Below, one piece after another: positions 1-64,000 of a DNA stretch of 64,000 bases. The stretch spans positions 124,001 through 188,000 of the forward strand of contig NZ_JASTZU010000034.1 in NCBI RefSeq assembly GCF_030282825.1. Direction: 5' to 3'. The notes below the pieces were generated by a model, which saw nothing but the letters and a program-made list of their open reading frames with translations, was not told where the DNA came from and did no database searches. Each line of letters begins with the position of its first letter. Within the stretch, counting starts at the first letter, position 1. This DNA comes from Aquibacillus rhizosphaerae (GTDB lineage Bacteria; Bacillota; Bacilli; Bacillales; Amphibacillaceae). The position numbers were made by a program, and so were the translations under genes.

Positions 1-1
1 T

Positions 2-568
2 TCTTTAGAAAATTCTTTAAAAAATGCCCAAAGATTGTTTCAGGAAACGGGTGCTAATAGCCTAAAAGTAGAGGGTGCAACAGATGAGATCTTAACGTTT
101 ACGGAGCGATTAACTAGTGCTGGAATTCCTGTTGTTGCTCACTTAGGTCTTACGCCACAGTCTGTTAATGTATTAGGTGGCTACCGTGTACAGGGAAAAG
201 ATAAAAAAACGGCGCAGAAACTAGTAGATGATGCATTAGCACTTGAAAAGAATGGGGCGGTTGCGCTTGTACTTGAATGTATTCCGAAAGAATTAGCAAA
301 AGTTATTACGTCGAAGTTAAACATTCCCACAATCGGAATTGGAGCAGGACTTGATTGTGATGGACAAGTATTAGTTTATCATGATATTTTACAATATGGG
401 ACTGGTAGACTCCCTAGGTTTGTTAAACCTTATTTTGATACGAATGTAAATTTCACCAATTCCATTCAATCATTCGTAACGGATGTGAAAAACAGGTCAT
501 TTCCAGACACTGAACACACCTATACGATGAATTCAGATGTTTTAGTGGATTTAAAGCTGGAGGAATAA
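2..568 (+). CDS. panB: 3-methyl-2-oxobutanoate hydroxymethyltransferase (ketopantoate hydroxymethyltransferase), 5' end outside window
   Basis: This enzyme makes ketopantoate from alpha-ketoisovalerate and methylene-tetrahydrofolate, the first committed step of pantothenate/CoA synthesis in the cytosol. The frame is open from base 2, so the gene begins upstream; 188 C-terminal residues of a roughly 275-residue family are present. Visible signatures are QETGANSLKVEG near the left edge, LGLTPQSV, the ALVLECIP stretch holding the family's catalytic Glu, and IPTIGIGAG. An internal TTG at 35 is not the start, because homology continues upstream of it. It is the first visible gene of panBCD; the panC ribosome binding site (GGAGG) lies inside its 3' end. 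Confidence 0.95.
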   Translation, partial: SLENSLKNAQRLFQETGANSLKVEGATDEILTFTERLTSAGIPVVAHLGLTPQSVNVLGGYRVQGKDKKTAQKLVDDALALEKNGAVALVLECIPKELAKVITSKLNIPTIGIGAGLDCDGQVLVYHDILQYGTGRLPRFVKPYFDTNVNFTNSIQSFVTDVKNRSFPDTEHTYTMNSDVLVDLKLEE

Positions 569-573
569 AAAGT

Positions 574-1443
574 ATGGACATCATAAGATCCGTAAAAGAT
601 ATGCAACAGTTAATTATTGATCAAAAACGAAAAGGAAAAAAAATAGGTTTTGTTCCAACGATGGGTTTTTTACATGAAGGGCATGAGAAGTTAATACAAA
701 ATGCTCGAGAAAATAATGATATAGTTGTCATTAGTATCTTTGTTAATCCATTACAATTTGGACCAAATGAAGATTTTGAACGGTACCCTCGAGATGAAGA
801 ACATGATAAGTTGATTAGTGAAAACAACCATGTTGATTTTTTGTTTATTCCTACCGTCGAAGCGATGTATCCTTCTGAGTTGGCTATTGCTATGGATTTA
901 ACTAAGCGAGTAGATGTGCTTTGTGGTCGTACAAGAGAAGGTCACTTCTCAGGGGTAGTCACCGTTCTTGCTAAGCTATTTAACATTGTATTGCCTGACA
1001 ATGTTTATTTTGGAATGAAGGATGCACAGCAAATAGCTGTAGTAGACTCTTTAATAAATGATCTAAATTATCCAATCCAGTTGAATCCAGTTCCTACTGT
1101 AAGAGAAAGCGATGGTCTTGCTAAAAGTAGCCGAAATGTGTACCTGCAAGAACAGGAAAGAAAAGTAGCACCATCTATTTTTCAAGCTTTACAGTTTGGA
1201 CAAAAAATGGTTATTGACGGAGAAAAAAATCCTGTTATCATTGTTAAAGAAGTAGAGAATTTCATTCTACAGCAGACAACTGGTAAAATAGATTATGTAG
1301 AAATATTGAGTTATCCAGAATTAACACCAGTTCAAACGATTAATCAACAAGTCATACTTGCAACTGCAGTACATTTTAAAAATGCAAGGTTAATTGATAA
1401 CATTGTTATTGATCATACTGGGTTAATTTCTAAACGGATATAA
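574..1443 (+). CDS. panC: Pantothenate synthetase (pantoate--beta-alanine ligase)
   Basis: This enzyme condenses pantoate with beta-alanine using ATP, the last step of pantothenate synthesis. The 289 residues match the usual length. The nucleotidyltransferase motif PTMGFLHEGHEKLI sits near residues 28-41 (HIGH-like EGH), VNPLQFGPNED follows, and the KMSKS-like loop AKSSRNVYL is near residue 190. The ATG at 574 is preceded by GGAGG at the end of panB, five bases after its stop. Translation is therefore probably coupled with panB, and panD follows after 15 bases. Confidence 0.97.
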   Translation: MDIIRSVKDMQQLIIDQKRKGKKIGFVPTMGFLHEGHEKLIQNARENNDIVVISIFVNPLQFGPNEDFERYPRDEEHDKLISENNHVDFLFIPTVEAMYPSELAIAMDLTKRVDVLCGRTREGHFSGVVTVLAKLFNIVLPDNVYFGMKDAQQIAVVDSLINDLNYPIQLNPVPTVRESDGLAKSSRNVYLQEQERKVAPSIFQALQFGQKMVIDGEKNPVIIVKEVENFILQQTTGKIDYVEILSYPELTPVQTINQQVILATAVHFKNARLIDNIVIDHTGLISKRI

Positions 1444-1458
1444 TAGGGGGAACTTGTT

Positions 1459-1848
1459 ATGCTACGTACTATGATGAAAGCAAAAATTCATCGTGCACGT
1501 GTAACTGAAGCCAATTTAAATTATGTAGGCAGTATAACTATAGATGAAGAAATTTTGGAGCAAGTAGGTATTCTACCTCACGAAAAAGTGCAAATTGTAA
1601 ATAACAATAATGGTGAACGGTTAGAAACCTATGTAATACCCGGTGAAAAAGGTAGTAAAGTAATTTGTTTAAATGGAGCAGCGGCAAGACTTGTTCAAAA
1701 AGATGATATAGTAATTATTGTTTCTTATGCAATTATTTCAAATGATGAGTTAGCGACATTTAAACCTAAAGTTGCTTTAATGAACGAAAACAATGATATT
1801 GTTGAGTTGATCGATCAAGAACCACCTTTAACAATTTTTGGAGATTAA
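1459..1848 (+). CDS. panD: Aspartate 1-decarboxylase proenzyme
   Basis: PanD decarboxylates aspartate to beta-alanine, the second substrate of PanC. It is a pyruvoyl enzyme that cleaves itself at a Gly-Ser bond. Here the cleavage site is the GS in NYVGSITID, about residues 24-25, which would leave Ser25 as the pyruvoyl precursor. The N-terminus [13 protein letters not shown] and the 129-residue length are typical for Bacillaceae. The start is supported by AGGGGG eight bases upstream. It closes the panBCD operon and is followed by a strong terminator. Confidence 0.97.
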
Positions 1849-1862
1849 TAATTTGGAGAGAC

Positions 1863-1900
1863 AACTCTTATCAATTATAGTTTTGATAAGAGTTTTTATT
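1863..1900 (+). terminator. Rho-independent terminator of panBCD
   Basis: An 11-bp stem (AACTCTTATCA pairing with TGATAAGAGTT) encloses a short AT loop and is followed by a T-rich tract, 15 bases after the panD stop. It separates panBCD from dinG. Confidence 0.85.
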
Positions 1901-2055
1901 TCTTATATTGTTTTAACGTAATTCATTTTTGAAAGTAACTAAACGAGTCCGATACATGTAGGTATATGGGTTGGATTAGAAGATTAAGAACTCGTAACGT
2001 AAGTCTGAGTTACTTCCTGAGTTTTTCTGAATATAGTTATAATGGAGATGAAAAT

Positions 2056-4851
2056 TTGAGGAAATTTGTTGTAGTTGATTTAGAGACAACCGGTCATACA
2101 CCTTCTAAAGGAGATCGAATTATTGAAATAGGAATTGTAATCCTCCATGAAGGGCAAATAATAAAAGAATATTCATCACTAATAAACCCAAATACAGACA
2201 TACCTTCGTTTATAACTAATCTTACGGGTATAACAGATTCTGATGTGAAAGACGCTCCATCGTTTAAAGCGGTAGCAAATGAAGTAATAGAATTATTTAC
2301 TGATTCATACATAGTAGCACATAACATACCGTTTGACTTAGGTTTCTTAAATTATGAACTTGAAAATGTGGGTTTAAAAGCCCTTAATCAACCCGTTCTT
2401 GATACAGTCGAGTTAGCTCGAATTTTATTGCCACAAGCACCCGGTTTTAAGCTAGGGCAATTGTCTGAGTATCTTTCATTACAACATGATGATCCACACC
2501 GTGCACTCTCAGATGCTTATGTGACAGCTAAACTACTTGATGTTTTATTAGATAAGCTGAACCGATTACCGTATGAAACACTTCATCAATTGCAAGTAAT
2601 GGAACAACGTTTGAAAAGTGATTTAGATGGAATTTTAGATAAGCGTATCGAACAATTAACTTTTGAGCCTTTAGAACGTGATGACTTGGAAATATATCGA
2701 GGTCTAGCATTAAAAAAAGAAGGGAAACACGAACAAGATAAACAGGTAAATGAAATTCTTTCTTACGGTGAATTATTGGATAGTTTTTTCCAATCGAATA
2801 GTAGTCTTAGCGAAGTAATGGAAAATTATGAACAAAGACAAGGACAAAGGGAAATGTCTGAGTTGATTTTTGATTCTTTTCGATCATCTCAACACGCATT
2901 AATTGAAGCTGAGACGGGCACAGGGAAATCGTTAGCGTACCTAATACCAGCCATTTACGAATCGGTTACCAACAAGGAGCGAGTTGTAGTAAGTACGCAT
3001 TTAACCCAGCTACAAACTCAATTACTCGACAAAGAAATACCTGTTTTAGAACAATTATTACCATTTGACTTTAGCGTTGCACTTATTAAAGGAAAACAAC
3101 ATTATTTGAGTTTAAATAAGTTTGAAAAGGAATTATTTTCAAGCACTCAAGATAATTATGATATAACGTTAACCAAGACAATTATACTCATTTGGTTGAC
3201 TGAAACGTTAACAGGAGATATCGATGAGATACAATTACCATCTAGCGGTAAACTTTTCTTTAGAAGAGTTTCTACCGATTCAGAAGGGGCGATCGATCCT
3301 AGGTCGCCATGGTTTACAAGGTCGTTTTATCAACGTGTTCGGACGAAAGCGCAAAAAGCAAATTTAATAATAACGAACCATTCTTTGTTATGTACGGATC
3401 TTGTTAGTGAATATCAATTGTTACCATCTTATCAAAAAGTAATTATTGATGAAGCACATCATCTGGAAGCTACAGCAGCAAAGCATTTTGGTCTAAAATT
3501 AGACTATATAAATATCCAATTTATTTTAAACAGCATTGGTTCCCTTCAGGAAGGGGATTGGATTAATAAACTTAGCAATAATTATCCTTGTGTTAAGGAG
3601 ACAATCACAGATTATAAATGGGATAAGTGGTGGCAAGATACGAAGATCGAAGCAGATGAATTATTTCGGTATTTATTTACTTATGTTATTGACCAACACA
3701 AAAAGGATGTTGCAATAAACGATATAGGTAGGTATCAGTATCGAATTGATGAAGAAAATGAAATACAATCAAAGTGGAATACGATTACCGAAATGGTAAC
3801 ACGATTATCATTTAATCTGAGAGATTTAATTCATATCTTATCTACGATAAAACAAGATTTTGTGAAACAGGAAGTAGAAGATGAAATTGATGAAATACAA
3901 TCAATGATAGGTCGATTGCAAATGATAATTGATGATTTAGAACAGTTATTTTTACAACCGGATCATTCACAAGTGAAGTGGGTAGAAATTGAAGCATATG
4001 GTGCAAAAAACGCTGTCTACCTATTTTGTGAGCCGGTAGATGTATCAAAAATTCTTTATGAACACCTTTTTAATGAGAAAAAAAGTGTTGTTTTAACAAG
4101 TGCAACGTTAACAATGAGTAAGTCTTTCAAGTTTATCCGGGAACGTTTAGGACTTAGTGAGTTAAGTGTAATTGAGAAAAAAATAGAATCACCTTATACG
4201 TATGACTCACAAGTCCAATTAATGGTACCTAATGATTTTCCGGATGTGAAGTACGGAAAACAAGATGATTTTGTATATGCAACCTGCGAAGCAATCCTTT
4301 CATTAGCTGAAATAACAAATGGACGAATGTTAGTACTATTTACATCTTATGACATGTTAAGAAAATCATATACACTGTTAAGAGAGATAATGGAGCAAGA
4401 TGAATTTATGGTAATTGCTCAAGGTGTTTCGAGTGGAAGTAGGTCAAGGTTAAAAAAGAATTTTCAGGCCTTTGAACGAGCGATATTATTAGGCACGAGT
4501 TCATTTTGGGAGGGTGTTGATATCCCTGGAAGTGATTTATCTTGTATCATGATTGTTCGCTTACCGTTTCAACCACCAGATCATCCGATTTATGAGGCAA
4601 AGTCGCAACATTTAAAAGAAAATGGCAAAAATCCATTTATGGAATTGTCTTTACCAAATGCGGTTATACGGTTTAAACAGGGATTTGGACGGCTTATAAG
4701 GTCAAGTACGGATCGTGGTATCGTTTTTATCTGTGATGATAGAATTATGAAAGCCCGGTACGGAAAGTTTTTTATTGACTCCATCCCAAAAGTACCAGTA
4801 AGTTACAATAATACACAAAAATTAATGCAGTTAGCAGAAGATTGGTTATGA
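2056..4851 (+). CDS. dinG: DinG-family 3'-5' exonuclease / helicase
   Basis: This is a Firmicute-type DinG: an N-terminal DEDDh exonuclease fused to an XPD-like helicase domain. Exonuclease signatures are VVDLETTG (about residue 5), HNIPFDLGFL and HRALSDA. Helicase signatures are Walker A EAETGTGKS, DEAHH, LTSATL, and QGFGRLIRS near the C-terminus. Few cysteines lie between Walker A and DEAH, so the Fe-S cluster of E. coli DinG is probably absent, as in other Firmicutes. I chose TTG at 2056 rather than the ATG at 1966. GGAG lies just upstream, homology begins there (LRKFVVVDLETTG), and the resulting 931 residues equal the B. subtilis length as I recall it. The extra upstream codons look non-coding. 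The family acts in DNA repair and nucleic-acid turnover. Confidence 0.93.
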   Translation: MRKFVVVDLETTGHTPSKGDRIIEIGIVILHEGQIIKEYSSLINPNTDIPSFITNLTGITDSDVKDAPSFKAVANEVIELFTDSYIVAHNIPFDLGFLNYELENVGLKALNQPVLDTVELARILLPQAPGFKLGQLSEYLSLQHDDPHRALSDAYVTAKLLDVLLDKLNRLPYETLHQLQVMEQRLKSDLDGILDKRIEQLTFEPLERDDLEIYRGLALKKEGKHEQDKQVNEILSYGELLDSFFQSNSSLSEVMENYEQRQGQREMSELIFDSFRSSQHALIEAETGTGKSLAYLIPAIYESVTNKERVVVSTHLTQLQTQLLDKEIPVLEQLLPFDFSVALIKGKQHYLSLNKFEKELFSSTQDNYDITLTKTIILIWLTETLTGDIDEIQLPSSGKLFFRRVSTDSEGAIDPRSPWFTRSFYQRVRTKAQKANLIITNHSLLCTDLVSEYQLLPSYQKVIIDEAHHLEATAAKHFGLKLDYINIQFILNSIGSLQEGDWINKLSNNYPCVKETITDYKWDKWWQDTKIEADELFRYLFTYVIDQHKKDVAINDIGRYQYRIDEENEIQSKWNTITEMVTRLSFNLRDLIHILSTIKQDFVKQEVEDEIDEIQSMIGRLQMIIDDLEQLFLQPDHSQVKWVEIEAYGAKNAVYLFCEPVDVSKILYEHLFNEKKSVVLTSATLTMSKSFKFIRERLGLSELSVIEKKIESPYTYDSQVQLMVPNDFPDVKYGKQDDFVYATCEAILSLAEITNGRMLVLFTSYDMLRKSYTLLREIMEQDEFMVIAQGVSSGSRSRLKKNFQAFERAILLGTSSFWEGVDIPGSDLSCIMIVRLPFQPPDHPIYEAKSQHLKENGKNPFMELSLPNAVIRFKQGFGRLIRSSTDRGIVFICDDRIMKARYGKFFIDSIPKVPVSYNNTQKLMQLAEDWL

Positions 4852-4910
4852 TACGATTTGTGTTTTTACATACCCTATAGTTAGTTCGCTTTAGAGGGGA
4901 GTTGAGTTAA

Positions 4911-5726
4911 ATGGAAAAAACACAAACATTTTTTATATGTATGATTAGCGCTTTAATGACTGTGATGTTAATCAGTATGGAAACAAAACCAACGAAGGCT
5001 GAATCAATAAAGGTATTAGAAGATGATGAACTTTACGTTGCGTTTCTGAACTTACCTGATGGAGAGGCAACGTTAATCAGAACAAATAATGAAAAAAGTT
5101 ATCTGATTAACACAGGGTCAGAAAGAAGTGAAGAGGAATTACTTTTCCAATTGAAGGAATTAGACATTAAACAAATTGATGGGCTAATTTTAACGAAACA
5201 AACAAAGGATTACTGTGGGAATGCGGAACGTCTTATTGACCGATACAATATTGAAAATACGTTTCACACTGGAGAGTTAAGTAATTTATGTAATCAGCAA
5301 GTCAGTAGTAAAACCAAATTAATTAAATGGAGTTCAAACACGCAAGAAGAGCTAAGCGATCAATTGATTTTTAAGGTATTGGTAGCAGATGCGAATGGTG
5401 AAATGTCACTAGGGATTACTTATGGTAATAATTCAATTATGTATTTAAGTAACAGTGATGTAGATAGTGAACAAACCATTCTGAAACACGCGTTTAAGCC
5501 AAAGATACTAAAGGTTGGTGATTATGGTAAAGGTAATTCTCCAAGTTTTGCTTTTCTAAAAGAAATTGACCCACATATTAGCATCGTGTTTAACAGTGAA
5601 GGATCCGTCCCAAATGAAGGTCTGATTGAACGTTTAAATGAATCATGGGTAGATGTTTACCGACTAAAGCAGGTAGGGACAACCATTATTAAGATGGATT
5701 TAAAGGATTATGATATCTTATCATAA
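4911..5726 (+). CDS. Secreted metallo-beta-lactamase-fold protein (ComEC C-terminal-domain-like), metal site degenerate
   Basis: A 271-residue protein with an N-terminal signal peptide (hydrophobic residues about 6-22, then TKPTKAES). The rest resembles the extracellular MBL domain of ComEC and related hydrolases: YVAFLNLPDGEATLIRT, LINTGSERSEEELLFQLKEL, IDGLILTK, and later MYLSNSD and ILKVGDYG. The position where active enzymes carry THxHxDHxGG reads TKQTKDYCGN, so the His ligands are missing and catalysis is doubtful. An AGGGGAG site precedes the ATG. The gene sits between dinG and ypmA, where B. subtilis has none. A binding or structural role is possible; the function is not known. Confidence 0.7.
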   Translation: MEKTQTFFICMISALMTVMLISMETKPTKAESIKVLEDDELYVAFLNLPDGEATLIRTNNEKSYLINTGSERSEEELLFQLKELDIKQIDGLILTKQTKDYCGNAERLIDRYNIENTFHTGELSNLCNQQVSSKTKLIKWSSNTQEELSDQLIFKVLVADANGEMSLGITYGNNSIMYLSNSDVDSEQTILKHAFKPKILKVGDYGKGNSPSFAFLKEIDPHISIVFNSEGSVPNEGLIERLNESWVDVYRLKQVGTTIIKMDLKDYDILS

Positions 5727-5790
5727 TCCATCTTTAAAGTTATTAGAAGTTAATAAAAAAACTGTGCGCTATCTTAGCGCACAGGAAAAA
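5705..5790. terminator. Two adjacent hairpins after the MBL-like gene
   Basis: One hairpin (GGATTATGATA / TATCATAATCC, 5705-5729) contains the stop codon and is followed by a weak T tract. A second (CTGTGCGCTA / TAGCGCACAG, 5762-5784) has a T tract only when read on the minus strand. Together they probably end the MBL-like transcript, but neither is a textbook plus-strand terminator. Confidence 0.5.
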
Positions 5791-5835
5791 TAAAATATGG
5801 GTTAGGGTTATTTGTTGAAAAAAATGCAAATGACA

Positions 5836-5865
5836 TTCAAAATATTAAATAGAAACTGTTATAAT
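5836..5865 (+). promoter_or_regulatory. Candidate sigma-A promoter for ypmA-ypmB
   Basis: TTCAAA at 5836-5841 and TATAAT at 5860-5865 are separated by 18 bases. The site lies about 110 bases upstream of the ypmA start and downstream of the preceding hairpins. The -10 box is perfect and the -35 is weak. Confidence 0.45.
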
Positions 5866-5976
5866 TTATATACAGCTTTCTTTTCAACTTATTATTAGTA
5901 TGGGTTGCTTTAGGCTTTCTATGAGTAACAAATATTGAAAATTGTAAACAAACTTCGAATACAGGAGGAATTGACT

Positions 5977-6150
5977 ATGGAAAATAATAAAATTGAGACA
6001 TTATCAACAGTTAAAATACAGCATGCTGATGATTTATATAAAATAGTTGATAGCTTAAATCGTACATTAAAAGAGGATGACTTAATGTTTGGGTTGGCTC
6101 TAGACGAGGATGATAATGATAAAGCGATATTCACCATTTACCGCACCTAG
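5977..6150 (+). CDS. ypmA: Small conserved protein YpmA (DUF4264 family)
   Basis: A 57-residue acidic cytosolic protein, close in size to B. subtilis YpmA. It occupies the same locus, between dinG and ypmB. Visible pattern: STVKIQHADDLYKIVDSLNRTLK, then a DDLMFGLALDEDD segment and a short C-terminal strand. The ATG at 5977 has an ideal AGGAGG seven bases upstream; the longer reading from 5935 has no ribosome binding site. The biochemical function of the family is unknown. Confidence 0.85.
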   Translation: MENNKIETLSTVKIQHADDLYKIVDSLNRTLKEDDLMFGLALDEDDNDKAIFTIYRT

Positions 6151-6646
6151 TTGGTTTAAGTTGTCGATCGTAGTTTTTTTAATTATTTTTTTTGGTATAA
6201 TTAGTTACAGTGTGTATGTATACAGTAGTGTCCAAGAAAACAAAACAGATGGATTTGAGCAATCAAAAGTTATTGCAAAAGAAGAAACAGAGTTAGTTAG
6301 TGTCGATGATGTGACTAGGTATCACGGAGATATTTATTATCATGTTGTCTTCGGCGAAACTGAATCAGGTGAATCAGCTGTTGCTTATGTTCCAGTAGAA
6401 AATGAGGATGAGTCCATCCAGTTCTTTCTTACTAGTGAATTCGTTTATAGTAGGGAAGATGTCTTAAATGAGTGGAGAAGCGAGTGTTCGTCTTGTGAAC
6501 TTTATGGAGTGAATTTAGGTATTCATAATAATCTTCCGGTATGGGAAACAAAATACATAAATGGTGAGGATCGATTTGTATTTAAATATTATCCTGTTGA
6601 CGGAAGTATGGTATTTTTTACTGATTTGAAACGTTCTTTATATTAA
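6116..6646 (+). CDS. ypmB: Membrane-anchored protein YpmB (PepSY-like/DUF5590)
   Basis: A 176-residue single-pass membrane protein: one transmembrane segment (about residues 13-35, LSIVVFLIIFFGIISYSVYV), then an extracellular domain of the YpmB type with YYHVVFGETESGESAVAYVPV and, near the end, VWETKYINGEDRFVFKYY. I prefer ATG 6116 over ATG 6110 because GAGGA ends six bases before it. It overlaps the 3' end of ypmA by 35 bases, so the two are probably translationally coupled. In B. subtilis aspB follows; here asnS comes next. Confidence 0.8.
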   Translation: MIKRYSPFTAPSWFKLSIVVFLIIFFGIISYSVYVYSSVQENKTDGFEQSKVIAKEETELVSVDDVTRYHGDIYYHVVFGETESGESAVAYVPVENEDESIQFFLTSEFVYSREDVLNEWRSECSSCELYGVNLGIHNNLPVWETKYINGEDRFVFKYYPVDGSMVFFTDLKRSLY

Positions 6647-6713
6647 TGAAGCTATCGCACCATGAAATTAAATAAACATCAAAATTTAATCAGGCAATAC
6701 GGAGGTAATGAAA

Positions 6714-8006
6714 GTGAAAACAACAATAGATCAAGTTCCCAATTATGTAGGAGAAGAAGTTACGATAGGGGCATGGCTTGCAAATAAAAGGTCAAGTGGT
6801 AAGATTGCATTTCTTCAATTAAGAGACGGTACTGGCTTTATCCAAGGTGTGGTAGTTAAAGCGGAAGTTTCAGAAGAGATATTCCAAATAGCTAAAAACA
6901 TTACACAAGAATCATCCATGTATATTACAGGTACAGTTGCCGAAGATTCGCGGTCACCATTTGGTTTTGAATTACAAGTAAAGTCAGTAGAAGTTATTCA
7001 AGAGGCAGTAGACTTTCCTATTACACCTAAAGAGCATGGAACAGAGTTTTTAATGGATCACCGCCATTTATGGTTACGTTCTAAAAAACAACATGCAATC
7101 ATGAAAATCCGAAATGAAATTATTCGTGCAACCTATAATTTTTTCAATGAAAATGGTTATGTGAAAATTGATCCTCCAATCTTAACTGGATCTGCAGCAG
7201 AAGGTACAACAGAGCTATTCCACACACAATACTTCGATGAGGAAGCATATCTATCCCAAAGTGGTCAATTGTACATGGAAGCGGCTGCTATGGCTTTTGG
7301 GAAAGTATTTTCATTTGGGCCTACGTTTCGTGCTGAGAAGTCAAAAACCAGACGACATCTAATTGAATTTTGGATGATCGAACCTGAAATGGCGTTTATG
7401 GACCACGAAGATAGTTTGCAAGTGCAAGAACAGTACGTGAGTTACATTGTTCAGTCTGTACTTGAAAATTGCAAATTAGAACTAGGCACTTTAGAAAGGG
7501 ATATTTCAAAATTAGAAAAAATACAAGCCCCTTTTCCTAGAATTACTTATGATGAAGCGATTGATCTCTTAAAAGAAAAAGGTTTTGAAGATATAAAATG
7601 GGGAGAAGACTTTGGTGCTCCGCATGAAACTGCAATTGCTGAAAGTTTCGATAAACCAGTGTTTATAACTCATTACCCTGCAGAGATTAAAGCATTTTAT
7701 ATGAAGCCTGATCCAAATCGCCCTGAAGTTGTTCTATGTGCCGATTTAATTGCGCCAGAAGGTTATGGTGAAATGATTGGTGGATCACAAAGAATTGATG
7801 ATCTTGAATTGATGGAACAACGATATCAAGAACATAATTTAACTGGTGATGCCTATCAGTGGTATTTAGAGCTTCGTAAATACGGAAGTGTGCCACATTC
7901 AGGTTTTGGACTTGGACTTGAACGGACGGTTGCTTGGATTTCAGGTGTGGAACATGTTAGAGAGACCATTCCATTCCCGCGTTTATTAAATAGATTGTAT
8001 CCATAA
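6714..8006 (+). CDS. asnS: Asparagine--tRNA ligase
   Basis: A class II aminoacyl-tRNA synthetase that charges tRNA-Asn. An N-terminal OB-fold anticodon domain ([21 protein letters not shown]) is followed by the catalytic core, with motif 2 near [15 protein letters not shown] and motif 3 [13 protein letters not shown] at the C-terminus. I chose GTG 6714 over ATG 6708: GGAGGT ends one base before the ATG, which is too close, but seven bases before the GTG. This gives MKTTIDQV and 430 residues, the length I recall for B. subtilis AsnS. A terminator follows. Confidence 0.95.
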
Positions 8007-8014
8007 CAAAAAAG

Positions 8015-8050
8015 AATCCCTTGCGTAATCATGCGTAAGGGATTTGCTTT
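8015..8050 (+). terminator. Terminator after asnS
   Basis: AATCCCTTGCG pairs with CGTAAGGGATT (one G-U pair) around a short loop, followed by a T-containing tract, just after the asnS stop. Confidence 0.75.
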
Positions 8051-8120
8051 GCTAACTGTAATAATTTGTATTCATTATTAATGGGGCTATTCATGATATA
8101 ATGATTGCTGAGGTGAAAAT

Positions 8121-8804
8121 ATGACTAATAATTATTCCTATCAGTCATTCTTAAAAGATCAGGTCATCATTCCTTCAATGTTGCTAAAAAAATACTCATT
8201 ACTTGGTTTAAATGAGTCAGAAGTGATGTTGATTTTACAGATTCATCGGTTTTATATGGAAGGTAACAACTTTCCTACACCTGATGAATTAGCTAATTAT
8301 GTAACACTGACAGAACAAGAATGCTCTATGATATTACGAAAGCTAATTCAAAAAAACATCATGACGATTGAACAAAATAATGATGATAATGTTTTAAATG
8401 AACAGTATTCATTAGAGCCATTATGGCTTAATTTATATACAGAAAATAAGAAGGAAGAAAATAAGTTATCAAATGACCAAACAAATATTTTTATATTGTT
8501 TGAACAGGAATTTGGCCGTCCACTCTCTCCATTTGAGATAGAAACCGTAAATATTTGGATTGATGAAGAGGAACAACAGCCCGCGTTGATTAAAGCAGCA
8601 CTCCGTGAAGCCGTATTAATGGGTAAGCTTAATTTTAGATATATTGATCGAATATTAAGAGAGTGGAAGCGTAAAGGAATTCGCTCAGTCGAACAAGCCA
8701 GAAACCATAGTAAAGCATTTCATTCGAATCAGAATAATCAAGACAACAAAAGTCAAGAACCAAAAAGAGATGTGTCATTATATTATAACTGGCTAGAAGA
8801 TTAG
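8121..8804 (+). CDS. dnaD: DNA replication initiation protein DnaD
   Basis: DnaD helps load the replicative helicase at oriC and restart primosomes in Firmicutes. The 227 residues show the N-terminal winged-helix DDBH1 region (TPDELANYVTLTEQECSMILRKLIQKN) and the C-terminal DDBH2 region. The DDBH2 region contains FGRPLSPFEIETVNIWIDE and the signature YIDRILREWKRKGIRSVEQA near residue 175. A Lys/Asn/Gln-rich tail ends in YYNWLED. The ATG at 8121 is preceded by GAGG. It is followed after 14 bases by nth, as in B. subtilis. Confidence 0.93.
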   Translation: MTNNYSYQSFLKDQVIIPSMLLKKYSLLGLNESEVMLILQIHRFYMEGNNFPTPDELANYVTLTEQECSMILRKLIQKNIMTIEQNNDDNVLNEQYSLEPLWLNLYTENKKEENKLSNDQTNIFILFEQEFGRPLSPFEIETVNIWIDEEEQQPALIKAALREAVLMGKLNFRYIDRILREWKRKGIRSVEQARNHSKAFHSNQNNQDNKSQEPKRDVSLYYNWLED

Positions 8805-8818
8805 TAGGGGGAAAGGCA

Positions 8819-9484
8819 ATGCTAAATAAAGCACAAATTCGGTATTGTTTAGATGTTATGAAGGAAATGTTTCCAGAAGCTGAGTGCGAACTCGTTCATA
8901 AGAACCCTTTTGAACTTGTTATAGCTGTCGCACTTTCTGCTCAATGCACAGACGCTTTAGTAAATAAAGTAACAAAAGGTTTGTTTGAAAAATATAAAAC
9001 ACCAGAAGATTACTTAGCTGTGTCATTGGAAGAATTACAACAAGACATACGGTCCATAGGTTTATACCGAAATAAAGCTAAAAACATTCAAAAGTTATCT
9101 CAAATGTTGATTGATGATTATCAAGGAGAAGTACCATCATCCAAAGCGGAGCTAGAAAAACTTGCAGGTGTTGGGCGGAAAACAGCGAATGTTGTTGCAT
9201 CCGTAGCATTTAAGGAGCCAGCAATTGCAGTTGATACACATGTGGAACGGGTGTCAAAACGCTTGGCTATATGTAAGTGGAAAGATTCAGTTATTGAAGT
9301 TGAAAATACTTTAATGAAAAAAGTGCCCAAAGAAGAGTGGAGTGATACACATCACCGAATGATTTTCTTCGGCAGGTATCATTGTAAGGCGAGAAATCCT
9401 AACTGTAGCGAGTGTAAGCTACTTGATATATGTAGAGAAGGTAAAAAAAGAATGAAGGTAAGAGAGAAGGATATGAGTGTTTGA
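8819..9484 (+). CDS. nth: Endonuclease III (DNA glycosylase/AP lyase)
   Basis: This enzyme removes oxidised pyrimidines and cleaves abasic sites in base-excision repair. The helix-hairpin-helix LEKLAGVGRKTANVV (about residue 108) contains the catalytic Lys, and AVDTHVERVS supplies the catalytic Asp. The 4Fe-4S loop near the C-terminus has the canonical C-x6-C-x2-C-x5-C spacing (CKARNPNCSECKLLDIC). Length is 221 residues. AGGGGGAAAGG precedes the ATG. The last eight bases overlap the start of the next gene, so the two are cotranscribed. Confidence 0.95.
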   Translation: MLNKAQIRYCLDVMKEMFPEAECELVHKNPFELVIAVALSAQCTDALVNKVTKGLFEKYKTPEDYLAVSLEELQQDIRSIGLYRNKAKNIQKLSQMLIDDYQGEVPSSKAELEKLAGVGRKTANVVASVAFKEPAIAVDTHVERVSKRLAICKWKDSVIEVENTLMKKVPKEEWSDTHHRMIFFGRYHCKARNPNCSECKLLDICREGKKRMKVREKDMSV

Positions 9485-9809
9485 CGCAGGGGTACAAATA
9501 ATAAATAACTGGAAACAACAAACGGATAATCTAGCTAGTCTTTTTAGTGAAAGAAAATATCAACAAGCAGAAAAGCCAATGGTCCAGTATATCAAAGACT
9601 TTAATCAAGCTCTTTATATCGTTAACAAGCAAACATTACATCAAAATATAGTGGACTTTAAGTACAAGCCTGTTAATGTGGAGGAACGAATTGCATTCAT
9701 TAGCAATCAACCTCGACAATATCATAGCTATATTCAATTAAATGAATTATTTAAGGAACTAGAGAAAATTTATGCCAGAGCCACCATAATGGAGAAAAAC
9801 AAAAATTAA
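9477..9809 (+). CDS. ypoC: YpoC-like protein
   Basis: A 110-residue cytosolic protein of unknown biochemical function, in the position of B. subtilis ypoC (between nth and ponA). It starts with GTG at 9477, overlapping the nth stop by eight bases, with AGAGAAGG seven bases upstream. It is rich in aromatic and charged residues (ERKYQQAEKPMVQYIKDFNQALYIVN) and is predicted helical. Assignment rests on synteny plus general resemblance. A bidirectional terminator follows and is shared with the convergent ponA. Confidence 0.7.
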   Translation: MFDAGVQIINNWKQQTDNLASLFSERKYQQAEKPMVQYIKDFNQALYIVNKQTLHQNIVDFKYKPVNVEERIAFISNQPRQYHSYIQLNELFKELEKIYARATIMEKNKN

Positions 9810-9811
9810 TG

Positions 9812-9856
9812 AGAAAAGCACAACTACTTTTAAAAGAGTAGCTGTGCTTTTTTAAG
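9812..9856. terminator. Bidirectional terminator between ypoC and ponA
   Basis: AAAAGCACAACTAC pairs with GTAGCTGTGCTTTT (one mismatch) with A runs on the left and T runs on the right, so it can serve both the plus-strand dnaD-nth-ypoC operon and the minus-strand recU-ponA operon. Confidence 0.85.
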
Positions 9857-9859
9857 ATG

Positions 9860-12493
9860 TTATGCTGAAATTTTCCTAATAGCATACATTTCAGATTGAT
9901 CATTCAGAATGATGCTACTTGTTGGCTGTGGCTCTGGCTCCTCTTCAAGCGGAAGGTCACCAGGGGTTTCAGGATTTTCATCCTCTTCCCCTTCAGCCGG
10001 ATCGCCTTCTTCTTCAGTGGTATCATCATTTTGGTCACCATCATCACCTGTATTACCACCACCGTTGTTTTCGCCATTACCATTACCGTTTCCATTGTTA
10101 CCATTACCATTACCATTTTGCTCTTCTGTATTTTCCTCTTCCTCAGGAACTTCTTCTTCAACTTCCTCTTCAGGAATTTCAACTTGTACAGAAGCTGCTT
10201 CACTCACATTACCTGAGTTTTGATCACTAGAAACAATTACTTGTACAGTATAGGTTGTTCCTTGTTCTACGTTTTCAATAACGAGTTCTTTTTCCTTGGT
10301 TGTTGTTAATTTATTTACTGAACCATTCGTACCAGCACTTACTTCAAATGAAACTGGTTTATTATCATCTTCATCATAATTCCATTCAACATTTATCAAT
10401 TGATTTTCTTCATTATAAGTTGCTGATAATCCACTTACTGGATCCAACTGATCGTATTTCTCGGATGTTTTTGTTGGTTCAGTACCCTTTACAAACAACT
10501 CAGTTACTTTTTCAGAGTCTGGTGTATACTCACTTGGAAGTTTAGCAGGGTTGGACCCTTTTTCCACGGTTACTTCCACAACCGAACTTGGTCTTTGGAA
10601 ATCAGGTGTATCAATATCTTTTGAAATTTCACTCATCGTATATTTGAACAGGCGTTGCGCAAGTTTTGTATCAGTTACGGTTCGCTCGTGTTCATCATAA
10701 CCAGTCCATACCGCTACCGTATAATTTGTTGTATAACCACTAAACCATGAATCAGGGCTACCATCTTTCCCTGTAAGGTTGGTCGTACCGGTTTTTCCTG
10801 CTACTGGCAGACCAGAAACTGCTGCTTCTGTTCCAGTACCAGGTGATCTTAATACAGATTTAAGCATATCCGTCACCATATAAGCAGTATAGTCTGACAT
10901 TACAGCTTCTGGTTGTGTTTTAAATTCTTCTGTGCGATTGTCATTATAGACTATTTTTGTTACGGCATAAGGCTCATTGTAGATACCCTCATTTCCAAAT
11001 GCGCGATAGGCACCTGCCAATTGTAGTGGTGTAACTCCTGTCTCAGTACCACCAATAGCATCCGTTATTGTTACAGAATCATTCGCAAATTCGATGCCGA
11101 GATTATTTGCAAATTCTTTTGCAGGACCATAACCAACTTCTTCTAATGTTTTTACAGCAGGTATGTTATAAGACCTTTGCAGAGCATACCTAGCTGTAAT
11201 CCATCCATGACTCACTTCGTCCCAATTTAAAATGGTAGAATCTGTACCCGCGATCTTATATGCACCATCATCATTAATTTGATGATAGGTAGACCATTTT
11301 AAATTCTCAATCGCAGGTCCATAGGAAAGAATTGGCTTAAACGTGGATCCAGGTTGTCTTCCGTCTCCATCAATAGCATAATTCCAACCATCATTTTCTC
11401 TATTTCTACCCCCACCAATTGCGCGAATAGCCCCCGTTTTAGTGTCTAAAACGGTCAAACCAGCTTGGAAATCTTCATCTGGATAAGTAATTGGATTACT
11501 TTCACTGTTACTTAACAAAAATTCCACATGTTCTTGTGCACTTCGATCCAAGGTTGTATGAATATCTAAACCATCTTTATATATATTTGCACCAGTTTTT
11601 TCTTCCACTTCGTCAGCAATCTGTTGAATAAACGCTTCGTATTTCGTTGAGTCGGGACGTTTTTCAACAAGCATAGATTCGACCGAAACATCCATCGCCT
11701 CATCAGCTTCTGCTTGAGTGATTTTACCGTGTTGGACCATTAAGCTTAGAACTGTATTCATTCGTTCCTTAGCTAAATCCGGATTTTCAAATGGATTATA
11801 TGCAGTTGGGCGTTGAGGTAAACCTGCAAGCAAAGCTGCCTCTGGTAAAGTTAGCTCTTGTAAGTTAGTTTTGCCAAAATATATCTCTGCTGCTTTAGCA
11901 ACACCATATGCATTCGCACCGTAAAATATTTTATTTAAGTACATCTCCATAATTTCTTCTTTAGAGTAATCACTATCTATTTTAACTGCTAACCATTGTT
12001 CTTGAACCTTACGTTTTATTGTTTTGTCACTAGACAGAAAAGAACCTTTGACAACCTGTTGTGTTATTGTACTAGCACCTTGAGAACCAAAACCATCTGT
12101 GACGTTGGCAATAATGGCGCCACCAATTCTTCTGAAGTCAATTCCTGAATGTGTCATAAAACGTGCATCTTCCGTAGCTATTACCGCATCAATTAACACA
12201 TCTGGTAAATCATTATAAGTAATTTTAGTTCTTTTTTCGGTTCCTAAATCTGCAAATATTTCCCCGTCCATATCACGGATTTTTGTTGATGCAGGGTCGG
12301 ACAATAGAGCAGAATCAATATCGGGTGCTGTCGCAACATAATATCCAAACACAGTTCCGACACCTAGCCCTGTCACTAAAATTATAATTCCTACTATTAA
12401 AAATAATTTTTTCCATATAGGTTTTTTCTTTGATTTTTTTTGGTTCTTTAGTTGTTGTCTTCTTGCTGTACGAGATTGGCTTTCATTTGCCAT
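9860..12493 (-). CDS. ponA: Class A penicillin-binding protein 1 (peptidoglycan glycosyltransferase/transpeptidase) with FN3 domain and acidic-NG tail
   Basis: A bifunctional cell-wall synthase of 877 residues. Order: basic cytosolic N-terminus, one transmembrane segment (about 31-52), and a GT51 glycosyltransferase with the catalytic EDARFMTHSGID, QGASTITQQ and MYLNKIFYG. Then comes a transpeptidase with PGSTFKP (active Ser), SYN and KTGTT. A fibronectin type III module follows at about residues 690-780 (SGLSATYNEENQLINVEW). The tail of about 80 residues is low-complexity Glu/Asp with NGNGN repeats, before a short conserved-looking end. GGAGGAAGATGAG precedes the ATG. It is cotranscribed with recU, 18 bases upstream, an arrangement conserved in Bacillus that couples wall synthesis with chromosome-segregation genes. 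Confidence 0.95.
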   Translation of the reverse strand: MANESQSRTARRQQLKNQKKSKKKPIWKKLFLIVGIIILVTGLGVGTVFGYYVATAPDIDSALLSDPASTKIRDMDGEIFADLGTEKRTKITYNDLPDVLIDAVIATEDARFMTHSGIDFRRIGGAIIANVTDGFGSQGASTITQQVVKGSFLSSDKTIKRKVQEQWLAVKIDSDYSKEEIMEMYLNKIFYGANAYGVAKAAEIYFGKTNLQELTLPEAALLAGLPQRPTAYNPFENPDLAKERMNTVLSLMVQHGKITQAEADEAMDVSVESMLVEKRPDSTKYEAFIQQIADEVEEKTGANIYKDGLDIHTTLDRSAQEHVEFLLSNSESNPITYPDEDFQAGLTVLDTKTGAIRAIGGGRNRENDGWNYAIDGDGRQPGSTFKPILSYGPAIENLKWSTYHQINDDGAYKIAGTDSTILNWDEVSHGWITARYALQRSYNIPAVKTLEEVGYGPAKEFANNLGIEFANDSVTITDAIGGTETGVTPLQLAGAYRAFGNEGIYNEPYAVTKIVYNDNRTEEFKTQPEAVMSDYTAYMVTDMLKSVLRSPGTGTEAAVSGLPVAGKTGTTNLTGKDGSPDSWFSGYTTNYTVAVWTGYDEHERTVTDTKLAQRLFKYTMSEISKDIDTPDFQRPSSVVEVTVEKGSNPAKLPSEYTPDSEKVTELFVKGTEPTKTSEKYDQLDPVSGLSATYNEENQLINVEWNYDEDDNKPVSFEVSAGTNGSVNKLTTTKEKELVIENVEQGTTYTVQVIVSSDQNSGNVSEAASVQVEIPEEEVEEEVPEEEENTEEQNGNGNGNNGNGNGNGENNGGGNTGDDGDQNDDTTEEEGDPAEGEEDENPETPGDLPLEEEPEPQPTSSIILNDQSEMYAIRKISA

Positions 12494-12511
12494 AACTCAT
12501 CTTCCTCCGTT

Positions 12512-13099
12512 CTAAAAATAAAGCTGGTCTATGATGGTTAAATAGTCAACCCTTGCCTGATATTTGAAAGGTATTAATTCACCAGCTTCTTTAATCTTGT
12601 TATATGGTATAGATTTTTTTCCTCCATTATATTGACTTTCCCAGTAAGGAAAAAGTTTCACAGCAGGCACAAAAAAAGTTTCGTCATGAACAGCAAATCG
12701 GATAATCATAAAACAAATTCCACCGTGATTACAAATAGATAACATATGACTTATTTGATGTTCATGAATATTTGCCAAAGGAAATGATGTTTTATTTTTT
12801 GTTTCCTTAGCTTCAAAATCAATATATCTTTCTCGATAAATGCCATTGTAATCGGTGGTGGATGCTTGTTTAAAGTATCCTTCTTTAATAACTGCTGCAC
12901 TACGTTTTGGATAATCTACTTTGACTATTTGAACGGGTGTTGGTTTTTTATGGATGATTGCTTTATTTGAATGAAGATAAAATAAATTTGTCTCGTTAAT
13001 ATCTTCTTCTAATGTCATTCCACGATTACTAAAACTCGTCCTACTGCTTCCAACTTTCTTAAGTTGTTGTGATGGTTTCTTGCCATTTGGATAGTTCAA
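12512..13099 (-). CDS. recU: Holliday junction resolvase RecU
   Basis: RecU cleaves four-way DNA junctions during recombination and modulates RecA in Firmicutes. The 195 residues contain SNRGMTLEEDINETN, IHKKPTPVQIVKVDYPKRS, the stalk-region Lys-rich segment, and the nuclease core DFEAKETKNKTSFPL followed by HEHQ. I use TTG at 13099: it has AGGGGGAG five bases upstream and gives the expected YPNGK N-terminus. recU is the first gene of the minus-strand recU-ponA operon and is divergent from yppC. Confidence 0.95.
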   Translation of the reverse strand: MNYPNGKKPSQQLKKVGSSRTSFSNRGMTLEEDINETNLFYLHSNKAIIHKKPTPVQIVKVDYPKRSAAVIKEGYFKQASTTDYNGIYRERYIDFEAKETKNKTSFPLANIHEHQISHMLSICNHGGICFMIIRFAVHDETFFVPAVKLFPYWESQYNGGKKSIPYNKIKEAGELIPFKYQARVDYLTIIDQLYF

Positions 13100-13202
13100 C
13101 TTTACTCCCCCTAATCCATGAGAGTATCATACCAAATTTTTCTCGTAAACGATAATAAAAATAAATAGTTAAGAAAATACTAGTCTTATCTAGGAGGCAC
13201 GT

Positions 13203-14174
13203 ATGAATATCATAAACAAGCTCGAGACCGATTATATTCATTATATAAAAAAAAAGACCCAACAAGCGAACAAAGATAATATTTCAAGAACGATGACTTA
13301 TCAAAAATTTTATAAAATACACCCTGAAATTAAATGGTCTTTTCTAGCTAGTATGGTGTCAAGAAATGCTGGATGGAACATGACAGATTTGAAGACCAGT
13401 GTTTATAAAAGCTTTTTAAAACCTAGAGTACGAAAACAATTGTTTTCTACGTATGAACGTGCAAATTGGTTAATCTTTTCAGATGCGTATCCCCAATTGT
13501 TGTTATATCAAATTTCTTTGCATTTGAATAGACCTATGTTTCACCTTTTATCTAGTTTTTCTGTTTCTACGTTCATGGTTAACGAATGGTTCCATTTCTG
13601 GAAATATAAAAATCAACAAAGATTACTAACTGCATTAATTATAAATGAACAGAACGTTATCCAATCACCCGTTCCAAAACACCCTTTCTACAAGCATCAT
13701 GTATTTATGAATTGGCCATATCTCTTACAAGACTTTTTTTTTATGAGTGTCGTATTATTTCCAACTAGAAATGGTTTTATTTATGCAACAAACGTTCATG
13801 ACTTTACTAGTCTTACAAAAAGAATAAAATTAGGAAAAAAATTAGCTAGTATTTTATTTCATTGTGACCTTTATCAAGACTTCTACGACTTTGCTGTACA
13901 TACAGAACATACTGGTTCTCGTTCTGATTACCAATCTTATTTAAAGAATAGCGATGGTTATCCCTCTCCTATATTACGAAAAGTTTATCCAATAATAACC
14001 CATCAAGATAAAATTCGTAAGGACTGGTTCCTTAATGGGGGTGTGAAAAAGAAATGGTGGAAGCCAGAAATACAACTTGTAGAGGACAATCATTGGAGTG
14101 TTTTTTGTAAAAAACGTAAAATCATAAACGATTTTTATAAAGTTAAAAATAAACTAAAGAAGACCTTTGCATAG
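13203..14174 (+). CDS. yppC: DUF2515 family protein YppC
   Basis: A 323-residue protein at the B. subtilis yppC locus, divergent from recU. Recognisable features are the helical N-terminus, SFLASMVSRNAGWNMTDLK, the WLIFSDAYPQLLLYQ segment and a basic C-terminus. The length and aromatic richness fit DUF2515; no catalytic motif is evident and the function is unknown. TAGGAGG precedes ATG 13203. A terminator shared with the convergent sspM follows. Confidence 0.82.
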   Translation: MNIINKLETDYIHYIKKKTQQANKDNISRTMTYQKFYKIHPEIKWSFLASMVSRNAGWNMTDLKTSVYKSFLKPRVRKQLFSTYERANWLIFSDAYPQLLLYQISLHLNRPMFHLLSSFSVSTFMVNEWFHFWKYKNQQRLLTALIINEQNVIQSPVPKHPFYKHHVFMNWPYLLQDFFFMSVVLFPTRNGFIYATNVHDFTSLTKRIKLGKKLASILFHCDLYQDFYDFAVHTEHTGSRSDYQSYLKNSDGYPSPILRKVYPIITHQDKIRKDWFLNGGVKKKWWKPEIQLVEDNHWSVFCKKRKIINDFYKVKNKLKKTFA

Positions 14175-14192
14175 AGTGCAAAGGTCTTTTAT
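14157..14192. terminator. Bidirectional terminator between yppC and sspM
   Basis: A perfect 12-bp stem (AAGACCTTTGCA / TGCAAAGGTCTT) with a five-base loop and T run lies between the convergent yppC and sspM-like genes, overlapping the yppC stop. Confidence 0.88.
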
Positions 14193-14205
14193 CATTAATT
14201 AGTGA

Positions 14206-14322
14206 TTATACAGATGGGCGGTCTGGACCTTCTAATTTTTTATTGCCATATCCAGCGCGTTTTTCTTCTTGTTGTTTTACACCGTTTTTCTTATCATTAC
14301 GTTTCATTTTTTTATTGCTCAT
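14206..14322 (-). CDS. sspM: Small acid-soluble spore protein, SspM-like
   Basis: A 38-residue, highly basic peptide. It begins MSNKKMKRNDKK and ends KKLEGPDRPSV, matching the hallmark C-terminus of SspM (KKLGGPNRPST in B. subtilis, from memory). The gene lies between yppC and the yppE region, where B. subtilis also carries sspM. A strong ribosome binding site (AAAGGAGGG) sits eight bases upstream of the ATG. SspM is a minor spore-core protein made in the forespore under sigma-G; I did not find a convincing sigma-G promoter by eye. Confidence 0.78.
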   Translation of the reverse strand: MSNKKMKRNDKKNGVKQQEEKRAGYGNKKLEGPDRPSV

Positions 14323-14487
14323 CTCAGAATCCCTCCTTTAACTATAGTTTGATTCAAATCATTAAAAAAATACGGCATTATTTCACTAAAAATGTATGTT
14401 TTCTTCTAGTTTTGTCGCTTGTGCAGGGGAGATTTATGTATTGGCGAATTAGAATTATTAAGAGAAAATTTTAAAGGAGGAATATAC

Positions 14488-14814
14488 ATGAGTCTTGCGA
14501 TGAAAGAAGTGTATCATGAAAAAAAATCTGTATCTAAAAAGGATTTTGAAAAGGGATATATGGACTTGATGAATCATATCCGAATCATTGACCAAAAATT
14601 GTCTACAAAGGCAGATGAGGTTGTTCTAACGATGACACTCGCTCACCGACAGGAAATTGAAGAATTGCAAACAGAAGTTATGAACCTACACGCAGAAGTG
14701 AAAAGGTTGAAGCAGGAGATAAGGACACAAGAAACAAAGCGAGTGGTATCAAGTATGAAATCCGTACATCCTTTTAGAAATTGGTTCAAAAAAATGCAAT
14801 TTGCCCGCAAATAA
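14488..14814 (+). CDS. Small coiled-coil protein, unrecognised
   Basis: A 108-residue protein beginning MSLAMKEVYHEKKSV. The middle (about residues 30-80) is a heptad-rich helix (HRQEIEELQTEVMNLHAEVKR) and the C-terminus is basic (PFRNWFKKMQFARK). ATG 14488 has AAAGGAGG seven bases upstream; the longer frame from 14419 has no such site. It lies just before yppE, where B. subtilis has yppD, but I cannot confirm similarity to YppD. It may bind DNA or membrane through its basic end; this is a guess. Confidence 0.65.
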   Translation: MSLAMKEVYHEKKSVSKKDFEKGYMDLMNHIRIIDQKLSTKADEVVLTMTLAHRQEIEELQTEVMNLHAEVKRLKQEIRTQETKRVVSSMKSVHPFRNWFKKMQFARK

Positions 14815-14846
14815 TATAAAGTAAATACGAAAGGCGGGATTTTTGT

Positions 14847-15197
14847 ATGGAATTTAAACGTATGACATTAGAATTAAAAGAAAGATTAGATAGATTAGCA
14901 CAATATTATCTTGAAAATGAAAAACCGAAAGATAAAAGGGATAAAGATTTTTTTATGTTTGTGAGAGAACAAACGACTCCTACATTTCAATTATTACAAG
15001 AGTGGGAAATGGAAGCACTAAAATTTGTGAAAAACCGTGATGTTCGTGTACATCCACAACAAGTTTCATCAACAAAAGAAAATATGGATTTATTATTAAT
15101 GCATAGCTATTACATTGATGTTAATCGAAAAAGATACATGAATTTAAATAAGTCTGTTCACTATGTATTTGACATATTGTTAGAGGACTTAAATTAA
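14847..15197 (+). CDS. yppE: DUF1798 family protein YppE
   Basis: A 116-residue, all-helical cytosolic protein. The pattern LAQYYLENEKPKDKRDKDFFMFVREQTTPTF plus a late SYYIDVNRKRYMNLNKSVHY segment fits DUF1798/YppE, and the locus agrees. GAAAGGCGGG precedes the ATG. It follows the coiled-coil gene by 32 bases and is probably cotranscribed. Function unknown. Confidence 0.8.
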   Translation: MEFKRMTLELKERLDRLAQYYLENEKPKDKRDKDFFMFVREQTTPTFQLLQEWEMEALKFVKNRDVRVHPQQVSSTKENMDLLLMHSYYIDVNRKRYMNLNKSVHYVFDILLEDLN

Positions 15198-15285
15198 ATT
15201 ATGTATCTTTTGGGTTTTTTTTTGATAAAATAGGTGTAATAACAACTTGTTCTCACTATTTACGATGAAAAGGATGTTGCTGTAG

Positions 15286-15684
<399 letters not shown>

Positions 15685-15721
15685 TTTAAAAAACTTATAC
15701 AAAATTAGGTAGTTGGCTCAG

Positions 15722-15749
15722 ACACGTCTCCTCTTCTTAACATAGGTTA
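15722..15749 (+). promoter_or_regulatory. Candidate sigma-K promoter for the CotD-like gene
   Basis: ACAC at 15722-15725 and CATAGGTTA at 15741-15749 (matching CATANNNTA) are separated by 15 bases, the spacing of sigma-K/sigma-E promoters. The site is about 35 bases upstream of the cotD-like start. B. subtilis cotD is sigma-K dependent, so the location makes sense. Confidence 0.55.
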
Positions 15750-15783
15750 CTAGTGAAGCTATAATAAAGAGAGGAGATCTTTT

Positions 15784-16185
15784 ATGAGTCATCACAAACC
15801 CTTTGGAATGAATTGCGGATGCCCACCAGAAACATTGGTGTATCCAACAAAGTATAATCAAGTTGACACATGCAGTGAGAATACTGTAAATCACGTTCAT
15901 CCTTCACACACTACGGTAGTTAATCATCATCTAACAAAAAATAAACATGTATACCCACACTCTACTTCTTATGCTACGGATGTAAATAGCGTAGATGTGT
16001 ACGGTGGATCATATCAGGTTCCAGCTCCACCTAGACCAAATGTTCCTGCGCAAGCACCTTATGGAGCTCCAGTGCCACCTGCAGGACCAGGTATGGGAGC
16101 TTACCCTGGAGTAGCCCCAAGACCACCAGCAGGACCAGTGCCAGGAGCGGCACCGGGACCTTTTGGCTTTAGAGGCAGAAAATAA
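15784..16185 (+). CDS. Spore coat protein, CotD family, with Pro/Gly-rich extension
   Basis: A 133-residue protein. The N-terminal half is CotD-like: CGCPPETLVYPTKYN, then His-rich HVHPSHTTVVNHHL and KHVYPHSTSY. CotD itself is about 75 residues; here an extra 50-residue tail is rich in PPxP, PAGP and PGA motifs, collagen-like but without strict Gly-X-Y periodicity. Such proteins are assembled into the inner spore coat. AGAGAGGAGAT precedes the ATG, and a likely sigma-K promoter lies upstream, which supports mother-cell expression. Confidence 0.82.
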   Translation: MSHHKPFGMNCGCPPETLVYPTKYNQVDTCSENTVNHVHPSHTTVVNHHLTKNKHVYPHSTSYATDVNSVDVYGGSYQVPAPPRPNVPAQAPYGAPVPPAGPGMGAYPGVAPRPPAGPVPGAAPGPFGFRGRK

Positions 16186-16263
16186 CAAACTTAGTAAGTT
16201 GAAAAGGGCTGGGTATCCCCCGGTCCTTTTCTTAATTTTAATTTTAAAAAGGATGTACATATC

Positions 16264-16830
16264 ATGAAGGTTTTAACAGTTACAGGATATAAGCCAATTG
16301 AAATGAGCATATTTAAACCAAACGATAAAAAGATAGTTTATATAAAGGAAGCAATAAAAAAAAGACTTGTCTCTTTCATTGAAGAGGGATTGGAATGGGT
16401 TTTGTTATCAGGACAAATGGGTGTGGAATTATGGACAGGCGAGGTCATACTTGACTTGAAAGAAGAATATGATATAAAAATAGGCATTATCCCTCCATTT
16501 CTAAATCAGGAGTCGCGCTGGCCAGAGCATTATCAAGCCACTTTTGAGGAAATGGTCTTACAAGCAGATTTTCATCAACCTCTGTATCAGGATGAATATA
16601 AAGGACCCTTTCAATTTAAGGCAAGAGATCGTTGGTTGATTGAAAAAAGTGAGGCCTGTTTAGTTTTATTAGATGAGGAATATCCAGGGAGTACAAGGTT
16701 TTTTCTAGAAGAAGCAAAGAAATTTAATGAGAAAAAGGGATACCCTATTTATACCATTACACCCTTAGATTTGGAGGACACAGTTCAAGAATTACAACTT
16801 AATAATCCTGACTATTGGAACAATGATTGA
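16264..16830 (+). CDS. ypsA: DUF1273/SLOG-domain protein YpsA
   Basis: A 188-residue cytosolic protein of the YpsA family, which has a Rossmann-like SLOG/LOG fold related to DprA and lysine decarboxylase-like proteins. Conserved pieces are VTGYKPIEM at the N-terminus, VLLSGQMGVELWTGEV (glycine-rich nucleotide-binding loop, about residue 45), PPFLNQESRWPE, and LVLLDEEYPGS near residue 140. It precedes gpsB (ypsB), as in B. subtilis, where YpsA has been linked to cell division and oxidative stress. Confidence 0.92.
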   Translation: MKVLTVTGYKPIEMSIFKPNDKKIVYIKEAIKKRLVSFIEEGLEWVLLSGQMGVELWTGEVILDLKEEYDIKIGIIPPFLNQESRWPEHYQATFEEMVLQADFHQPLYQDEYKGPFQFKARDRWLIEKSEACLVLLDEEYPGSTRFFLEEAKKFNEKKGYPIYTITPLDLEDTVQELQLNNPDYWNND

Positions 16831-16892
16831 CATTTCCTACTTTATTTGAAAAAATAAAGGATAAGCTCTGTGAAATATGAGGTGAATATTTA

Positions 16893-17198
16893 ATGACAAT
16901 AGAACGAACTCAGTTAAACGCCAAAGATATATTAGAAAAGAACTTTAAAACTTCTATGCGTGGATATAATCAAGAAGAAGTAGATGAATTTTTAGATGCT
17001 GTTATTCAAGACTACGAAAGTTTTAGCCAAGAAATTGAGCGTCTAAGACAGGAAAATGAGCGTTTGAAAAAACAAACAGATTCATCAGCAACTAGAACTA
17101 GACCTTCAGCATCTAGTCATCAGGTCAATTATGATGTTTTAAAGCGGTTGTCCAATTTAGAAAAGGCTGTATTTGGGAAGAAGTATGCTGATTCGTAA
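16893..17198 (+). CDS. gpsB: Cell-cycle protein GpsB (DivIVA-like)
   Basis: A 101-residue DivIVA-type adaptor that shuttles class A PBPs such as PonA between the septum and side wall. The N-terminal membrane-proximal domain contains [31 protein letters not shown], followed by a coiled coil, a Ser/Thr/Arg-rich linker and the C-terminal helix [15 protein letters not shown]. The gene sits directly upstream of rnpB, as in B. subtilis. Its partner PBP (ponA) is encoded about 4.4 kb away. Confidence 0.95.
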
Positions 17199-17262
17199 TA
17201 ATTGTAAAATGTAGCGTTAATTACCAATGATTTAGTTCCTATGATATGGTATGATAAAATCA

Positions 17263-17291
17263 TTGACGCGCTACAAAGAAATTATTACAAT
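17263..17291 (+). promoter_or_regulatory. Sigma-A promoter of rnpB
   Basis: TTGACG at 17263-17268 and TACAAT at 17286-17291 are separated by exactly 17 bases. The expected start point (about 17298) is just upstream of RNase P helix P1. Confidence 0.8.
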
Positions 17292-17303
17292 AGATTAGCA
17301 CAT

Positions 17304-17700
17304 AAATGAATGTTTTGGTAATCGCTGCGTTATTTAGTAACGTAGAGGAAAGTCCATGCTCACACAAGCTGAGATTGCTTGTAGTGTTCGTGCTTGACGA
17401 AATCATAAGTCAAGGTAACCTATTGGTTAACGGCAGGGAAAATATCTAAGTCCTTTGGGATATGATATTACGACCTTGAAAGTGCCACAGTGACGGAGTC
17501 GGGTAGGAAACTGCTCGAATGGAACGAGGTAAACCCCACGAGTGAGCAACCCAAATATTGGTAGGGGCATCCTTGATTAGGGAATTCAACCGAAAAAGGG
17601 ACAAGCATTGTCTTGTAGATAGATGATTACTACTTGCGTACGAGGCTGACCACCGTTTGCAGTACTATAGTACAAAACATGGCTTATAAAACATTCATTT
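17304..17700 (+). ncRNA. rnpB: RNase P RNA, class B (Bacillus type)
   Basis: The catalytic RNA that trims tRNA 5' leaders. Helix P1 is formed by AAATGAATGTTTT (17304-17316) pairing perfectly with AAAACATTCATTT (17688-17700). Conserved core blocks are present in order: GGTAATCGCTGC, GAGGAAAGTCCATGCTC, GTGCCACAGTGACG, GGTAAACCCCACGAG, CCCAAAT.TTGGTAGGGG, GAATTCAAC, TAGATAGATGATT and ACAAAACATGGCTTA. The length (about 397 nt) and the location between gpsB and ypsC match B. subtilis. Confidence 0.97.
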
Positions 17701-17721
17701 GGTCTATAATAATAATGAGTT

Positions 17722-17762
17722 AACCCTTTCTAAATGGATAAAGCTTAGAAAGGGTTTTTAAT
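17722..17762 (+). terminator. Terminator of rnpB
   Basis: AACCCTTTCTAA pairs with TTAGAAAGGGTT, followed by a T tract, 22 bases after the end of RNase P RNA. Confidence 0.88.
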
Positions 17763-17785
17763 ATTGTTTAGAAGGGACTATACAT

Positions 17786-18922
17786 ATGACAAAAACTGTT
17801 ACTTTAATTGCAACAGCGGCAATGGGTTTAGAATCGATTGTAGCTAGCGAGGTTCGTGATTTAGGCTATCAAGACGTAACTGTCGAAAATGGTAAAGTTG
17901 TTTTTCAAGCGGATGTTTCTGCCATTCCACGCTGTAATTTATGGCTTCGTACGGCTGATAGGATCAAAGTACTCATCGGGAAATTCGAAGCAAGAAGTTT
18001 TGATGAATTGTTTGAGAAAACAAAAGCGTTAGATTGGCACGAATATATCCCAGAAGATGGTGAGTTTCCTGTAATCGGAAAATCTGTGAAATCTCAATTA
18101 TTTAGTGTTTCTGATTGCCAAGCAATTGTAAAAAAATCAGTCGCAGAAAAGCTAAAACAAAAACATGGAATTGCATCATGGTTAGAGGAATCAGGCGATC
18201 TTTATCGAATTGAAGTTGCTATATTAAAAGATGTGGTTTCACTTACATTAGACGCATCAGGAATTGGTCTACATAAAAGAGGCTACCGTATTGGTCAGGG
18301 CGAAGCACCTTTAAAAGAAACATTGGCTGCAGCCCTGGTAAAGTTAACGAACTGGCGTGCTGATGAACCGCTCGTTGATCCATTTTGTGGTTCGGGTACC
18401 ATTGCTATTGAGGCTGCATTAATTGGTCAAAATATAGCTCCAGGCTTTAATCGTGAATTCTCATCAGAAAATTGGGGTTGGATTGGTTCTAAACATTGGG
18501 AAAAAGCTTTAGAAGAAGCAGAAGATCTAGCAAATTATGATCAAGTCTTAGATATTACTGGTTCCGATATAGATCACAGAATGGTTGAAGTTGCAAAAGC
18601 TAACGCCATTGAAGCGGGGTTAGGTGATCTAGTTTCTTGGAAACAAATGCAAGCGAGAGATTTTAACCCGAAAAAAAACAATGGGTATGTAATTGGTAAC
18701 CCGCCTTATGGTGAACGTATCGGTGACAAAAAAGAAGTAGAAACAATGTACAAAGACTTCGGAATAGCAATGCAAGACTACCCATCTTGGAGTATTTATA
18801 TTTTAACTTCAAATGAACATTTTGAAACCTTTTATGGACTCAAAGCAACTAAGAAAAGGAAGCTATTTAACGGCTTTATTAAGACAGACTATTATCAGTA
18901 TTTTGGTAAGAAAGTGAAATAA
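17786..18922 (+). CDS. ypsC: THUMP-domain class I RNA methyltransferase YpsC
   Basis: An S-adenosylmethionine-dependent RNA base methyltransferase, related to the N-terminal half of E. coli RlmL (23S rRNA m2G). The 378 residues comprise an N-terminal ferredoxin-like/THUMP region (about 1-155) and a Rossmann methyltransferase. The latter has LVDPFCGSGTIAIEAAL (SAM loop, about residue 195) and the catalytic NPPYGERIGD near residue 308. The target base is inferred from the family. AGAAGGGA precedes the ATG, and the ypwA-like gene follows after about 25 bases, so they probably form an operon. Confidence 0.92.
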   Translation: MTKTVTLIATAAMGLESIVASEVRDLGYQDVTVENGKVVFQADVSAIPRCNLWLRTADRIKVLIGKFEARSFDELFEKTKALDWHEYIPEDGEFPVIGKSVKSQLFSVSDCQAIVKKSVAEKLKQKHGIASWLEESGDLYRIEVAILKDVVSLTLDASGIGLHKRGYRIGQGEAPLKETLAAALVKLTNWRADEPLVDPFCGSGTIAIEAALIGQNIAPGFNREFSSENWGWIGSKHWEKALEEAEDLANYDQVLDITGSDIDHRMVEVAKANAIEAGLGDLVSWKQMQARDFNPKKNNGYVIGNPPYGERIGDKKEVETMYKDFGIAMQDYPSWSIYILTSNEHFETFYGLKATKKRKLFNGFIKTDYYQYFGKKVK

Positions 18923-18946
18923 AAAAATTTGAAGGGACTGGAGTTA

Positions 18947-20446
18947 TTGGAAGAGTACACAAAATTAGAAACTGACTTTTTGAATTTATTAAAAGAACAA
19001 AGTGCTTACGGTGAAGCGTTAGCTTTAATTCAATGGGATTTAAGAACAAAGATTCCAAAAAAAGGCGTAGAGCAACGTTCTGAAGTGATCGGTGTATTAT
19101 CGCAAAAATTGCATCATTTATCAACATCTGAACAAATGAAAAAAATTATTGATCAATTAAAAAATAAAACCGATAATAAAATCATTCAAAAAGCTGTAGA
19201 AGAATGTGAAGAAGAGTTTGAACGAAATCGTAAAATTCCCGAGGAAGAGTATAAACAATTTATTATGCTACGCTCTAAATCGGAATCAGTATGGCAAGAA
19301 GCAAGGGAAAAAGACGATTTTACATTACTTCAGCCATATTTAGAAAAATTAGTAGAGTTTAACAAAAAGTTTGCTGATTACTGGGGTTATGAAAAAAATA
19401 GATATGATGCCCTTTTACATATGTATGAGCCAGGAGTAACTACAGAGATTCTTGATCAAGTATTTCCTGCATTGAGGGATTCACTATCAGATTTAGTTAA
19501 GAAAGTGAATCAGGCTAAAAATAAGCCCAATCCAGACCTATTGCAACATCATTTCCCAAAACAAAAACAAGAACAGTTCAGTTTAGAAATATTAAAACGA
19601 ATGGGTTATGATTTTGATGCTGGTCGTTTAGATGAAACAGTGCACCCATTCGCAATTTCAGTGAATTCAAGCGATGTTCGTGTAACAACAAGATATGATG
19701 AAAAGGATTTTCGGATGGCGATTTTTGGCACAATACATGAAGGTGGCCATGCGTTGTATGAACAAAATATTTCAGGTGATTTAGCACAAACGCCATTATC
19801 AAGTGGTACATCTATGGGCATTCATGAATCACAATCACTATTTTGGGAAAATTTCATTTCACGTAGTAATGGATTCTGGTCAAATCATTACGATTTATTT
19901 AAATCAATAGCACCAAATGAATTTCAAGACGTTGATTTTAATGACTTTTATCGTTCAATAAATGAAGTGAAACCATCACTTATTAGAATTGAAGCTGATG
20001 AAATGACCTATTCTCTCCATATTATGATACGATATGAGCTAGAAAAGGCTTTGATTAATGATGAAATTGAAGTCAAGGATCTACCGGAATTGTGGAATCA
20101 AAAAATGGAAGATTATTTAGGGATTAAACCAACATCCGACAAAGATGGTGTGTTGCAAGATATTCACTGGTCAGCGGGTGACTTTGGTTACTTCCCGTCT
20201 TATGCATTAGGTTATATGTATGCAGCGCAATTTTATAACGCGATGAAAAAAGAAATGGACATGGACTCAATTATTCGTGCTGGGAATTTCACTGAAATCA
20301 AAGAGTGGCTTACGAACAACATTCATCAGTATGGAAAAATGAAAAAACCACTACAACTATTAAATGATGTGACTGGAGAATCATTGAACCCAGAGTATTT
20401 AGTAGACTATTTAACCGAAAAGTACTCGGAAATATACGATCTTTAA
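18947..20446 (+). CDS. ypwA: Metallo-carboxypeptidase, M32 family (carboxypeptidase Taq type)
   Basis: A cytosolic zinc carboxypeptidase of about 499 residues. The zinc motif is HEGGHALYEQN (HExxH with Gly; close relatives have HECGH), with the third-ligand Glu in the ESQSLFWENFI helix. The family blocks DETVHPFA, DVRVTTRYDEKDF and HWSAGDFGYFPSYALGYMYAAQ are all present. I chose TTG 18947 because residues from MEEYTKLETDFLNLL align with the B. subtilis N-terminus; TTG 18929 has no ribosome binding site. The family degrades peptides from the C-terminus with broad specificity. Confidence 0.92.
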   Translation: MEEYTKLETDFLNLLKEQSAYGEALALIQWDLRTKIPKKGVEQRSEVIGVLSQKLHHLSTSEQMKKIIDQLKNKTDNKIIQKAVEECEEEFERNRKIPEEEYKQFIMLRSKSESVWQEAREKDDFTLLQPYLEKLVEFNKKFADYWGYEKNRYDALLHMYEPGVTTEILDQVFPALRDSLSDLVKKVNQAKNKPNPDLLQHHFPKQKQEQFSLEILKRMGYDFDAGRLDETVHPFAISVNSSDVRVTTRYDEKDFRMAIFGTIHEGGHALYEQNISGDLAQTPLSSGTSMGIHESQSLFWENFISRSNGFWSNHYDLFKSIAPNEFQDVDFNDFYRSINEVKPSLIRIEADEMTYSLHIMIRYELEKALINDEIEVKDLPELWNQKMEDYLGIKPTSDKDGVLQDIHWSAGDFGYFPSYALGYMYAAQFYNAMKKEMDMDSIIRAGNFTEIKEWLTNNIHQYGKMKKPLQLLNDVTGESLNPEYLVDYLTEKYSEIYDL

Positions 20447-20876
20447 GTGGATGAAAAAAGTAAAAACACGACAGAAAAGTATATCACTAGGTGATGTGCT
20501 TTTTGTTTTGTTGAAAAATGATGTAGTGATCGGTTTAAAATCCTGTTCCAGTTACACGTAACCAAGACTAAGTAGCTAGACCATAAACTGCCTTGCTTTT
20601 TGAGATTGATTGAGAATACAGTGAAAGTAATCCATTTTTATAGCTTGAGTTCTTTTTTGATGAAACTCTCATATATTCTTTAATGGCATTATGTGGTAAA
20701 ATGAATGTAATAAGAAATGTCTTCTGGAGATTTTGTAATTATCTATCCAAAATTCATCTCGTTATTGTTCGGGCTAGTAGTTTTAAAAATCAATATTTTC
20801 AGTCATGATATAAGAAGTGCCATTAACCTCTAATTGAGGTCTTTTTTATAGCTTGTAAAAAAAGGAGTGTTTTTCA
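20447..20876 (+). other. 430-base intergenic region with terminator and possible leader RNA
   Basis: A hairpin with T tract (20481-20510: ATATCAC, loop TAG, GTGATGT) ends the ypsC-ypwA transcript. A TAAAAT -10-like box lies near 20697. A second small hairpin (ACCTC/GAGGT, loop TAATT) followed by six T residues at 20826-20847 lies just before the next ribosome binding site. The section between about 20705 and 20847 could be a leader RNA or a short independent RNA. No ORF is seen in it. Confidence 0.45.
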
Positions 20877-21179
20877 TTGTTTGTAAATGAACTTAATAAT
20901 CTTCAATTCTATAGTCAGCTTTCCTTAAAACATGTAGAAGACCGACTTCTCATTACTGCAGATTTTCCGCAACAATTCCTTATCGACAATAAGATGATAG
21001 AACCTTTTCTATACGTTACGTTGTATGTTCGAGGTGGTGTTATGGTTAAGATCATAGATGAAGGGACAGCAAAGCTGTACACACCATCTAGAAAAGAATT
21101 CGATCCAGACACGTTCAAACAAATCGTACAATTCGCCATGGATCACTCGCAGCAATTTAAAAATCAATCGATTAAATAA
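20877..21179 (+). CDS. Conserved-looking hypothetical protein, 100 aa
   Basis: I do not recognise this protein. It starts with TTG 20877, nine bases after AAAGGAG. The composition suggests a small mixed alpha/beta cytosolic domain: FYSQLSLKHVEDRLLITADF, then LYVTLYVRGGVMVKIIDEGTAKLYTPS (beta strands) and a C-terminal helix DTFKQIVQFAMDHSQQF. No cysteines, signal peptide or membrane segment is present. A short terminator-like hairpin lies immediately upstream. The next gene follows after 62 bases in the same direction, without an obvious terminator. Confidence 0.65.
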   Translation: MFVNELNNLQFYSQLSLKHVEDRLLITADFPQQFLIDNKMIEPFLYVTLYVRGGVMVKIIDEGTAKLYTPSRKEFDPDTFKQIVQFAMDHSQQFKNQSIK

Positions 21180-21241
21180 TGCGTGTTCTTTTTCATGCGA
21201 GAATTTGTTTATATAACTGATGGAAAGGAATTCACTAATAA

Positions 21242-22321
21242 ATGAAAATGGTAATGGTTGCAGGAGCTTCTGGAGTTCTAGGACGATTAGTGTGTGAGGA
21301 GTTACTTCGCATTTTTGGAAATCAAATGAAACTGGTCGTTGCTGATTACCAAGAGGATAGGGGTAAACAAACAGCATCATCGTTAGGTGAAGATGTTGGC
21401 TTTAGATATCTGAATGTAAAAAATGAAAATAGCATAAAGATGGCGATTGATTGTTTAGACGTAGTAATTGTTACGACAAAACAAATTGATCCATTGATAC
21501 AATCTACTTGTATTAAGAAAAATATATTATGTCTAGATGTCACCCCATTTCAAAATTTTGTAGCAAAAGTGCAAAATCTAGATGATGATGCAAAAGAGAA
21601 TGGGGTATTGTCCATTGTCATGTCTGGCTTTTTACCTGGGTTATCTGGATTAATGGTTAAAGAAGCAGTTTCCGTATTTCATAAAATAAACAATATTAAC
21701 ATTGGACTTATGCAAAATACAAATGCAAAAGCAGGTATAACAGGGATGCTAGATATGCTGAAAATAATTTCACAAGAAGTAACGTATATCGATGACAAAA
21801 AATCACACCAATTACCTGGTTTTAGTAAGAAGGAAAATATGTATTTTTATGAACATAAAAAGGTAAAGAAAGTAAGGTTAATAGACCACACGGAGAAAAG
21901 GATGTTAGAACAGTACTTAAATACGGATAGAATAAATTATTATACTTCATGGAATAATCCTTTTCTCAGCAAACTAATTTCCTCACTAAAACGAATTGGT
22001 GTTCTTCGTATAATCGATAAGTTAGATAGAGATTTACTGGGAAAACTTGTTAAACATAACCCTGATAAGCGGGAAGAAGCTTTTTTAACAGTGGAAGTTA
22101 GAGGAGTAATTAACAATAAAGAGTGTAGAAGAGTTATGGCTTTTTCGACCTTTTCTGATTATCATACAACGGCAATGGTTACAGCGGCTCTCGTGAAATT
22201 TGCATTGCGTGAAAAATTCAGTGGTGTAGTTTTTCCTACTGATATAACAAGTTTTGAAGAGGTGATTTCAGAAATAGATTGTGATCGTATGAAGTTCAAA
22301 TCGTTTATAGTCGACGATTAG
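21242..22321 (+). CDS. NAD(P)-binding oxidoreductase, saccharopine dehydrogenase-like
   Basis: A 359-residue protein with an N-terminal Rossmann fold: VMVAGASGVLGRLVCEELL (glycine-rich loop at residues 7-14), an acidic residue after the second strand (LVVADYQED), and VVIVTT, a typical core. The middle carries SGFLPGLSGLMVKEAV, the pattern seen in saccharopine dehydrogenase-like trans-acting enoyl reductase or carboxynorspermidine-type proteins. The substrate cannot be deduced. The neighbours (an unknown small gene and the convergent oxidase genes) give no help. Confidence 0.7.
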   Translation: MKMVMVAGASGVLGRLVCEELLRIFGNQMKLVVADYQEDRGKQTASSLGEDVGFRYLNVKNENSIKMAIDCLDVVIVTTKQIDPLIQSTCIKKNILCLDVTPFQNFVAKVQNLDDDAKENGVLSIVMSGFLPGLSGLMVKEAVSVFHKINNINIGLMQNTNAKAGITGMLDMLKIISQEVTYIDDKKSHQLPGFSKKENMYFYEHKKVKKVRLIDHTEKRMLEQYLNTDRINYYTSWNNPFLSKLISSLKRIGVLRIIDKLDRDLLGKLVKHNPDKREEAFLTVEVRGVINNKECRRVMAFSTFSDYHTTAMVTAALVKFALREKFSGVVFPTDITSFEEVISEIDCDRMKFKSFIVDD

Positions 22322-22340
22322 TAAAATGAATATTTTCGAA

Positions 22341-22494
22341 AAGAACAAAAGCGCAGAAGTCATCGAAACAGAAAAATCCTTGTCTGCGATGGTTTTCTAT
22401 GTAGCATTCCTATATGCTTACCCTATGGCAATTAAGACAAGCCTCGGTGTAAGTTCTTAGGATTGAATCGGTTAGGCGGTGGAGCTGGACATGG
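22341..22494 (-). repeat. Dispersed intergenic repeat, copy C (minus orientation)
   Basis: On the minus strand it begins with a CATGTCCAGCTCCACCGCCTA block and ends with GCGCTTTTGTTCTT. Between these are CTTGTCTTAATTGCC and an AGGGTAAGC block. The same ordered blocks occur on the plus strand at 27863-28025 and 61631-61783. It lies between the ends of two convergent genes. Confidence 0.7.
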
Positions 22495-22540
22495 CTTTTT
22501 TTTGCATGTTATCAATATCTAGAAAACTATATATCTTCCT

Positions 22541-22592
22541 ATAAAAAAAAAGATAGATAAGCCCATATTATAGCTTATCTATCTTTTTTAAC
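22541..22592. terminator. Bidirectional terminator downstream of the ba3 oxidase genes
   Basis: A perfect 12-bp stem (AGATAGATAAGC / GCTTATCTATCT) is flanked by A nine-mers on the left and T six-mers on the right. It serves the minus-strand oxidase operon and blocks read-through from the plus side. Confidence 0.88.
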
Positions 22593-22603
22593 TAAATCGT
22601 TAT

Positions 22604-24259
22604 TTATCTTATTAACATATCAAACCCAGGCGACCCCGGTGGTGAATGCTGGATAATATCTATAAATGGAATGGTATAGGCAAATAAGATGAGTGCGACC
22701 GTAATTCCTATCCATAATTTCCAGTTCTCTAAGAACATTGGTGTAGGTTCGGCGTCATCAGATACTTCCGCAAGTGGGAATTCTTCATGTCCCTTAGGTG
22801 CTAAAAACACCATATTAATGAAAATATAAACCATTAAGATAATACCAATGAAAAGGATAGATCCACCAATTGCTTGGCCTATTTGATACCCAATCCATTC
22901 ACTTGCTTGTTCTGTTCCACCGTAAGTAGAATAAGAAGAACGTCTAGGCGCACCAAGTAAACCAGCAATGTGCATCGAACCTGACATAATCGACATACCG
23001 AACGCCCAAACAATTGTTTGAATCAATCCTAGAGTGTTAATCTTGGCAGTTAGCTTACGTCCTGTAAGAGCAGGAATTAACCAATAAGAAATACCGAAAA
23101 AGGTTAATATTACGGTTGTTCCTACAGTTAGATGGAAGTGTCCTGTCACCCATATTGTATTATGAACGACCTGGTTCATTTGGTTAGAAGCATTGATAAT
23201 GCCACCAGTTCCAGCAGGGATGAATGCAATCATACCAACCATTGGTGCAAAGAATCTTACATCTTTCCATGGGAGGCCTTTAATCCAACCAAATAGACCA
23301 GTGTACCCTTTTTTTCGACCAGTTATTTCGAAGGTAGCAAACATCGAGAATGCAGTTAATAAAGATGGAATGATAACCATAAACGTTAGTACTACTTGAA
23401 TGAATTTCCAAACTGGGTCAATACCAGGTTCTGTTAACTGATGGTGAAATCCAACAGGAATGGAGAACATTAAAAATAATACAAAAGAAAGTCTAGCTAA
23501 TGAATCGCTGAAAATTTTACCACCGATAATTTTTGGAATAATTGCATACCAAGCCATGTAGGCAGGTAATAACCAGAAATAAACAAGTGGATGACCAAAA
23601 TACCAGAATAACGTTCGACTTACTAAAACGTTGATTGTATCAACCATTCCTAAAGACCAAGGGATAAATTGAATTAGGACGGTTGCTGCAACTCCTAATG
23701 TGGCAATAAACCATAACAACATATTGATAACAACCATAAAGGCTAACAATGGTGACTTTTCACCTTTATGTTTTTTCTTCCAAACATATAATTGTCTAAA
23801 GTTTGTAAAACAACCAATCCAGCTACCAACAACAACTAAAGCAAGACCTATATAAAAAGTAGGATACGCTTTAAGTGGAGCATAAAAGGTGTAAAGAACA
23901 CTTGCTTTACCTAGCAAGATTGTTACTGCTGTAGTAACTGTACCGAATAGCATGATCCAAAATCCAAACCAAGCACTATCTCTTTGTTTATTAGACATTC
24001 CTACAGTTTTACTCATAAGTGAAAATTGAAAACCAATAATAAAAAATGTAGTTAACACTAGTGCTAGAATGACACCGTGAACAGTTAAAATTTGATAATA
24101 GCCAATTCCAAACGGGAGCGTAAGTGTACCAGAACGAACCAAGGTTTGTAATAACCCCATTAATCCGCCAACAAATAATGAAACAAAAGCGACCCACATA
24201 TGTGCCATTACTAAACTAGAATCATCTTTATTAATACTAGTATTATTAATCATGGTCAT
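22604..24259 (-). CDS. Cytochrome c oxidase subunit I, b(a/o)3 type
   Basis: The haem-copper catalytic subunit of a ba3-type (class B) terminal oxidase, an integral membrane proton-pumping enzyme reducing O2. About 551 residues with 12-13 transmembrane helices. Visible ligands and motifs: HMWVAFVSLFVGG near the start, FYFGHPLVYFWLLPAYMAWY (CuB His-Tyr region), NQVVHNTIWVTGHFHLTVG, and a later HIAGLLGAPRRSSY. I use the ATG at 24259, eight bases after GGAGGTG. The longer frame from 24310 runs into the upstream gene. It overlaps the end of the subunit II gene by four bases. Confidence 0.92.
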   Translation of the reverse strand: MTMINNTSINKDDSSLVMAHMWVAFVSLFVGGLMGLLQTLVRSGTLTLPFGIGYYQILTVHGVILALVLTTFFIIGFQFSLMSKTVGMSNKQRDSAWFGFWIMLFGTVTTAVTILLGKASVLYTFYAPLKAYPTFYIGLALVVVGSWIGCFTNFRQLYVWKKKHKGEKSPLLAFMVVINMLLWFIATLGVAATVLIQFIPWSLGMVDTINVLVSRTLFWYFGHPLVYFWLLPAYMAWYAIIPKIIGGKIFSDSLARLSFVLFLMFSIPVGFHHQLTEPGIDPVWKFIQVVLTFMVIIPSLLTAFSMFATFEITGRKKGYTGLFGWIKGLPWKDVRFFAPMVGMIAFIPAGTGGIINASNQMNQVVHNTIWVTGHFHLTVGTTVILTFFGISYWLIPALTGRKLTAKINTLGLIQTIVWAFGMSIMSGSMHIAGLLGAPRRSSYSTYGGTEQASEWIGYQIGQAIGGSILFIGIILMVYIFINMVFLAPKGHEEFPLAEVSDDAEPTPMFLENWKLWIGITVALILFAYTIPFIDIIQHSPPGSPGFDMLIR

Positions 24260-24762
24260 GGTTGATACACCTCCACGGTAGCTGCCATATAGTGATGACC
24301 TGTTCCACAATATTCATTGCAAAGTAACGTATAAGTACCCGGTTTATTAAACTCTGTTTCTAAAGAACTAATATAGCCTGGTTCGACCATCATGTTTACA
24401 TTAGTGCCAGCTAACTGAAATCCGTGAACGACATCGGTTGTTGTTACTTGAAAAACAACAGTGGAACCAACAGGGATTCTGATATTATTAACAGAAGCAC
24501 CGTCTTCATCTTTTCCTAAGTTATAATTAAAAGCTGAAGCGATTACGCTAACAATATACTTATCTTCATCAAGTTGACGGAGGCCTAAGTTTTCTTCTTT
24601 AAATGCTTCATGAGCCTCGACGTTTTGTGGATCAATAGTAGCTAGGTGACTCGGTGGATGCATCCCTTTATAAAATGCTCCAATACCTAACACGGTTAAA
24701 AATACAATAAGAGAACTTACTCCAAAAATTAGCCATAATTTTTCATATTTGTGTAAATGCAT
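24256..24762 (-). CDS. Cytochrome c oxidase subunit II, ba3 type (CuA domain)
   Basis: A 168-residue membrane-anchored electron-entry subunit. One N-terminal transmembrane helix (about residues 9-30) is followed by a cupredoxin domain. The CuA ligands are visible in HGFQLAGTNV (His), LLCNEYCGTGHHYM (two Cys, His and Met). Its short length and single membrane helix fit class B oxidases. It overlaps the subunit I start by four bases (ATGA-type), so translation is coupled. Cytochrome c would dock on the outer face. Confidence 0.93.
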   Translation of the reverse strand: MHLHKYEKLWLIFGVSSLIVFLTVLGIGAFYKGMHPPSHLATIDPQNVEAHEAFKEENLGLRQLDEDKYIVSVIASAFNYNLGKDEDGASVNNIRIPVGSTVVFQVTTTDVVHGFQLAGTNVNMMVEPGYISSLETEFNKPGTYTLLCNEYCGTGHHYMAATVEVYQP

Positions 24763-24788
24763 GCTATTTTCCTCCCCTAATAGTTCTA

Positions 24789-24938
24789 CTAACGACTAAC
24801 AAATAAAACATAAACAATTATCCAACTAATAACGATAAATGCACCTAAACCAAAAACCGCAATCAATGTACCTTTTAATTCTGGTTCCTTTTCAGAAAAA
24901 GTCTCAACATCGTTTGTTTTATGTTTACTTTTAGACAT
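24789..24938 (-). CDS. ba3-type oxidase small subunit (subunit IIa-like)
   Basis: A 49-residue single-span protein at the head of the oxidase operon. A charged N-terminus (MSKSKHKTNDVETFSEKEPELK) is followed by one transmembrane helix (GTLIAVFGLGAFIVISWIIVYVLFV). Thermus ba3 oxidase has an analogous one-helix subunit IIa, and many Bacillaceae ba3 operons begin with such a gene. GGGGTGGAAG precedes the ATG. It is assigned by position and topology rather than by a sequence motif. Confidence 0.75.
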   Translation of the reverse strand: MSKSKHKTNDVETFSEKEPELKGTLIAVFGLGAFIVISWIIVYVLFVSR

Positions 24939-25360
24939 CCAACTTCCACCCCTTATATACTCAGATGATTCACCTATAATGTTACACGATAAATAGGTGG
25001 TTTTGGCTTGTCATGCGTACGATTCACAAATTTTTCACGTTTGGCTACGTAGTCTGATAGACAAACTTTACTAACATTTATGTTTATAAAGTTTGTGACA
25101 GAATTGTGAACAAAATAGCGAAATGACCGGTTGTTTTAAGTTTGTAAATAAAAAAGGTGATGTGAATTTGATAAATAAATTTTAAATTACGTAATTAACT
25201 ATTCCTAAATTTGGTAATGAAAAAGCTAATTTAAAAATAGATTCATTGCAAGCTTGATATTGAAAATACATTATTAAATAATAGAATCTCGTATACGAAA
25301 AAAAGACGTATGATAATATAGAAACTAATAGTTTTAGATAATGATAAAGGAGATGTTTTT
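24939..25360. other. Divergent intergenic region between oxidase operon and SDR gene
   Basis: A 420-base AT-rich spacer between divergent transcripts. It must hold the promoters for the minus-strand oxidase operon and the plus-strand dehydrogenase. A TATGATAAT box near 25310 (plus strand) is a possible -10 for the SDR gene. No ORF or strong hairpin is seen. Confidence 0.4.
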
Positions 25361-26128
25361 TTGTATTTACCAAGTTTTTCATTAGAAGGGAAATTAGCAG
25401 TTATTACTGGCGCAACGAAAGGAATCGGAAGGGCCATTGCACTTTCCTACGCAGAAGCTGGTGCAGACATTGTGTTAATCGCTCGTACGGAGAAAGACCT
25501 TGTATCTGTAAAACAAGAAGTGGAGTCATATGGAAAAGTTGCCTACACAATTTGTAGCGATATAAAAAGTTATACATATATAATTGATAAAATCGAAGAA
25601 TTACTCGGTTCTAAACCAATTGATATTTGGGTGAATAATGCTGGAATGAATATTCGTAGCCAAGCATTAGATGTAACGGAAGAAGAATGGAGCCAAATTA
25701 TTGATGTGAATATGCGGAGTTCCTTTTTCTTAGCGCAAGCAGCAGCGAAAAAAATGAAACACAATACCCAAGGGAAAATTATTAATATGTCCTCGGTTGG
25801 TGGGCATGTTGCATTAAGAACAGGTGTCGTCTATGCAATGACAAAAAGTGCTATCATTCAAATGACAAAAAATCTTGCAATGGAGTGGGGGAAATACGGT
25901 ATTAATGTGAATGCAATTGGTCCATGGTATTTTCCAACAGCATTAACAGAAAAACTACTTAAGGATGAAGCTTATGTAAAGGATATTCTTGACCGCACAC
26001 CATTAAACAGAATCGGAAAGTTAGAAGAGTTAGCAGGAACTGCAGTGTTTCTTGGATCAGATGCAAGTAACTATATTACTGGACAAACATTATTCGTTGA
26101 CGGTGGTATGACCATATATGGTTTCTAA
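25361..26128 (+). CDS. Short-chain dehydrogenase/reductase, gluconate 5-dehydrogenase-like
   Basis: A classical SDR of 255 residues: nucleotide motif TGATKGIGRAIA (about residue 18), DIWVNNAGMN, the catalytic Ser in INMSSVGGH and YAMTKSA holding the Tyr and Lys, and the C-terminal FLGSDASNYITGQTLFVDGGM signature. An Ala-Arg at the end of beta-2 (LIARTEKDL) suggests NADP preference. The start is TTG 25361, eight bases after AAAGGAG. The closest named relatives are gluconate 5-dehydrogenase and 3-oxoacyl-ACP reductase-type enzymes; the true substrate is uncertain. Confidence 0.85.
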   Translation: MYLPSFSLEGKLAVITGATKGIGRAIALSYAEAGADIVLIARTEKDLVSVKQEVESYGKVAYTICSDIKSYTYIIDKIEELLGSKPIDIWVNNAGMNIRSQALDVTEEEWSQIIDVNMRSSFFLAQAAAKKMKHNTQGKIINMSSVGGHVALRTGVVYAMTKSAIIQMTKNLAMEWGKYGINVNAIGPWYFPTALTEKLLKDEAYVKDILDRTPLNRIGKLEELAGTAVFLGSDASNYITGQTLFVDGGMTIYGF

Positions 26129-26142
26129 TTTGAGGAAGTATC

Positions 26143-26847
26143 GTGTTAAAAATTCATAGAGTAGGAGAAATTCCGGTGAGAGATAAATGGATTATTATTT
26201 TATCAGCGAGTACAGCGTGTTTCGTATTATATTGGCTGACTCAAATTGCTGACGTTAACTATTTATTACAAACAATATTTAAGGTTGCAGTATTTATTAC
26301 TATTCCAATGATGTATTATGTGAAAGTTAGAAAAATAGATGTCAGAAGGTTGTTTGAAATAACTTTACCAAAACCAACGAAAATTGCTTGGTTATTTGCG
26401 ATTTCAACGTTCACTATTATTCTGATAGCTTATTATTCGTTGGGGTCGTTTGTTGATTTTGATCTTATAGCAAATGAATTAACGGAAAAATCACAAATTA
26501 CACCCGATAACTTCTTGTTTGTGGGATTGTACATAACGTTTGGTAATTCCTTTGTAGAAGAGTTCTTTTTTAGAGGATTCATTTTTAAGAATTTATATCA
26601 CTTAAATGATAAGAAGACAGCTTATCTTTTCTCTTCCTTATTATTTTCCATTTATCATATTTCAATCTTTCAAACATGGTTTGACATATGGTTAGTTTTG
26701 TTGTGTTTAATTTCTTTATTTTCAGTAGGACTACTTTTTAATTGGTTGAATACGAAATCAAACGGGTTTATAAACTCTTGGTTAGTTCACATTTTTGCTG
26801 ATGCTGCCATTATAATCATTGGGTTTATAATGTTTTCGATTATATAA
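26143..26847 (+). CDS. CPBP-family intramembrane metalloprotease (CAAX protease/bacteriocin-immunity type)
   Basis: A 234-residue polytopic membrane protein with about six or seven helices. The active-site glutamates and Arg lie in FVEEFFFRGFIFKNL (EExxxR, about residue 141). A conserved His follows in LLFSIYHISIF, and a later conserved motif has NGFINSWLVHIFAD. The start is GTG 26143 with GAGGAAG upstream, 14 bases after the SDR stop, so the two genes may be cotranscribed. Family members process peptides or confer bacteriocin immunity; the substrate here is unknown. Confidence 0.85.
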   Translation: MLKIHRVGEIPVRDKWIIILSASTACFVLYWLTQIADVNYLLQTIFKVAVFITIPMMYYVKVRKIDVRRLFEITLPKPTKIAWLFAISTFTIILIAYYSLGSFVDFDLIANELTEKSQITPDNFLFVGLYITFGNSFVEEFFFRGFIFKNLYHLNDKKTAYLFSSLLFSIYHISIFQTWFDIWLVLLCLISLFSVGLLFNWLNTKSNGFINSWLVHIFADAAIIIIGFIMFSII

Positions 26848-26957
26848 ACTGACATGTCTTTTCCGCATTCTTATTTTTTACCAATATTTATCTGGAGTAA
26901 AGCACACGCTTTTATAAAAAATAAAGTGTGTGATAAATAAGAAGAGGAGATGAATTT

Positions 26958-27761
26958 ATGAAAGTTATTCTTTTGAATGCGTTGTTAATTATTTCATTTT
27001 TTGCAATTATTTCTTTTGAAGCTATAACAGTAAATGCCCAACTTGAAAATCTTCCAGACCCAGAAGGTGGTCCTGAGCATACAGAACGTGTTCGTTATCC
27101 TGTTTCTAACATTATTTTGCAAGAAAGGTATCCAGAAACGATTGTTTTACGAGGGCCGCAAACTGAAAAAAAGGTAGCTTTAACCTTTGACGACGGTCCC
27201 GATCCTCGATTTACACCACAAATCCTTGATATTTTAAAAAAATATAATGTTAAAGCGACTTTTTTTCTAATGGGGGCCAGGGTAAATGCTTATCCTGACT
27301 TAGTAGAACGGATTATCGAAGAAGGTCATATCGTAGCCAACCATACATATTGGCACCCTAATCTTGTTGAAGAAGCTGACCTTGATACTCTTGAAAGAGA
27401 AGTAAACAAAACCGAAAATATGTTAAATGAGCAAATTGGTTATCGAACAAATTTGTTCCGGGCTCCTTATGGATTTTTGTACAATGAATTAGTAGAGAAA
27501 CTTAGTGATCTGAATTATACCGTTGTTGGTTGGTCTGTTGATTCTTTAGATTGGCAAGAATCACCTCCAAAAGACATTGCTTATAACGTGTTAAGTAACG
27601 TTCATCCAGGCGCTATAATTTTAATGCATGATGGTGCAGATTGGGAAGGAAATCGAACAAATACAATAAAATCACTTCGTCAAATTATCCCAAGTTTAAA
27701 GGAACAAGGTTTTGAATTTGAGACGGTTCCGGAATTATTAGATATACCATACAAAAAGTGA
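26958..27761 (+). CDS. Secreted polysaccharide deacetylase (CE4/NodB domain)
   Basis: A 267-residue exported protein. A signal peptide (hydrophobic to about residue 24, then NAQ) precedes a NodB domain at about 70-260. Motif 1 is LTFDDGPDPR (catalytic Asp and zinc Asp), motif 2 HTYWHPN (zinc His pair), motif 3 RAPYGF, and then DSLDWQ and ILMHDG. The metal site is complete. Such enzymes de-N-acetylate peptidoglycan or other cell-surface glycans. GAAGAGGAGATG precedes the ATG. A terminator follows. Confidence 0.9.
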   Translation: MKVILLNALLIISFFAIISFEAITVNAQLENLPDPEGGPEHTERVRYPVSNIILQERYPETIVLRGPQTEKKVALTFDDGPDPRFTPQILDILKKYNVKATFFLMGARVNAYPDLVERIIEEGHIVANHTYWHPNLVEEADLDTLEREVNKTENMLNEQIGYRTNLFRAPYGFLYNELVEKLSDLNYTVVGWSVDSLDWQESPPKDIAYNVLSNVHPGAIILMHDGADWEGNRTNTIKSLRQIIPSLKEQGFEFETVPELLDIPYKK

Positions 27762-27823
27762 ACAATAGCTAAGTAGTTTTTTAAGGTAAGTTAATTCCGA
27801 TAATAAGAGTAGTACAAAATAAT

Positions 27824-27858
27824 ACGACTAAATCTATAAGATTTGGTCGTTATTTTTA
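27824..27858 (+). terminator. Terminator after the polysaccharide deacetylase gene
   Basis: ACGACTAAATCT pairs with AGATTTGGTCGT (one G-U) and is followed by TTATTTTTAT. Confidence 0.8.
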
Positions 27859-27862
27859 TAGC

Positions 27863-28025
27863 AGGAAATTATAGACTTAGTGTCCTGTAGATAACTGACT
27901 ACCAGCATGTGCCACGTCCAGCTACAGCGCCTACCCGAGTCAAACATCTTTGTGGTAAAGAGCACCACATAGATGTTCGTCTTATTGCCCTAGGGTGAGC
28001 TAGGCGCCCTGCGCTTTTGTTCTGC
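27863..28025 (+). repeat. Dispersed intergenic repeat, copy A
   Basis: The blocks AGGAAATTATAGA, TTAGTG.CCTGT, AACTGACTA, CCACGTCCAGCTA, AGCGCCTA, then GTCTTA.TTG, CCTAGGGTGAGC and TGCGCTTTT occur here and at 61631-61783 in the same order. A reduced version lies on the minus strand at 22341-22494. The centre of this copy can fold (CATCTTTGTGGT with ACCACATAGATG). It lies right after a terminator. Confidence 0.75.
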
Positions 28026-28258
28026 CTTACATGAATAGATTAGTTCGGATTTCAAAAGGAACAGAAGGGGCGGCGATCATAGCTATTTTGGTATTTGTGG
28101 AACGTTAATTGGAATTATATGTTAAAATGTATGTAATGAGTTAACTTTTCCCCAAATATGATTATATAGATAAATGGTCTATTACTAGTATATTGAGGAT
28201 ATCAAACCAATAAGATATTTTTGAAATTCTAACTAAACTAAATGGGAGGGTTTTGTTA
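28026..28258 (+). other. Spacer upstream of the small membrane-protein gene
   Basis: About 230 AT-rich bases following repeat copy A. A TAAAAT box near 28123 may be the -10 of the promoter for the next gene, but no good -35 is seen. Nothing else was recognised. Confidence 0.3.
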
Positions 28259-28465
28259 ATGAGTGAAACTCCTGAGCAAAGAAGAGAAAGATTAAGGCTA
28301 GAGGAGAAAAAAGGAAATCCTATTGGAAATTTGAGTGATGCGACTAACAGTGCAAGTAGTGGTAGCCTTGTTGAATTGGTTAATGGTTTGGGTTGGAAAG
28401 GCACAGGTATCTTGATCCTTGTAGCAATAGTTGGTTTTATATTATTTTCTGTCTTCATTCGCTAG
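28259..28465 (+). CDS. Small membrane protein (DUF6366-like)
   Basis: A 68-residue protein. The N-terminal half is charged (SETPEQRRERLRLEEKKGNPIGN), then a Ser/Asn linker, GLGWKGTGI, and one C-terminal transmembrane helix (ILILVAIVGFILFSVFI). The ETPEQRRERLR plus GLGWKGTG pattern resembles a small Bacillaceae family that I recall as DUF6366. I chose ATG 28259, which follows GGGAGGG by eight bases, over an upstream TTG. Function unknown. Confidence 0.7.
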   Translation: MSETPEQRRERLRLEEKKGNPIGNLSDATNSASSGSLVELVNGLGWKGTGILILVAIVGFILFSVFIR

Positions 28466-28840
28466 TAGGTACGGTGATTCAAAAAACACTGATAGGAGGA
28501 ATAGAAGCAATTTCTAACTATTTAGTATTGGCTTGCACAGTCTTTGGTTTTAGCTCACATTCACTATTCGAAACTGTAGGATAATTGATAGAGTGAACCC
28601 ATTTAGAGTACAAGTGATGTGAAGCGTGTGAACAAATATAAACAGACACAATTTATAACAAAAGAGCATTGCTACCTATGCTTATACTTAGAATAGCCGA
28701 GTAAGCAAATTGGGGTCTATTTAATTGTGTATCAGCTCGTGCTATAATAAATAACTAAGGATATTTACGACTTTTGATCATAATTTAACGGATGCCAAGA
28801 AAAGCCTCCGCCCAATGAAAAAATATGGAGGTGTAAGAGA
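28466..28840 (+). other. 375-base spacer with candidate promoter
   Basis: No convincing coding region; a short open frame here lacks a ribosome binding site. A candidate promoter for the zinc-ribbon gene is TTAATT (28721-28726), 16 bases, TATAAT (28743-28748). Confidence 0.4.
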
Positions 28841-29050
28841 ATGAATAAGAGATGGACAATTGATAAAATTAATGAATTTGTTGAGAAAAATTCGGATAGT
28901 AAGTTGTTATCGACGGAATATCATGGATTTTCTCAAAAGTTATTATTTAAATGTGCCTGTGGTAGCAATTTCGAAAAAACATTTACTAAATTTAAAAATA
29001 AAAATCAGCGTAAATGTGACGTTTGCCAACCACCAAAAGCATCACGCTAA
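28841..29050 (+). CDS. Small zinc-ribbon/treble-clef protein
   Basis: A 69-residue protein with four cysteines arranged CxC ... CxxC (FKCACGSNFEKTF and RKCDVCQPP), consistent with a structural zinc site. The preceding SKLLSTEYHGFSQKLLFKC stretch is typical of the small DNA-binding module found at the N-terminus of phage and mobile-element endonucleases. Here it stands alone. A good GGAGGTG site precedes the ATG. It could be a remnant of, or an adaptor derived from, a homing-endonuclease-type protein; the function is unknown. Confidence 0.7.
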   Translation: MNKRWTIDKINEFVEKNSDSKLLSTEYHGFSQKLLFKCACGSNFEKTFTKFKNKNQRKCDVCQPPKASR

Positions 29051-29074
29051 CCTTTAATAGTAAGTAGAAGAACT

Positions 29075-29106
29075 GCCAATTTCTATACAGAAGTTGGTGC
29101 TTTTTT
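29075..29106 (+). terminator. Terminator after the zinc-ribbon gene
   Basis: GCCAATTTCT pairs with AGAAGTTGGT (two G-U) and is followed by GC and six T residues. Confidence 0.75.
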
Positions 29107-29108
29107 GT

Positions 29109-29147
29109 GTAAAAGAACACATAATGGCTGTCATGTGTTCTTTTTTA
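29109..29147. terminator. Bidirectional terminator before the ABC transporter genes
   Basis: A perfect AAAAGAACACAT / ATGTGTTCTTTT stem with an A/T-flanked base lies 14 bases past the end of the minus-strand permease gene. It is placed to end the ABC operon. Confidence 0.82.
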
Positions 29148-29160
29148 AAATTGTTGTGCT

Positions 29161-31116
29161 CTAGTATAGGGATTCTCTAATAACTCTTTTATAATAGAGT
29201 ATGGATAACAATCCAAATATTGAATAAAGCACCGTGTAGAGTACCATTACTAGGATCATTGGTGTCCATATTTCTGTACCAAATAAAAACCAGCCGGATT
29301 GAACTGCGAAATAACTGTGAAGCAATCCAATAGTTAACGGGATACCAAAGTTGAATAGTTGCTTTATTCGAATGCCTTTTAACAAATCACCTTGGGTGAA
29401 GCCGAGTTTTCTTAAAATGGTATAATTACTTTTCTCTTCTTCACTTTCATCCATTTGTTTGAAGTAAAGAATACAGCCTGATGTGATTAAAAAGGTTAGT
29501 CCTAAAAAGCCAACGATAAACATAATCATTCCCATATTCTTCTTTTGCACATTACTTATGTTAAGTCGAGAAGAATGGGGGCTGACATTGTTGAGTTTCT
29601 CACTTGTTTCTGTATAAATGTCGTTAGCTTTTTCAAGATTCTTTTCATTTTTTACAGTAATTCCAATATAAATCGATGATTCTTTTTGTATCTCTGTAAC
29701 TAGGTCATTCTTTAGTTGTTTAAAGGTGCTATCATCAACAATTGCAGTAGGTAATCCACCATTGGTGAAGTAGTTAGATATAACAAAGTCTTTTTTTAAT
29801 CCTAAATAATTTTGCGGTATGTTTATCTCTTTTCCTTTTAGATCGATTTTACCTGAATCTTTAAATGACATAAACTTTTGTAAAATATCACTATACCCTG
29901 TGAAAATAGTTTCTTCTGTAGATAAATCTACATTTTGTATAGCATCGTCACTAATTACTGATAGAAGCATTACATTAGGGTCAAAGTTAATCTCTTCAAG
30001 TTTGGTTTCTATAAGGTTTCTAACATCCACTTCAACTTGAATGACATCTATTACTCTTTCACTATAAGCAATCTCATGGCTATTCAATGCTTGCTTGAAT
30101 AACTCAGCATCTTCTTTAACTGTCATTGAAAAATCAGCTGCAACATAATTTTCTGCACTCTTTTCTGCAGAGTAATATGCGATGTAGCTTAACGATAATA
30201 ATCCAATTGCTAGAGCTGATACAGTTGTAATAATCGTTAACAATAATGCATTGGATTTCATACGGAACATTAGTGAAGAAAGAGATAACACTTCATTAAC
30301 GGTTAAGTAGCCATTTTTTTGTTTGCGAATGATATTAAAAATGAAGGTGACAGACCCTTTGTAAAAAAGATATGTCCCAATAATGACAGAGGATAGGATA
30401 TAAATCATCGCTATAAACAATTCAGTCATCGTAGAAAAGTCACCACCAAATAATTTGGTGGAAACAAAGTACCCGGAGACAATTAAACAAATGCCTACGA
30501 TTCCAATTATGATTTGTACAAATGAAACTTTGTTAATTTTTATTTGTGATGATGATAGAACATTAAACAATGAAAGAATACTTTGTTTTTTAATAAATAG
30601 AAAGTTCATTAACATAATGAAAATGTAGATCACCGTAAATACGATTAGTGTTTGGATTAATGCATGTGTAGAGAAATTTAGTGTAGCAATCGTTTCTACT
30701 TTAGTAATCTTAAATAATATCATCATAATTAATTTTGATGCAGCAAATCCAATAAATGAACCAATCGCTAATGAACTATAATAAAGCATAAAGTTTTCAA
30801 TACTAAGAATGTGAAAAATTCGATTCTTTGTCATTCCGATTAATTGTAATAAGCCAATTTCTTGACTACGGCGTTTGATAAAAATGTTGTTTGCGTACAA
30901 TAGAAAGATCGATACGATAGCGACCAGCAAGACAGATGCAGCTCGCATGGATGCAGCTCCTTTAACGGAACCTTTTGCTTCATCCAAGGCAGGATCGAAT
31001 TGCAAAGTCACAAAAGCAAAATAAAGTGCAACACTGAAAATTAGCGCAAATACATAAAGGTAGTAGTTTTTTAGGTTCTTTTTCAGGTTTCGAAAGATGA
31101 GTTGTTTAATGCTCAT
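29161..31116 (-). CDS. ABC transporter permease, BceB/FtsX type
   Basis: The permease of a peptide-antibiotic detoxification transporter (BceAB family), 651 residues. There are about ten transmembrane helices with a large extracellular domain of roughly 200 residues between helices 7 and 8 (about 310-525), as in BceB. N-terminal [20 protein letters not shown] and the FtsX-like [15 protein letters not shown] are characteristic. ATG 31116 is chosen, with GGTGGGG upstream; the frame extends slightly further. It overlaps the ATPase gene by 11 bases. In this family the permease also activates the histidine kinase encoded upstream. Confidence 0.9.
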
Positions 31117-31867
31117 GGTGGACCCCACCTAACACACCTTGTGTTTTCATTATGTCTTGGTAAAAAGTTTGTCTTGTCTGCTCACCTTTATTTAAGTGGG
31201 AATATATACCGCCATCCTTGATAAATATTACTCTATTACTAAAACTGGCTGCCGCCATGTCATGCGTAACCATGATGATGGTTGCTTTCAGTTTTTGATT
31301 TAATTCGCTTAACTTCATTAACAAATCTGAAGCGGATTTTGAATCCAGAGCACCAGTAGGTTCATCAGCGAATATGATGCTTGGTTCGTGAATAAAGGCG
31401 CGTGCTGCAGAGGTGCGTTGTTTCTGTCCCCCAGATATTTGATTCGGATACTTATCTTTCACTTCATAAATACCTAGTTCTTCAGCTAATAGTTTGAATT
31501 TTTGATTTGCCTCCTTTTTTGGTACCTTTGTGATTGATAATGGAAGAAGGATATTTTCTTTGACTGTTAACGTATCTAATAAATTATATTCTTGAAAAAT
31601 AAAACCTAAATTCCTTTTTCTGAATTCTGCCAACTGTTTTTCTTTCATCGTAGTAATTTCTTTGTCGCCTATTTGTATCGATCCATTGCTGACTTTGTCG
31701 ATCGAGGAAAGTACATTAAGAAGTGTCGTTTTTCCTGACCCGGAAGGCCCCATAATGCTGACAAATTCCCCTTTTTGAATGTTGATGTCCAATGCCTTTA
31801 GTACTTCTTGTTTGTTAAACTTATTACCATAGATCTTGTGAATTTTTTTTCCGGTTAAAATAGTCAT
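31106..31867 (-). CDS. ABC transporter ATP-binding protein, BceA type
   Basis: A 253-residue ATPase. Walker A is GPSGSGKTT, the signature is [15 protein letters not shown] (Thr where most have Val), Walker B is [12 protein letters not shown], followed by the switch His in MVTHDMAA. Close to LolD/MacB/BceA subfamilies. ATG 31867 lies nine bases after AAAAAGGAG; the longer frame from 31900 lacks a site and would include the palindrome described separately. It forms an operon with the permease and is downstream of, but terminator-separated from, the two-component genes. Confidence 0.92.
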
Positions 31868-31893
31868 AAACACATGCTCCTTTTTACTTGGGG

Positions 31894-31922
31894 TTATCAT
31901 TTATAAAATTTATAAATGATAA
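31894..31922. promoter_or_regulatory. 29-bp perfect palindrome upstream of the BceA-like gene
   Basis: TTATCATTTATAAA, one central A, then TTTATAAATGATAA: 14-bp perfect arms, 26 bases upstream of the ATPase start. It is a candidate operator or 5' UTR element controlling the transporter; binding by the neighbouring response regulator is plausible but not shown. Confidence 0.5.
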
Positions 31923-31977
31923 GATAGCTTCATTATAAAAGGTGAAAGTCGATTTTTCCTTCGATTAAACGAACAAA

Positions 31978-32012
31978 AAGAGATAGCATGTGACATTGTT
32001 GTCACATGCTAT
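31978..32012 (-). terminator. Terminator after the sensor kinase gene
   Basis: ATAGCATGTGACA pairs perfectly with TGTCACATGCTAT (loop TTGT), and on the minus strand it is followed by CTCTTTTT. It overlaps the kinase stop codon, separating the two-component operon from the ABC operon. Confidence 0.85.
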
Positions 32013-33006
32013 TGCTGGCCACGAATGAATTTCTATTTGGAAAGGTTAATGTGCAAATGGTTCCAACTCCAATTTCGGAAACGACATTGATATTTATTAA
32101 TAGGGATTCAGTAACCTTTTTGGTTAAATACAGACCCATACCGGTTGCTGCAGTGTCATGATGTTTGGTTGTTGAAGTAAAACCTTTATCAAAAATTCGT
32201 GGTAGATCCTTAGCATCAATTCCACGGCCGTAATCCTTTACCTCAAATACTGTTTGCTTATTGTACAGATAGCTTTTTATTATGATATCAGAGGCTTCAC
32301 TATACTTTACGGCATTTGTTAAAAGCTGTCGGAAAATAAAGGCTATCCATTTGGCATCACTAATAATTTCAGTAACCTGGATATCTATATCAAAACCAAC
32401 CCCTTTTTGAATGCACCAAGATTGCAATGTTTTAACCTCTTGAATAACAATTTCTTCTAAGTCTACTTTTTCCATATATAAATCATTTTCTATAAAGGGG
32501 ATTCGTTTTTGATGGAGCTGTTGGTCAAGCAATAAATGGACGCGTAACCACTCATAGGTTAAGCCTGTCCTTATTTCTTTGTCATGTATTCGATCAATCA
32601 TTAAATGCATCGCAGTTAATGGTGTTTTTACTTCATGAATCCAAGCCAGTAATTCATCTTTTTCCTGCTCCAAGGATATTAAATTATCAGAAGCAATTTG
32701 TTTCAATTGTTCAGTTTGTTGGATAATGCTTTCTTCCATAATTTTTTCGAAGGGTAGATCAGCTACTTCGATATTTGTTATATCTAGATTGTTTTCTCGA
32801 TTGACTAGACTACGGTAGAACTTTGTTTCTCTATGGTAGCGAATAATCAAAAAGAGGATAAAAATAAGTAAAGATAAAAAAACGATATATGCCATGGGTC
32901 TAAAAGGTAGTGATGTATCAATATACGCAATGAACAAGTTAAGCAGTTGAAGAGAGAGTACGAGAGTGATCCAGCTTCTTCTTTCGATGATAAAACTTTT
33001 AATCAT
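32002..33006 (-). CDS. Intramembrane-sensing histidine kinase, BceS type
   Basis: A 334-residue kinase with two N-terminal helices (about 13-30 and 36-56) separated by only a few residues, so there is almost no extracellular sensor; such kinases sense through the partner ABC permease. The H-box is LLAWIHEVKTPLTAMH, the N-box FRQLLTNAVKYSE, the G-boxes DYGRGIDAKDLPRIFDKGF and TGMGLYLTKK. It overlaps the response regulator gene by four bases. With the adjacent BceAB-like transporter it forms a peptide-antibiotic detoxification module. Confidence 0.92.
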   Translation of the reverse strand: MIKSFIIERRSWITLVLSLQLLNLFIAYIDTSLPFRPMAYIVFLSLLIFILFLIIRYHRETKFYRSLVNRENNLDITNIEVADLPFEKIMEESIIQQTEQLKQIASDNLISLEQEKDELLAWIHEVKTPLTAMHLMIDRIHDKEIRTGLTYEWLRVHLLLDQQLHQKRIPFIENDLYMEKVDLEEIVIQEVKTLQSWCIQKGVGFDIDIQVTEIISDAKWIAFIFRQLLTNAVKYSEASDIIIKSYLYNKQTVFEVKDYGRGIDAKDLPRIFDKGFTSTTKHHDTAATGMGLYLTKKVTESLLININVVSEIGVGTICTLTFPNRNSFVASNSM

Positions 33007-33692
33007 AGTTGTACCTTTTCTGAAGCGATATATCCTTGCCCAACTTTCGTTTCGATATAGCCACCTAATCCAATTTCCTTTAGTCGTTTGCGTAAACGAT
33101 TCACATTAACAGTAAGGGTATTATCGCTAACGAACCTACTATCATCCCATAGGCTTCGTATCAATTCCTCGCGTGATACTATTTTATTATTATGTTCAAT
33201 CAGTAGTTTTAAAATTAGAATTTCATTTTTTGATAGTTCAATCGTGCCTTGATTATTTGTAACGGTGTTTTTTTGATAATCAATCGTGGCGGAACGCCAT
33301 GTTTTAAGTTCAACATTTTCGGTATTGTAATTATACACTCGGCGGAGAATTGCTTGTATTTTAGCGACGAGTATATCAAAATGGAAAGGTTTTTGAATAT
33401 AATCATCAGCCCCAAGCTGCACGGACATTACGATATCAGTTGGATGGTCACGAGATGATAAAAAAATAATGGGAACACTGGAATGACCACGAATCATTCG
33501 GCACCAATGAAAGCCATCAAACTTAGGTAATTGAATATCAATGATAACCAAATCGGGCTTAACAGATGTGAATTCTTGCATGACATGATTGAAATCTTTA
33601 ATTCTATAAACATCATAGGACCAGCTAGTTAATCTATCATGTATTTCTTTGCATAAAGTCATATCGTCTTCAATTAATAGAATCCTAAACAA
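33003..33692 (-). CDS. OmpR/PhoB-family response regulator, BceR type
   Basis: A 229-residue regulator. The receiver has the acidic pair IEDD, the phosphoacceptor Asp in LVIIDIQLP, the conserved Ser in FLSSRD, and Lys in IQKPF. The C-terminal winged helix contains ELSKNEILILKLL, SREELIRSLWDD and NRLRKRLKEIGLGGYIETKVGQGY. I start at TTG 33692 (MFRILLIEDD), with GGTGA upstream; the longer ORF start lacks support. It likely activates the BceAB-like genes downstream. Confidence 0.92.
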   Translation of the reverse strand: MFRILLIEDDMTLCKEIHDRLTSWSYDVYRIKDFNHVMQEFTSVKPDLVIIDIQLPKFDGFHWCRMIRGHSSVPIIFLSSRDHPTDIVMSVQLGADDYIQKPFHFDILVAKIQAILRRVYNYNTENVELKTWRSATIDYQKNTVTNNQGTIELSKNEILILKLLIEHNNKIVSREELIRSLWDDSRFVSDNTLTVNVNRLRKRLKEIGLGGYIETKVGQGYIASEKVQL

Positions 33693-34071
33693 TGGAATCA
33701 CCACACTTTTTATTATTACTTTTTTATTGTATAGCAAAACTTGGAAGTATGCTACGGAGATAAGTTGAAATAAATAATAGGGTTTGAATTCAGAGTTCAG
33801 CTCATAGATTTAGCTTGAAACTATTATTAGTGAAGGCAGAATGCTTCGACTCTTACGGAAACAGCACGTGGAAAGCGAAGTGTTATGACGGAACGGAGTA
33901 CCACACAAACATCATTGCAACGTAAAAGAATTTTCACAAAAGTAAAGAATATTTAGTACGTACTTTATATTTTATCTATCGTAATCAAAAACTTTTAAAG
34001 ATACTCTTTAATTAAAAAGATAGCTTTACCAAAAGGCTTAACAGATAAATCAAACACTGTTTGTAATTAAT
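33693..34071. other. Divergent intergenic region with a degenerate repeat
   Basis: About 380 bases between the response regulator (minus) and the PadR gene (plus). At about 33828-33910 lies GAATGCTTCGACTCTTACGG followed by ACAGCACGTGGAAAGCGAAG. I recall this pattern from intergenic repeats in other Bacillaceae; no second clear copy is seen in this window. An AGTACGTACT palindrome is at about 33955. No ORF. Confidence 0.35.
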
Positions 34072-34125
34072 TTCCTTTTAACCATTGTAATACGAGGTGC
34101 ATCGTATTACAATGGTTAAAAGGAA
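34072..34125. promoter_or_regulatory. 24-bp perfect inverted repeat (operator/hairpin) upstream of the PadR-type gene
   Basis: The left arm at 34072-34095 and right arm at 34102-34125 are exact reverse complements (core ATTGTAATACGA / TCGTATTACAAT), separated by GGTGCA. The right arm ends directly before the GAGGTGA ribosome binding site. A TTGTAA (34061-34066) / TGTAAT (34086-34091) promoter with 19-base spacing would overlap the left arm. This suggests an autoregulatory PadR operator, an RNA hairpin, or both. Confidence 0.6.
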
Positions 34126-34138
34126 TGAGGTGATTAGT

Positions 34139-34462
34139 TTGGATAAGGAAATGATGAAAGGCAGTATTGATTTGTTAATTCTATCCTTAATATCTCAGAA
34201 GGATTTGTACGGTTATGAAATTACTAAAGTTCTTAAAAACATGAGTGAAGAAGCTTATCAAATGAGTGAGGGCACACTTTATTCAGCCTTAAAGCGGATG
34301 GAAAGAAAGTTGTGGATTGAGTCTTATTGGAGTGAGGAGGATAAAGGGAGAAGAAAGTATTATCGAATAACGGATTCTGGAATAAAAGAATTAGAGCAAA
34401 AAAAGAAAAATTGGAAATCAATAAATGCATTAATCAATAAAAGCTCGGAGGGGCTAATATGA
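34139..34462 (+). CDS. PadR-family transcriptional regulator
   Basis: A 107-residue winged-helix repressor: MMKGSIDLLILSLISQKDLYGYEITKVL at the N-terminus and SEGTLYSALKRMERK..I.SYWSEEDKGRRKYYRITDSG in the wing, the hallmark PadR signature. The start is TTG 34139, five bases after GAGGTGA; upstream in-frame codons lie within the inverted repeat and are not expected to be translated. It overlaps the next gene by four bases (ATGA). PadR proteins usually repress their own operon, which fits the large palindrome immediately upstream. Confidence 0.93.
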   Translation: MDKEMMKGSIDLLILSLISQKDLYGYEITKVLKNMSEEAYQMSEGTLYSALKRMERKLWIESYWSEEDKGRRKYYRITDSGIKELEQKKKNWKSINALINKSSEGLI

Positions 34463-35334
34463 GTTCTAAAATGGAGCGCTACGTAAAACAAATTGTTGAA
34501 CAAACGGAATGTAGTAAAGACGAAAAAGATGATTTATACGAAGAGTTATTCATCCATCTACAATTATCTCAAGAACAATTTGTAAAAGAAGGTCTTTCTG
34601 AACCAGAGGCAGAAGAAAAAGCTATAGAAGATTTTGGTCAAGAAGATGTAATAGGTGACCAGTTGCAACAAGCAATGTTTCCTTATCGGAGAGAGATGCT
34701 TTTAGGACTCTCAATGGCTTCGATTTTATTTACGATTAGTGTTTATTTGTCACAGTTGATTACCGAGGGGGATGCCTATATTCCTTGGCTATTAATCTCG
34801 ATATCGATAAGCAGTCTATTGCTTTTTATTTCATTGAATAAACTCCCACAGTTGAACCGAAAAAGATGGACCAATAGTATTTTAATTATCCACTTACTTG
34901 TGTACCTATATGGATGGTCACTCGCTTCTGGAATAGACCATATAGTTACTGTCGTTTTGGTATTGTGGGCATGGCTAATTATTCTACTATCGTTGTTTCT
35001 TGTATATCGTACAACATTGCATGATTTCCAACCAAATGGAAATCCATTATCTAAAAAAGTAAAGCTGTTACATGTTATTAATATGACGATAGGAATAATA
35101 ATCATTGGGTTAACGTTATTCTTCTTATGGGCGATGCTTGCTTTTTCAGGTGGTATAGAATTAAGAATGCTTTTGTTTGGCTTACCTTTTGTCATTTGGG
35201 TAGTACTGTATATTGCACAAATGAAACTGGTGAAAAAGAATAAAAAAAGCGCATTCTTCATGACGGCAATAAGCATACTTATTGTATTATCAATCGTTTT
35301 TTATAGCTTTATCATGCCAATGTTTATCTATTAG
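34459..35334 (+). CDS. HAAS-domain integral membrane protein
   Basis: A 291-residue protein. The N-terminal 70 residues are helical and acidic (DEKDDLYEELFIHLQLSQEQF, then EPEAEEKAIEDFG), the HAAS signalling domain commonly encoded next to PadR regulators. About seven transmembrane helices follow (from LLGLSMASILFTISVYL to the C-terminal VLSIVFYSFIMPMF). In such pairs the HAAS protein is thought to link membrane state to the PadR regulator. It is translationally coupled to the upstream padR gene. Confidence 0.82.
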   Translation: MSSKMERYVKQIVEQTECSKDEKDDLYEELFIHLQLSQEQFVKEGLSEPEAEEKAIEDFGQEDVIGDQLQQAMFPYRREMLLGLSMASILFTISVYLSQLITEGDAYIPWLLISISISSLLLFISLNKLPQLNRKRWTNSILIIHLLVYLYGWSLASGIDHIVTVVLVLWAWLIILLSLFLVYRTTLHDFQPNGNPLSKKVKLLHVINMTIGIIIIGLTLFFLWAMLAFSGGIELRMLLFGLPFVIWVVLYIAQMKLVKKNKKSAFFMTAISILIVLSIVFYSFIMPMFIY

Positions 35335-35344
35335 GAGTGTTACG

Positions 35345-36397
35345 ATGAAAAAAAAGTACACATATATTATTTTGGCAGGGCTAGTCACAATCACTATCTG
35401 CCTCATTGTTGTAGGATTCTTGTTTAACAAGACAGAAAATGAAAAGCAGAATGGACTTACTGAATTTTTTGATGTATCTACTAAAGGTAAGGTTGCTTTT
35501 GTATCCTATACAGATGGCAGTCCAGAAATTTTCATCATGGAAGACGATCAATCACAATCAAAATCAGTTGTTTCGATGACGAATGAAAAGGTGATTTTAG
35601 ATGTTGCTTTTTCTAGTGATGGATCACAGCTTGCCTTTATTTCAAGTGAAAAAGAAAAAGAGAACGAAAATGAGAATTTATCTAGCGTTGTACATCTTTT
35701 AAATATAGAAACAAAAAAAATTCAAGAATTATTTACTGAAGAAACGCTAATTACAGAGTTGGAATTTTCTACAGATGATAATCTGTTCTATTTAAGTGCA
35801 GGAACATTTGAAAATTATTCACCAATCGCGAGTGAACGGCCGCATGATTTTGATATACATCATTATGATTTTGAGAATAAATCCAATTACAAAATAACGA
35901 ATTTGAAAAAGTATTCGATGGAATCACTTAAGGTATCTGCAGATGGATCTTCTGTTTACGTGCAAATGTTTGATGACGCAGATGCAGAAACAGCTGATGA
36001 TATTTTTGATGCACATCAACGTATTTTTCAAATTCCAGTAGATGATCCTGCGAATTTATCAGTTGTAAGTGATAAATCTAGAAATGAAGATATATATGAC
36101 TTTAGTTTTGTTCCAGGTACAAATACTATTATCTATCAATCTGTAGCCAAAACAGGGTCGGATGGTGTTTTTGAATATGAGTTATTCACCTATAATCAAG
36201 AAACGAATACAGAAGAACAACTTACTTTTTTAGGGGAGTATGTTAGTAATCCAGTGATAGGACCAGAGAATGATACGTTGTATTTTATTGTTGATAAACA
36301 ATTTGCTAAAGAAGATTCAGACTACAAACTTTATCGTTCCGATCTGGATGGTGAAAATGTAACTCCAATAAGTGTTTTTGAAACTAAAAAAGAGTGA
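35345..36397 (+). CDS. Membrane-anchored extracellular TolB-like beta-propeller protein
   Basis: A 350-residue protein with one N-terminal anchor (about residues 5-28, YIILAGLVTITICLIVVGFLF) and an extracytoplasmic domain. That domain has repeated TolB/WD40-like strands: GKVAFVSYTDGSPEIFIMEDD, VAFSSDGSQLAFISS, LKVSADGSSVYVQMFD and LYFIVDKQF. It starts at ATG 35345 (AGGAGTG upstream), 10 bases after the previous stop. As third gene of the PadR operon it may be the surface sensor or effector; this is inference. Confidence 0.78.
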   Translation: MKKKYTYIILAGLVTITICLIVVGFLFNKTENEKQNGLTEFFDVSTKGKVAFVSYTDGSPEIFIMEDDQSQSKSVVSMTNEKVILDVAFSSDGSQLAFISSEKEKENENENLSSVVHLLNIETKKIQELFTEETLITELEFSTDDNLFYLSAGTFENYSPIASERPHDFDIHHYDFENKSNYKITNLKKYSMESLKVSADGSSVYVQMFDDADAETADDIFDAHQRIFQIPVDDPANLSVVSDKSRNEDIYDFSFVPGTNTIIYQSVAKTGSDGVFEYELFTYNQETNTEEQLTFLGEYVSNPVIGPENDTLYFIVDKQFAKEDSDYKLYRSDLDGENVTPISVFETKKE

Positions 36398-36755
36398 ATA
36401 TGTTAAGTTAGTGCAAAAATTACTAATCCAGAGAAACGTACTCAAGCTATCCAGTGGTTTTACTGACAACAGTTAGCCTAACAAGATGATTCTGTGAGAT
36501 TATTTTTAGTCAAATGATTTAATTAACATCGTTTAATCAATTTCATAATACGAAATTTGTCGTCATCTACAACAATATATAGTTGGATAAAACCATTCCC
36601 AAACTATATAATGTCACAGATGACTGAATAAGGTAGTTATAAAATTGACTCAGTTACAAGTATATTAGCTATACATGAGGACAGATAAAATATAGTAAAA
36701 GAGATTAATGAACCTATAAGGCCATTAATCTCTTTTTTCGCATGTAACTGGAAAA
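36398..36755. other. Convergent intergenic region with bidirectional terminator
   Basis: About 300 AT-rich bases without an ORF, with an imperfect dyad TATATAGTTGG / CCCAAACTATATA near 36580-36610. Then comes a terminator at 36699-36738 (AGAGATTAATG / CATTAATCTCT with T6), shared by the PadR operon and the oxidoreductase gene. Confidence 0.6.
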
Positions 36756-37883
36756 CTATTTGACGCCTGGAAACCAGCCTGGGCTATTCACAATTGCATT
36801 CCATAATGGATTTGGTACAACAAGGCGGTCTTGTCCTTCCAAGTCTAAAAGCGTATCTATTTCAGACTCACGACCTTCTACTATTTTCCTAACCCAGTCA
36901 GGGTCGATGATAAGCTGTCTTCCTAATGCAATTAGCGGTGCTGTTTCCAAAGCTTTAAGCGCATCATCAGCTGTCTGGATGGAACCAACCCCAATAACAG
37001 GAACTCTATTGGATACTTTTTCTAAAACTAAATCCAAACGTGAACGGGTATCTTCTACACCACGTCTAGGTGCTGAATCAAATTCCATTAACGAAATATG
37101 AAGATAATCTAATTCTTTATCTGCCAATTGATCAACTAATTCAAGTGTATCTGCCATCGTAATTCCAGGAAGTGTTGGTTCTTCTGGTGAGAAACGGTAG
37201 CCTACAATAAATGGATTTTTAGCTTGTGTATCAACCACTCGTTTTACTTCATCAATAACTGCTAATGGGAAATTCATTCGTTTTTCTAGGCTTCCACCCC
37301 ATTGATCTTCTCTGCGATTAGAATGTGGTGAGAAAAACTGTTGAATCAAGTAGCCATTAGCTCCATGAATCTCCACACCATCAAAACCAGCTTCTATCGC
37401 ACGTCGGGTGGTCTCTCCGAAATCGCGGATAATTTGTTCAACTTCTTGTCCAGTAAGTGCCCTTGGAACAGGTCCTTGTTCATCACCTTGTTCTGCTGGA
37501 ACGGCGTTTGCACTGACGATGTCTTTATTTGGAACTAACTCTGGTGGGCACATACGTCCCCCGTGAAATATTTGCAAGATAGCAGTTGATCCTTCTTCTT
37601 TAATAGCGGATGCTAATTTTTGCAAACTTGGAATTATTTCATCACGGTCACCTGCGAATTCGCCAGGAAATCCTTTTCCGTTAGCAGAAACATTTGTACA
37701 TGCAGTAACGACCATACCGACGCCGTGAGAACGTCGACGATAGTAATTTACTTCCTCGTCGGTAACGAAACCATCTGCATCAGATGAAAAATTGGTCATT
37801 GGTGCCATGACGATTCTGTTTTTAAGTTGCAGGCCCCTTCGGAATTGAATAGATTCAAATAATGGGCTGTATTTTTTATTCAT
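36756..37883 (-). CDS. NADH:flavin oxidoreductase, Old Yellow Enzyme family
   Basis: A 375-residue FMN-dependent TIM-barrel ene-reductase. Signatures: FRRGLQLKNRIVMAPMTN at the N-terminus, ILQIFHGGRM, FDGVEIHGANGYLIQQFFSPHSNRREDQWGGS, and GVGSIQTADDA with LIALGRQLIIDPDW. The substrate pair is His-Asn (HGAN) as in classical OYEs, and the Cys found after PM in YqjM-type enzymes is Thr here. It should reduce activated C=C bonds; the physiological substrate is unknown. GGAGGCATCAAC precedes the ATG. It is a single-gene unit. Confidence 0.9.
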   Translation of the reverse strand: MNKKYSPLFESIQFRRGLQLKNRIVMAPMTNFSSDADGFVTDEEVNYYRRRSHGVGMVVTACTNVSANGKGFPGEFAGDRDEIIPSLQKLASAIKEEGSTAILQIFHGGRMCPPELVPNKDIVSANAVPAEQGDEQGPVPRALTGQEVEQIIRDFGETTRRAIEAGFDGVEIHGANGYLIQQFFSPHSNRREDQWGGSLEKRMNFPLAVIDEVKRVVDTQAKNPFIVGYRFSPEEPTLPGITMADTLELVDQLADKELDYLHISLMEFDSAPRRGVEDTRSRLDLVLEKVSNRVPVIGVGSIQTADDALKALETAPLIALGRQLIIDPDWVRKIVEGRESEIDTLLDLEGQDRLVVPNPLWNAIVNSPGWFPGVK

Positions 37884-38040
37884 GTTGATGCCTCCGTAGT
37901 TTTTGTAATCTGTAATGAACTAATTTATTAATATTTCAAAGGTTGTTCTTTACATATAAAAGCTATAATATGCTTGAAAAATAATATAGTCAAATAAACT
38001 GTTTTGTATAATGTGGAAAATCAGTCTGCAAAATAGTATA

Positions 38041-38069
38041 TTGACTTTAGTTAGATAATCTATTATAGT
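38041..38069 (+). promoter_or_regulatory. Sigma-A promoter of the thrS leader
   Basis: TTGACT (38041-38046), 17 bases, TATAGT (38064-38069). The expected start is about 38076, roughly 20 bases before the first T-box stem I. Confidence 0.75.
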
Positions 38070-38091
38070 AATTAGAAATTTATAATTAAGC

Positions 38092-38342
38092 GATGAAGAG
38101 GATATGAGTTTTTCTAAGCGGTTTAAAGAGAGGGAAAGTCTTGGCTGAAAACTTCCTAAACATAGCAGAAAAATCTTACCACCTTAGAGTAGTATTGGTG
38201 AAATGAGTAATCAATACCGTAGCTGCTACGATACAGCAATCTGAAGCCGCCACGTATTATTCATTTGGTGGGAAATTGGGTGGAACCACGAACAACACAC
38301 GCTCGTCCCTTATACCTGGGATGATTGTGTGTTTTTTTAATG
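38092..38342 (+). ncRNA. T-box leader 1 (Thr-responsive)
   Basis: A complete T-box element: the stem I AGAGAGGGAAAG region, a specifier region containing ACC (Thr) at about 38178-38183 in CTTACCACCTTAG, and the conserved TTGGGTGGAACCACG T-box sequence (38276-38290). A Rho-independent terminator follows (ACACACGCTCGTCCC with GGGATGATTGTGTGT and T7). Uncharged tRNA-Thr would stabilise the antiterminator and allow read-through. Confidence 0.9.
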
Positions 38343-38351
38343 AAATAAAAT

Positions 38352-38612
38352 GCGATGATAAGGACAATTGTTTTTCTAAGCGGTTCAAAGAGAGGGAAGT
38401 CTAGGCTGAAAACTTCCTAACATAGCAGAAGAACTTACCACCTTAGAGCAGTATTGGTGAAAGGAATTCATTAGCCAAATACCGTAGAAGCAACGATACA
38501 GCTTAAACGAAGCCATTACGCGTAAATAGTAAGTGTGATGGGAAGTTGGGTGGAACCACGGGTTTATGAGACACTCGTCCCTCTTAAATAGAGGGATGGG
38601 TGTGTTTTTTTG
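38352..38612 (+). ncRNA. T-box leader 2 (Thr-responsive), tandem to the first
   Basis: A second full T-box, clearly duplicated from the first: TTTTTCTAAGCGGTTCAAAG, AGAGGGAAG.CT.GGCTGAAA, the same CTTACCACCTTAGAG specifier region (38434-38448), T-box TTGGGTGGAACCACG (38546-38560), and terminator (ACACTCGTCCCTC / GAGGGATGGGTGTGT, T7) ending at 38611. Both must be antiterminated for thrS expression, so the response should be steeper and more tightly shut off. Confidence 0.9.
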
Positions 38613-38647
38613 TTTTTATAAAATTTTTTTAAGAGGAGTGAACGAGG

Positions 38648-40564
38648 ATGAGTATGCAAGAAATAGTTATTAAGTTTCCTGATGGGACAGAAAAAAAGTA
38701 TGAAAAAGGTATTTCATTAAAAGAAATCGCCGAGTCAATTAGTCCAAGTCTAAAAAAGAAATCAGTTGCTGGAAAGGTAAATGGTTCATTGTATGACTTG
38801 GAACGTTGCATTGATGAAAACGCGGCAATTGAGTTATATGATCTTAAATCTGCAGTGGGAATTGAGGTTATGAGACATACAACAGCCCACGTGCTAGCCC
38901 AAGCCGTTAAACGTATTTATGGTGAAGTTCACATGGGTGTTGGCCCAGTTATATCAAACGGTTTTTATTATGACTTTGATTTGGATAAAAACATTGCTGT
39001 TGATGATCTTGCGATGATTGAAAAGGAAATGAATAAAATCATTTCTGAAAATTTTGAGATGAAGCGTGTAGAATTAACACGTCAAGAGGCAATAGCGTTA
39101 TTTCAAAGTGATCCATTAAAATTGGAATTGTTGAATGAGATTGCTTCTGGAGAAGTCATTACAGCTTATTTTCAAGGTGATTTTGTAGATCTGTGTCGAG
39201 GCCCACATTTACCTGCAACTCGATTCATCAAATCATTTAAACTTACACATGTATCTGGTGCATACTGGCGTGGTGATAGTAATAACAAAATGCTTCAACG
39301 AGTATATGGTGTTGCATTTGCAACAAAACAGGAACTCGATGAACATTTTCATTTCCTAGAAGAAGCGGAAAAGAGAAACCACCGCAACTTAGGACAGGAG
39401 TTAGATCTATTTATGTTTTCGGAGGAAGCCCCTGGAATGCCTTTTTATTTGGCGAACGGTCAAATCATTCGAAATGAGTTAGAATCGTTTCTAAGAAAAT
39501 TGCAAAATCTCTATGATTACAAAGAGGTCCGTACACCGATGATGATGAATGAGAGACTTTGGAAACAATCGGGTCATTGGGATCACTATAAAGAAAATAT
39601 GTATTTTTCTAATGTAGACAATCAAAATTTCGCATTAAAACCAATGAATTGTCCTGGACATATGCTGATTTTTAAAGATAAGCTTCATTCTTATCGAGAT
39701 CTGCCGATAAGGATGGCGGAGTTTGGTCAAGTTCATCGTCATGAATTCAGCGGTGCATTGAACGGAATGTTACGAGTGAGAACATTTTGTCAGGATGATG
39801 CGCACATTTTTGTAACTCCAGATCAAATAGAGGATGAGATTACTTCGGCACTACAATTAATTGATTATGTGTATCGTACTTTTGGCTTTGAATATGACGT
39901 GGAGATTTCGACAAGACCGGATGATTTTATGGGCGATATAGCACTATGGGATAAAGCGGAGGGCGCTTTAAAGAATGTCTTAAATAAGCTTAACTATCCA
40001 TTCCATATAAATGAAGGTGATGGGGCATTTTATGGCCCTAAAATTGATATTCATATTCAGGATGCACTAAAGAGAAGTCACCAGTGTGCAACTGTGCAAT
40101 TAGATTTCCAAATGCCAGAAAAATTTGATTTAACTTATATTGATGAAGAGAACAAGCGAGTTAGACCTGTTGTCATTCACCGTGCAGTATTTGGCTCCAT
40201 CGACCGGTTTTTAGGGATTTTAATTGAACATTTTGGTGGAGCTTTTCCAGCTTGGTTAGCGCCTGTTCAAGTAAAAGTAATTGCTATATCTAATCAAGCG
40301 CATAGTGATTATGTGAAAGAGGTTACTACTCTTTTAAAGCAAGAGGAATATAGAGTTGAATATGATTTGCGCGAACAAAAACTAGGCTATAAAATTAGAG
40401 AAGCCCAGATTAGGAAGATTCCGTACATTCTTGTGGTAGGAGATAAAGAACTTGAGAATAGAACTGTAAATGTGAGGCAGTATGGCAAAGGAGAGTCACA
40501 TCAAGTGACACTTGATTCATTTATTTTTAACTTGAAACAACAAGTGGAAAATAGAAATATTTAA
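38648..40564 (+). CDS. thrS: Threonine--tRNA ligase
   Basis: A class II synthetase of 638 residues charging tRNA-Thr. Order: TGS domain (1-62), editing domain with HTTAHVLAQAV and HVSGAYWRGD, catalytic domain with the zinc Cys in ALKPMNCPGHMLIFK, motif 2 region FGQVHRHEFSGALNGMLRVR, and motif 3 PVVIHRAVFGSIDRFLGILIEH. The C-terminal anticodon-binding domain has PVQVKVIAISNQAH. ATG 38648 has AAGAGGAG eight bases upstream; ATG 38654 with GAGG is an alternative. Expression is governed by two T-boxes upstream. Confidence 0.96.
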   Translation: MSMQEIVIKFPDGTEKKYEKGISLKEIAESISPSLKKKSVAGKVNGSLYDLERCIDENAAIELYDLKSAVGIEVMRHTTAHVLAQAVKRIYGEVHMGVGPVISNGFYYDFDLDKNIAVDDLAMIEKEMNKIISENFEMKRVELTRQEAIALFQSDPLKLELLNEIASGEVITAYFQGDFVDLCRGPHLPATRFIKSFKLTHVSGAYWRGDSNNKMLQRVYGVAFATKQELDEHFHFLEEAEKRNHRNLGQELDLFMFSEEAPGMPFYLANGQIIRNELESFLRKLQNLYDYKEVRTPMMMNERLWKQSGHWDHYKENMYFSNVDNQNFALKPMNCPGHMLIFKDKLHSYRDLPIRMAEFGQVHRHEFSGALNGMLRVRTFCQDDAHIFVTPDQIEDEITSALQLIDYVYRTFGFEYDVEISTRPDDFMGDIALWDKAEGALKNVLNKLNYPFHINEGDGAFYGPKIDIHIQDALKRSHQCATVQLDFQMPEKFDLTYIDEENKRVRPVVIHRAVFGSIDRFLGILIEHFGGAFPAWLAPVQVKVIAISNQAHSDYVKEVTTLLKQEEYRVEYDLREQKLGYKIREAQIRKIPYILVVGDKELENRTVNVRQYGKGESHQVTLDSFIFNLKQQVENRNI

Positions 40565-40578
40565 ACTAATGGATAACA

Positions 40579-40614
40579 AGGAAACGAGTGTCTATATTGA
40601 CACTCGTTTCCTAT
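40579..40614. terminator. Terminator between convergent thrS and lactate permease genes
   Basis: A perfect AGGAAACGAGTGTC / GACACTCGTTTCCT stem with a six-base loop; the T tracts on both sides are weak (ATATTGTTTTATT). Confidence 0.7.
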
Positions 40615-40627
40615 ATTGTTTTATTAA

Positions 40628-42268
40628 CTACAATAACAAAAATCCAATAATTCCAGCTAGTGTCGCATAGAAAATCATGGGTATTAACGTCATCCGAATG
40701 ATCGTACCTTCTTTTCCAACTAAGTTGACCACGGAAGCTGCAGCTACAACATTTAAAACACAGATCATATTTCCTGAATTTGCGCCAAGTACTTGGAGTG
40801 CGAGAATAACTTGGTGGTTTACTCCAATTTGGTCGGCAACGCTAAATTGAAACAATGAAAACATCATGCTACTAAAAGTTGCACTACCTGAAATGAAAGA
40901 GCCAAGTGCACCGATAAAAGGGGCAACCATTGGCCAGTTATCTCCAACTGCATTGGAAACATAAGTTGCTAACTCCATAGGCATACTCATTAAACCAGTA
41001 TCGTTTACTCCAGAATTAATAAAAATTCTTACCATGGGCACAGCAGTTCCAAGTGCAATAACACTCCCCACCATTGTTTTTGAAGATGTTGTAATTGTTT
41101 CTATCACTTTCGCTCTGTTCATCCTATGTAAAAAGATGGTGATAATAATAACTACTACAAAGATTGAACCAGGTAAGTACAGCGGTTGAAAGAAAGTACT
41201 AATTTTTGTTCCGAGAATCGACCCCCAGCCGACTTCTACAGACTGTAGTAAACCTTTTAATGGAAGAACATCAATTCTTGTAAGTACTAATAAAATGGCT
41301 ACAATCATATAAGGAAGCCATGCAAGCCACAATGGCATGATTTTCTGATTGCTTACATCAATATCGATAGGTGTTTGTGCATTCGGTGCAAAATCCCACG
41401 TTTCTTTTGGTAAAAGAAAGCCCTTTTTAGCAGCGGGAACTACGATTGCAAGTCCAACTAGCCCACCAATAATGGATGGAAATTCAGGTCCGAGCAGAGT
41501 AGCAACTAAAAATGCAGGAACGGTAAAACTTAGACCTGCAAAGACGGCAAATGGAAAGATTTGTAGTCCTTCTTTCCACGAACGATTTTCTCCGAAAAAA
41601 CGAGTAAGCATACATACAATGATAACCGGTATAAATGTTCCAATGAATAAATCAATAAACACTGCAGTACTAGCAACTTCTTGTAAATAGTCATTAATTG
41701 ATTGGTCACCTATTCCGGATTGAACAATACCAGCTAAAGAGGAGCCTTCATTCAGACCCTGCTTCACTCCAACAATCATCGGTGTCCCGACTGCACCAAA
41801 TGAAACTGAAGAACTGTCTGCAATAAGTGCTAAAGAAACAGCTGCAAGAGGTGGGAAACCAAGAGCTACAAGCAGAGGTGCACCAATAGCAGCTGGTGTA
41901 CCAAATCCAGCGGCTCCTTCAATAAAAGAACCAAACAACCAGGCAATAATAATAAGTTGAACTCTTCTGTCATTAGAAATTTTTGAAAAACCATTACGAA
42001 TCGAGTCTAGAGCACCACTTTTGGAAAGTGTGTTTAATAACAGGATTGCACCAAAAACAATCCAAAGAATCGATATAGCAACAATAATCCCTTCAATGGA
42101 AGCGGCTAGAACTTGAACAATAGGAATCTTCCAGATGAATAAAGCTAATAAGGCTGTTGCCAAAAAGCTAATCGGCATCGCTTTTGTTGCTGGCATCCTT
42201 AAAACGACTAAAAAAATAAAAACAGATAAAATTGGGGTTAAAGCAGTAATGAATTCGAGAATATTGAT
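40628..42268 (-). CDS. L-lactate permease (LctP/LutP family), apparent AUC start
   Basis: A secondary lactate transporter with about 12-14 transmembrane helices. Family signatures include [44 protein letters not shown] and [21 protein letters not shown]. Homology to the family N-terminus ([26 protein letters not shown]) extends 24 codons upstream of the only canonical start (ATG 42196), which itself lacks a spaced ribosome binding site. No ATG, GTG or TTG exists between that ATG and the upstream stop. AAAGGAGG lies seven bases before an ATC at 42268. I therefore place the start there, giving 546 residues. If the start is really 42196, the first helix is lost. Confidence 0.8.
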
Positions 42269-42411
42269 ACTTTTTCCTCCTTTATGAAATCTTTTTTAGT
42301 AGTTATAATCAATATAACATAAACTATTATTTACAAATACTAACAAACAAAAGTAGTGAGTTTTGTTATAATCAAAGAAACTTATTAAAACAAAAAAGGA
42401 ATGAATTTCTG

Positions 42412-43167
42412 ATGGATAGCGATAGGCCTCCATATATAAGAGCTATGAAACTAAAACGAGACGAAATAGCTTCCTTTAAAGATTATCCGTTTAATATTCC
42501 CGCATTAAAAAAATTATATGACCTTTCCTTCCATGCAAAGGTCACATATATTGTCGGAGAAAATGGTATGGGTAAATCAACTTTATTAGAGGCAATCGCT
42601 GTGGCTTCTGGTTTTAACCCTGAAGGGGGAAGTTTTAATTTTAATTTTTCTACAAGAGAATCCCACTCCGATTTAGAAAGCTTTATTAGAATCGTCAAAA
42701 GTGGAGAAAGGCCAAAAGACGGTTTTTTCCTGCGCGCAGAGACGTTTTATAATTTAGCAACAAATATTGAGGAGCTAGATAAACAGGGTAGCGGAAAACG
42801 AATTATCGATTCTTATGGCGGAAAGTCTTTACATGAACAATCCCATGGAGAATCTTTCTTTTCTGCATTTATTAACCGTTTTTCTGGAAATGGAATGTAT
42901 ATCTTGGATGAGCCTGAAGCAGCTTTATCGCCGTTAAGACAGCTATCTATGCTAGCAAGAATCGATGAATTAGTGAAACAACAATCACAGTTTATTATCG
43001 CCACACATTCACCAATCGTCATGGCCTATCCAAACGCTAAAATTCTTCAGCTAACCGCAGATGGTATCATGGAATTACAATTGGAAGAAACACATCACTA
43101 TACGTTCATGAAGCAGTTTTTTGAAGATAAGGACAGAATGTTATATCATCTGTTTAATAAAGACTGA
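42412..43167 (+). CDS. Stand-alone AAA/ABC-type ATPase
   Basis: A 251-residue soluble ATPase of the SMC/Rad50-like ABC class (AAA_15/AAA_21-like). Walker A is VGENGMGKSTLLEAIA (about residue 48), the signature-like HGESFFSAFINRF, Walker B MYILDEPEAALSP, and the switch His in FIIATHSPIVMA. No membrane partner gene is adjacent, and the length matches the widespread family of small orphan AAA ATPases. The GTG/ATG choice is settled by homology beginning before PPYIRAMKLKRDEI. The function is unknown. Confidence 0.85.
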   Translation: MDSDRPPYIRAMKLKRDEIASFKDYPFNIPALKKLYDLSFHAKVTYIVGENGMGKSTLLEAIAVASGFNPEGGSFNFNFSTRESHSDLESFIRIVKSGERPKDGFFLRAETFYNLATNIEELDKQGSGKRIIDSYGGKSLHEQSHGESFFSAFINRFSGNGMYILDEPEAALSPLRQLSMLARIDELVKQQSQFIIATHSPIVMAYPNAKILQLTADGIMELQLEETHHYTFMKQFFEDKDRMLYHLFNKD

Positions 43168-43269
43168 ACATAGGAAATTAAGTTGTCCTGCGCTTTTCTT
43201 TTTAGTTGTTTGCTTTTTTTATTAACGATAAAATAATTATATTGCTTTATAAAGAAGGGAAGTTTTATT

Positions 43270-44325
43270 TTGAGTACCTATCCAAATGTAAAAGAAACAA
43301 AAGAACTAATTCAAGAGTTAGTGTCGATTCCCAGTCCATCAGGTAATACAAAGAAAGTGATTCAATTTGTTGATAACTATTTAAAAAAACTCAATGTAAA
43401 AACGGAATACAATAGAAAAGGGGCATTGATTGCAACTTTACCTGGAACAAATCAAAACGAACATCGTATGCTTACTGCTCACGTTGATACACTTGGTGCC
43501 ATTGTTAAAGAAGTTAAATCAAATGGTCGACTTCGCCTTGATTTAATCGGTGGTTTTAATTATAACTCGATTGAGGGAGAATACTGTGAAATTCAAACGT
43601 CAAGTGGAGACGTATTCACTGGAACGATATTAATGCACCAAACATCTGTACATGTATATAAAGATGCTGGAAAAGCAGAGCGTAATCAAGAAAATATCGA
43701 GGTTCGTATTGACGCAAAAGTGGAGAATGCCGAAGAGGTTAGATTGCTAGGTATTGAAGTTGGAGATTTTGTATCATTTGATTCTCGTGTGCAAATTACA
43801 GACAATGGCTTCATAAAATCACGTCATTTAGATGATAAGGCGAGCGTAGCTATATTATTGCAATTGATTAAAAGAATGAAACAAGAAAACATTACATTAC
43901 CCTACACAACACATTTCCTAATCTCTAATAATGAAGAAATAGGCTATGGTGGTAACTCCAACATTACTCCAGAAACAGTGGAATACCTCGCCGTAGATAT
44001 GGGGGCAATGGGTGATGGACAATCTACAGATGAATATACAGTATCTATTTGTGCAAAAGATTCAAGTGGGCCATATCACTATGAATTAAGGAAGCATCTC
44101 GTTGAACTTGCTCAAACAAATGAGATTGGTTATAAGCTAGACATCTATCCGTATTACGGTTCAGATGCTTCGGCAGCAATTCGTGCTGGACATGATATTA
44201 TTCATGGTTTGATTGGACCAGGAATTGATTCCTCACATGCTTACGAACGCACACATGAATCATCTTTAGAGCAAACAGAGCAGTTACTCTATTATTACTT
44301 ACAATCAAATATCGTTCCATATTAA
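43270..44325 (+). CDS. M42-family metallopeptidase (glutamyl aminopeptidase/endoglucanase-like)
   Basis: A 351-residue dizinc aminopeptidase. Metal and catalytic motifs: LTAHVDTLGA (His-x-Asp), SRHLDDKASVA (bridging Asp), ISNNEEIGYGGN (general base Glu and metal Glu), LAVDMGAMG (Asp ligand), and SSHAYERTH near the C-terminus (last His ligand). These proteins form large tetrahedral complexes that digest peptides. The start is TTG 43270 with AAGAAGGGA upstream. A strong terminator follows. Confidence 0.88.
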   Translation: MSTYPNVKETKELIQELVSIPSPSGNTKKVIQFVDNYLKKLNVKTEYNRKGALIATLPGTNQNEHRMLTAHVDTLGAIVKEVKSNGRLRLDLIGGFNYNSIEGEYCEIQTSSGDVFTGTILMHQTSVHVYKDAGKAERNQENIEVRIDAKVENAEEVRLLGIEVGDFVSFDSRVQITDNGFIKSRHLDDKASVAILLQLIKRMKQENITLPYTTHFLISNNEEIGYGGNSNITPETVEYLAVDMGAMGDGQSTDEYTVSICAKDSSGPYHYELRKHLVELAQTNEIGYKLDIYPYYGSDASAAIRAGHDIIHGLIGPGIDSSHAYERTHESSLEQTEQLLYYYLQSNIVPY

Positions 44326-44351
44326 TTTTTGATAAAAGCATATGTTTATGG

Positions 44352-44382
44352 AGACCAAATCACAGTGATTTGGTCTTTTTTG
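44352..44382 (+). terminator. Terminator after the M42 peptidase gene
   Basis: AGACCAAATCAC and GTGATTTGGTCT form a near-perfect palindrome around one A, followed by TTTTT. Confidence 0.88.
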
Positions 44383-44760
44383 TATATGTTATGTTGGGGT
44401 TATATAAGGTGGAAATTGATATATTATTTCATTGTTTGTTATGTTTTTCCATGGTGTTAAACACGATATAATTTGTTGCTTTATGATACAATCGATAAGA
44501 ATTAATTTTAAAATATACTATTTTCTAAAAGAATAATGTTAACGAAAAAAATCAAGAATCCGGCGCAAGTGCTTAATTAATCACTTCGTTTTCGTCAACT
44601 TACGCTACACCACCAGTCACTTTGAGGAAAAAAAGTAAAAAATAACCATACAGTTACATCGGAATTTCTATCCGATTTTGTAGGCTGAGATTATATTTTT
44701 AAATAAAAATAGATGGTGAAGCCCTATATTTATCAGTGGTTAGTAGGAGGGGCAAGGCAG
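44383..44760 (+). other. Intergenic region upstream of the SNF2 helicase gene
   Basis: About 380 bases. A near-perfect 20-bp dyad AAGTGCTTAATTAATCACTT is at 44567-44586. A small hairpin (ATCGGA / TCCGAT, 44658-44676) is followed by a short T run. A TATAAT-like box lies near 44466. No ORF with a ribosome binding site is seen. Confidence 0.35.
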
Positions 44761-47700
44761 TTGGACATAAGACTAAACCAAAAGATAATAAAAGAAAAGT
44801 GTGGATCGGTTTCCTATAAAAGTGGAGAAACTTTTTATAAATCGAATAAAATTATAATAGAAAATTATGACAACGATTTATGCGAAGCTACAGTAGTAGG
44901 AAAAGAGAAATTCTATGTCATCATTGAAAAACGAGAAGATAGTAGCTTTCGCTCAAGCTGTAGTTGCCCTAAGTTAGCTAGCTTTTCTAAGGATTGTCAA
45001 CATATTGCTGCCGTGCTATTAGCGATTTGCGATAAGCAGCATCAATGTTCTGTAAATTCAGTTAAACATGACAGTCTACTAACTATTTTTCAGAATAATA
45101 TAAACCGATCAAGTAGGCATCAATTACACTTTGAGAACAGACGGGTGTTAGATGTCCTATTTACATGTAAACTTGTTACAGTAGCTGAAAACAAAACGAT
45201 GTTCGGTGTAGAAATTGAAGTGTCTTCCAATCTTGTCACCAATATTAGAGAGTTTCTAGAGGATGTTAAACAAGGTTTGCCTAGTGTACTTTCCACTTCT
45301 TTCACTTTCGATTTGAGTCTTCATTGTTTTTCTATAGAAATAGATGCAGTATTACAGCAACTTATTGAGATAGTTCAGGATGAAAAAGTATATCTAGAAG
45401 AATCAGGAAATATATTTAGTAACCAATTATTGTTGATTCCACCATCTTCTTGGGAAAGACTTAAACCTTTGCTTATGGAAACAAAGAAAGTGAAAATAGT
45501 ATATAGTGGGAAAATCTATAATGAATTTGAGATTGAAAATAATACTCTCCCGTTGCAATTTGATTTCATAGAAACTGAAGCTGGTCGCTATTATCTGCAA
45601 ATCACTGGTTTAGATAATATGATTCTTTTAAATACGTACAGGACAGTGTTATATGATGGGAAAATAACTAAACTAGAAAATCAAGATTCTATTCGACTTG
45701 CTGAGTTGAAGCGAATGGTGGATGGTTCTGCTTCAAACAAGATTCTGATTCCGCAAGAACAACTAAACATGTATCTAGAAAAAGTGATTCCAGGATTAAA
45801 GAGACTTGGTGATGTTCACATTGCAAAAGGACTTACAAAAAAAGTTACTAAAACACCTTTAGTTGCAAAGTTGTTCCTTGATCGAGTTAAAAATCGATTA
45901 CTGGCCGGGATCGAATTTCATTACGAAAATTTTGTGATTAACCCATTAGAAGTTCGCGATCTAAAAGGTATCTCAATGTTCGTAAGGGACATAAACAAAG
46001 AAGAAGAAATTCTTCAAATTATGGAAGAAAGCTTATTTTCCAAAACGGAAAGTGGCTATTATTTACATAATGAACAATTGGAATATCAATTTTTGTACCA
46101 TACACTTCCTAAACTACAAAAACTGACGCAAATCTATACGACTACCGCGATAAAAAACAGAGTTATTAAAGAAAACACTTTTCCGAAAATTAACATTAAA
46201 GTGAAGAGAGAACGCACAAATTGGTTAGAATTTAAATTTGAAATGGAAGACATTCCTCAATCTGATATTCGGGATCTATTAGGTGCTTTAGAAGAAAAAC
46301 GCAAGTATTATCGATTAAGAAACGGATCTTTATTGTCATTGGAGACGAGCGAATTTGATGAAATTAATCGTTTTCTTCATGCGCTTCCAGATCAGAAACA
46401 AGATTTAGAAAAAGGCTTAGAGTTACCAGTGGTTCAAAGTTTAAGACTGCTCGAGACTGTTAATGGGGATATATTCAAATATGAAAAATCATTTAGACAA
46501 TTCTTAGATACTATTAGCAACCCTGGGAATTTACCATTGGAAGTACCAAAGACGTTATCATCTATTTTACGAGACTACCAAATCTATGGATACAAGTGGA
46601 TGAAAACACTTGCCAGTTATGGGTTTGGAGGTATTTTAGCTGATGATATGGGACTTGGGAAAACATTACAAAGCATTGCGTTTATCGTATCAGAACTAGA
46701 CCATATTCGTGAAAAAAGTTTACCAGTTTTGATTGTTTGCCCGTCGTCTATAACGTATAACTGGCTAAATGAAATTAGCAAATTTGCTTCAGAACTGCAG
46801 GCTGTTGTCATAGATGGAAGTAAATCAGAGCGTATAAAATTGCAGAAAGATTTAAACGCTGTTGACGTTATTATCACCTCGTATCCGATTTTACGTCAGG
46901 ATACACAATGGTTTGAAAAACAAACATTTCATACGGTCTTTTTTGATGAAGCACAAGCTTTTAAAAATCCATTAACACAGACTGCAAGAGCCGTGAAAAA
47001 AATTCAAGCTAATCATCGCTTTGCTCTAACGGGAACACCAGTGGAAAATGCGCTCGAGGAGCTATGGTCGATTTTTCATATTGTATTTCCTGAATTGTTT
47101 CAAGGGTTAAAGGAGTACAGTAATCTTTCTCGAAAAACAATCGCACGAAGGATTCGTCCGTTTTTATTGCGCCGAATGAAAGCTGATGTGTTAGAAGAAC
47201 TACCAGAAAAAATTGAGACAATTTCATCATCCGAACTACTTCCAGATCAAAAGAAATTGTATGCTGCATATTTGGCGAAACTTCGTCACGATACATTGAA
47301 GCATTTGGACAAGGACACCTTTAGAAAAAATAAGATTCGTATTTTGGCTGGTATTACAAGGTTAAGACAGATTTGTTGTCATCCAGGTTTGTTTGTAGAT
47401 GAGTACAATGGAAGCTCTGCAAAATTCGAACAATTGATGCAAATCCTAGAAGATTCCATGCAATCAGGTAGGAGAGTGTTGATATTCTCCCAGTTCACAA
47501 AAATGCTTTATCTAATCGGTAGGAAGTTAACAAGAAAACAATTTGCATTTTTTTATTTGGATGGCCAAACTCCATCAGAAGAGCGGGTGGAAGTATGTAA
47601 TCGATTTAATCATGGAGAGCGAGATATATTTCTTATTTCGTTAAAAGCAGGGGGAACAGGACTAAATTTAACCGGTGCAGATACGGTTATTTTATATGAT

Positions 47701-47931
47701 AGTTGGTGGAACCCAGCTGTTGAACAGCAAGCTGCTGATCGAGCTTACCGGATAGGTCAAACGAGTGCTGTCCAGGTAATCAAGCTTGTAGCCAAAGGTA
47801 CAATTGAAGAAAAGATGAATGAATTACAGGATAAGAAAAGACATTTAATTGGTGAAATTATCGATTCTGAACATAAAGCACAAATAGCACTTACGGAAGA
47901 TGATATACGAGATATATTAATGATTAAGTGA
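44761..47931 (+). CDS. SNF2-family DEAD/DEAH-box helicase with SWIM zinc finger
   Basis: A large DNA-dependent ATPase of 1056 residues, like B. subtilis YwqA. The N-terminal SWIM finger (about residues 50-95) reads SSCSCPKLASFSKDCQHIAAVLLAI (CxC...CxH). A long helical/beta middle region follows. The SNF2 motor from about residue 600 has ILADDMGLGKTLQS (I), DEAQAFKN (II), FALTGTPVENALEELW (III), RVLIFSQFTKML (IV), LISLKAGGTGLNLTGAD (V) and QQAADRAYRIGQ (VI). TTG 44761 follows AGGAGGGG by eight bases; the upstream ATG adds an unlikely extension. Confidence 0.9.
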   Translation: MDIRLNQKIIKEKCGSVSYKSGETFYKSNKIIIENYDNDLCEATVVGKEKFYVIIEKREDSSFRSSCSCPKLASFSKDCQHIAAVLLAICDKQHQCSVNSVKHDSLLTIFQNNINRSSRHQLHFENRRVLDVLFTCKLVTVAENKTMFGVEIEVSSNLVTNIREFLEDVKQGLPSVLSTSFTFDLSLHCFSIEIDAVLQQLIEIVQDEKVYLEESGNIFSNQLLLIPPSSWERLKPLLMETKKVKIVYSGKIYNEFEIENNTLPLQFDFIETEAGRYYLQITGLDNMILLNTYRTVLYDGKITKLENQDSIRLAELKRMVDGSASNKILIPQEQLNMYLEKVIPGLKRLGDVHIAKGLTKKVTKTPLVAKLFLDRVKNRLLAGIEFHYENFVINPLEVRDLKGISMFVRDINKEEEILQIMEESLFSKTESGYYLHNEQLEYQFLYHTLPKLQKLTQIYTTTAIKNRVIKENTFPKINIKVKRERTNWLEFKFEMEDIPQSDIRDLLGALEEKRKYYRLRNGSLLSLETSEFDEINRFLHALPDQKQDLEKGLELPVVQSLRLLETVNGDIFKYEKSFRQFLDTISNPGNLPLEVPKTLSSILRDYQIYGYKWMKTLASYGFGGILADDMGLGKTLQSIAFIVSELDHIREKSLPVLIVCPSSITYNWLNEISKFASELQAVVIDGSKSERIKLQKDLNAVDVIITSYPILRQDTQWFEKQTFHTVFFDEAQAFKNPLTQTARAVKKIQANHRFALTGTPVENALEELWSIFHIVFPELFQGLKEYSNLSRKTIARRIRPFLLRRMKADVLEELPEKIETISSSELLPDQKKLYAAYLAKLRHDTLKHLDKDTFRKNKIRILAGITRLRQICCHPGLFVDEYNGSSAKFEQLMQILEDSMQSGRRVLIFSQFTKMLYLIGRKLTRKQFAFFYLDGQTPSEERVEVCNRFNHGERDIFLISLKAGGTGLNLTGADTVILYDSWWNPAVEQQAADRAYRIGQTSAVQVIKLVAKGTIEEKMNELQDKKRHLIGEIIDSEHKAQIALTEDDIRDILMIK

Positions 47932-47995
47932 CATTATCACTTGCTAGCGACGAGCTATATTTTTATTCTATTTACACTTAATTTTTGTTGTGTTG

Positions 47996-48042
47996 CTGCT
48001 AACAAAAAGCCCTGCAATATGGTAGTTTTTGTTAGCAGTTTC
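47996..48042 (+). terminator. Terminator after the SNF2 helicase gene
   Basis: CTGCTAACAAAAA and TTTTTGTTAGCAG form a perfect 13-bp stem with a 17-base loop. The T tract after it is weak, but the position 65 bases past the stop fits. Confidence 0.65.
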
Positions 48043-48067
48043 ATTAATCCGTATGTAACCATGTAAA

Positions 48068-48448
48068 TTAAGTTTTGCTTTTTGAAAATATAGTAATAAT
48101 ATTAAGTACTATTACTAGTATAATTGGTAGTAGCGTTATAAAAAAACCAGTTTGCACATGATCCTCACTAAATGATAAGTCCACTTCTGAAATGTTCAGT
48201 GAAGGTGAAAAATATATATATCGTACTACGGCTAAGATAGGGATTGCTTATAGACAAATCAAAGTAAGAGAACTTAATTCATATTTTAACAGGAAGAAAA
48301 GAACAAAAATTATTAACAACATAATCACAAGTCCTGTCCAATGATTTATTCCAATTGCATTTATAAATTGTATCTGAACCCAATTAAAGAATAAGCCTAT
48401 TAAAGAAATAACCAAAAAAATTATAGGTAATACTTTTAATAGTTTCAT
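48068..48448 (-). pseudogene. Small membrane protein interrupted by an in-frame TAA
   Basis: Reading from ATG 48448 on the minus strand gives 66 residues with two transmembrane helices (LLKVLPIIFLVISLIGLFF and LVIMLLIIFVLFFLL). A TAA at 48248-48250 follows, and then the same frame stays open for 59 more codons to 48068. The continuation (AIPILAVVRYIYFSPSL ... GFFITLLPIILVIVLNIITIF) contains another clear transmembrane helix. AAAGGA lies about ten bases upstream of the ATG. The simplest reading is one 126-residue, three- or four-helix protein broken by one nonsense mutation, although the short form could still be functional. Confidence 0.55.
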
Positions 48449-48843
48449 AATCTTAACATCCTTTTTTTAGATTATAATAATTCGAAAGCATTGTATGTAT
48501 GTAAAAATTATTACTCGTACCATTAATAATATCTAATAGAACTTTTAAATTTTTCAACACTACTTACATCCTAAAATCTGTAATGATTAAATATTCAACG
48601 TTTTAGCTAATTATCCTTTTAATTTTGAATCTTCTCGTAAACATTGTTCCTTTTTACTGCCGAATTAGTCTGATATTTTCTTTTAGGGGGATGTTTTATG
48701 CTTTTGTTTTAATAAAAACCAACAATATATACCCTGCAATCATATTTCACTTTTTATAAATATTAGAATGGTTTTGAGTGGTTTTATTGTTTGAATTTAT
48801 TATACAGTAATAGCAGTTTTTGATTAGTGAGAAAATAATATGA
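48449..48843. other. Intergenic region, nothing recognised
   Basis: About 395 AT-rich bases between a minus-strand membrane-protein gene and a terminator. No ORF with a ribosome binding site, repeat or structured RNA was recognised. Confidence 0.3.
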
Positions 48844-48880
48844 AAAACCACTTGGATTTGTATTTCCAAGTGGTTTTTGT
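48843..48880. terminator. Bidirectional terminator after the 150-aa gene
   Basis: AAAAACCACTTGGA pairs perfectly with TCCAAGTGGTTTTT (loop of eight). It lies 25 bases beyond the stop of the minus-strand gene at 48905. Confidence 0.85.
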
Positions 48881-48904
48881 CCACGGTATTTCTAAAAATA
48901 TTAG

Positions 48905-49357
48905 TTAACTTTTATTTGTCCGTCTAAAACCTTCTTCTTCTAGATAAGAAGCTGCACCATTGTACGTATGGAAAGTGCCATCTAACATTTCTCCAGCATA
49001 AATGTTCCAGACATCAAGATCATTGACTACTTTAAGGATTTGTTTCTCTCTGTTAATCCAAATTTCTTCAAAAGTAGATTCAGAAAGCGACTCGATTGCT
49101 TGATTAATTACTTTGCGAAGTTCTTTTTCGTTAAAGTCACGGATATTCACCATGCCTTTATCATCCAAGTCATAGTCTTCGTCGATAAGTTCTGCAAACA
49201 CAAATCCGTTTCCGCTCGGATGTAAGTGATAAACGACATTTTTTTTATCCAGGATACTTTCTTCAAACTGAAAATTAACACGACCTAATGATACATCTTT
49301 TCGTTGTAAATTAGGATAGGATTCGATAATAGCAAGTTTTTCTTGGAATGTAAGCAT
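48905..49357 (-). CDS. Conserved hypothetical protein, 150 aa
   Basis: I do not recognise a named family. The protein is soluble and acidic, with an N-terminal helix (LTFQEKLAIIESYP), a beta-rich middle (NVVYHLHPSGNGFVFAEL), DLDDKGMVNIRDF, a helix KELRKVINQAIESL, and a C-terminal WNIYAGEMLDGTFHTYNGAASYLEEEGF segment. No metal or catalytic motif is evident. AGGCAATATG gives a GGAGGC site before the ATG. A strong terminator follows. The divergent neighbour is the dbpA-type helicase. Confidence 0.75.
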   Translation of the reverse strand: MLTFQEKLAIIESYPNLQRKDVSLGRVNFQFEESILDKKNVVYHLHPSGNGFVFAELIDEDYDLDDKGMVNIRDFNEKELRKVINQAIESLSESTFEEIWINREKQILKVVNDLDVWNIYAGEMLDGTFHTYNGAASYLEEEGFRRTNKS

Positions 49358-49653
49358 ATTGCCTCCAATTAGGATTGTTTTTAAATTCAGTTCATATTAT
49401 ACCACTCGAGTATTGAAAAATACTAATGATGCCTCTGTAAGTTACTGTCGCTTAAGCTTTGAATAAAGCGTATCAACTACAAATAGTATTGGAAGGTAAG
49501 ATTAATAAGGGATAAAAAGGTAATCTTTCTCAAATTTAAAGTCGATTTCTGTCATAATTAAAGTATAATGAACATATTACCGATTTTGCATACGATATTT
49601 CTCTTGAGAGAATCCTATATATAAGTCGAATCATTTTAAAGCGAGGTTAATAC

Positions 49654-51099
49654 ATGAGTGAAAGTAATTTTAAAGAATACAATTTAAGCGAAGATATAAC
49701 AAGAGCTTTAGAACTGTTGAAATACAAAACGCCGACAGAGGTTCAGAAAAAAGTTATTCCAAAAGCATTAGATAACAAGGATCTTGTTGTGAAATCTCAA
49801 ACTGGTAGTGGAAAGACGGCATCATTTGGTATACCTATTTGTGAGAAGATTGAATGGGAAGAAAAAAAGCCGCAAGTATTAGTACTTACACCAACGAGAG
49901 AACTTGCTGTTCAGGTTCGTGAAGATATTACAAACATTGGAAGGTTTAAACGGATCAAAGCGATGTCTGTTTATGGAAAAGAACCTTTTTCTAAGCAAAA
50001 AGAAGAATTAAAGCAAAAAACGCATGTAGTTGTTGGTACACCTGGTCGAGTAATCGATCATATTGAAAGAGAAACGCTTCACTTGGATCAAATAAAGTAT
50101 CTCGTTATCGATGAAGCAGATGAAATGCTTAATATGGGCTTTATCGAAAAAGTAGAGGCAATTATAAAAGAACTACCTGTAAATAGAGTTACCATGGTAT
50201 TTTCTGCAACATTACCAAAAGATGTTGAAAAACTTTGTTACAAATACATGAATGATCCAGTTAATATTGAAATTGAAGCGACTGGGGTTACAACCAATAC
50301 GATTGAACACCGTTTGATTGAAGTAAAAGAGGAAAATAAGCTTTCAATACTTAAAGATGTAACAGTGGTAGAAAATCCAGAGAGTTGTATTGTTTTTTGT
50401 AGAACGAAAGAGCATGTTGACACAGTCTATGCCGAATTAGAAGCATCTAATTTTGCTTGTGAAAAGCTACATGGAGGATTAGAACAGGATGATCGTTTTG
50501 CTGTTATGGAAGGGTTTAAAAAAGGAAACTTTCGTTATCTTGTTGCAACGGATGTAGCAGCGCGAGGAATTGATGTAGATAATGTGACATTAATCATTAA
50601 TTATGACGTGCCAATGGAAAAAGAAAGCTATGTACATCGTACGGGTAGAACAGGACGTGCGGGTAATAAAGGAAAAGCAATAACATTTGCAACGGCGTAC
50701 GAAGGCAAGTTCCTTAAAGCGATTGAAAGATATATTGACTTTGAGATTCCTAAAGCGGAAGCTCCTGAATATAAAGAAGTTGCTAGAAATAGACCTGCTT
50801 TTGATGAAAAGAACAATAGTCGCCGTGTGGTTAAAAATAATAAAACAGAACGTATAAATAAAGATATTATGAAGCTTCATTTCAGTGGTGGAAAAAAGAA
50901 GAAGATAAGAGCGATCGATTTTGTCGGAACAATAGCAAAAATTCCTGGTGTAAGTGCTGATGACATTGGTATCATTACAATTAAAGACAATTTATCCTAT
51001 GTAGATATTCTGAATGGAAAAGGATCTTTAGTTATGCAAGCGATGGAAAACAAAACAATTAAAGGAAAGAAGCTAAAAGTTAGCAAAGCGATTAAATAA
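49654..51099 (+). CDS. dbpA: DEAD-box RNA helicase DbpA/YxiN type
   Basis: An ATP-dependent RNA helicase acting in 50S ribosome assembly. The 481 residues contain the Q motif, Walker [52 protein letters not shown] and [12 protein letters not shown]-terminal RRM of about 75 residues ([20 protein letters not shown] ...) targets 23S rRNA helix 92 in DbpA/YxiN, as known for the family. GCGAGG precedes ATG 49654. A possible promoter (TATAAT near 49563) lies upstream. Confidence 0.92.
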
Positions 51100-51120
51100 G
51101 AACGAAGTTTCAAACATAAT

Positions 51121-51157
51121 AAAAGGCAAGCCAGTTTTTGAGGCTTGCCTTTCTCTA
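51121..51157. terminator. Bidirectional terminator between dbpA and yabR
   Basis: AAAGGCAAGCC pairs perfectly with GGCTTGCCTTT (nine-base loop), in the gap between convergent genes. Confidence 0.82.
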
Positions 51158-51181
51158 TGGGTTGAAGCATTAAAGAATTAG

Positions 51182-51628
51182 TTATCCGCGTCTTCCGCCT
51201 CGACCGCCTTGTTTTGATTCTTTGCTACGTTTTAGAGTAGACAAATTTTCTTCGCTTGTTTTTAAGAAATTAGCCATTTTATCTTCAAAACTCTCTTTTG
51301 GTTTGAAATTGCCTTTTGAACGGAAGTTTTTAGAATTCTTATCATCTTTACCCTGACGAGGGCGTCGAGAATAAGAAGAGGTTTGTCCTTCGGGTTTATC
51401 AACAGCTTTTTTGATGGACAAGGCAGTTTTTCCGTCCTTCTCACTTATTACCTTTACTAAAATTTGATCTCCTACTTTAAGGTGATCATTTACATCTTTA
51501 ACATAGCTATCTGCTACCTCACTAATGTGAACAAGACCTGTTGTACCTCCAGGTAATTCAACAAATGCTCCAAAATTAGTGATTCCTGTTACTTTACCTT
51601 CTACCTTACTGCCTACTTCGATTGACAA
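51182..51628 (-). CDS. yabR: S1 RNA-binding domain protein YabR
   Basis: A 148-residue protein with an N-terminal S1/OB-fold (VGSKVEGKVTGITNFGAFVELPGGTTGLVHISEVADSYVKDV, residues 6-47). A basic Ser/Arg/Lys linker follows, then the family C-terminus FKPKESFEDKMANFLKTSEENLSTLKR and a GGRGGRRG tail. It matches B. subtilis YabR with an expanded linker; the general stress protein GSP13/YugI is a relative. In B. subtilis yabR is near divIC, so the location here is different. AGGGGGAAC precedes the ATG. Confidence 0.88.
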   Translation of the reverse strand: MSIEVGSKVEGKVTGITNFGAFVELPGGTTGLVHISEVADSYVKDVNDHLKVGDQILVKVISEKDGKTALSIKKAVDKPEGQTSSYSRRPRQGKDDKNSKNFRSKGNFKPKESFEDKMANFLKTSEENLSTLKRSKESKQGGRGGRRG

Positions 51629-51720
51629 AAAAAGTTCCCCCTCATTAATTTTAAAACCAATTCATTATAACAAATAAAGGAAACAATATCAATGGATGAA
51701 TCAATCATTAGATATTTTTA

Positions 51721-51749
51721 TTGAAAGGGTCGGTTGACAGGAATATAGA
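51721..51749 (+). promoter_or_regulatory. Candidate sigma-A promoter
   Basis: TTGAAA (51721-51726), 17 bases, TATAGA (51744-51749). A 9-bp hairpin with a three-base loop (TGCTTTTTA / TAAAAAGCA, 51778-51798) lies early in the predicted transcript. Confidence 0.4.
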
Positions 51750-51911
51750 TATGGTAGCATGTAACGAGTGAAAGAAGTGCTTTTTAATATAAAAAGCATC
51801 TCTTTTGGGGGCACGCAACAAGTCAATACTTATCACACTAAAGATAACAGTAGTTGTTATCATAAAGTGATGATCAAAGGAATATTAAGAATAAGAAGAT
51901 TAGGAAAAAAC

Positions 51912-52040
51912 ATGGAACAATTAATTAACATAATAAAAGGGAAGAATCTTCCTGGTGTTGTTAATAATTTATCAGAACAAAGAGAACGAATAAAACGTCT
52001 GACACCTAGTGGGAAATCAATGACTCGATTGTGTTATTAG
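51912..52040 (+). CDS. Short hypothetical ORF, possibly frameshifted
   Basis: A 42-codon ORF starting ATG 51912 (AGGA six bases upstream), product beginning MEQLINIIKGKNLPGVVNNL. A different frame continues with a more protein-like end, EINDSIVLLAVEFGAEEK, to a TAA at 52067-52069, which suggests one frameshift near 52010. The longer in-frame reading from GTG 51768 has no ribosome binding site. It may be a decayed small gene. I do not recognise it. Confidence 0.25.
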   Translation: MEQLINIIKGKNLPGVVNNLSEQRERIKRLTPSGKSMTRLCY

Positions 52041-52105
52041 CTGTTGAATTCGGTGCGGAAGAGAAGTAATTATTTAAGAAAAAAGAACATTATAACATCA
52101 TGAAA

Positions 52106-52138
52106 GCAGCGTACAACTTAGTTGTACGCTGTTTTTAT
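52106..52138. terminator. Bidirectional terminator next to the first DoxX gene
   Basis: A perfect CAGCGTACAAC / GTTGTACGCTG stem with loop TTA, followed by TTTTT on the plus strand. It ends directly at the stop of the minus-strand DoxX gene. Confidence 0.85.
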
Positions 52139-52656
52139 TAAACTTCTGCAGTTTTTCTAACTTCTTTACTAATTTTTTTCGTGAACAATGCTTTCAGGTA
52201 AGGCATTGCATATCTGTCTAGACCTAATTTGCCTGCGTTCGCACCAGCAACAACGATGAAGAATCCAAGTAATATCATTTGACCGTTTGTGCTTACTGTT
52301 CCACTGAATAGGAAAGAGAAATTCATAACCATTCCCATTAGCACTGCGAAATTAGTAAATAGACCCAAGACTAATGCAATACCAACAAGAAGCTCGCCCC
52401 ACATAACTAGGAAGGTGAATAGACCCGCATTTGGTAAAGCAACATTTTCCAAGAAAGCTGCCCACCAACCCTGAACAGCAGGGTGTTCTCCAGTAGATTT
52501 TGCAATTGCTCCTTGTAAGAAACCACTTGCATCAAAGCCTTCACCAGTAATTTTTGCCCAACCACCTGTGATCCAAGAATAACCAAGATAAATCCGAATA
52601 ATTGCTAATACACCAGCTACGACATTATTTTTTCTTAAAAGTTCCAACATGTTCAT
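52138..52656 (-). CDS. DoxX-family membrane protein, paralogue 1
   Basis: A 172-residue integral membrane protein with four predicted helices: IRIYLGYSWITGGWAKI, an amphipathic insert FDASGFLQGAIAKSTGEHPAVQGWW, FLVMWGELLVGIALVLGLFTNF, and AVLMGMVMNFSFLFSGT. DoxX relatives in Bacilli (CatD, MhqP) are induced by quinone, thiol or oxidative stress and may pair with reductases. It is about 85% identical by eye to the protein at 58800-59318. GGAGTGAATGAAC precedes the ATG. The upstream region carries two copies of a dyad motif shared with the paralogue. Confidence 0.88.
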   Translation of the reverse strand: MNMLELLRKNNVVAGVLAIIRIYLGYSWITGGWAKITGEGFDASGFLQGAIAKSTGEHPAVQGWWAAFLENVALPNAGLFTFLVMWGELLVGIALVLGLFTNFAVLMGMVMNFSFLFSGTVSTNGQMILLGFFIVVAGANAGKLGLDRYAMPYLKALFTKKISKEVRKTAEV

Positions 52657-52677
52657 TCACTCCTATTTTTTGTATTA

Positions 52678-52785
52678 TTGTTCAACGATTCACATATGTT
52701 GTTTCAAGAATTCTTGTTTGTTTCTATATTTAGATAATAACACGTTTAAAAAGTATGGAAAACACTTATGTTCAATAATTCACAA
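52678..52785. promoter_or_regulatory. Duplicated dyad motifs in the DoxX-1 control region
   Basis: TTGTTCAACGATTCACA (52678-52694) and ATGTTCAATAATTCACAA (52768-52785) match the motifs upstream of DoxX-2 and are spaced 90 bases apart in both loci. They have TTGT..ACAA ends and one TTCACAA half, resembling Rex-type redox operators (TTGTGAA-N4-TTCACAA) imperfectly. CAAGAATTCTTG, another palindrome, lies between them in both loci. Confidence 0.5.
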
Positions 52786-52971
52786 GTGGGTAACAAAGTT
52801 ATGACAAGTTGGTGAAAAGTTTAAAATTATATTGACACAGTTAAAACTAGAATTTCTTTGGAGGTTTATACATAGTTCAGTGATTTTATGAAAGCTAAAG
52901 TTGCAGACGATTCTCTTCAATAAGAAAGTTGCTACTGTAAAAATTAAATTTAAGGAGTAGCATCTTGAAAA

Positions 52972-53175
52972 ATGTTTTTAAGTAATTATATAAATCAACT
53001 ATTACAAGTTGAAAATACGTGGTGTAGTGGTGAAAGGCTATATATCGATGGACAATTGCAAGATGAAAATGTTGGACTTGGATTTTCTAAGGTCAGATTA
53101 ACTGGAGAGTTAAAGGATGGTAAGCAAGCGCTTGATTACATAATTTTAGAAATTATGAAAAGGCTTTCTGTATAA
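52972..53175 (+). CDS. Small hypothetical protein, 67 aa
   Basis: An unrecognised short ORF: FLSNYINQLLQVENTWCSGERLYIDGQLQDENVGLGFSKVRL..., with one cysteine and no membrane segment. A TAAGGAG site lies 14 bases upstream of the ATG, which is rather far; an overlapping TTG at a better distance is in another frame and stops quickly. It could be real in view of the otherwise balanced composition, but support is moderate. Confidence 0.45.
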   Translation: MFLSNYINQLLQVENTWCSGERLYIDGQLQDENVGLGFSKVRLTGELKDGKQALDYIILEIMKRLSV

Positions 53176-53332
53176 CTATCAATCTACTAGTTTAAATTTT
53201 GATTGTACTTTAGCGTACCCAGGATTATAATATTTGAAAGAATCTACGAAACAGATAAATCAGAGAGATTAAGACAAATACGATTAGAAAGAATTGTATG
53301 TCGTCTTGTTATAATAGAAGGGAAAAGAATAT

Positions 53333-54658
53333 ATGGAGTTTAAAAAAAATCACGTAAATTTAAGCCCCCCACAGTTTTTATTAACAGTTTTTGCTGTAGT
53401 AATCATTGTTGGAACATTTCTTTTAAAGTTACCAATAGCAACAACATCCGGAATTAGTTTATTAGATGCACTATTTACTGCTACATCAGCAATGACAGTT
53501 ACTGGATTAGCAGTAGTTGATACAGGAACAGTATTTACTTTGTTTGGAGAAATAATTATCTTACTATTGATACAGGTCGGTGGTCTTGGTATTATGACCT
53601 TCGCTGTATTTATATTTTTACTTGCTGGGAGAAAGATTGGTTTTAAGGAAAGAATTATCGTTTCCCAGGCATTAAACCAGACTTCAATTGGTGGGATTGT
53701 GGCGCTAGCAAAAAAGTTGTTTCTGTTTTCAATAATTGTCGAAGGTATAGCGTTTATAGCACTATCATTCAGGTGGATACCGGAAATGGGTGTCAAAGAA
53801 GGTATGTATGCTAGTTTATTTCATTCCATTTCGGCTTTTAATAATGCTGGATTTTCAACTTGGTCTAATAGTTTATCAGACTATGCAGGAGATCCAATAA
53901 TAAATATTGTGATTACGTTTTTATTTATAATCGGAGGATTGGGCTTTACTGTAATTTTTGATCTTTGGAGAAAGAAAGAATTTAATGACCTAAGTGTGCA
54001 TACAAAACTAATGCTTATTGGAACTTTTGTAATTAACGTAATTGCCACGATAATTATATTCATCTTAGAATATAAAAATCCAAATACAATTGGAAACTTA
54101 TCTACGATAGATAAACTTCAAACTTCTTATTTTCAAGCAGTTACACCGAGAACTGCTGGTTTTAACACCTTAGATATTGCTAGTTTGGATGAATCTACAC
54201 TGTTTTTTGTGATTTTGTTAATGTTTATTGGGGCAGGCAGTGCGTCTACAGGCGGGGGTATCAAGTTAACGACTTTTTTAGCTTTGATTTTTGCTGTTTT
54301 TGCCTTTCTAAAAGATAATAATGAAGTAGTTATTTTTCGTCGCGCCATCATGTACACTACAATTGTTCGATCGTTGGCCATTTCAATACTAAGCTTATCT
54401 TGTATTTTTCTAGGGATATTTATTTTAAACATTACCGAGGATGCTCCTTTTATGGAAATTGTATTTGAGACTGTTTCTGCCTTTGGAACTGTAGGATTAT
54501 CAATGGGGTTGACTACTTCGTTAACAGGGATAGGTAAATTGGTCATTATAGTAATCATGATTATTGGAAAAGTGGGCCCATTAACGCTAGCTTTTTCTTT
54601 CGCACATTCAACAAAATCTAATATACGTTTTCCTAAGGAGGATGTATTGACAGGTTAA
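53333..54658 (+). CDS. Ktr/Trk-type potassium uptake channel subunit (TrkH/KtrB family)
   Basis: A 441-residue polytopic protein of the superfamily of K+ transporters. The four pore loops are visible: ATSAMTVTGLAVVDTG, HSISAFNNAGFSTW, TPRTAGFNTLDIA and SAFGTVGLSMGLT, each with the central Gly that lines the filter. Size and Na+/K+ filter pattern fit KtrB/KtrD. The regulatory RCK subunit (KtrA/KtrC) is not encoded next to it, so this is an orphan KtrD-like arrangement. A TATAAT box near 53310 may be the -10. A terminator follows. Confidence 0.9.
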   Translation: MEFKKNHVNLSPPQFLLTVFAVVIIVGTFLLKLPIATTSGISLLDALFTATSAMTVTGLAVVDTGTVFTLFGEIIILLLIQVGGLGIMTFAVFIFLLAGRKIGFKERIIVSQALNQTSIGGIVALAKKLFLFSIIVEGIAFIALSFRWIPEMGVKEGMYASLFHSISAFNNAGFSTWSNSLSDYAGDPIINIVITFLFIIGGLGFTVIFDLWRKKEFNDLSVHTKLMLIGTFVINVIATIIIFILEYKNPNTIGNLSTIDKLQTSYFQAVTPRTAGFNTLDIASLDESTLFFVILLMFIGAGSASTGGGIKLTTFLALIFAVFAFLKDNNEVVIFRRAIMYTTIVRSLAISILSLSCIFLGIFILNITEDAPFMEIVFETVSAFGTVGLSMGLTTSLTGIGKLVIIVIMIIGKVGPLTLAFSFAHSTKSNIRFPKEDVLTG

Positions 54659-54686
54659 AAGATTGTGACCAACTATAAGGGGAAAT

Positions 54687-54727
54687 AAATGCCCGGTAAC
54701 ATTGATTGGATGTTACCGGGCATTTAA
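54687..54727. terminator. Terminator after the potassium channel gene
   Basis: AAATGCCCGGTAACAT and ATGTTACCGGGCATTT form a perfect 16-bp stem around a seven-base loop. Confidence 0.82.
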
Positions 54728-54734
54728 ATTAAAA

Positions 54735-54980
54735 GTAGGAAGGATGACTATTGCGTCCTCTTTAGCTATAACGTTCATTTCATAGATTGGAGCAACAGTG
54801 GGGAAAATAACAACAGGGCAAGTCGAGTACATGCCAGCGCTGATTATGGTGATAGCAAGCTTAATCGCTTCACCATTAGGTGCGATGTTAGGTGAAAAAA
54901 TAAATACACATGTTTTGCAGATTGTGTTGGCATTGTTAATCGTAGCCACCGCAATAAAGATATGGTTAGATATTTTATAA
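54735..54980 (+). pseudogene. Remnant of a TauE/SafE-family anion exporter
   Basis: Only the C-terminal third of a sulfite/organosulfonate exporter-like protein is left. In one frame the segment reads MTIASSLAITFIS, a TAG stop (54783-54785), then [37 protein letters not shown] and a last helix to the stop at 54980. The typical N-terminal helices are absent because the terminator of the preceding gene lies immediately upstream. The truncation plus nonsense codon indicates a dead gene. It is followed after 42 bases by the HesB-like gene. Confidence 0.75.
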
Positions 54981-55022
54981 CTGTAATGTATTACTAAGGG
55001 AACAATTAAAGGAGGACTTCGA

Positions 55023-55310
55023 ATGGTTAAAATTACAAGGCCTGCATTAGAAAAGTTAAAAGAGAATGTGGAGCAAGCATCAATGGCAGGAGAAATGCTA
55101 AAAGTTCGCCTTACCATGGGAATTGGTTGAGGAGGACCAAAGATTAAACTGTCTCTGGAAGAGTCAGCTTCAGAAAATGATCAACTAATAGAACAAGACA
55201 AAATTGTATTTTTAATAAGTGAAAAAGATCAAATCTATTTTAACAATACAAAAATCGATTATACGAAAAACGTATTAGGTGATGGGAATTTCATTGTACT
55301 TCGTGTATGA
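55023..55310 (+). CDS. HesB/IscA-like protein with in-frame UGA at the conserved Cys position (possible selenoprotein or nonsense allele)
   Basis: A 95-codon frame beginning MVKITRPALEKLKENVEQA with AAAGGAGG seven bases before the ATG. It is open except for one TGA at codon 36 (55128-55130), in the context LRLTMGIG-UGA-GGPKIKLSLEES as read here (KVRLTMGIG before, GGPKIKLSLEES after). HesB-like family members carry Cys, and in some bacteria selenocysteine, exactly before GGP. The downstream part (DKIVFLISEKDQIYFNNTKIDY...GNFIVLRV) looks well kept. A weak stem (CCAAAGA / TCTCTGG) starts seven bases after the UGA, but its loop lacks the usual G-rich start, so a bacterial SECIS is not convincing. 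The adjacent TauE remnant favours decay. Both readings remain open. Confidence 0.6.
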
Positions 55311-55434
55311 AAATAATAGATTTTTCTCCATATTTTTATGGAATTTAAAATTAAGTGATTGGATATATCGGACAAGCTAGGTCAGCAAAGGGCACCTCTT
55401 TTAGAGTCTCAACCTCGGTTTATATAAAGTAAAT

Positions 55435-56256
55435 CTACTGAGGATATTCAGCATAAGCTGTTCTCAATGGAGAATATAGGCGAGGTTTGGTTGATTGATA
55501 CCATTTTAAACAAAGAATAAAAATAATAACTATATCAATTACATCTCCACCATAGTACATAATCTTAGCCCCCATTTCCGCTTGAGAAATACTAACTCCA
55601 TTTGGTGGATTAGCATAGATAAATTTTGATAAAATACCATGTGCGGCTAAGGTGATTATTAATACACTAGATCTATAGATGTAACTCTTTCGATGTGGTG
55701 TTGGGTCAATATAAATCATAGATGAAGTAAATAAAAAACCTGCGATAAATACATGTAGATGAATAAAAATATAGAGTGATATGTTGTGATGCATCATGGA
55801 GTATAAGTTTGAAGTATAAAGTATCCATAGACCTCCAATATTTAGGATCGCTGCAATAATTGGATTCGTTAGAAATGAGACAAGTCTACTTCTTAGTAGT
55901 CGAGATAAACGTCTTGCTATATTTACATTTAGCGCACGCATGAGGAGTGTTAACGGAGCAGCCAGTACCATGAGGAGTGGTGCTAACATTCCTAGTAGCA
56001 AGTGACTAAACATATGAGCTTCAAAACTTGAATGTGAAAGCTCTGCTAATGGACCTGTTATCGAGCTAATCGCACAGATCGATCCCGTCAACCAATATCC
56101 CATCCTAAAAAACGACCACTTTTTATATTTCCGATTGGAAATGATAACGGTAAGGACATAAATAAGAAGTCCAATTGCAAATGGTAGTATCAAGACAAGT
56201 TGAGGGAGCAATCCTATTCCATCAAGGTTTAAATTTGTATGGTGCGTGCCATTCAT
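55435..56256 (-). CDS. CtaG-type cytochrome c oxidase assembly protein
   Basis: A 273-residue membrane protein with about seven helices of the caa3_CtaG family. Conserved His-rich pieces: LAELSHSSFEAHMFSHLLLGMLAPLLMVLAAP, LYSMMHHNISLYIFIHLHVFIAGFLF and THGIL-like LAAHGILSKF, with late MYYGGDVIDIVII. Such proteins help insert CuB into haem-copper oxidases. ATG 56256 has AAGGAG eight bases upstream and overlaps the end of the DUF2243 gene by four bases. A ba3 oxidase is encoded in the same window (22.6-24.9 kb), though not adjacent. Confidence 0.88.
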   Translation of the reverse strand: MNGTHHTNLNLDGIGLLPQLVLILPFAIGLLIYVLTVIISNRKYKKWSFFRMGYWLTGSICAISSITGPLAELSHSSFEAHMFSHLLLGMLAPLLMVLAAPLTLLMRALNVNIARRLSRLLRSRLVSFLTNPIIAAILNIGGLWILYTSNLYSMMHHNISLYIFIHLHVFIAGFLFTSSMIYIDPTPHRKSYIYRSSVLIITLAAHGILSKFIYANPPNGVSISQAEMGAKIMYYGGDVIDIVIIFILCLKWYQSTKPRLYSPLRTAYAEYPQ

Positions 56257-56726
56257 GTAATGTACTCCTTTCTTGTTCGGAAAACTAACAAACCACCAAG
56301 TACAATCATGATAATGGCAATAATATTCCATACCAAATCATAAGGGACCACATTTTCAACATAGCGAATCTGATGAATCCTCATTAGTTTGTGTTGTATA
56401 ATTCCGTCATATAACTGAAAAACACCTGCTCCAAGTAAGACTCCTCCAACCCACCTAGTCATTAATACGGATTGTCGTCTACGAAGATCTGCAAACATAA
56501 ATAGGGATCCGATGGTTGCAAACCAGCTAAATGCGTGGAAAAGACCATCAGAGACAAGCCCAATATCTGTAGTTGATTTATCATAAAAATGATGCCACCT
56601 GAGCAGTTGATGAAATACCATCTCATCAATAAAGGCGGCAAGTCCAAGACCGAAAAGAAATCCTGACCATAAGTTTTTCGAACGGGATATCGTATTGTTA
56701 TTATTGATCATGTTATCACTTGTCAT
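56253..56726 (-). CDS. DUF2243 membrane protein
   Basis: A 157-residue protein with four helices. Characteristic motifs are FGLGLAAFIDEMVFHQLLRWHHFYD (residues 25-48), DGLFHAFSW, LLGAGVFQLYDGIIQHKLMRIHQIRY and DLVWNIIA. The family is widely encoded next to CtaG-like genes, as here, with a four-base overlap. The His/Asp pattern suggests metal or haem-copper handling, but its role is unproven. AGGTGATC precedes the ATG. Confidence 0.88.
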   Translation of the reverse strand: MTSDNMINNNNTISRSKNLWSGFLFGLGLAAFIDEMVFHQLLRWHHFYDKSTTDIGLVSDGLFHAFSWFATIGSLFMFADLRRRQSVLMTRWVGGVLLGAGVFQLYDGIIQHKLMRIHQIRYVENVVPYDLVWNIIAIIMIVLGGLLVFRTRKEYIT

Positions 56727-57241
56727 AGAAAGAGATCACCTGCATATTTTAAAAAAGATTTTTTCGTAAACATTGTTGCTTCACAACCATCAAACTTTCT
56801 ATAAAGTTTGCACTAATAGCTATGTTAATATCCCCACCGGGCAGTCGCTTTCTTCGGGCAACGCTTCAACTGTACAATCATCCTAACCAAAAGACTTCGA
56901 TGATATGCATGAGATTCTTTTTATCATCAGATTTATTTTCAGATTATATAAAGCATACACTTGAAATTGTCAATAAATTATAGAAACAAGTCAGGCATTA
57001 CACTTGAGATTTTGAGGATATGTTTTTACCATTGTCTAATAAGAACTTATAGAATTCTAGTTTTTACTGCCAGCGATTAAGGTCGCATGGATAAAAACCA
57101 TACTTATGTTAAAAGTCGCTTTTTGTTAGTCAGAAAACTATTAATTCTACCAAATAAAAAGGAAATAGCTAGAAAAATGGAGAATATTTACTAAACAGGA
57201 ATTATATTAACTTGTAGAATGATATAAATAGGAGGGATAAA
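56727..57241. other. 515-base divergent intergenic region
   Basis: It lies between the DUF2243 (minus) and DUF2252 (plus) genes. A GC-richer stretch at about 56834-56880 (CCACCGGGCAGTCGC, TTCGGGCAACGCTTC) stands out from the AT-rich surroundings and may be a decayed intergenic repeat. No ORF, terminator or clear promoter could be settled. Confidence 0.35.
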
Positions 57242-58594
57242 ATGGTTCAAAATATAAAAGAAACAATTAAAAATACAAAAAAACACTTACGAAAACAAGC
57301 GTTGCATACTATTTTAGAGCAATTTGATCACCATGTAATGAGACTAAGTAAAACAGATCGTCGAGCTAAATACGACAAGATGAAACAAAACCCTTATAGT
57401 TTCTTTCGAGGAAGTACGTATTTGTTTTATTATGATGTAACTAAAATCCCTTTTTCCCATCATACAGATGAAAATAAACCAACTTGGATTATGGGTGACC
57501 TCCATTTTGATAACTTTAGTGGCTTTCAAAATGAAAATCAGGACATTGTATTTGATGTTGATGATTTTGATGAGGGATATGTAGGTTCCTATCTCTACGA
57601 TGTCTTAAGAATGGTTGTCAGTATTCGGTTGTTGGCCAATCAACAAGGCTTTATTGAAGAAGATCAGGATTCACTCGTTAAAACTTACTTGAAAACCTAT
57701 TATAAACAGTTGAAAAAGTTCGCTGAAGGTGAAAAAAATCCAGTAACGACAAAGTACACAACTGACAATACCAAAGGTCCTATTAATAAAACATTAAAAA
57801 AGCTAGAGGAACGAAAAGCAAGCCATGAACTAGATAAACAAACAACAGTAGATGAAAATGGTGAGAGAAAATTTAATAGAGAAAATACTAAATTAGGTGC
57901 TGTATCCAATAATGAGTATAGAGAAATTTGTAAGGTATGGAATCAATACATTGAAAGTTTATCGGAAAAGACTTTTCAAGGAATTGATCATTACGTTATA
58001 AAAGATATTGTAAAGAAAAATGGAGCAGGAATTGGATCGACTGGTTTAAAAAGGTTTTATATTTTAATAGAAGGACAACATGATAATGAACACCACGACG
58101 ATATCATATTGGAGGCTAAGGAAGCTCGAACTCCAGTACCTGGTTACTTTTGTCCTTATAACGAAGAATTTTGGAATACATTTAATCATCAAGGTAAACG
58201 AGTTATAACGACCCAGCAGGCAATGCATCACGAAGCTGATCCATATTTGGGTTATTTTACGATGCAAAATCGGGAATTTTATGTACGAGAACGCTCGCCA
58301 TATGAAAAAGATATAAAAGAAAAAGATCTACAGGAATTTAAAGATGTAAAACAAACGATAAAGACAATGGCTAAAATATCTGCAAAGATACATGCGAGAG
58401 CTGACGAAGATATTAAGCACGGTTTATTAGATTATCATAGTGAGAAGGAAATACTAAAAGCAATTGGTGAAGATAAAGATGGTTTTAAAAAAGAAATGAT
58501 TACTTGGTCAAAGTTTTATCAAGAACGAGTAGAAGAAGATTATCTGTTATTTAATGAGTGGTTAGAAGAGTACTTCTATAAGAAGAAAAATTAG
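57242..58594 (+). CDS. DUF2252 family protein (kinase-like fold)
   Basis: A 450-residue soluble protein. The family core WIMGDLHFDNFSGF and IVFDVDDFDEGYVGSYLYDVLR (about residues 81-120) resembles the catalytic HxDxxxxN and DxD segments of aminoglycoside-phosphotransferase-like kinases. Other conserved parts are NPYSFFRGSTYLFYYD near residue 50, GIGSTGLKRFYILIEG, and the C-terminal IHARADEDIKHGLL. The substrate is unknown. GGAGGGATAAA precedes the ATG. It stands alone with its own terminator. Confidence 0.88.
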   Translation: MVQNIKETIKNTKKHLRKQALHTILEQFDHHVMRLSKTDRRAKYDKMKQNPYSFFRGSTYLFYYDVTKIPFSHHTDENKPTWIMGDLHFDNFSGFQNENQDIVFDVDDFDEGYVGSYLYDVLRMVVSIRLLANQQGFIEEDQDSLVKTYLKTYYKQLKKFAEGEKNPVTTKYTTDNTKGPINKTLKKLEERKASHELDKQTTVDENGERKFNRENTKLGAVSNNEYREICKVWNQYIESLSEKTFQGIDHYVIKDIVKKNGAGIGSTGLKRFYILIEGQHDNEHHDDIILEAKEARTPVPGYFCPYNEEFWNTFNHQGKRVITTQQAMHHEADPYLGYFTMQNREFYVRERSPYEKDIKEKDLQEFKDVKQTIKTMAKISAKIHARADEDIKHGLLDYHSEKEILKAIGEDKDGFKKEMITWSKFYQERVEEDYLLFNEWLEEYFYKKKN

Positions 58595-58603
58595 TTTTTA
58601 TTG

Positions 58604-58641
58604 AAAGCGTATAGACATAGTGTCTATACGCTTTGCTTAAC
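58604..58641 (+). terminator. Terminator after the DUF2252 gene
   Basis: A perfect AAAGCGTATAGACA / TGTCTATACGCTTT stem with loop TAG; the T tract after it is short. Confidence 0.8.
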
Positions 58642-58755
58642 TCGTAGTCTTTGAAAGATAACTTAATAGCTATCACTATTGTGTATAACTATAAAATACA
58701 AGGAGTTAAATCTTCAAAAATATCCATGATACAACCTGAACTCTATAATGAAATA

Positions 58756-58797
58756 CAAAAAAGTTGCGTACTAGCCACAAGGGGCTATACGCAACTA
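58756..58797 (-). terminator. Terminator of the second DoxX gene
   Basis: AGTTGCGTACTAGCC and GGCTATACGCAACT pair with one mismatch, and on the minus strand are followed by six T residues, directly past the DoxX-2 stop. Confidence 0.85.
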
Positions 58798-58799
58798 TC

Positions 58800-59318
58800 T
58801 TAAACTTCTATCGGTGTTTTTGCTTCGGGACGTTCTTTTTTAACTAGTTTACTTTTTAGAAAAGGAATAGCGTATCTATCTAAACCAAATTTACCAGCAT
58901 TTGCTCCAGCAACAAGGACAAAGATACCTAATAGAATCATTTGACCGTTTGTACTTACTGTTCCACTGAATATGAATGAGAAGTTCATAACCATTCCCAT
59001 TAGTACTGCGAAGTTAGTGAAAAGCCCTAAAATTAAAGCAATCCCAATAAGTAGTTCTCCCCACATAACAAGGAAAGTGAAAAGACTGGCATTTGGTATA
59101 GCAACATTTTCTAAGAATACAGCCCACCAACCTTGAACTGCTGGATGTTCACCAGTAGATTTAGCAACGGCACCGTGTAAGAAACCAGTTGCATCAAAAC
59201 CACCACCTGTAATTTTCCCCCAACCACCTGTAATCCATGTATAGCCTAAATAAATACGAATAATTGCTAATAAACCAGCTACAACATTATTTTTTCTTAA
59301 AAGTTCCAACATTTTCAT
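58800..59318 (-). CDS. DoxX-family membrane protein, paralogue 2
   Basis: A 172-residue protein collinear with the DoxX protein at 52138-52656: the same four helices and the same FDATGFLHGAVAKSTGEHPAVQGWW insert, differing mainly at scattered positions and in the C-terminal 15 residues (LVKKERPEAKTPIEV versus FTKKISKEVRKTAEV). The control region upstream is also duplicated. The role is inferred to be thiol/quinone stress-related as for other DoxX proteins. It is separated from its twin by 6.1 kb of unrelated genes and faces the same way. Confidence 0.88.
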   Translation of the reverse strand: MKMLELLRKNNVVAGLLAIIRIYLGYTWITGGWGKITGGGFDATGFLHGAVAKSTGEHPAVQGWWAVFLENVAIPNASLFTFLVMWGELLIGIALILGLFTNFAVLMGMVMNFSFIFSGTVSTNGQMILLGIFVLVAGANAGKFGLDRYAIPFLKSKLVKKERPEAKTPIEV

Positions 59319-59336
59319 CCACTCCTATATTTTATT

Positions 59337-59445
59337 TTGTTCAACAATTCACATGTTTTATTTCAAGAATTCTTGTTTGTTTTCTATATTTAGATAATAA
59401 CATGTTTAAAAAGTGTGGAAAACACAATTGCTCAACAATTCACAA
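59337..59445. promoter_or_regulatory. Duplicated dyad motifs in the DoxX-2 control region
   Basis: TTGTTCAACAATTCACA (59337-59353) and TTGCTCAACAATTCACAA (59428-59445), 91 bases apart, match the pair upstream of DoxX-1 in sequence and spacing. The intervening CAAGAATTCTTG palindrome and the TTTCTATATTTAGATAATAA block are also conserved. Confidence 0.5.
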
Positions 59446-59608
59446 ATAAGAAACAAAGTTATGACAAGTTAGTGAAATCTATATATGTCTATTGACATCA
59501 AAAAGATATAGAGTTTTATTATTTTAGATGAACATGATAAAATAATATCCTGTTAAAGGATAAAGATAACAAGAAATATTCTATATTATAATAAAAGGTG
59601 AGAGAGAC

Positions 59609-60622
59609 ATGCATCCAATCGATTTTAAAATGCCCGCAGAATGGGAAAAACATAATAGAACATTAATAGCTTGGCCTGTGAAAGACTCGATGTGTTACCC
59701 AGAGGACTATGAGAAAGTAAGTAAAGGCTACATGGAAATTATTCAAGCAATTGCGGAATTTGAGCCAGTTACTGTAATTGTGAATACGTCTGATTTGGAT
59801 AAAGTTACTATGCTATTTAAAGATACGAAAATTGAAGTGTTAGCAATTGAACACAACGATGCATGGCTTAGAGATAATGGACCAACCTTTATTACTAATC
59901 ACAACGGTGATGTAGCAGCTATAAACTGGAGTTTTAATGCTTGGGGAGAAAAATATTCACCATGGGACTTAGATGATAAGGTTGCTCCAAAAATTTTAGA
60001 ACGGTATGGTGTAAAACAATTTGATGCACCAATTATAATGGAGGGCGGTTCCATCCATGTTGATGGAGAGGGTACATTGATCACGACTGAAGAATGCTTG
60101 TTAAACCCTAATCGTAATCCTCATCTAAATAAGCACCAAATTGAAAAAAATTTAAAAGATTATTTGAACGTTGAAAAAATCATTTGGCTTAAATCCGGTC
60201 TAAGTGGCGACGAAACAGATGGACATGTCGATAATATTGCTTGTTTTGTTGAACCTGGTAAAGTAATGATGCAAATATGTAACGATCCTAACGACGACAA
60301 TTATCTTATTACAAAAGAAAACTTAAGTATTTTAGATAATCTAACTGACGCTAAAGGAAGAAAAATTGAAGTTATTCCTGTGCAACAACCTCCAAAAAGA
60401 TATGATGGCGATCAGAGATTAACGTTAAGTTATTTAAACTTTTATTTTGTGAATGGTGGGATTATTTTACCTGTATTTGGCGATGATGCCGAAGAAATGG
60501 ATCACAAAGCAGAAAAGTTATTAGCGGAGATTTTTCCTGATCGACGGATTCGTACTGTAGACGGGATGGCTATCATTCGCGAGGGTGGCAATGTGCATTG
60601 CACAACGCAACAGATGTTCTAA
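59609..60622 (+). CDS. aguA: Agmatine deiminase
   Basis: This enzyme hydrolyses agmatine to N-carbamoylputrescine and ammonia in polyamine synthesis. A 337-residue pentein-fold enzyme with the catalytic triad region DAWLRDNGPTF, SGDETDGHVDNIA (Asp/His), and the nucleophilic Cys at residue 331 in EGGNVHCTTQQ. All key residues are intact. AGGTGAGAGAG precedes the ATG. A TTGACA box at 59492 may be part of its promoter. aguB follows after 29 bases, forming a two-gene operon. Confidence 0.95.
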   Translation: MHPIDFKMPAEWEKHNRTLIAWPVKDSMCYPEDYEKVSKGYMEIIQAIAEFEPVTVIVNTSDLDKVTMLFKDTKIEVLAIEHNDAWLRDNGPTFITNHNGDVAAINWSFNAWGEKYSPWDLDDKVAPKILERYGVKQFDAPIIMEGGSIHVDGEGTLITTEECLLNPNRNPHLNKHQIEKNLKDYLNVEKIIWLKSGLSGDETDGHVDNIACFVEPGKVMMQICNDPNDDNYLITKENLSILDNLTDAKGRKIEVIPVQQPPKRYDGDQRLTLSYLNFYFVNGGIILPVFGDDAEEMDHKAEKLLAEIFPDRRIRTVDGMAIIREGGNVHCTTQQMF

Positions 60623-60651
60623 CTACCTAATAAAGAAACGAGGTTATATGT

Positions 60652-61527
60652 ATGAGAAAAGTAAAAGTCGCAGCGACACAGATGAGCTGTTCAAACGATA
60701 TAGAAGAAAATATAGCTAAAGCGGATTCCGTAGTAAAAGAAGCTGCTGCACAAGGTGCAAATATTATCTTATTACAAGAATTATTTGAAACACCATATTT
60801 CTGTCAAAAGGAAAAAGCAGACTATTATGGACATGCGACAGAATTAGAAAATAATAAAGCGGTTATTCACTTTAAAGCATTGGCAAAAGAATTACAGGTT
60901 GTATTGCCGATTAGTTTCTACGAGAAAAAGAATAATGCTAGATATAATTCGCTTGCTGTCATTGATGCTGATGGTGAAGTGTTGGGTAAATACCGCAAGA
61001 GTCATATTCCTGATGGCCCAGGTTATGAGGAGAAATTTTACTTTAATCCAGGTGATACTGGCTTCAAAGTCTGGGACACAAAATTCGGGAAAATTGGCGT
61101 AGGAATTTGTTGGGATCAATGGTATCCAGAAGCAGCCAGGTGCATGGCTTTAATGGGAGCGGAAATTCTCTTATATCCAACTGCAATTGGTTCGGAACCG
61201 CAAGATACATCAATAGATTCAAAAGATCACTGGCAAACGTGTATGCTTGGTCATGCTGCAGCCAATTTAATGCCTGTCATTGCCTCTAACAGGATTGGTG
61301 TTGAGGAGGATGAGGATTCTAAGATTACTTTCTATGGTTCATCGTTTATTGCAGGAGCCCAAGGAAACAAGATTACTGAAGCAGGCCGTGAAGAACAGGC
61401 TGTCATTATGGCGGAATTCGATTTAGAAGAATTAGATACACAACGAATTGAATGGGGTATTTTTAGAGATCGCCGTCCTGACCTATATAAAGTTATTACA
61501 ACATATGATGGAAGTACAATCGTATAA
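60652..61527 (+). CDS. aguB: N-carbamoylputrescine amidase
   Basis: A nitrilase-superfamily enzyme that converts N-carbamoylputrescine to putrescine, CO2 and ammonia, completing the AguA-AguB route. The 291 residues contain the catalytic Glu (ILLQELFETPYF), Lys (KYRKSHIPDGPGY) and Cys at about residue 153 (GVGICWDQWYPEAAR). TAIGSEPQD and RIEWGIFRDRRPDLY are typical of this specificity. AACGAGG precedes the ATG. No arginine decarboxylase is seen in the window, so agmatine is made elsewhere or imported. Confidence 0.95.
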   Translation: MRKVKVAATQMSCSNDIEENIAKADSVVKEAAAQGANIILLQELFETPYFCQKEKADYYGHATELENNKAVIHFKALAKELQVVLPISFYEKKNNARYNSLAVIDADGEVLGKYRKSHIPDGPGYEEKFYFNPGDTGFKVWDTKFGKIGVGICWDQWYPEAARCMALMGAEILLYPTAIGSEPQDTSIDSKDHWQTCMLGHAAANLMPVIASNRIGVEEDEDSKITFYGSSFIAGAQGNKITEAGREEQAVIMAEFDLEELDTQRIEWGIFRDRRPDLYKVITTYDGSTIV

Positions 61528-61588
61528 TCGTATTTTATTATTCAGTTAATACAAAAGTTTCATAAATAAAAACTCACCGCCACACTAC

Positions 61589-61625
61589 AAAAGCTTAGAG
61601 ATACTATTCTCTAAGCTTTTTTTAG
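61589..61625 (+). terminator. Terminator of aguAB
   Basis: A perfect AAAAGCTTAGAGA / TCTCTAAGCTTTT stem with a six-base loop and a long T run. Confidence 0.9.
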
Positions 61626-61630
61626 CATAG

Positions 61631-61783
61631 AAGGAAATTATAGATTTAGTGCCCTGTGTTTAACTGACTATTACATGCGCCACGTCCAGCTATAGCGCCT
61701 AGCCAAAACAACCATCTATGTGGTGTTCTTTACCTTTGTCTTAATTGGCCTAGGGTGAGCATGGCCCTTGCGCTTTTATTCAT
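61631..61783 (+). repeat. Dispersed intergenic repeat, copy B
   Basis: It shares with copy A (27863-28025), in the same order, GGAAATTATAGA, TTAGTG.CCTGT, AACTGACTA, CCACGTCCAGCTA, AGCGCCTA, GTCTTAATTGGCC, CTAGGGTGAGC and CGCTTTT. As with copy A it sits directly after an operon terminator. It has no ORF. Confidence 0.75.
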
Positions 61784-62102
61784 ATTAGTATTTTTTATCC
61801 ATAGTCTATGCAGGGAAAACAAGTTTTACTTAAAAATAGGCATAAACTAAATTCACTTAGACCAAACAACTAAAAAAAAGCATCAACAAGGAGTTAGTAT
61901 CCTCAAATGATTTTGCTAGTATAGTACAAAAATTGTTCCAGTGTATTAAGAAAGAATCATTAGGAAACAACAAAACAAAAGGGTGTAAATAAGTATAAAT
62001 GTAAATGGAACTTATTTTAATAGTAAACCTAAACATACCTTATAAACATACATAAAAAGGGTATGATAAGAATAGTTCATCTTAATTTTGGGAGGGTTTT
62101 AT
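61784..62102 (+). other. Upstream region of the RNase J gene
   Basis: About 320 AT-rich bases between repeat copy B and the RNase J start. Several A-rich tracts are present, and TATGATAAGAAT near 62062 may include a -10 box. No ORF or clear structured RNA. Confidence 0.35.
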
Positions 62103-63776
62103 TTGAATACTAAAGAAAATACGTTATCGGTTTTTGCTTTAGGCGGCTTGCATGAAATCGGTAAAAATATGTATGCAATCGAATATAAAGACGATATTTT
62201 ATTAATTGATTGTGGAAATAAATTTCCAGATGAAAGTTTATTAGGCATTGATTTAATTATTCCTGATGTTACTTATTTAATAGAAAATAAAGAGAGAGTG
62301 AAAGCACTCATTGTTACACATGGTCATGAAGATCATATTGGTGGGATTCCATTTTTTCTGAAAAAGTTGAACGTTCCTGTCTATGCAACGCGCTTTACGT
62401 TAGGTTTAATTGAACTGAAGTTAAAAGAGCACAGAATCCTTAGAGAAACGGAACTAATTGAAATTGACTCAAATTCCAATCTAACCTTTAAAGAGATTAT
62501 GGTTAATTTTTTTAAAGTGACCCACAGCATTCCTGATTGTCTGGGGATTGTTTTTCATACGCCAGAAGGAAAAGTTGTACATACGGGCGACTTTAAATTT
62601 GATTTGACTCCAGCAAATGACGAACATTCAGATATTCATAAAATGGCTGAAATCGGTAGAGATGGTGTATTGTTGTTGTTATCTGAGAGCACCAATGCAG
62701 AACGTCCAGGTGCGACACCATCTGAAAAAATGGTTGGAGAACATGTGGAAGAAGCATTCATCAAAGCGAAACGAAGAGTGATTCTGTCAACTTTTGCTTC
62801 CAATATTAACCGCGTCCAGCAAGTGGTGGTTGCTGCACAAAAAACCAATCGTAAACTCGCTTTACTTGGAAGAAGTATGGTCAATGTTGTACAAGTAGCT
62901 ATGGAACGGGGATATTTAGATGTACCAGAAGACATGTTGATTGACCAAGATCAGATCAATGACTTTGATCCAGAAAGAATAGCTATCCTTTGTACCGGTA
63001 GTCAAGGGGAAGTAATGGCTGCACTCTCACGTCTATCAACAGGAAACTTTAGAGGTGTTGAGATCTTAAAAGGAGATACGGTTATTTTTGCCGCAGGACC
63101 AATCCCTGGAAATGAAAAGAATGTCTCAAGGATTGTCGACAACTTATTTTCTCTTGGTGCTAATGTGATATATGGTTCAGGAAGTACTTCAGGTATGCAT
63201 GTTTCCGGACATGGCTATCAAGAGGATTTAAAGTTAATGCTTACGCTAATGCGTCCAAAGTACTTTATTCCTATTCACGGAGAATATCGTATGCTTCACC
63301 AGCACCGATCGCTAGCGGAATCTGTTGGTGTAGAACATGAGAATACGTTTATCATAAATAATGGTGAAGTTGTCGACATAGAAGATGGATCTGCTCGCCA
63401 AACTCGAAAAATACCAACAGGAAATACGTATATAGATGGAATCAGTATTGGTGATGTTGGAGAGATTGTTTTGCGTGACCGGAAACAACTTTCCGAAGAC
63501 GGAATGCTTATCACTATTTTAACAATGAGTAAAACAGAAAGAAAATTAGTCTCTGGTCCTGACACCATTTCTCGAGGATTTGTTTACGTTAGAGACTCAG
63601 AAGAGCTTCTAAGAGACGTGAATCGAATCATTACACGAACAGTAAGTGATTCGAAAAGTGGAAATAAAAATCAATGGAGTATTATCAAACAAGAAGTAAA
63701 AAAATCCGTTGGACAATATTTGTTTAAACAAACCAAGAAAAAACCGATGATATTACCGATTATTATTGAGGTTTAA
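62103..63776 (+). CDS. Ribonuclease J family endo/exoribonuclease
   Basis: An MBL/beta-CASP RNase of 557 residues that degrades and processes mRNA and rRNA. Motifs: ALGGLHEIGKNMYAIEY, LIDCGNKFPDESLLGID, the zinc site VTHGHEDHIGGIPFF, THSIPDCLGIVFHT, HTGDFKFD, STFASNINRVQQ, IPIHGEYRMLHQH and the C-terminal GFVYVRDSEELL ... KKKPMILPIIIEV. All metal ligands are present. TTG 62103 is preferred, six bases after GGGAGGG; the TTG at 62088 lies in the ribosome binding site itself. The context (after aguAB) is not that of B. subtilis rnjA or rnjB, so it may be a third paralogue. Confidence 0.9.
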   Translation: MNTKENTLSVFALGGLHEIGKNMYAIEYKDDILLIDCGNKFPDESLLGIDLIIPDVTYLIENKERVKALIVTHGHEDHIGGIPFFLKKLNVPVYATRFTLGLIELKLKEHRILRETELIEIDSNSNLTFKEIMVNFFKVTHSIPDCLGIVFHTPEGKVVHTGDFKFDLTPANDEHSDIHKMAEIGRDGVLLLLSESTNAERPGATPSEKMVGEHVEEAFIKAKRRVILSTFASNINRVQQVVVAAQKTNRKLALLGRSMVNVVQVAMERGYLDVPEDMLIDQDQINDFDPERIAILCTGSQGEVMAALSRLSTGNFRGVEILKGDTVIFAAGPIPGNEKNVSRIVDNLFSLGANVIYGSGSTSGMHVSGHGYQEDLKLMLTLMRPKYFIPIHGEYRMLHQHRSLAESVGVEHENTFIINNGEVVDIEDGSARQTRKIPTGNTYIDGISIGDVGEIVLRDRKQLSEDGMLITILTMSKTERKLVSGPDTISRGFVYVRDSEELLRDVNRIITRTVSDSKSGNKNQWSIIKQEVKKSVGQYLFKQTKKKPMILPIIIEV

Positions 63777-63782
63777 AAAATG

Positions 63783-63820
63783 AGTTCAACATTTCTAAAA
63801 TGTTGAACTTCATTTTTGTT
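63783..63820 (+). terminator. Terminator after the RNase J gene
   Basis: AGTTCAACATTT pairs perfectly with AAATGTTGAACT, followed by TCATTTTTG. Confidence 0.85.
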
Positions 63821-63942
63821 TATTAAAAAAAGAAATGATAAGCCCGTCTAAATTTATTGCAAATTATTGGTATCTTTCTAGTTTACTATATACAATAAAG
63901 GAGCATACCAATTAGAAATAATGTATAGAGGAGGGTCTAATC

Positions 63943-64000
63943 ATGGAGGACTTTAGTTTTGAGGAAGTATTTAAATTAAATGATTTTTTTGAAAAGAATG
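63943..64000 (+). CDS. Start of an unidentified gene, cut by the window end
   Basis: ATG 63943 follows GAGGAGGG by seven bases and reads MEDFSFEEVFKLNDFFEKN up to the edge. The strong ribosome binding site supports a real gene, but 19 residues are too few to name it. Confidence 0.6.
   Translation, partial: MEDFSFEEVFKLNDFFEKN

Follow-up and report, generated by a model that had tools for sequence, protein, structure and literature searches.

The window analysed here is a stretch of 64,000 nt from Aquibacillus rhizosphaerae, and at its positions 55023-55310 (+ strand) lies a gene of 95 codons plus stop that is predicted to encode a HesB-like selenoprotein with selenocysteine (Sec) at codon 36. 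The frame opens with an ATG at 55023 and closes with a TGA at 55308-55310, and its sole internal stop is the TGA of codon 36 (55128-55130), in the context GIG-stop-GGP; neither an indel or frameshift nor a second internal stop is found across the 95 codons. A ribosome binding site, AAAGGAGG (55008-55015, + strand), can be read from the sequence 7 bases before the ATG, and scanning the + strand upstream of the gene for a promoter-like site found none. The PF01521 profile (Fe-S_biosyn, HesB/IscA superfamily) matches the window frame with 36.1 bits against a gathering cut-off of 26.3, and a search of the genome with the same profile recovers the gene at 29.4 bits, with the TGA noted within the match. 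Alignment with the Cys of AQ_1857 and HI1723 places the UGA at the conserved Cys position, giving a UxGP motif. Upstream on the same strand is a relic of tauE/safE (54741-54980), which retains the C-terminal third only and carries an in-frame TAG at 54783-54785; the remnant at 54741-54977 is 81% identical to TauE of a related genome (G001). An earlier note on this DNA had described a HesB-like frame open except for the TGA, a strong ribosome binding site and a dead TauE/SafE neighbour, and each of these points is borne out. Elsewhere in the window are a Class B RNase P RNA (17310-17691, + strand, 311 bits) and two similar 172-residue membrane proteins (52138-52656 and 58800-59318, both - strand), which lie about 6 kb apart, flank the hesB-like gene and are presumably DoxX-like.

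The assembly (4.69 Mb, 63 contigs) encodes the components of Sec synthesis and insertion that the earlier note had proposed to look for. SelA is present at 494 bits and tRNA-Sec at 65.1 bits (gathering cut-off 47), together with SelD and a SelB that has both the beta-barrel and the winged-helix domains; selA, selB, selD and the tRNA-Sec gene sit together on one contig (C58). The same contig holds two further genes with in-frame UGAs. One is selD itself (L015:13931-14989, + strand), with the UGA in KGG-U-G, and SelD is likely a selenoprotein in its own right. The other is an Rdx/SelW-like gene between selA and selB (L015:9000-9302, - strand), with the UGA in CMQ-U (CxxU), and is a second likely selenoprotein. 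Downstream of each of these UGAs lies a hairpin with a 3-nt loop, GUU, that has G in first place. FdhA was considered as an additional selenoprotein and rejected: the two molybdopterin proteins of the genome have no TGA inside the matches, and none appears in the early part of the gene that follows its probable start.

The internal TGA recurs in related genomes. A close homologue occurs in 9 of 40 relatives' genomes, each with one TGA, and across the order 57 loci in 50 of 397 genomes match at E <= 6.1e-23, and every one of them again has a single TGA. Below these, at E >= 1e-21, come two copies that are damaged or incomplete (the second copy of G287, and G289); from E 3.6e-16 the matches listed, which reach down to E ~2e-12, are mostly stop-free paralogues, with two weak UGA-bearing loci of other subfamilies among them. 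When named genomes were scanned with the Sec position left free to be any residue, 133 relatives were recovered; in the best 80 of these, the loci kept, codon 36 is TGA in 80/80, and the closest are from Halalkalibacter okhensis (63%) and Aquibacillus koreensis (58%). No Cys form of the subfamily is seen among the 57 strong matches in 397 genomes or the best 80 of the 133 named loci.

The UGA is followed by a hairpin at 55149-55167 (+ strand), CTG-u-CTCT (GGA) AGAG-u-CAG, which is identified by conservation and folding and has its loop at 55157-55159. It begins 18 nt after the UGA, leaves 26 nt between UGA and loop, and has a stem of 4 bp, a U-U mismatch and 3 bp. When folding starts 12-18 nt beyond the UGA, this hairpin is the structure of lowest energy. 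The unconstrained fold of the region from the UGA to +60 is a different structure, misleading in that it includes UGA-proximal bases, and unconstrained folds give z-scores near zero. The hairpin had at first been judged weak and without an early G in its loop because the fold took in those UGA-proximal bases; the loop does start with G, and folding the stretch from +12 gives the conserved hairpin.

To follow the hairpin across relatives, 66 sequences were assembled (the window plus 65 fetched regions), of which 59 were used, aligned with no gaps. The seven left out are three decayed copies, two UGA loci of other subfamilies and two Cys-containing loci of another subfamily. The decayed copies, L114 (G027), L127 (the second copy of G287) and L128 (G289), have a broken frame or have lost the motif, and in these three the gene has been lost by decay rather than by a change to Cys. 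The two UGA loci that belong to other HesB-like subfamilies are L134 (G147) and L135 (G224), with the motifs RVS-U-LMKV and LAVG-U-GEP; L129 (G197) and L130 (G402) are Cys counterparts of the RVS-U-LMKV subfamily.

Among the 59 sequences, the 8-bp helix is paired in 97.0% of 472 cells, compared to 31.8-61.9% for slid versions of the helix. The covariation score is 0.392, where shuffled alignments give 0.204 (sd 0.014), and 34 cells are changed on both sides where shuffles give 8.1. Counted by pairs, however, a double change occurs in 4, a figure no higher than in shuffles, of which 107/500 reach it. Synonymous codons are frozen within the hairpin, with Leu +9 being CTG in 58/58 and Glu +11 being GAG in 59/59, whereas Gly +1, Gly +2, Glu +10 and neighbouring Leu residues use varying codons freely. 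Within the best 80 of the 133 named loci the loop is GGA in 80/80, all 8 pairs form in 55/80, and the stem has a bulged U in 17/80. This set and the 59 sequences are not independent, since they overlap (L141, for example, shares its contig with G001). The U-U mismatch at pair 4 is unique to the window, occurring in 1/64 of one set and in 0/80 of the other (best 80 of 133).

The bacterial SECIS model, as given in a 2026 review (PMC13188914), asks for a loop of 3-9 nt whose first two positions contain G, 16-37 nt from UGA to loop, an upper stem of 4-16 bp and a minimum free energy of <= -7.5 kcal/mol. The loop (GGA), spacing (26 nt) and stem (4 bp, U-U mismatch, 3 bp) of the window hairpin fall within these limits. 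Its energy is -5.5 kcal/mol alone and -6.6 to -6.9 when folded with the sequence from +12 onward, and imposing the pairing on the region from the UGA to +60 gives -7.6, so the values straddle the published limit; the hairpin of the relative G001 reaches -8.9 kcal/mol. Given its conservation, its compensatory changes and the freezing of synonymous codons within it, we take the hairpin, which is under RNA-level selection, to be a bacterial SECIS. Because relatives keep the same codon and the same hairpin after it, the UGA at 55128-55130 is very probably decoded as Sec. The genome's own SelA/SelB/SelD/tRNA-Sec system would decode it, with the hairpin at 55149-55167 directing insertion, and the product would be a 95-residue protein of the HesB/IscA fold. 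Expression of the gene in A. rhizosphaerae we infer.

What the protein might do is suggested by the neighbourhood of its relatives. Requiring at least three of five genes nearby (TauE, TusA, MBL-rhodanese, DsrE2 and TusA-rhodanese), a sulfur operon is found at 33/80 of the named loci kept (best 80 of 133), a lower bound because contig ends cut off neighbours; by the same rule it is undetected at the other 47/80, so the role is not tied to the operon everywhere. The order in G001, by Pfam, is DsrE2, rhodanese, rhodanese, TusA-rhodanese, MBL-rhodanese, TusA, TauE and the UGA-containing hesB. Other settings include a position just downstream of selD (G006 and G011) and, among the named loci, one beside glutaredoxin; further neighbours are what we take to be YneR-like HesB, capA, plsY and parE genes. 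The window genome keeps an intact sulfur operon on another contig (C18), in which tblastn finds no hesB. Because this intact operon without hesB sits elsewhere, the window hesB and the tauE relic look like the remainder of a second sulfur operon whose tauE decayed.

The AlphaFold model of the protein, built with 80 sequences, has a pLDDT of 90.8 and a pTM of 0.80, and its best Foldseek match in the PDB is IscA (1r94; E 1.3e-5, TM 0.81), indicating an IscA-type fold. Other structure matches are SufA (TM 0.77), HI1723, AQ_1857 and DsrR. In the model, Sec36 lies in the turn between strands 27-35 and 38-46. The window protein lacks Cys altogether, leaving Sec36 as its only Cys/Sec-type residue, and the consensus of the relatives' alignment (L198 left out) likewise has no Cys except the Sec column, which is printed as C.

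Because of the operon setting of the relatives, we tentatively propose that its most likely role may be that of a selenol-based acceptor or carrier of sulfane sulfur, which we hold with somewhat less than even confidence. The selenol of Sec36 would accept and carry sulfane sulfur, working with TusA, DsrE and rhodanese proteins; the MBL-rhodanese persulfide dioxygenase could be a further partner, and the carrier might be reset by glutaredoxin or a small thiol. If Sec is decoded, the protein could instead be a canonical A-type Fe-S carrier with Se in place of one S ligand, the link to the sulfur operon being incidental. The IscA/SufA fold of the model, PF01521 membership and the 47/80 loci (best 80 of 133) without a detected sulfur operon all speak for such a carrier. 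A-type carriers (IscA, SufA and ErpA) have three conserved Cys, including the C-terminal C-x-C ligands, and these ligands are missing from the Cys-free window protein, which would make a canonical Fe-S carrier role less likely. Where names were checked, moreover, relatives adjoin YneR-like, capA, plsY or parE genes or the sulfur operon, not suf or isc. On balance we regard the canonical carrier as unlikely, though not negligible.

A separate question is whether this particular copy is alive, since it could belong to a genuine selenoprotein family and still be dying, its operon lost, its SECIS stem mutated and its UGA poorly decoded or the gene silent. The earlier note leaned to decay on the strength of the dead tauE and of a hairpin that it took to be weak, and the U-U mismatch unique to the window, the want of a promoter-like site on the + strand in our scan and the decayed copies in relatives (the second copy of G287, G289 and G027) point the same way. 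The end branch of the window copy is also somewhat long, 0.35 against a median of 0.1 (3.5 times), and falls outside the branches flagged as long; the columns of this tree are too few for placing the window copy, and the operon-linked copies do not form one group in it. Against this, the ribosome binding site is strong, all 95 codons are free of frameshifts and second stops, and the genome has the full Sec machinery and two other UGA genes. A bulged U at the same place in the stem is common in relatives (17/80; best 80 of 133). After the UGA, moreover, the window protein keeps 15/16 of the columns conserved at >=90%, compared with 21/43 of the others (79 relatives, P = 0.0012), and constraint on the reading frame thus persists beyond the UGA. 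With the machinery present, the TGA and hairpin conserved and the post-UGA frame constrained, the lean to decay is unsupported and recent decay is improbable; we read the window copy as functional or very recently weakened.

Two other readings would remove Sec from the gene altogether. The UGA could be read by ordinary suppression or leaky readthrough, with the hairpin serving something else, an explanation best assessed by the co-occurrence of the gene with tRNA-Sec. In a control with 14 well-known genomes, the tRNA-Sec model was positive in 3 at a strict threshold and in 14/14 at a lax one, with 5 over the cut-off; since the lax threshold is positive in all controls, only matches over the cut-off were used. 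By this measure tRNA-Sec is present in 178/397 genomes of the order, and in 48/50 of those that carry the UGA gene. In the other two (G287 and G361) tRNA-Sec is undetected even at E 1e-8 and no convincing SelA is found. Among named genomes with the gene, tRNA-Sec was found under stricter filters in 46/49 searched (L171 left out), and was undetected in Bacillus sp. B1-b2, Lederbergia citri (probably the same genome as G361) and one MAG. The 178 genomes also temper the earlier suggestion that Sec decoding would be notable in a Bacillaceae genome, which holds only weakly.

Four genomes, L085 (G287), L097 (G361), L158 and L177, thus carry intact-looking UGA hesB genes without a detected tRNA-Sec, as orphaned recoded genes. 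The gene also occurs on large plasmids of Cytobacillus and Mesobacillus (NZ_CP015507.1:213778-214044 and three more). One of these plasmid copies, on pBO1 of Cytobacillus oceanisediminis 2691, lies in an operon arranged like those of L158 and L167, which suggests recent transfer; the host of pBO1 has tRNA-Sec. The orphaned genes are what favours readthrough, yet L158 and L167, counted as two of the four, fit recent arrival in a non-Sec host, the co-occurrence with tRNA-Sec is otherwise strong, and the position and loop of the hairpin are as the published SECIS model asks; readthrough is thus very improbable.

That a Cys-type HesB gene has merely suffered a TGY-to-TGA nonsense mutation, for which the sole point is that the codon is one base away from Cys codons, is the least probable reading of all and is ruled out by the conserved SECIS and the universal TGA in the loci examined (80/80 of the best 80 of 133 and 57/57 strong matches), with no Cys form of the subfamily seen. 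The earlier note had left Sec decoding and a nonsense allele as alternatives, and had reasoned that absence of selB or selC, or orthologues with TGT or TGC and no hairpin, would mark the latter; we find the opposite on each count, and of its two alternatives it is Sec decoding that is favoured.

Taken together, these observations make it very probable that the gene belongs to a functional subfamily of HesB-like selenoproteins, supplied with Sec by the cell's own machinery and perhaps acting as selenol-based sulfane-sulfur carriers. A bolder version, which we put forward as speculative and somewhat unlikely in its entirety, is that a Sec-obligate Bacillales branch of HesB/IscA has turned from an Fe-S carrier into a sulfane-sulfur relay between TusA, DsrE and rhodanese proteins and the persulfide dioxygenase, and has also spread by plasmid into non-Sec hosts. 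In such a relay the single selenol would hold sulfur as a selenosulfide between proteins of the yrk/cst operon, and the operon and UGA gene would travel together on plasmids, the gene becoming a dead or truncated passenger in hosts unable to make Sec. What looks like a pseudogene would then be a selenoprotein that many Bacillales genomes retain and that annotation seems to have overlooked. In aerobic spore-formers it would connect the use of selenium with the handling of sulfane sulfur, and it offers a clear test case for the action of a single selenol on the fold of an Fe-S carrier. The UGA genes whose genomes have no detected tRNA-Sec provide natural controls for the transfer of genes over a recoding barrier.

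Sec-containing HesB-like proteins as such are known: the table of a 2006 survey gives 11, and the available part of the same paper mentions three selenoproteins in Bacillales, family unstated (PMC1794560), while a 2016 table gives 90 in 86 organisms (PMC5029168). Our search of the open-access literature found no paper on Sec-HesB of Bacillaceae. For 4/4 plasmid copies the gene table has no entry at this locus; since that table omits pseudogenes, the original records may list one. The window protein scores below the cut-offs of both curated Sec-HesB families, 26.1 versus 66.35 bits for TIGR01911 (HesB_rel_seleno) and 38.7 versus 85 bits for NF038090 (IscA_HesB_Se), as do 8/8 subfamily relatives tested.

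The protein shares its predicted fold and PF01521 with the A-type carriers IscA, SufA and ErpA, but Sec replaces the first Cys, the C-terminal C-x-C is absent, and the protein falls below the cut-offs of TIGR02011, TIGR01997 and PRK13623. DsrR of Allochromatium vinosum (PDB 2k4z) has the same IscA-like fold (TM 0.80) and is encoded in a sulfur-oxidation operon, but lacks Sec and belongs to another pathway, reverse dsr. The sulfur operon corresponds to the yrkD-J (yrkD-yrkJ/cst) cluster of Bacillus licheniformis, by which sulfide and sulfane sulfur are sensed and oxidised. Genes of the types found there (CstR-like regulator, DsrE, TusA-rhodanese, MBL dioxygenase, TusA and TauE) come before Sec-HesB in 33/80 named loci (best 80 of 133) by the three-of-five rule, whereas HesB is nowhere mentioned in the available portion of that report (PMC9918477). 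Like the curated HesB-like selenoproteins, the protein belongs to this fold family, has Sec where Cys is conserved and carries the UxGP motif given for them in the review (PMC13188914). It differs in belonging to a subfamily with no Cys form seen, which has its own Bacillales SECIS and often lies in sulfane-sulfur operons.
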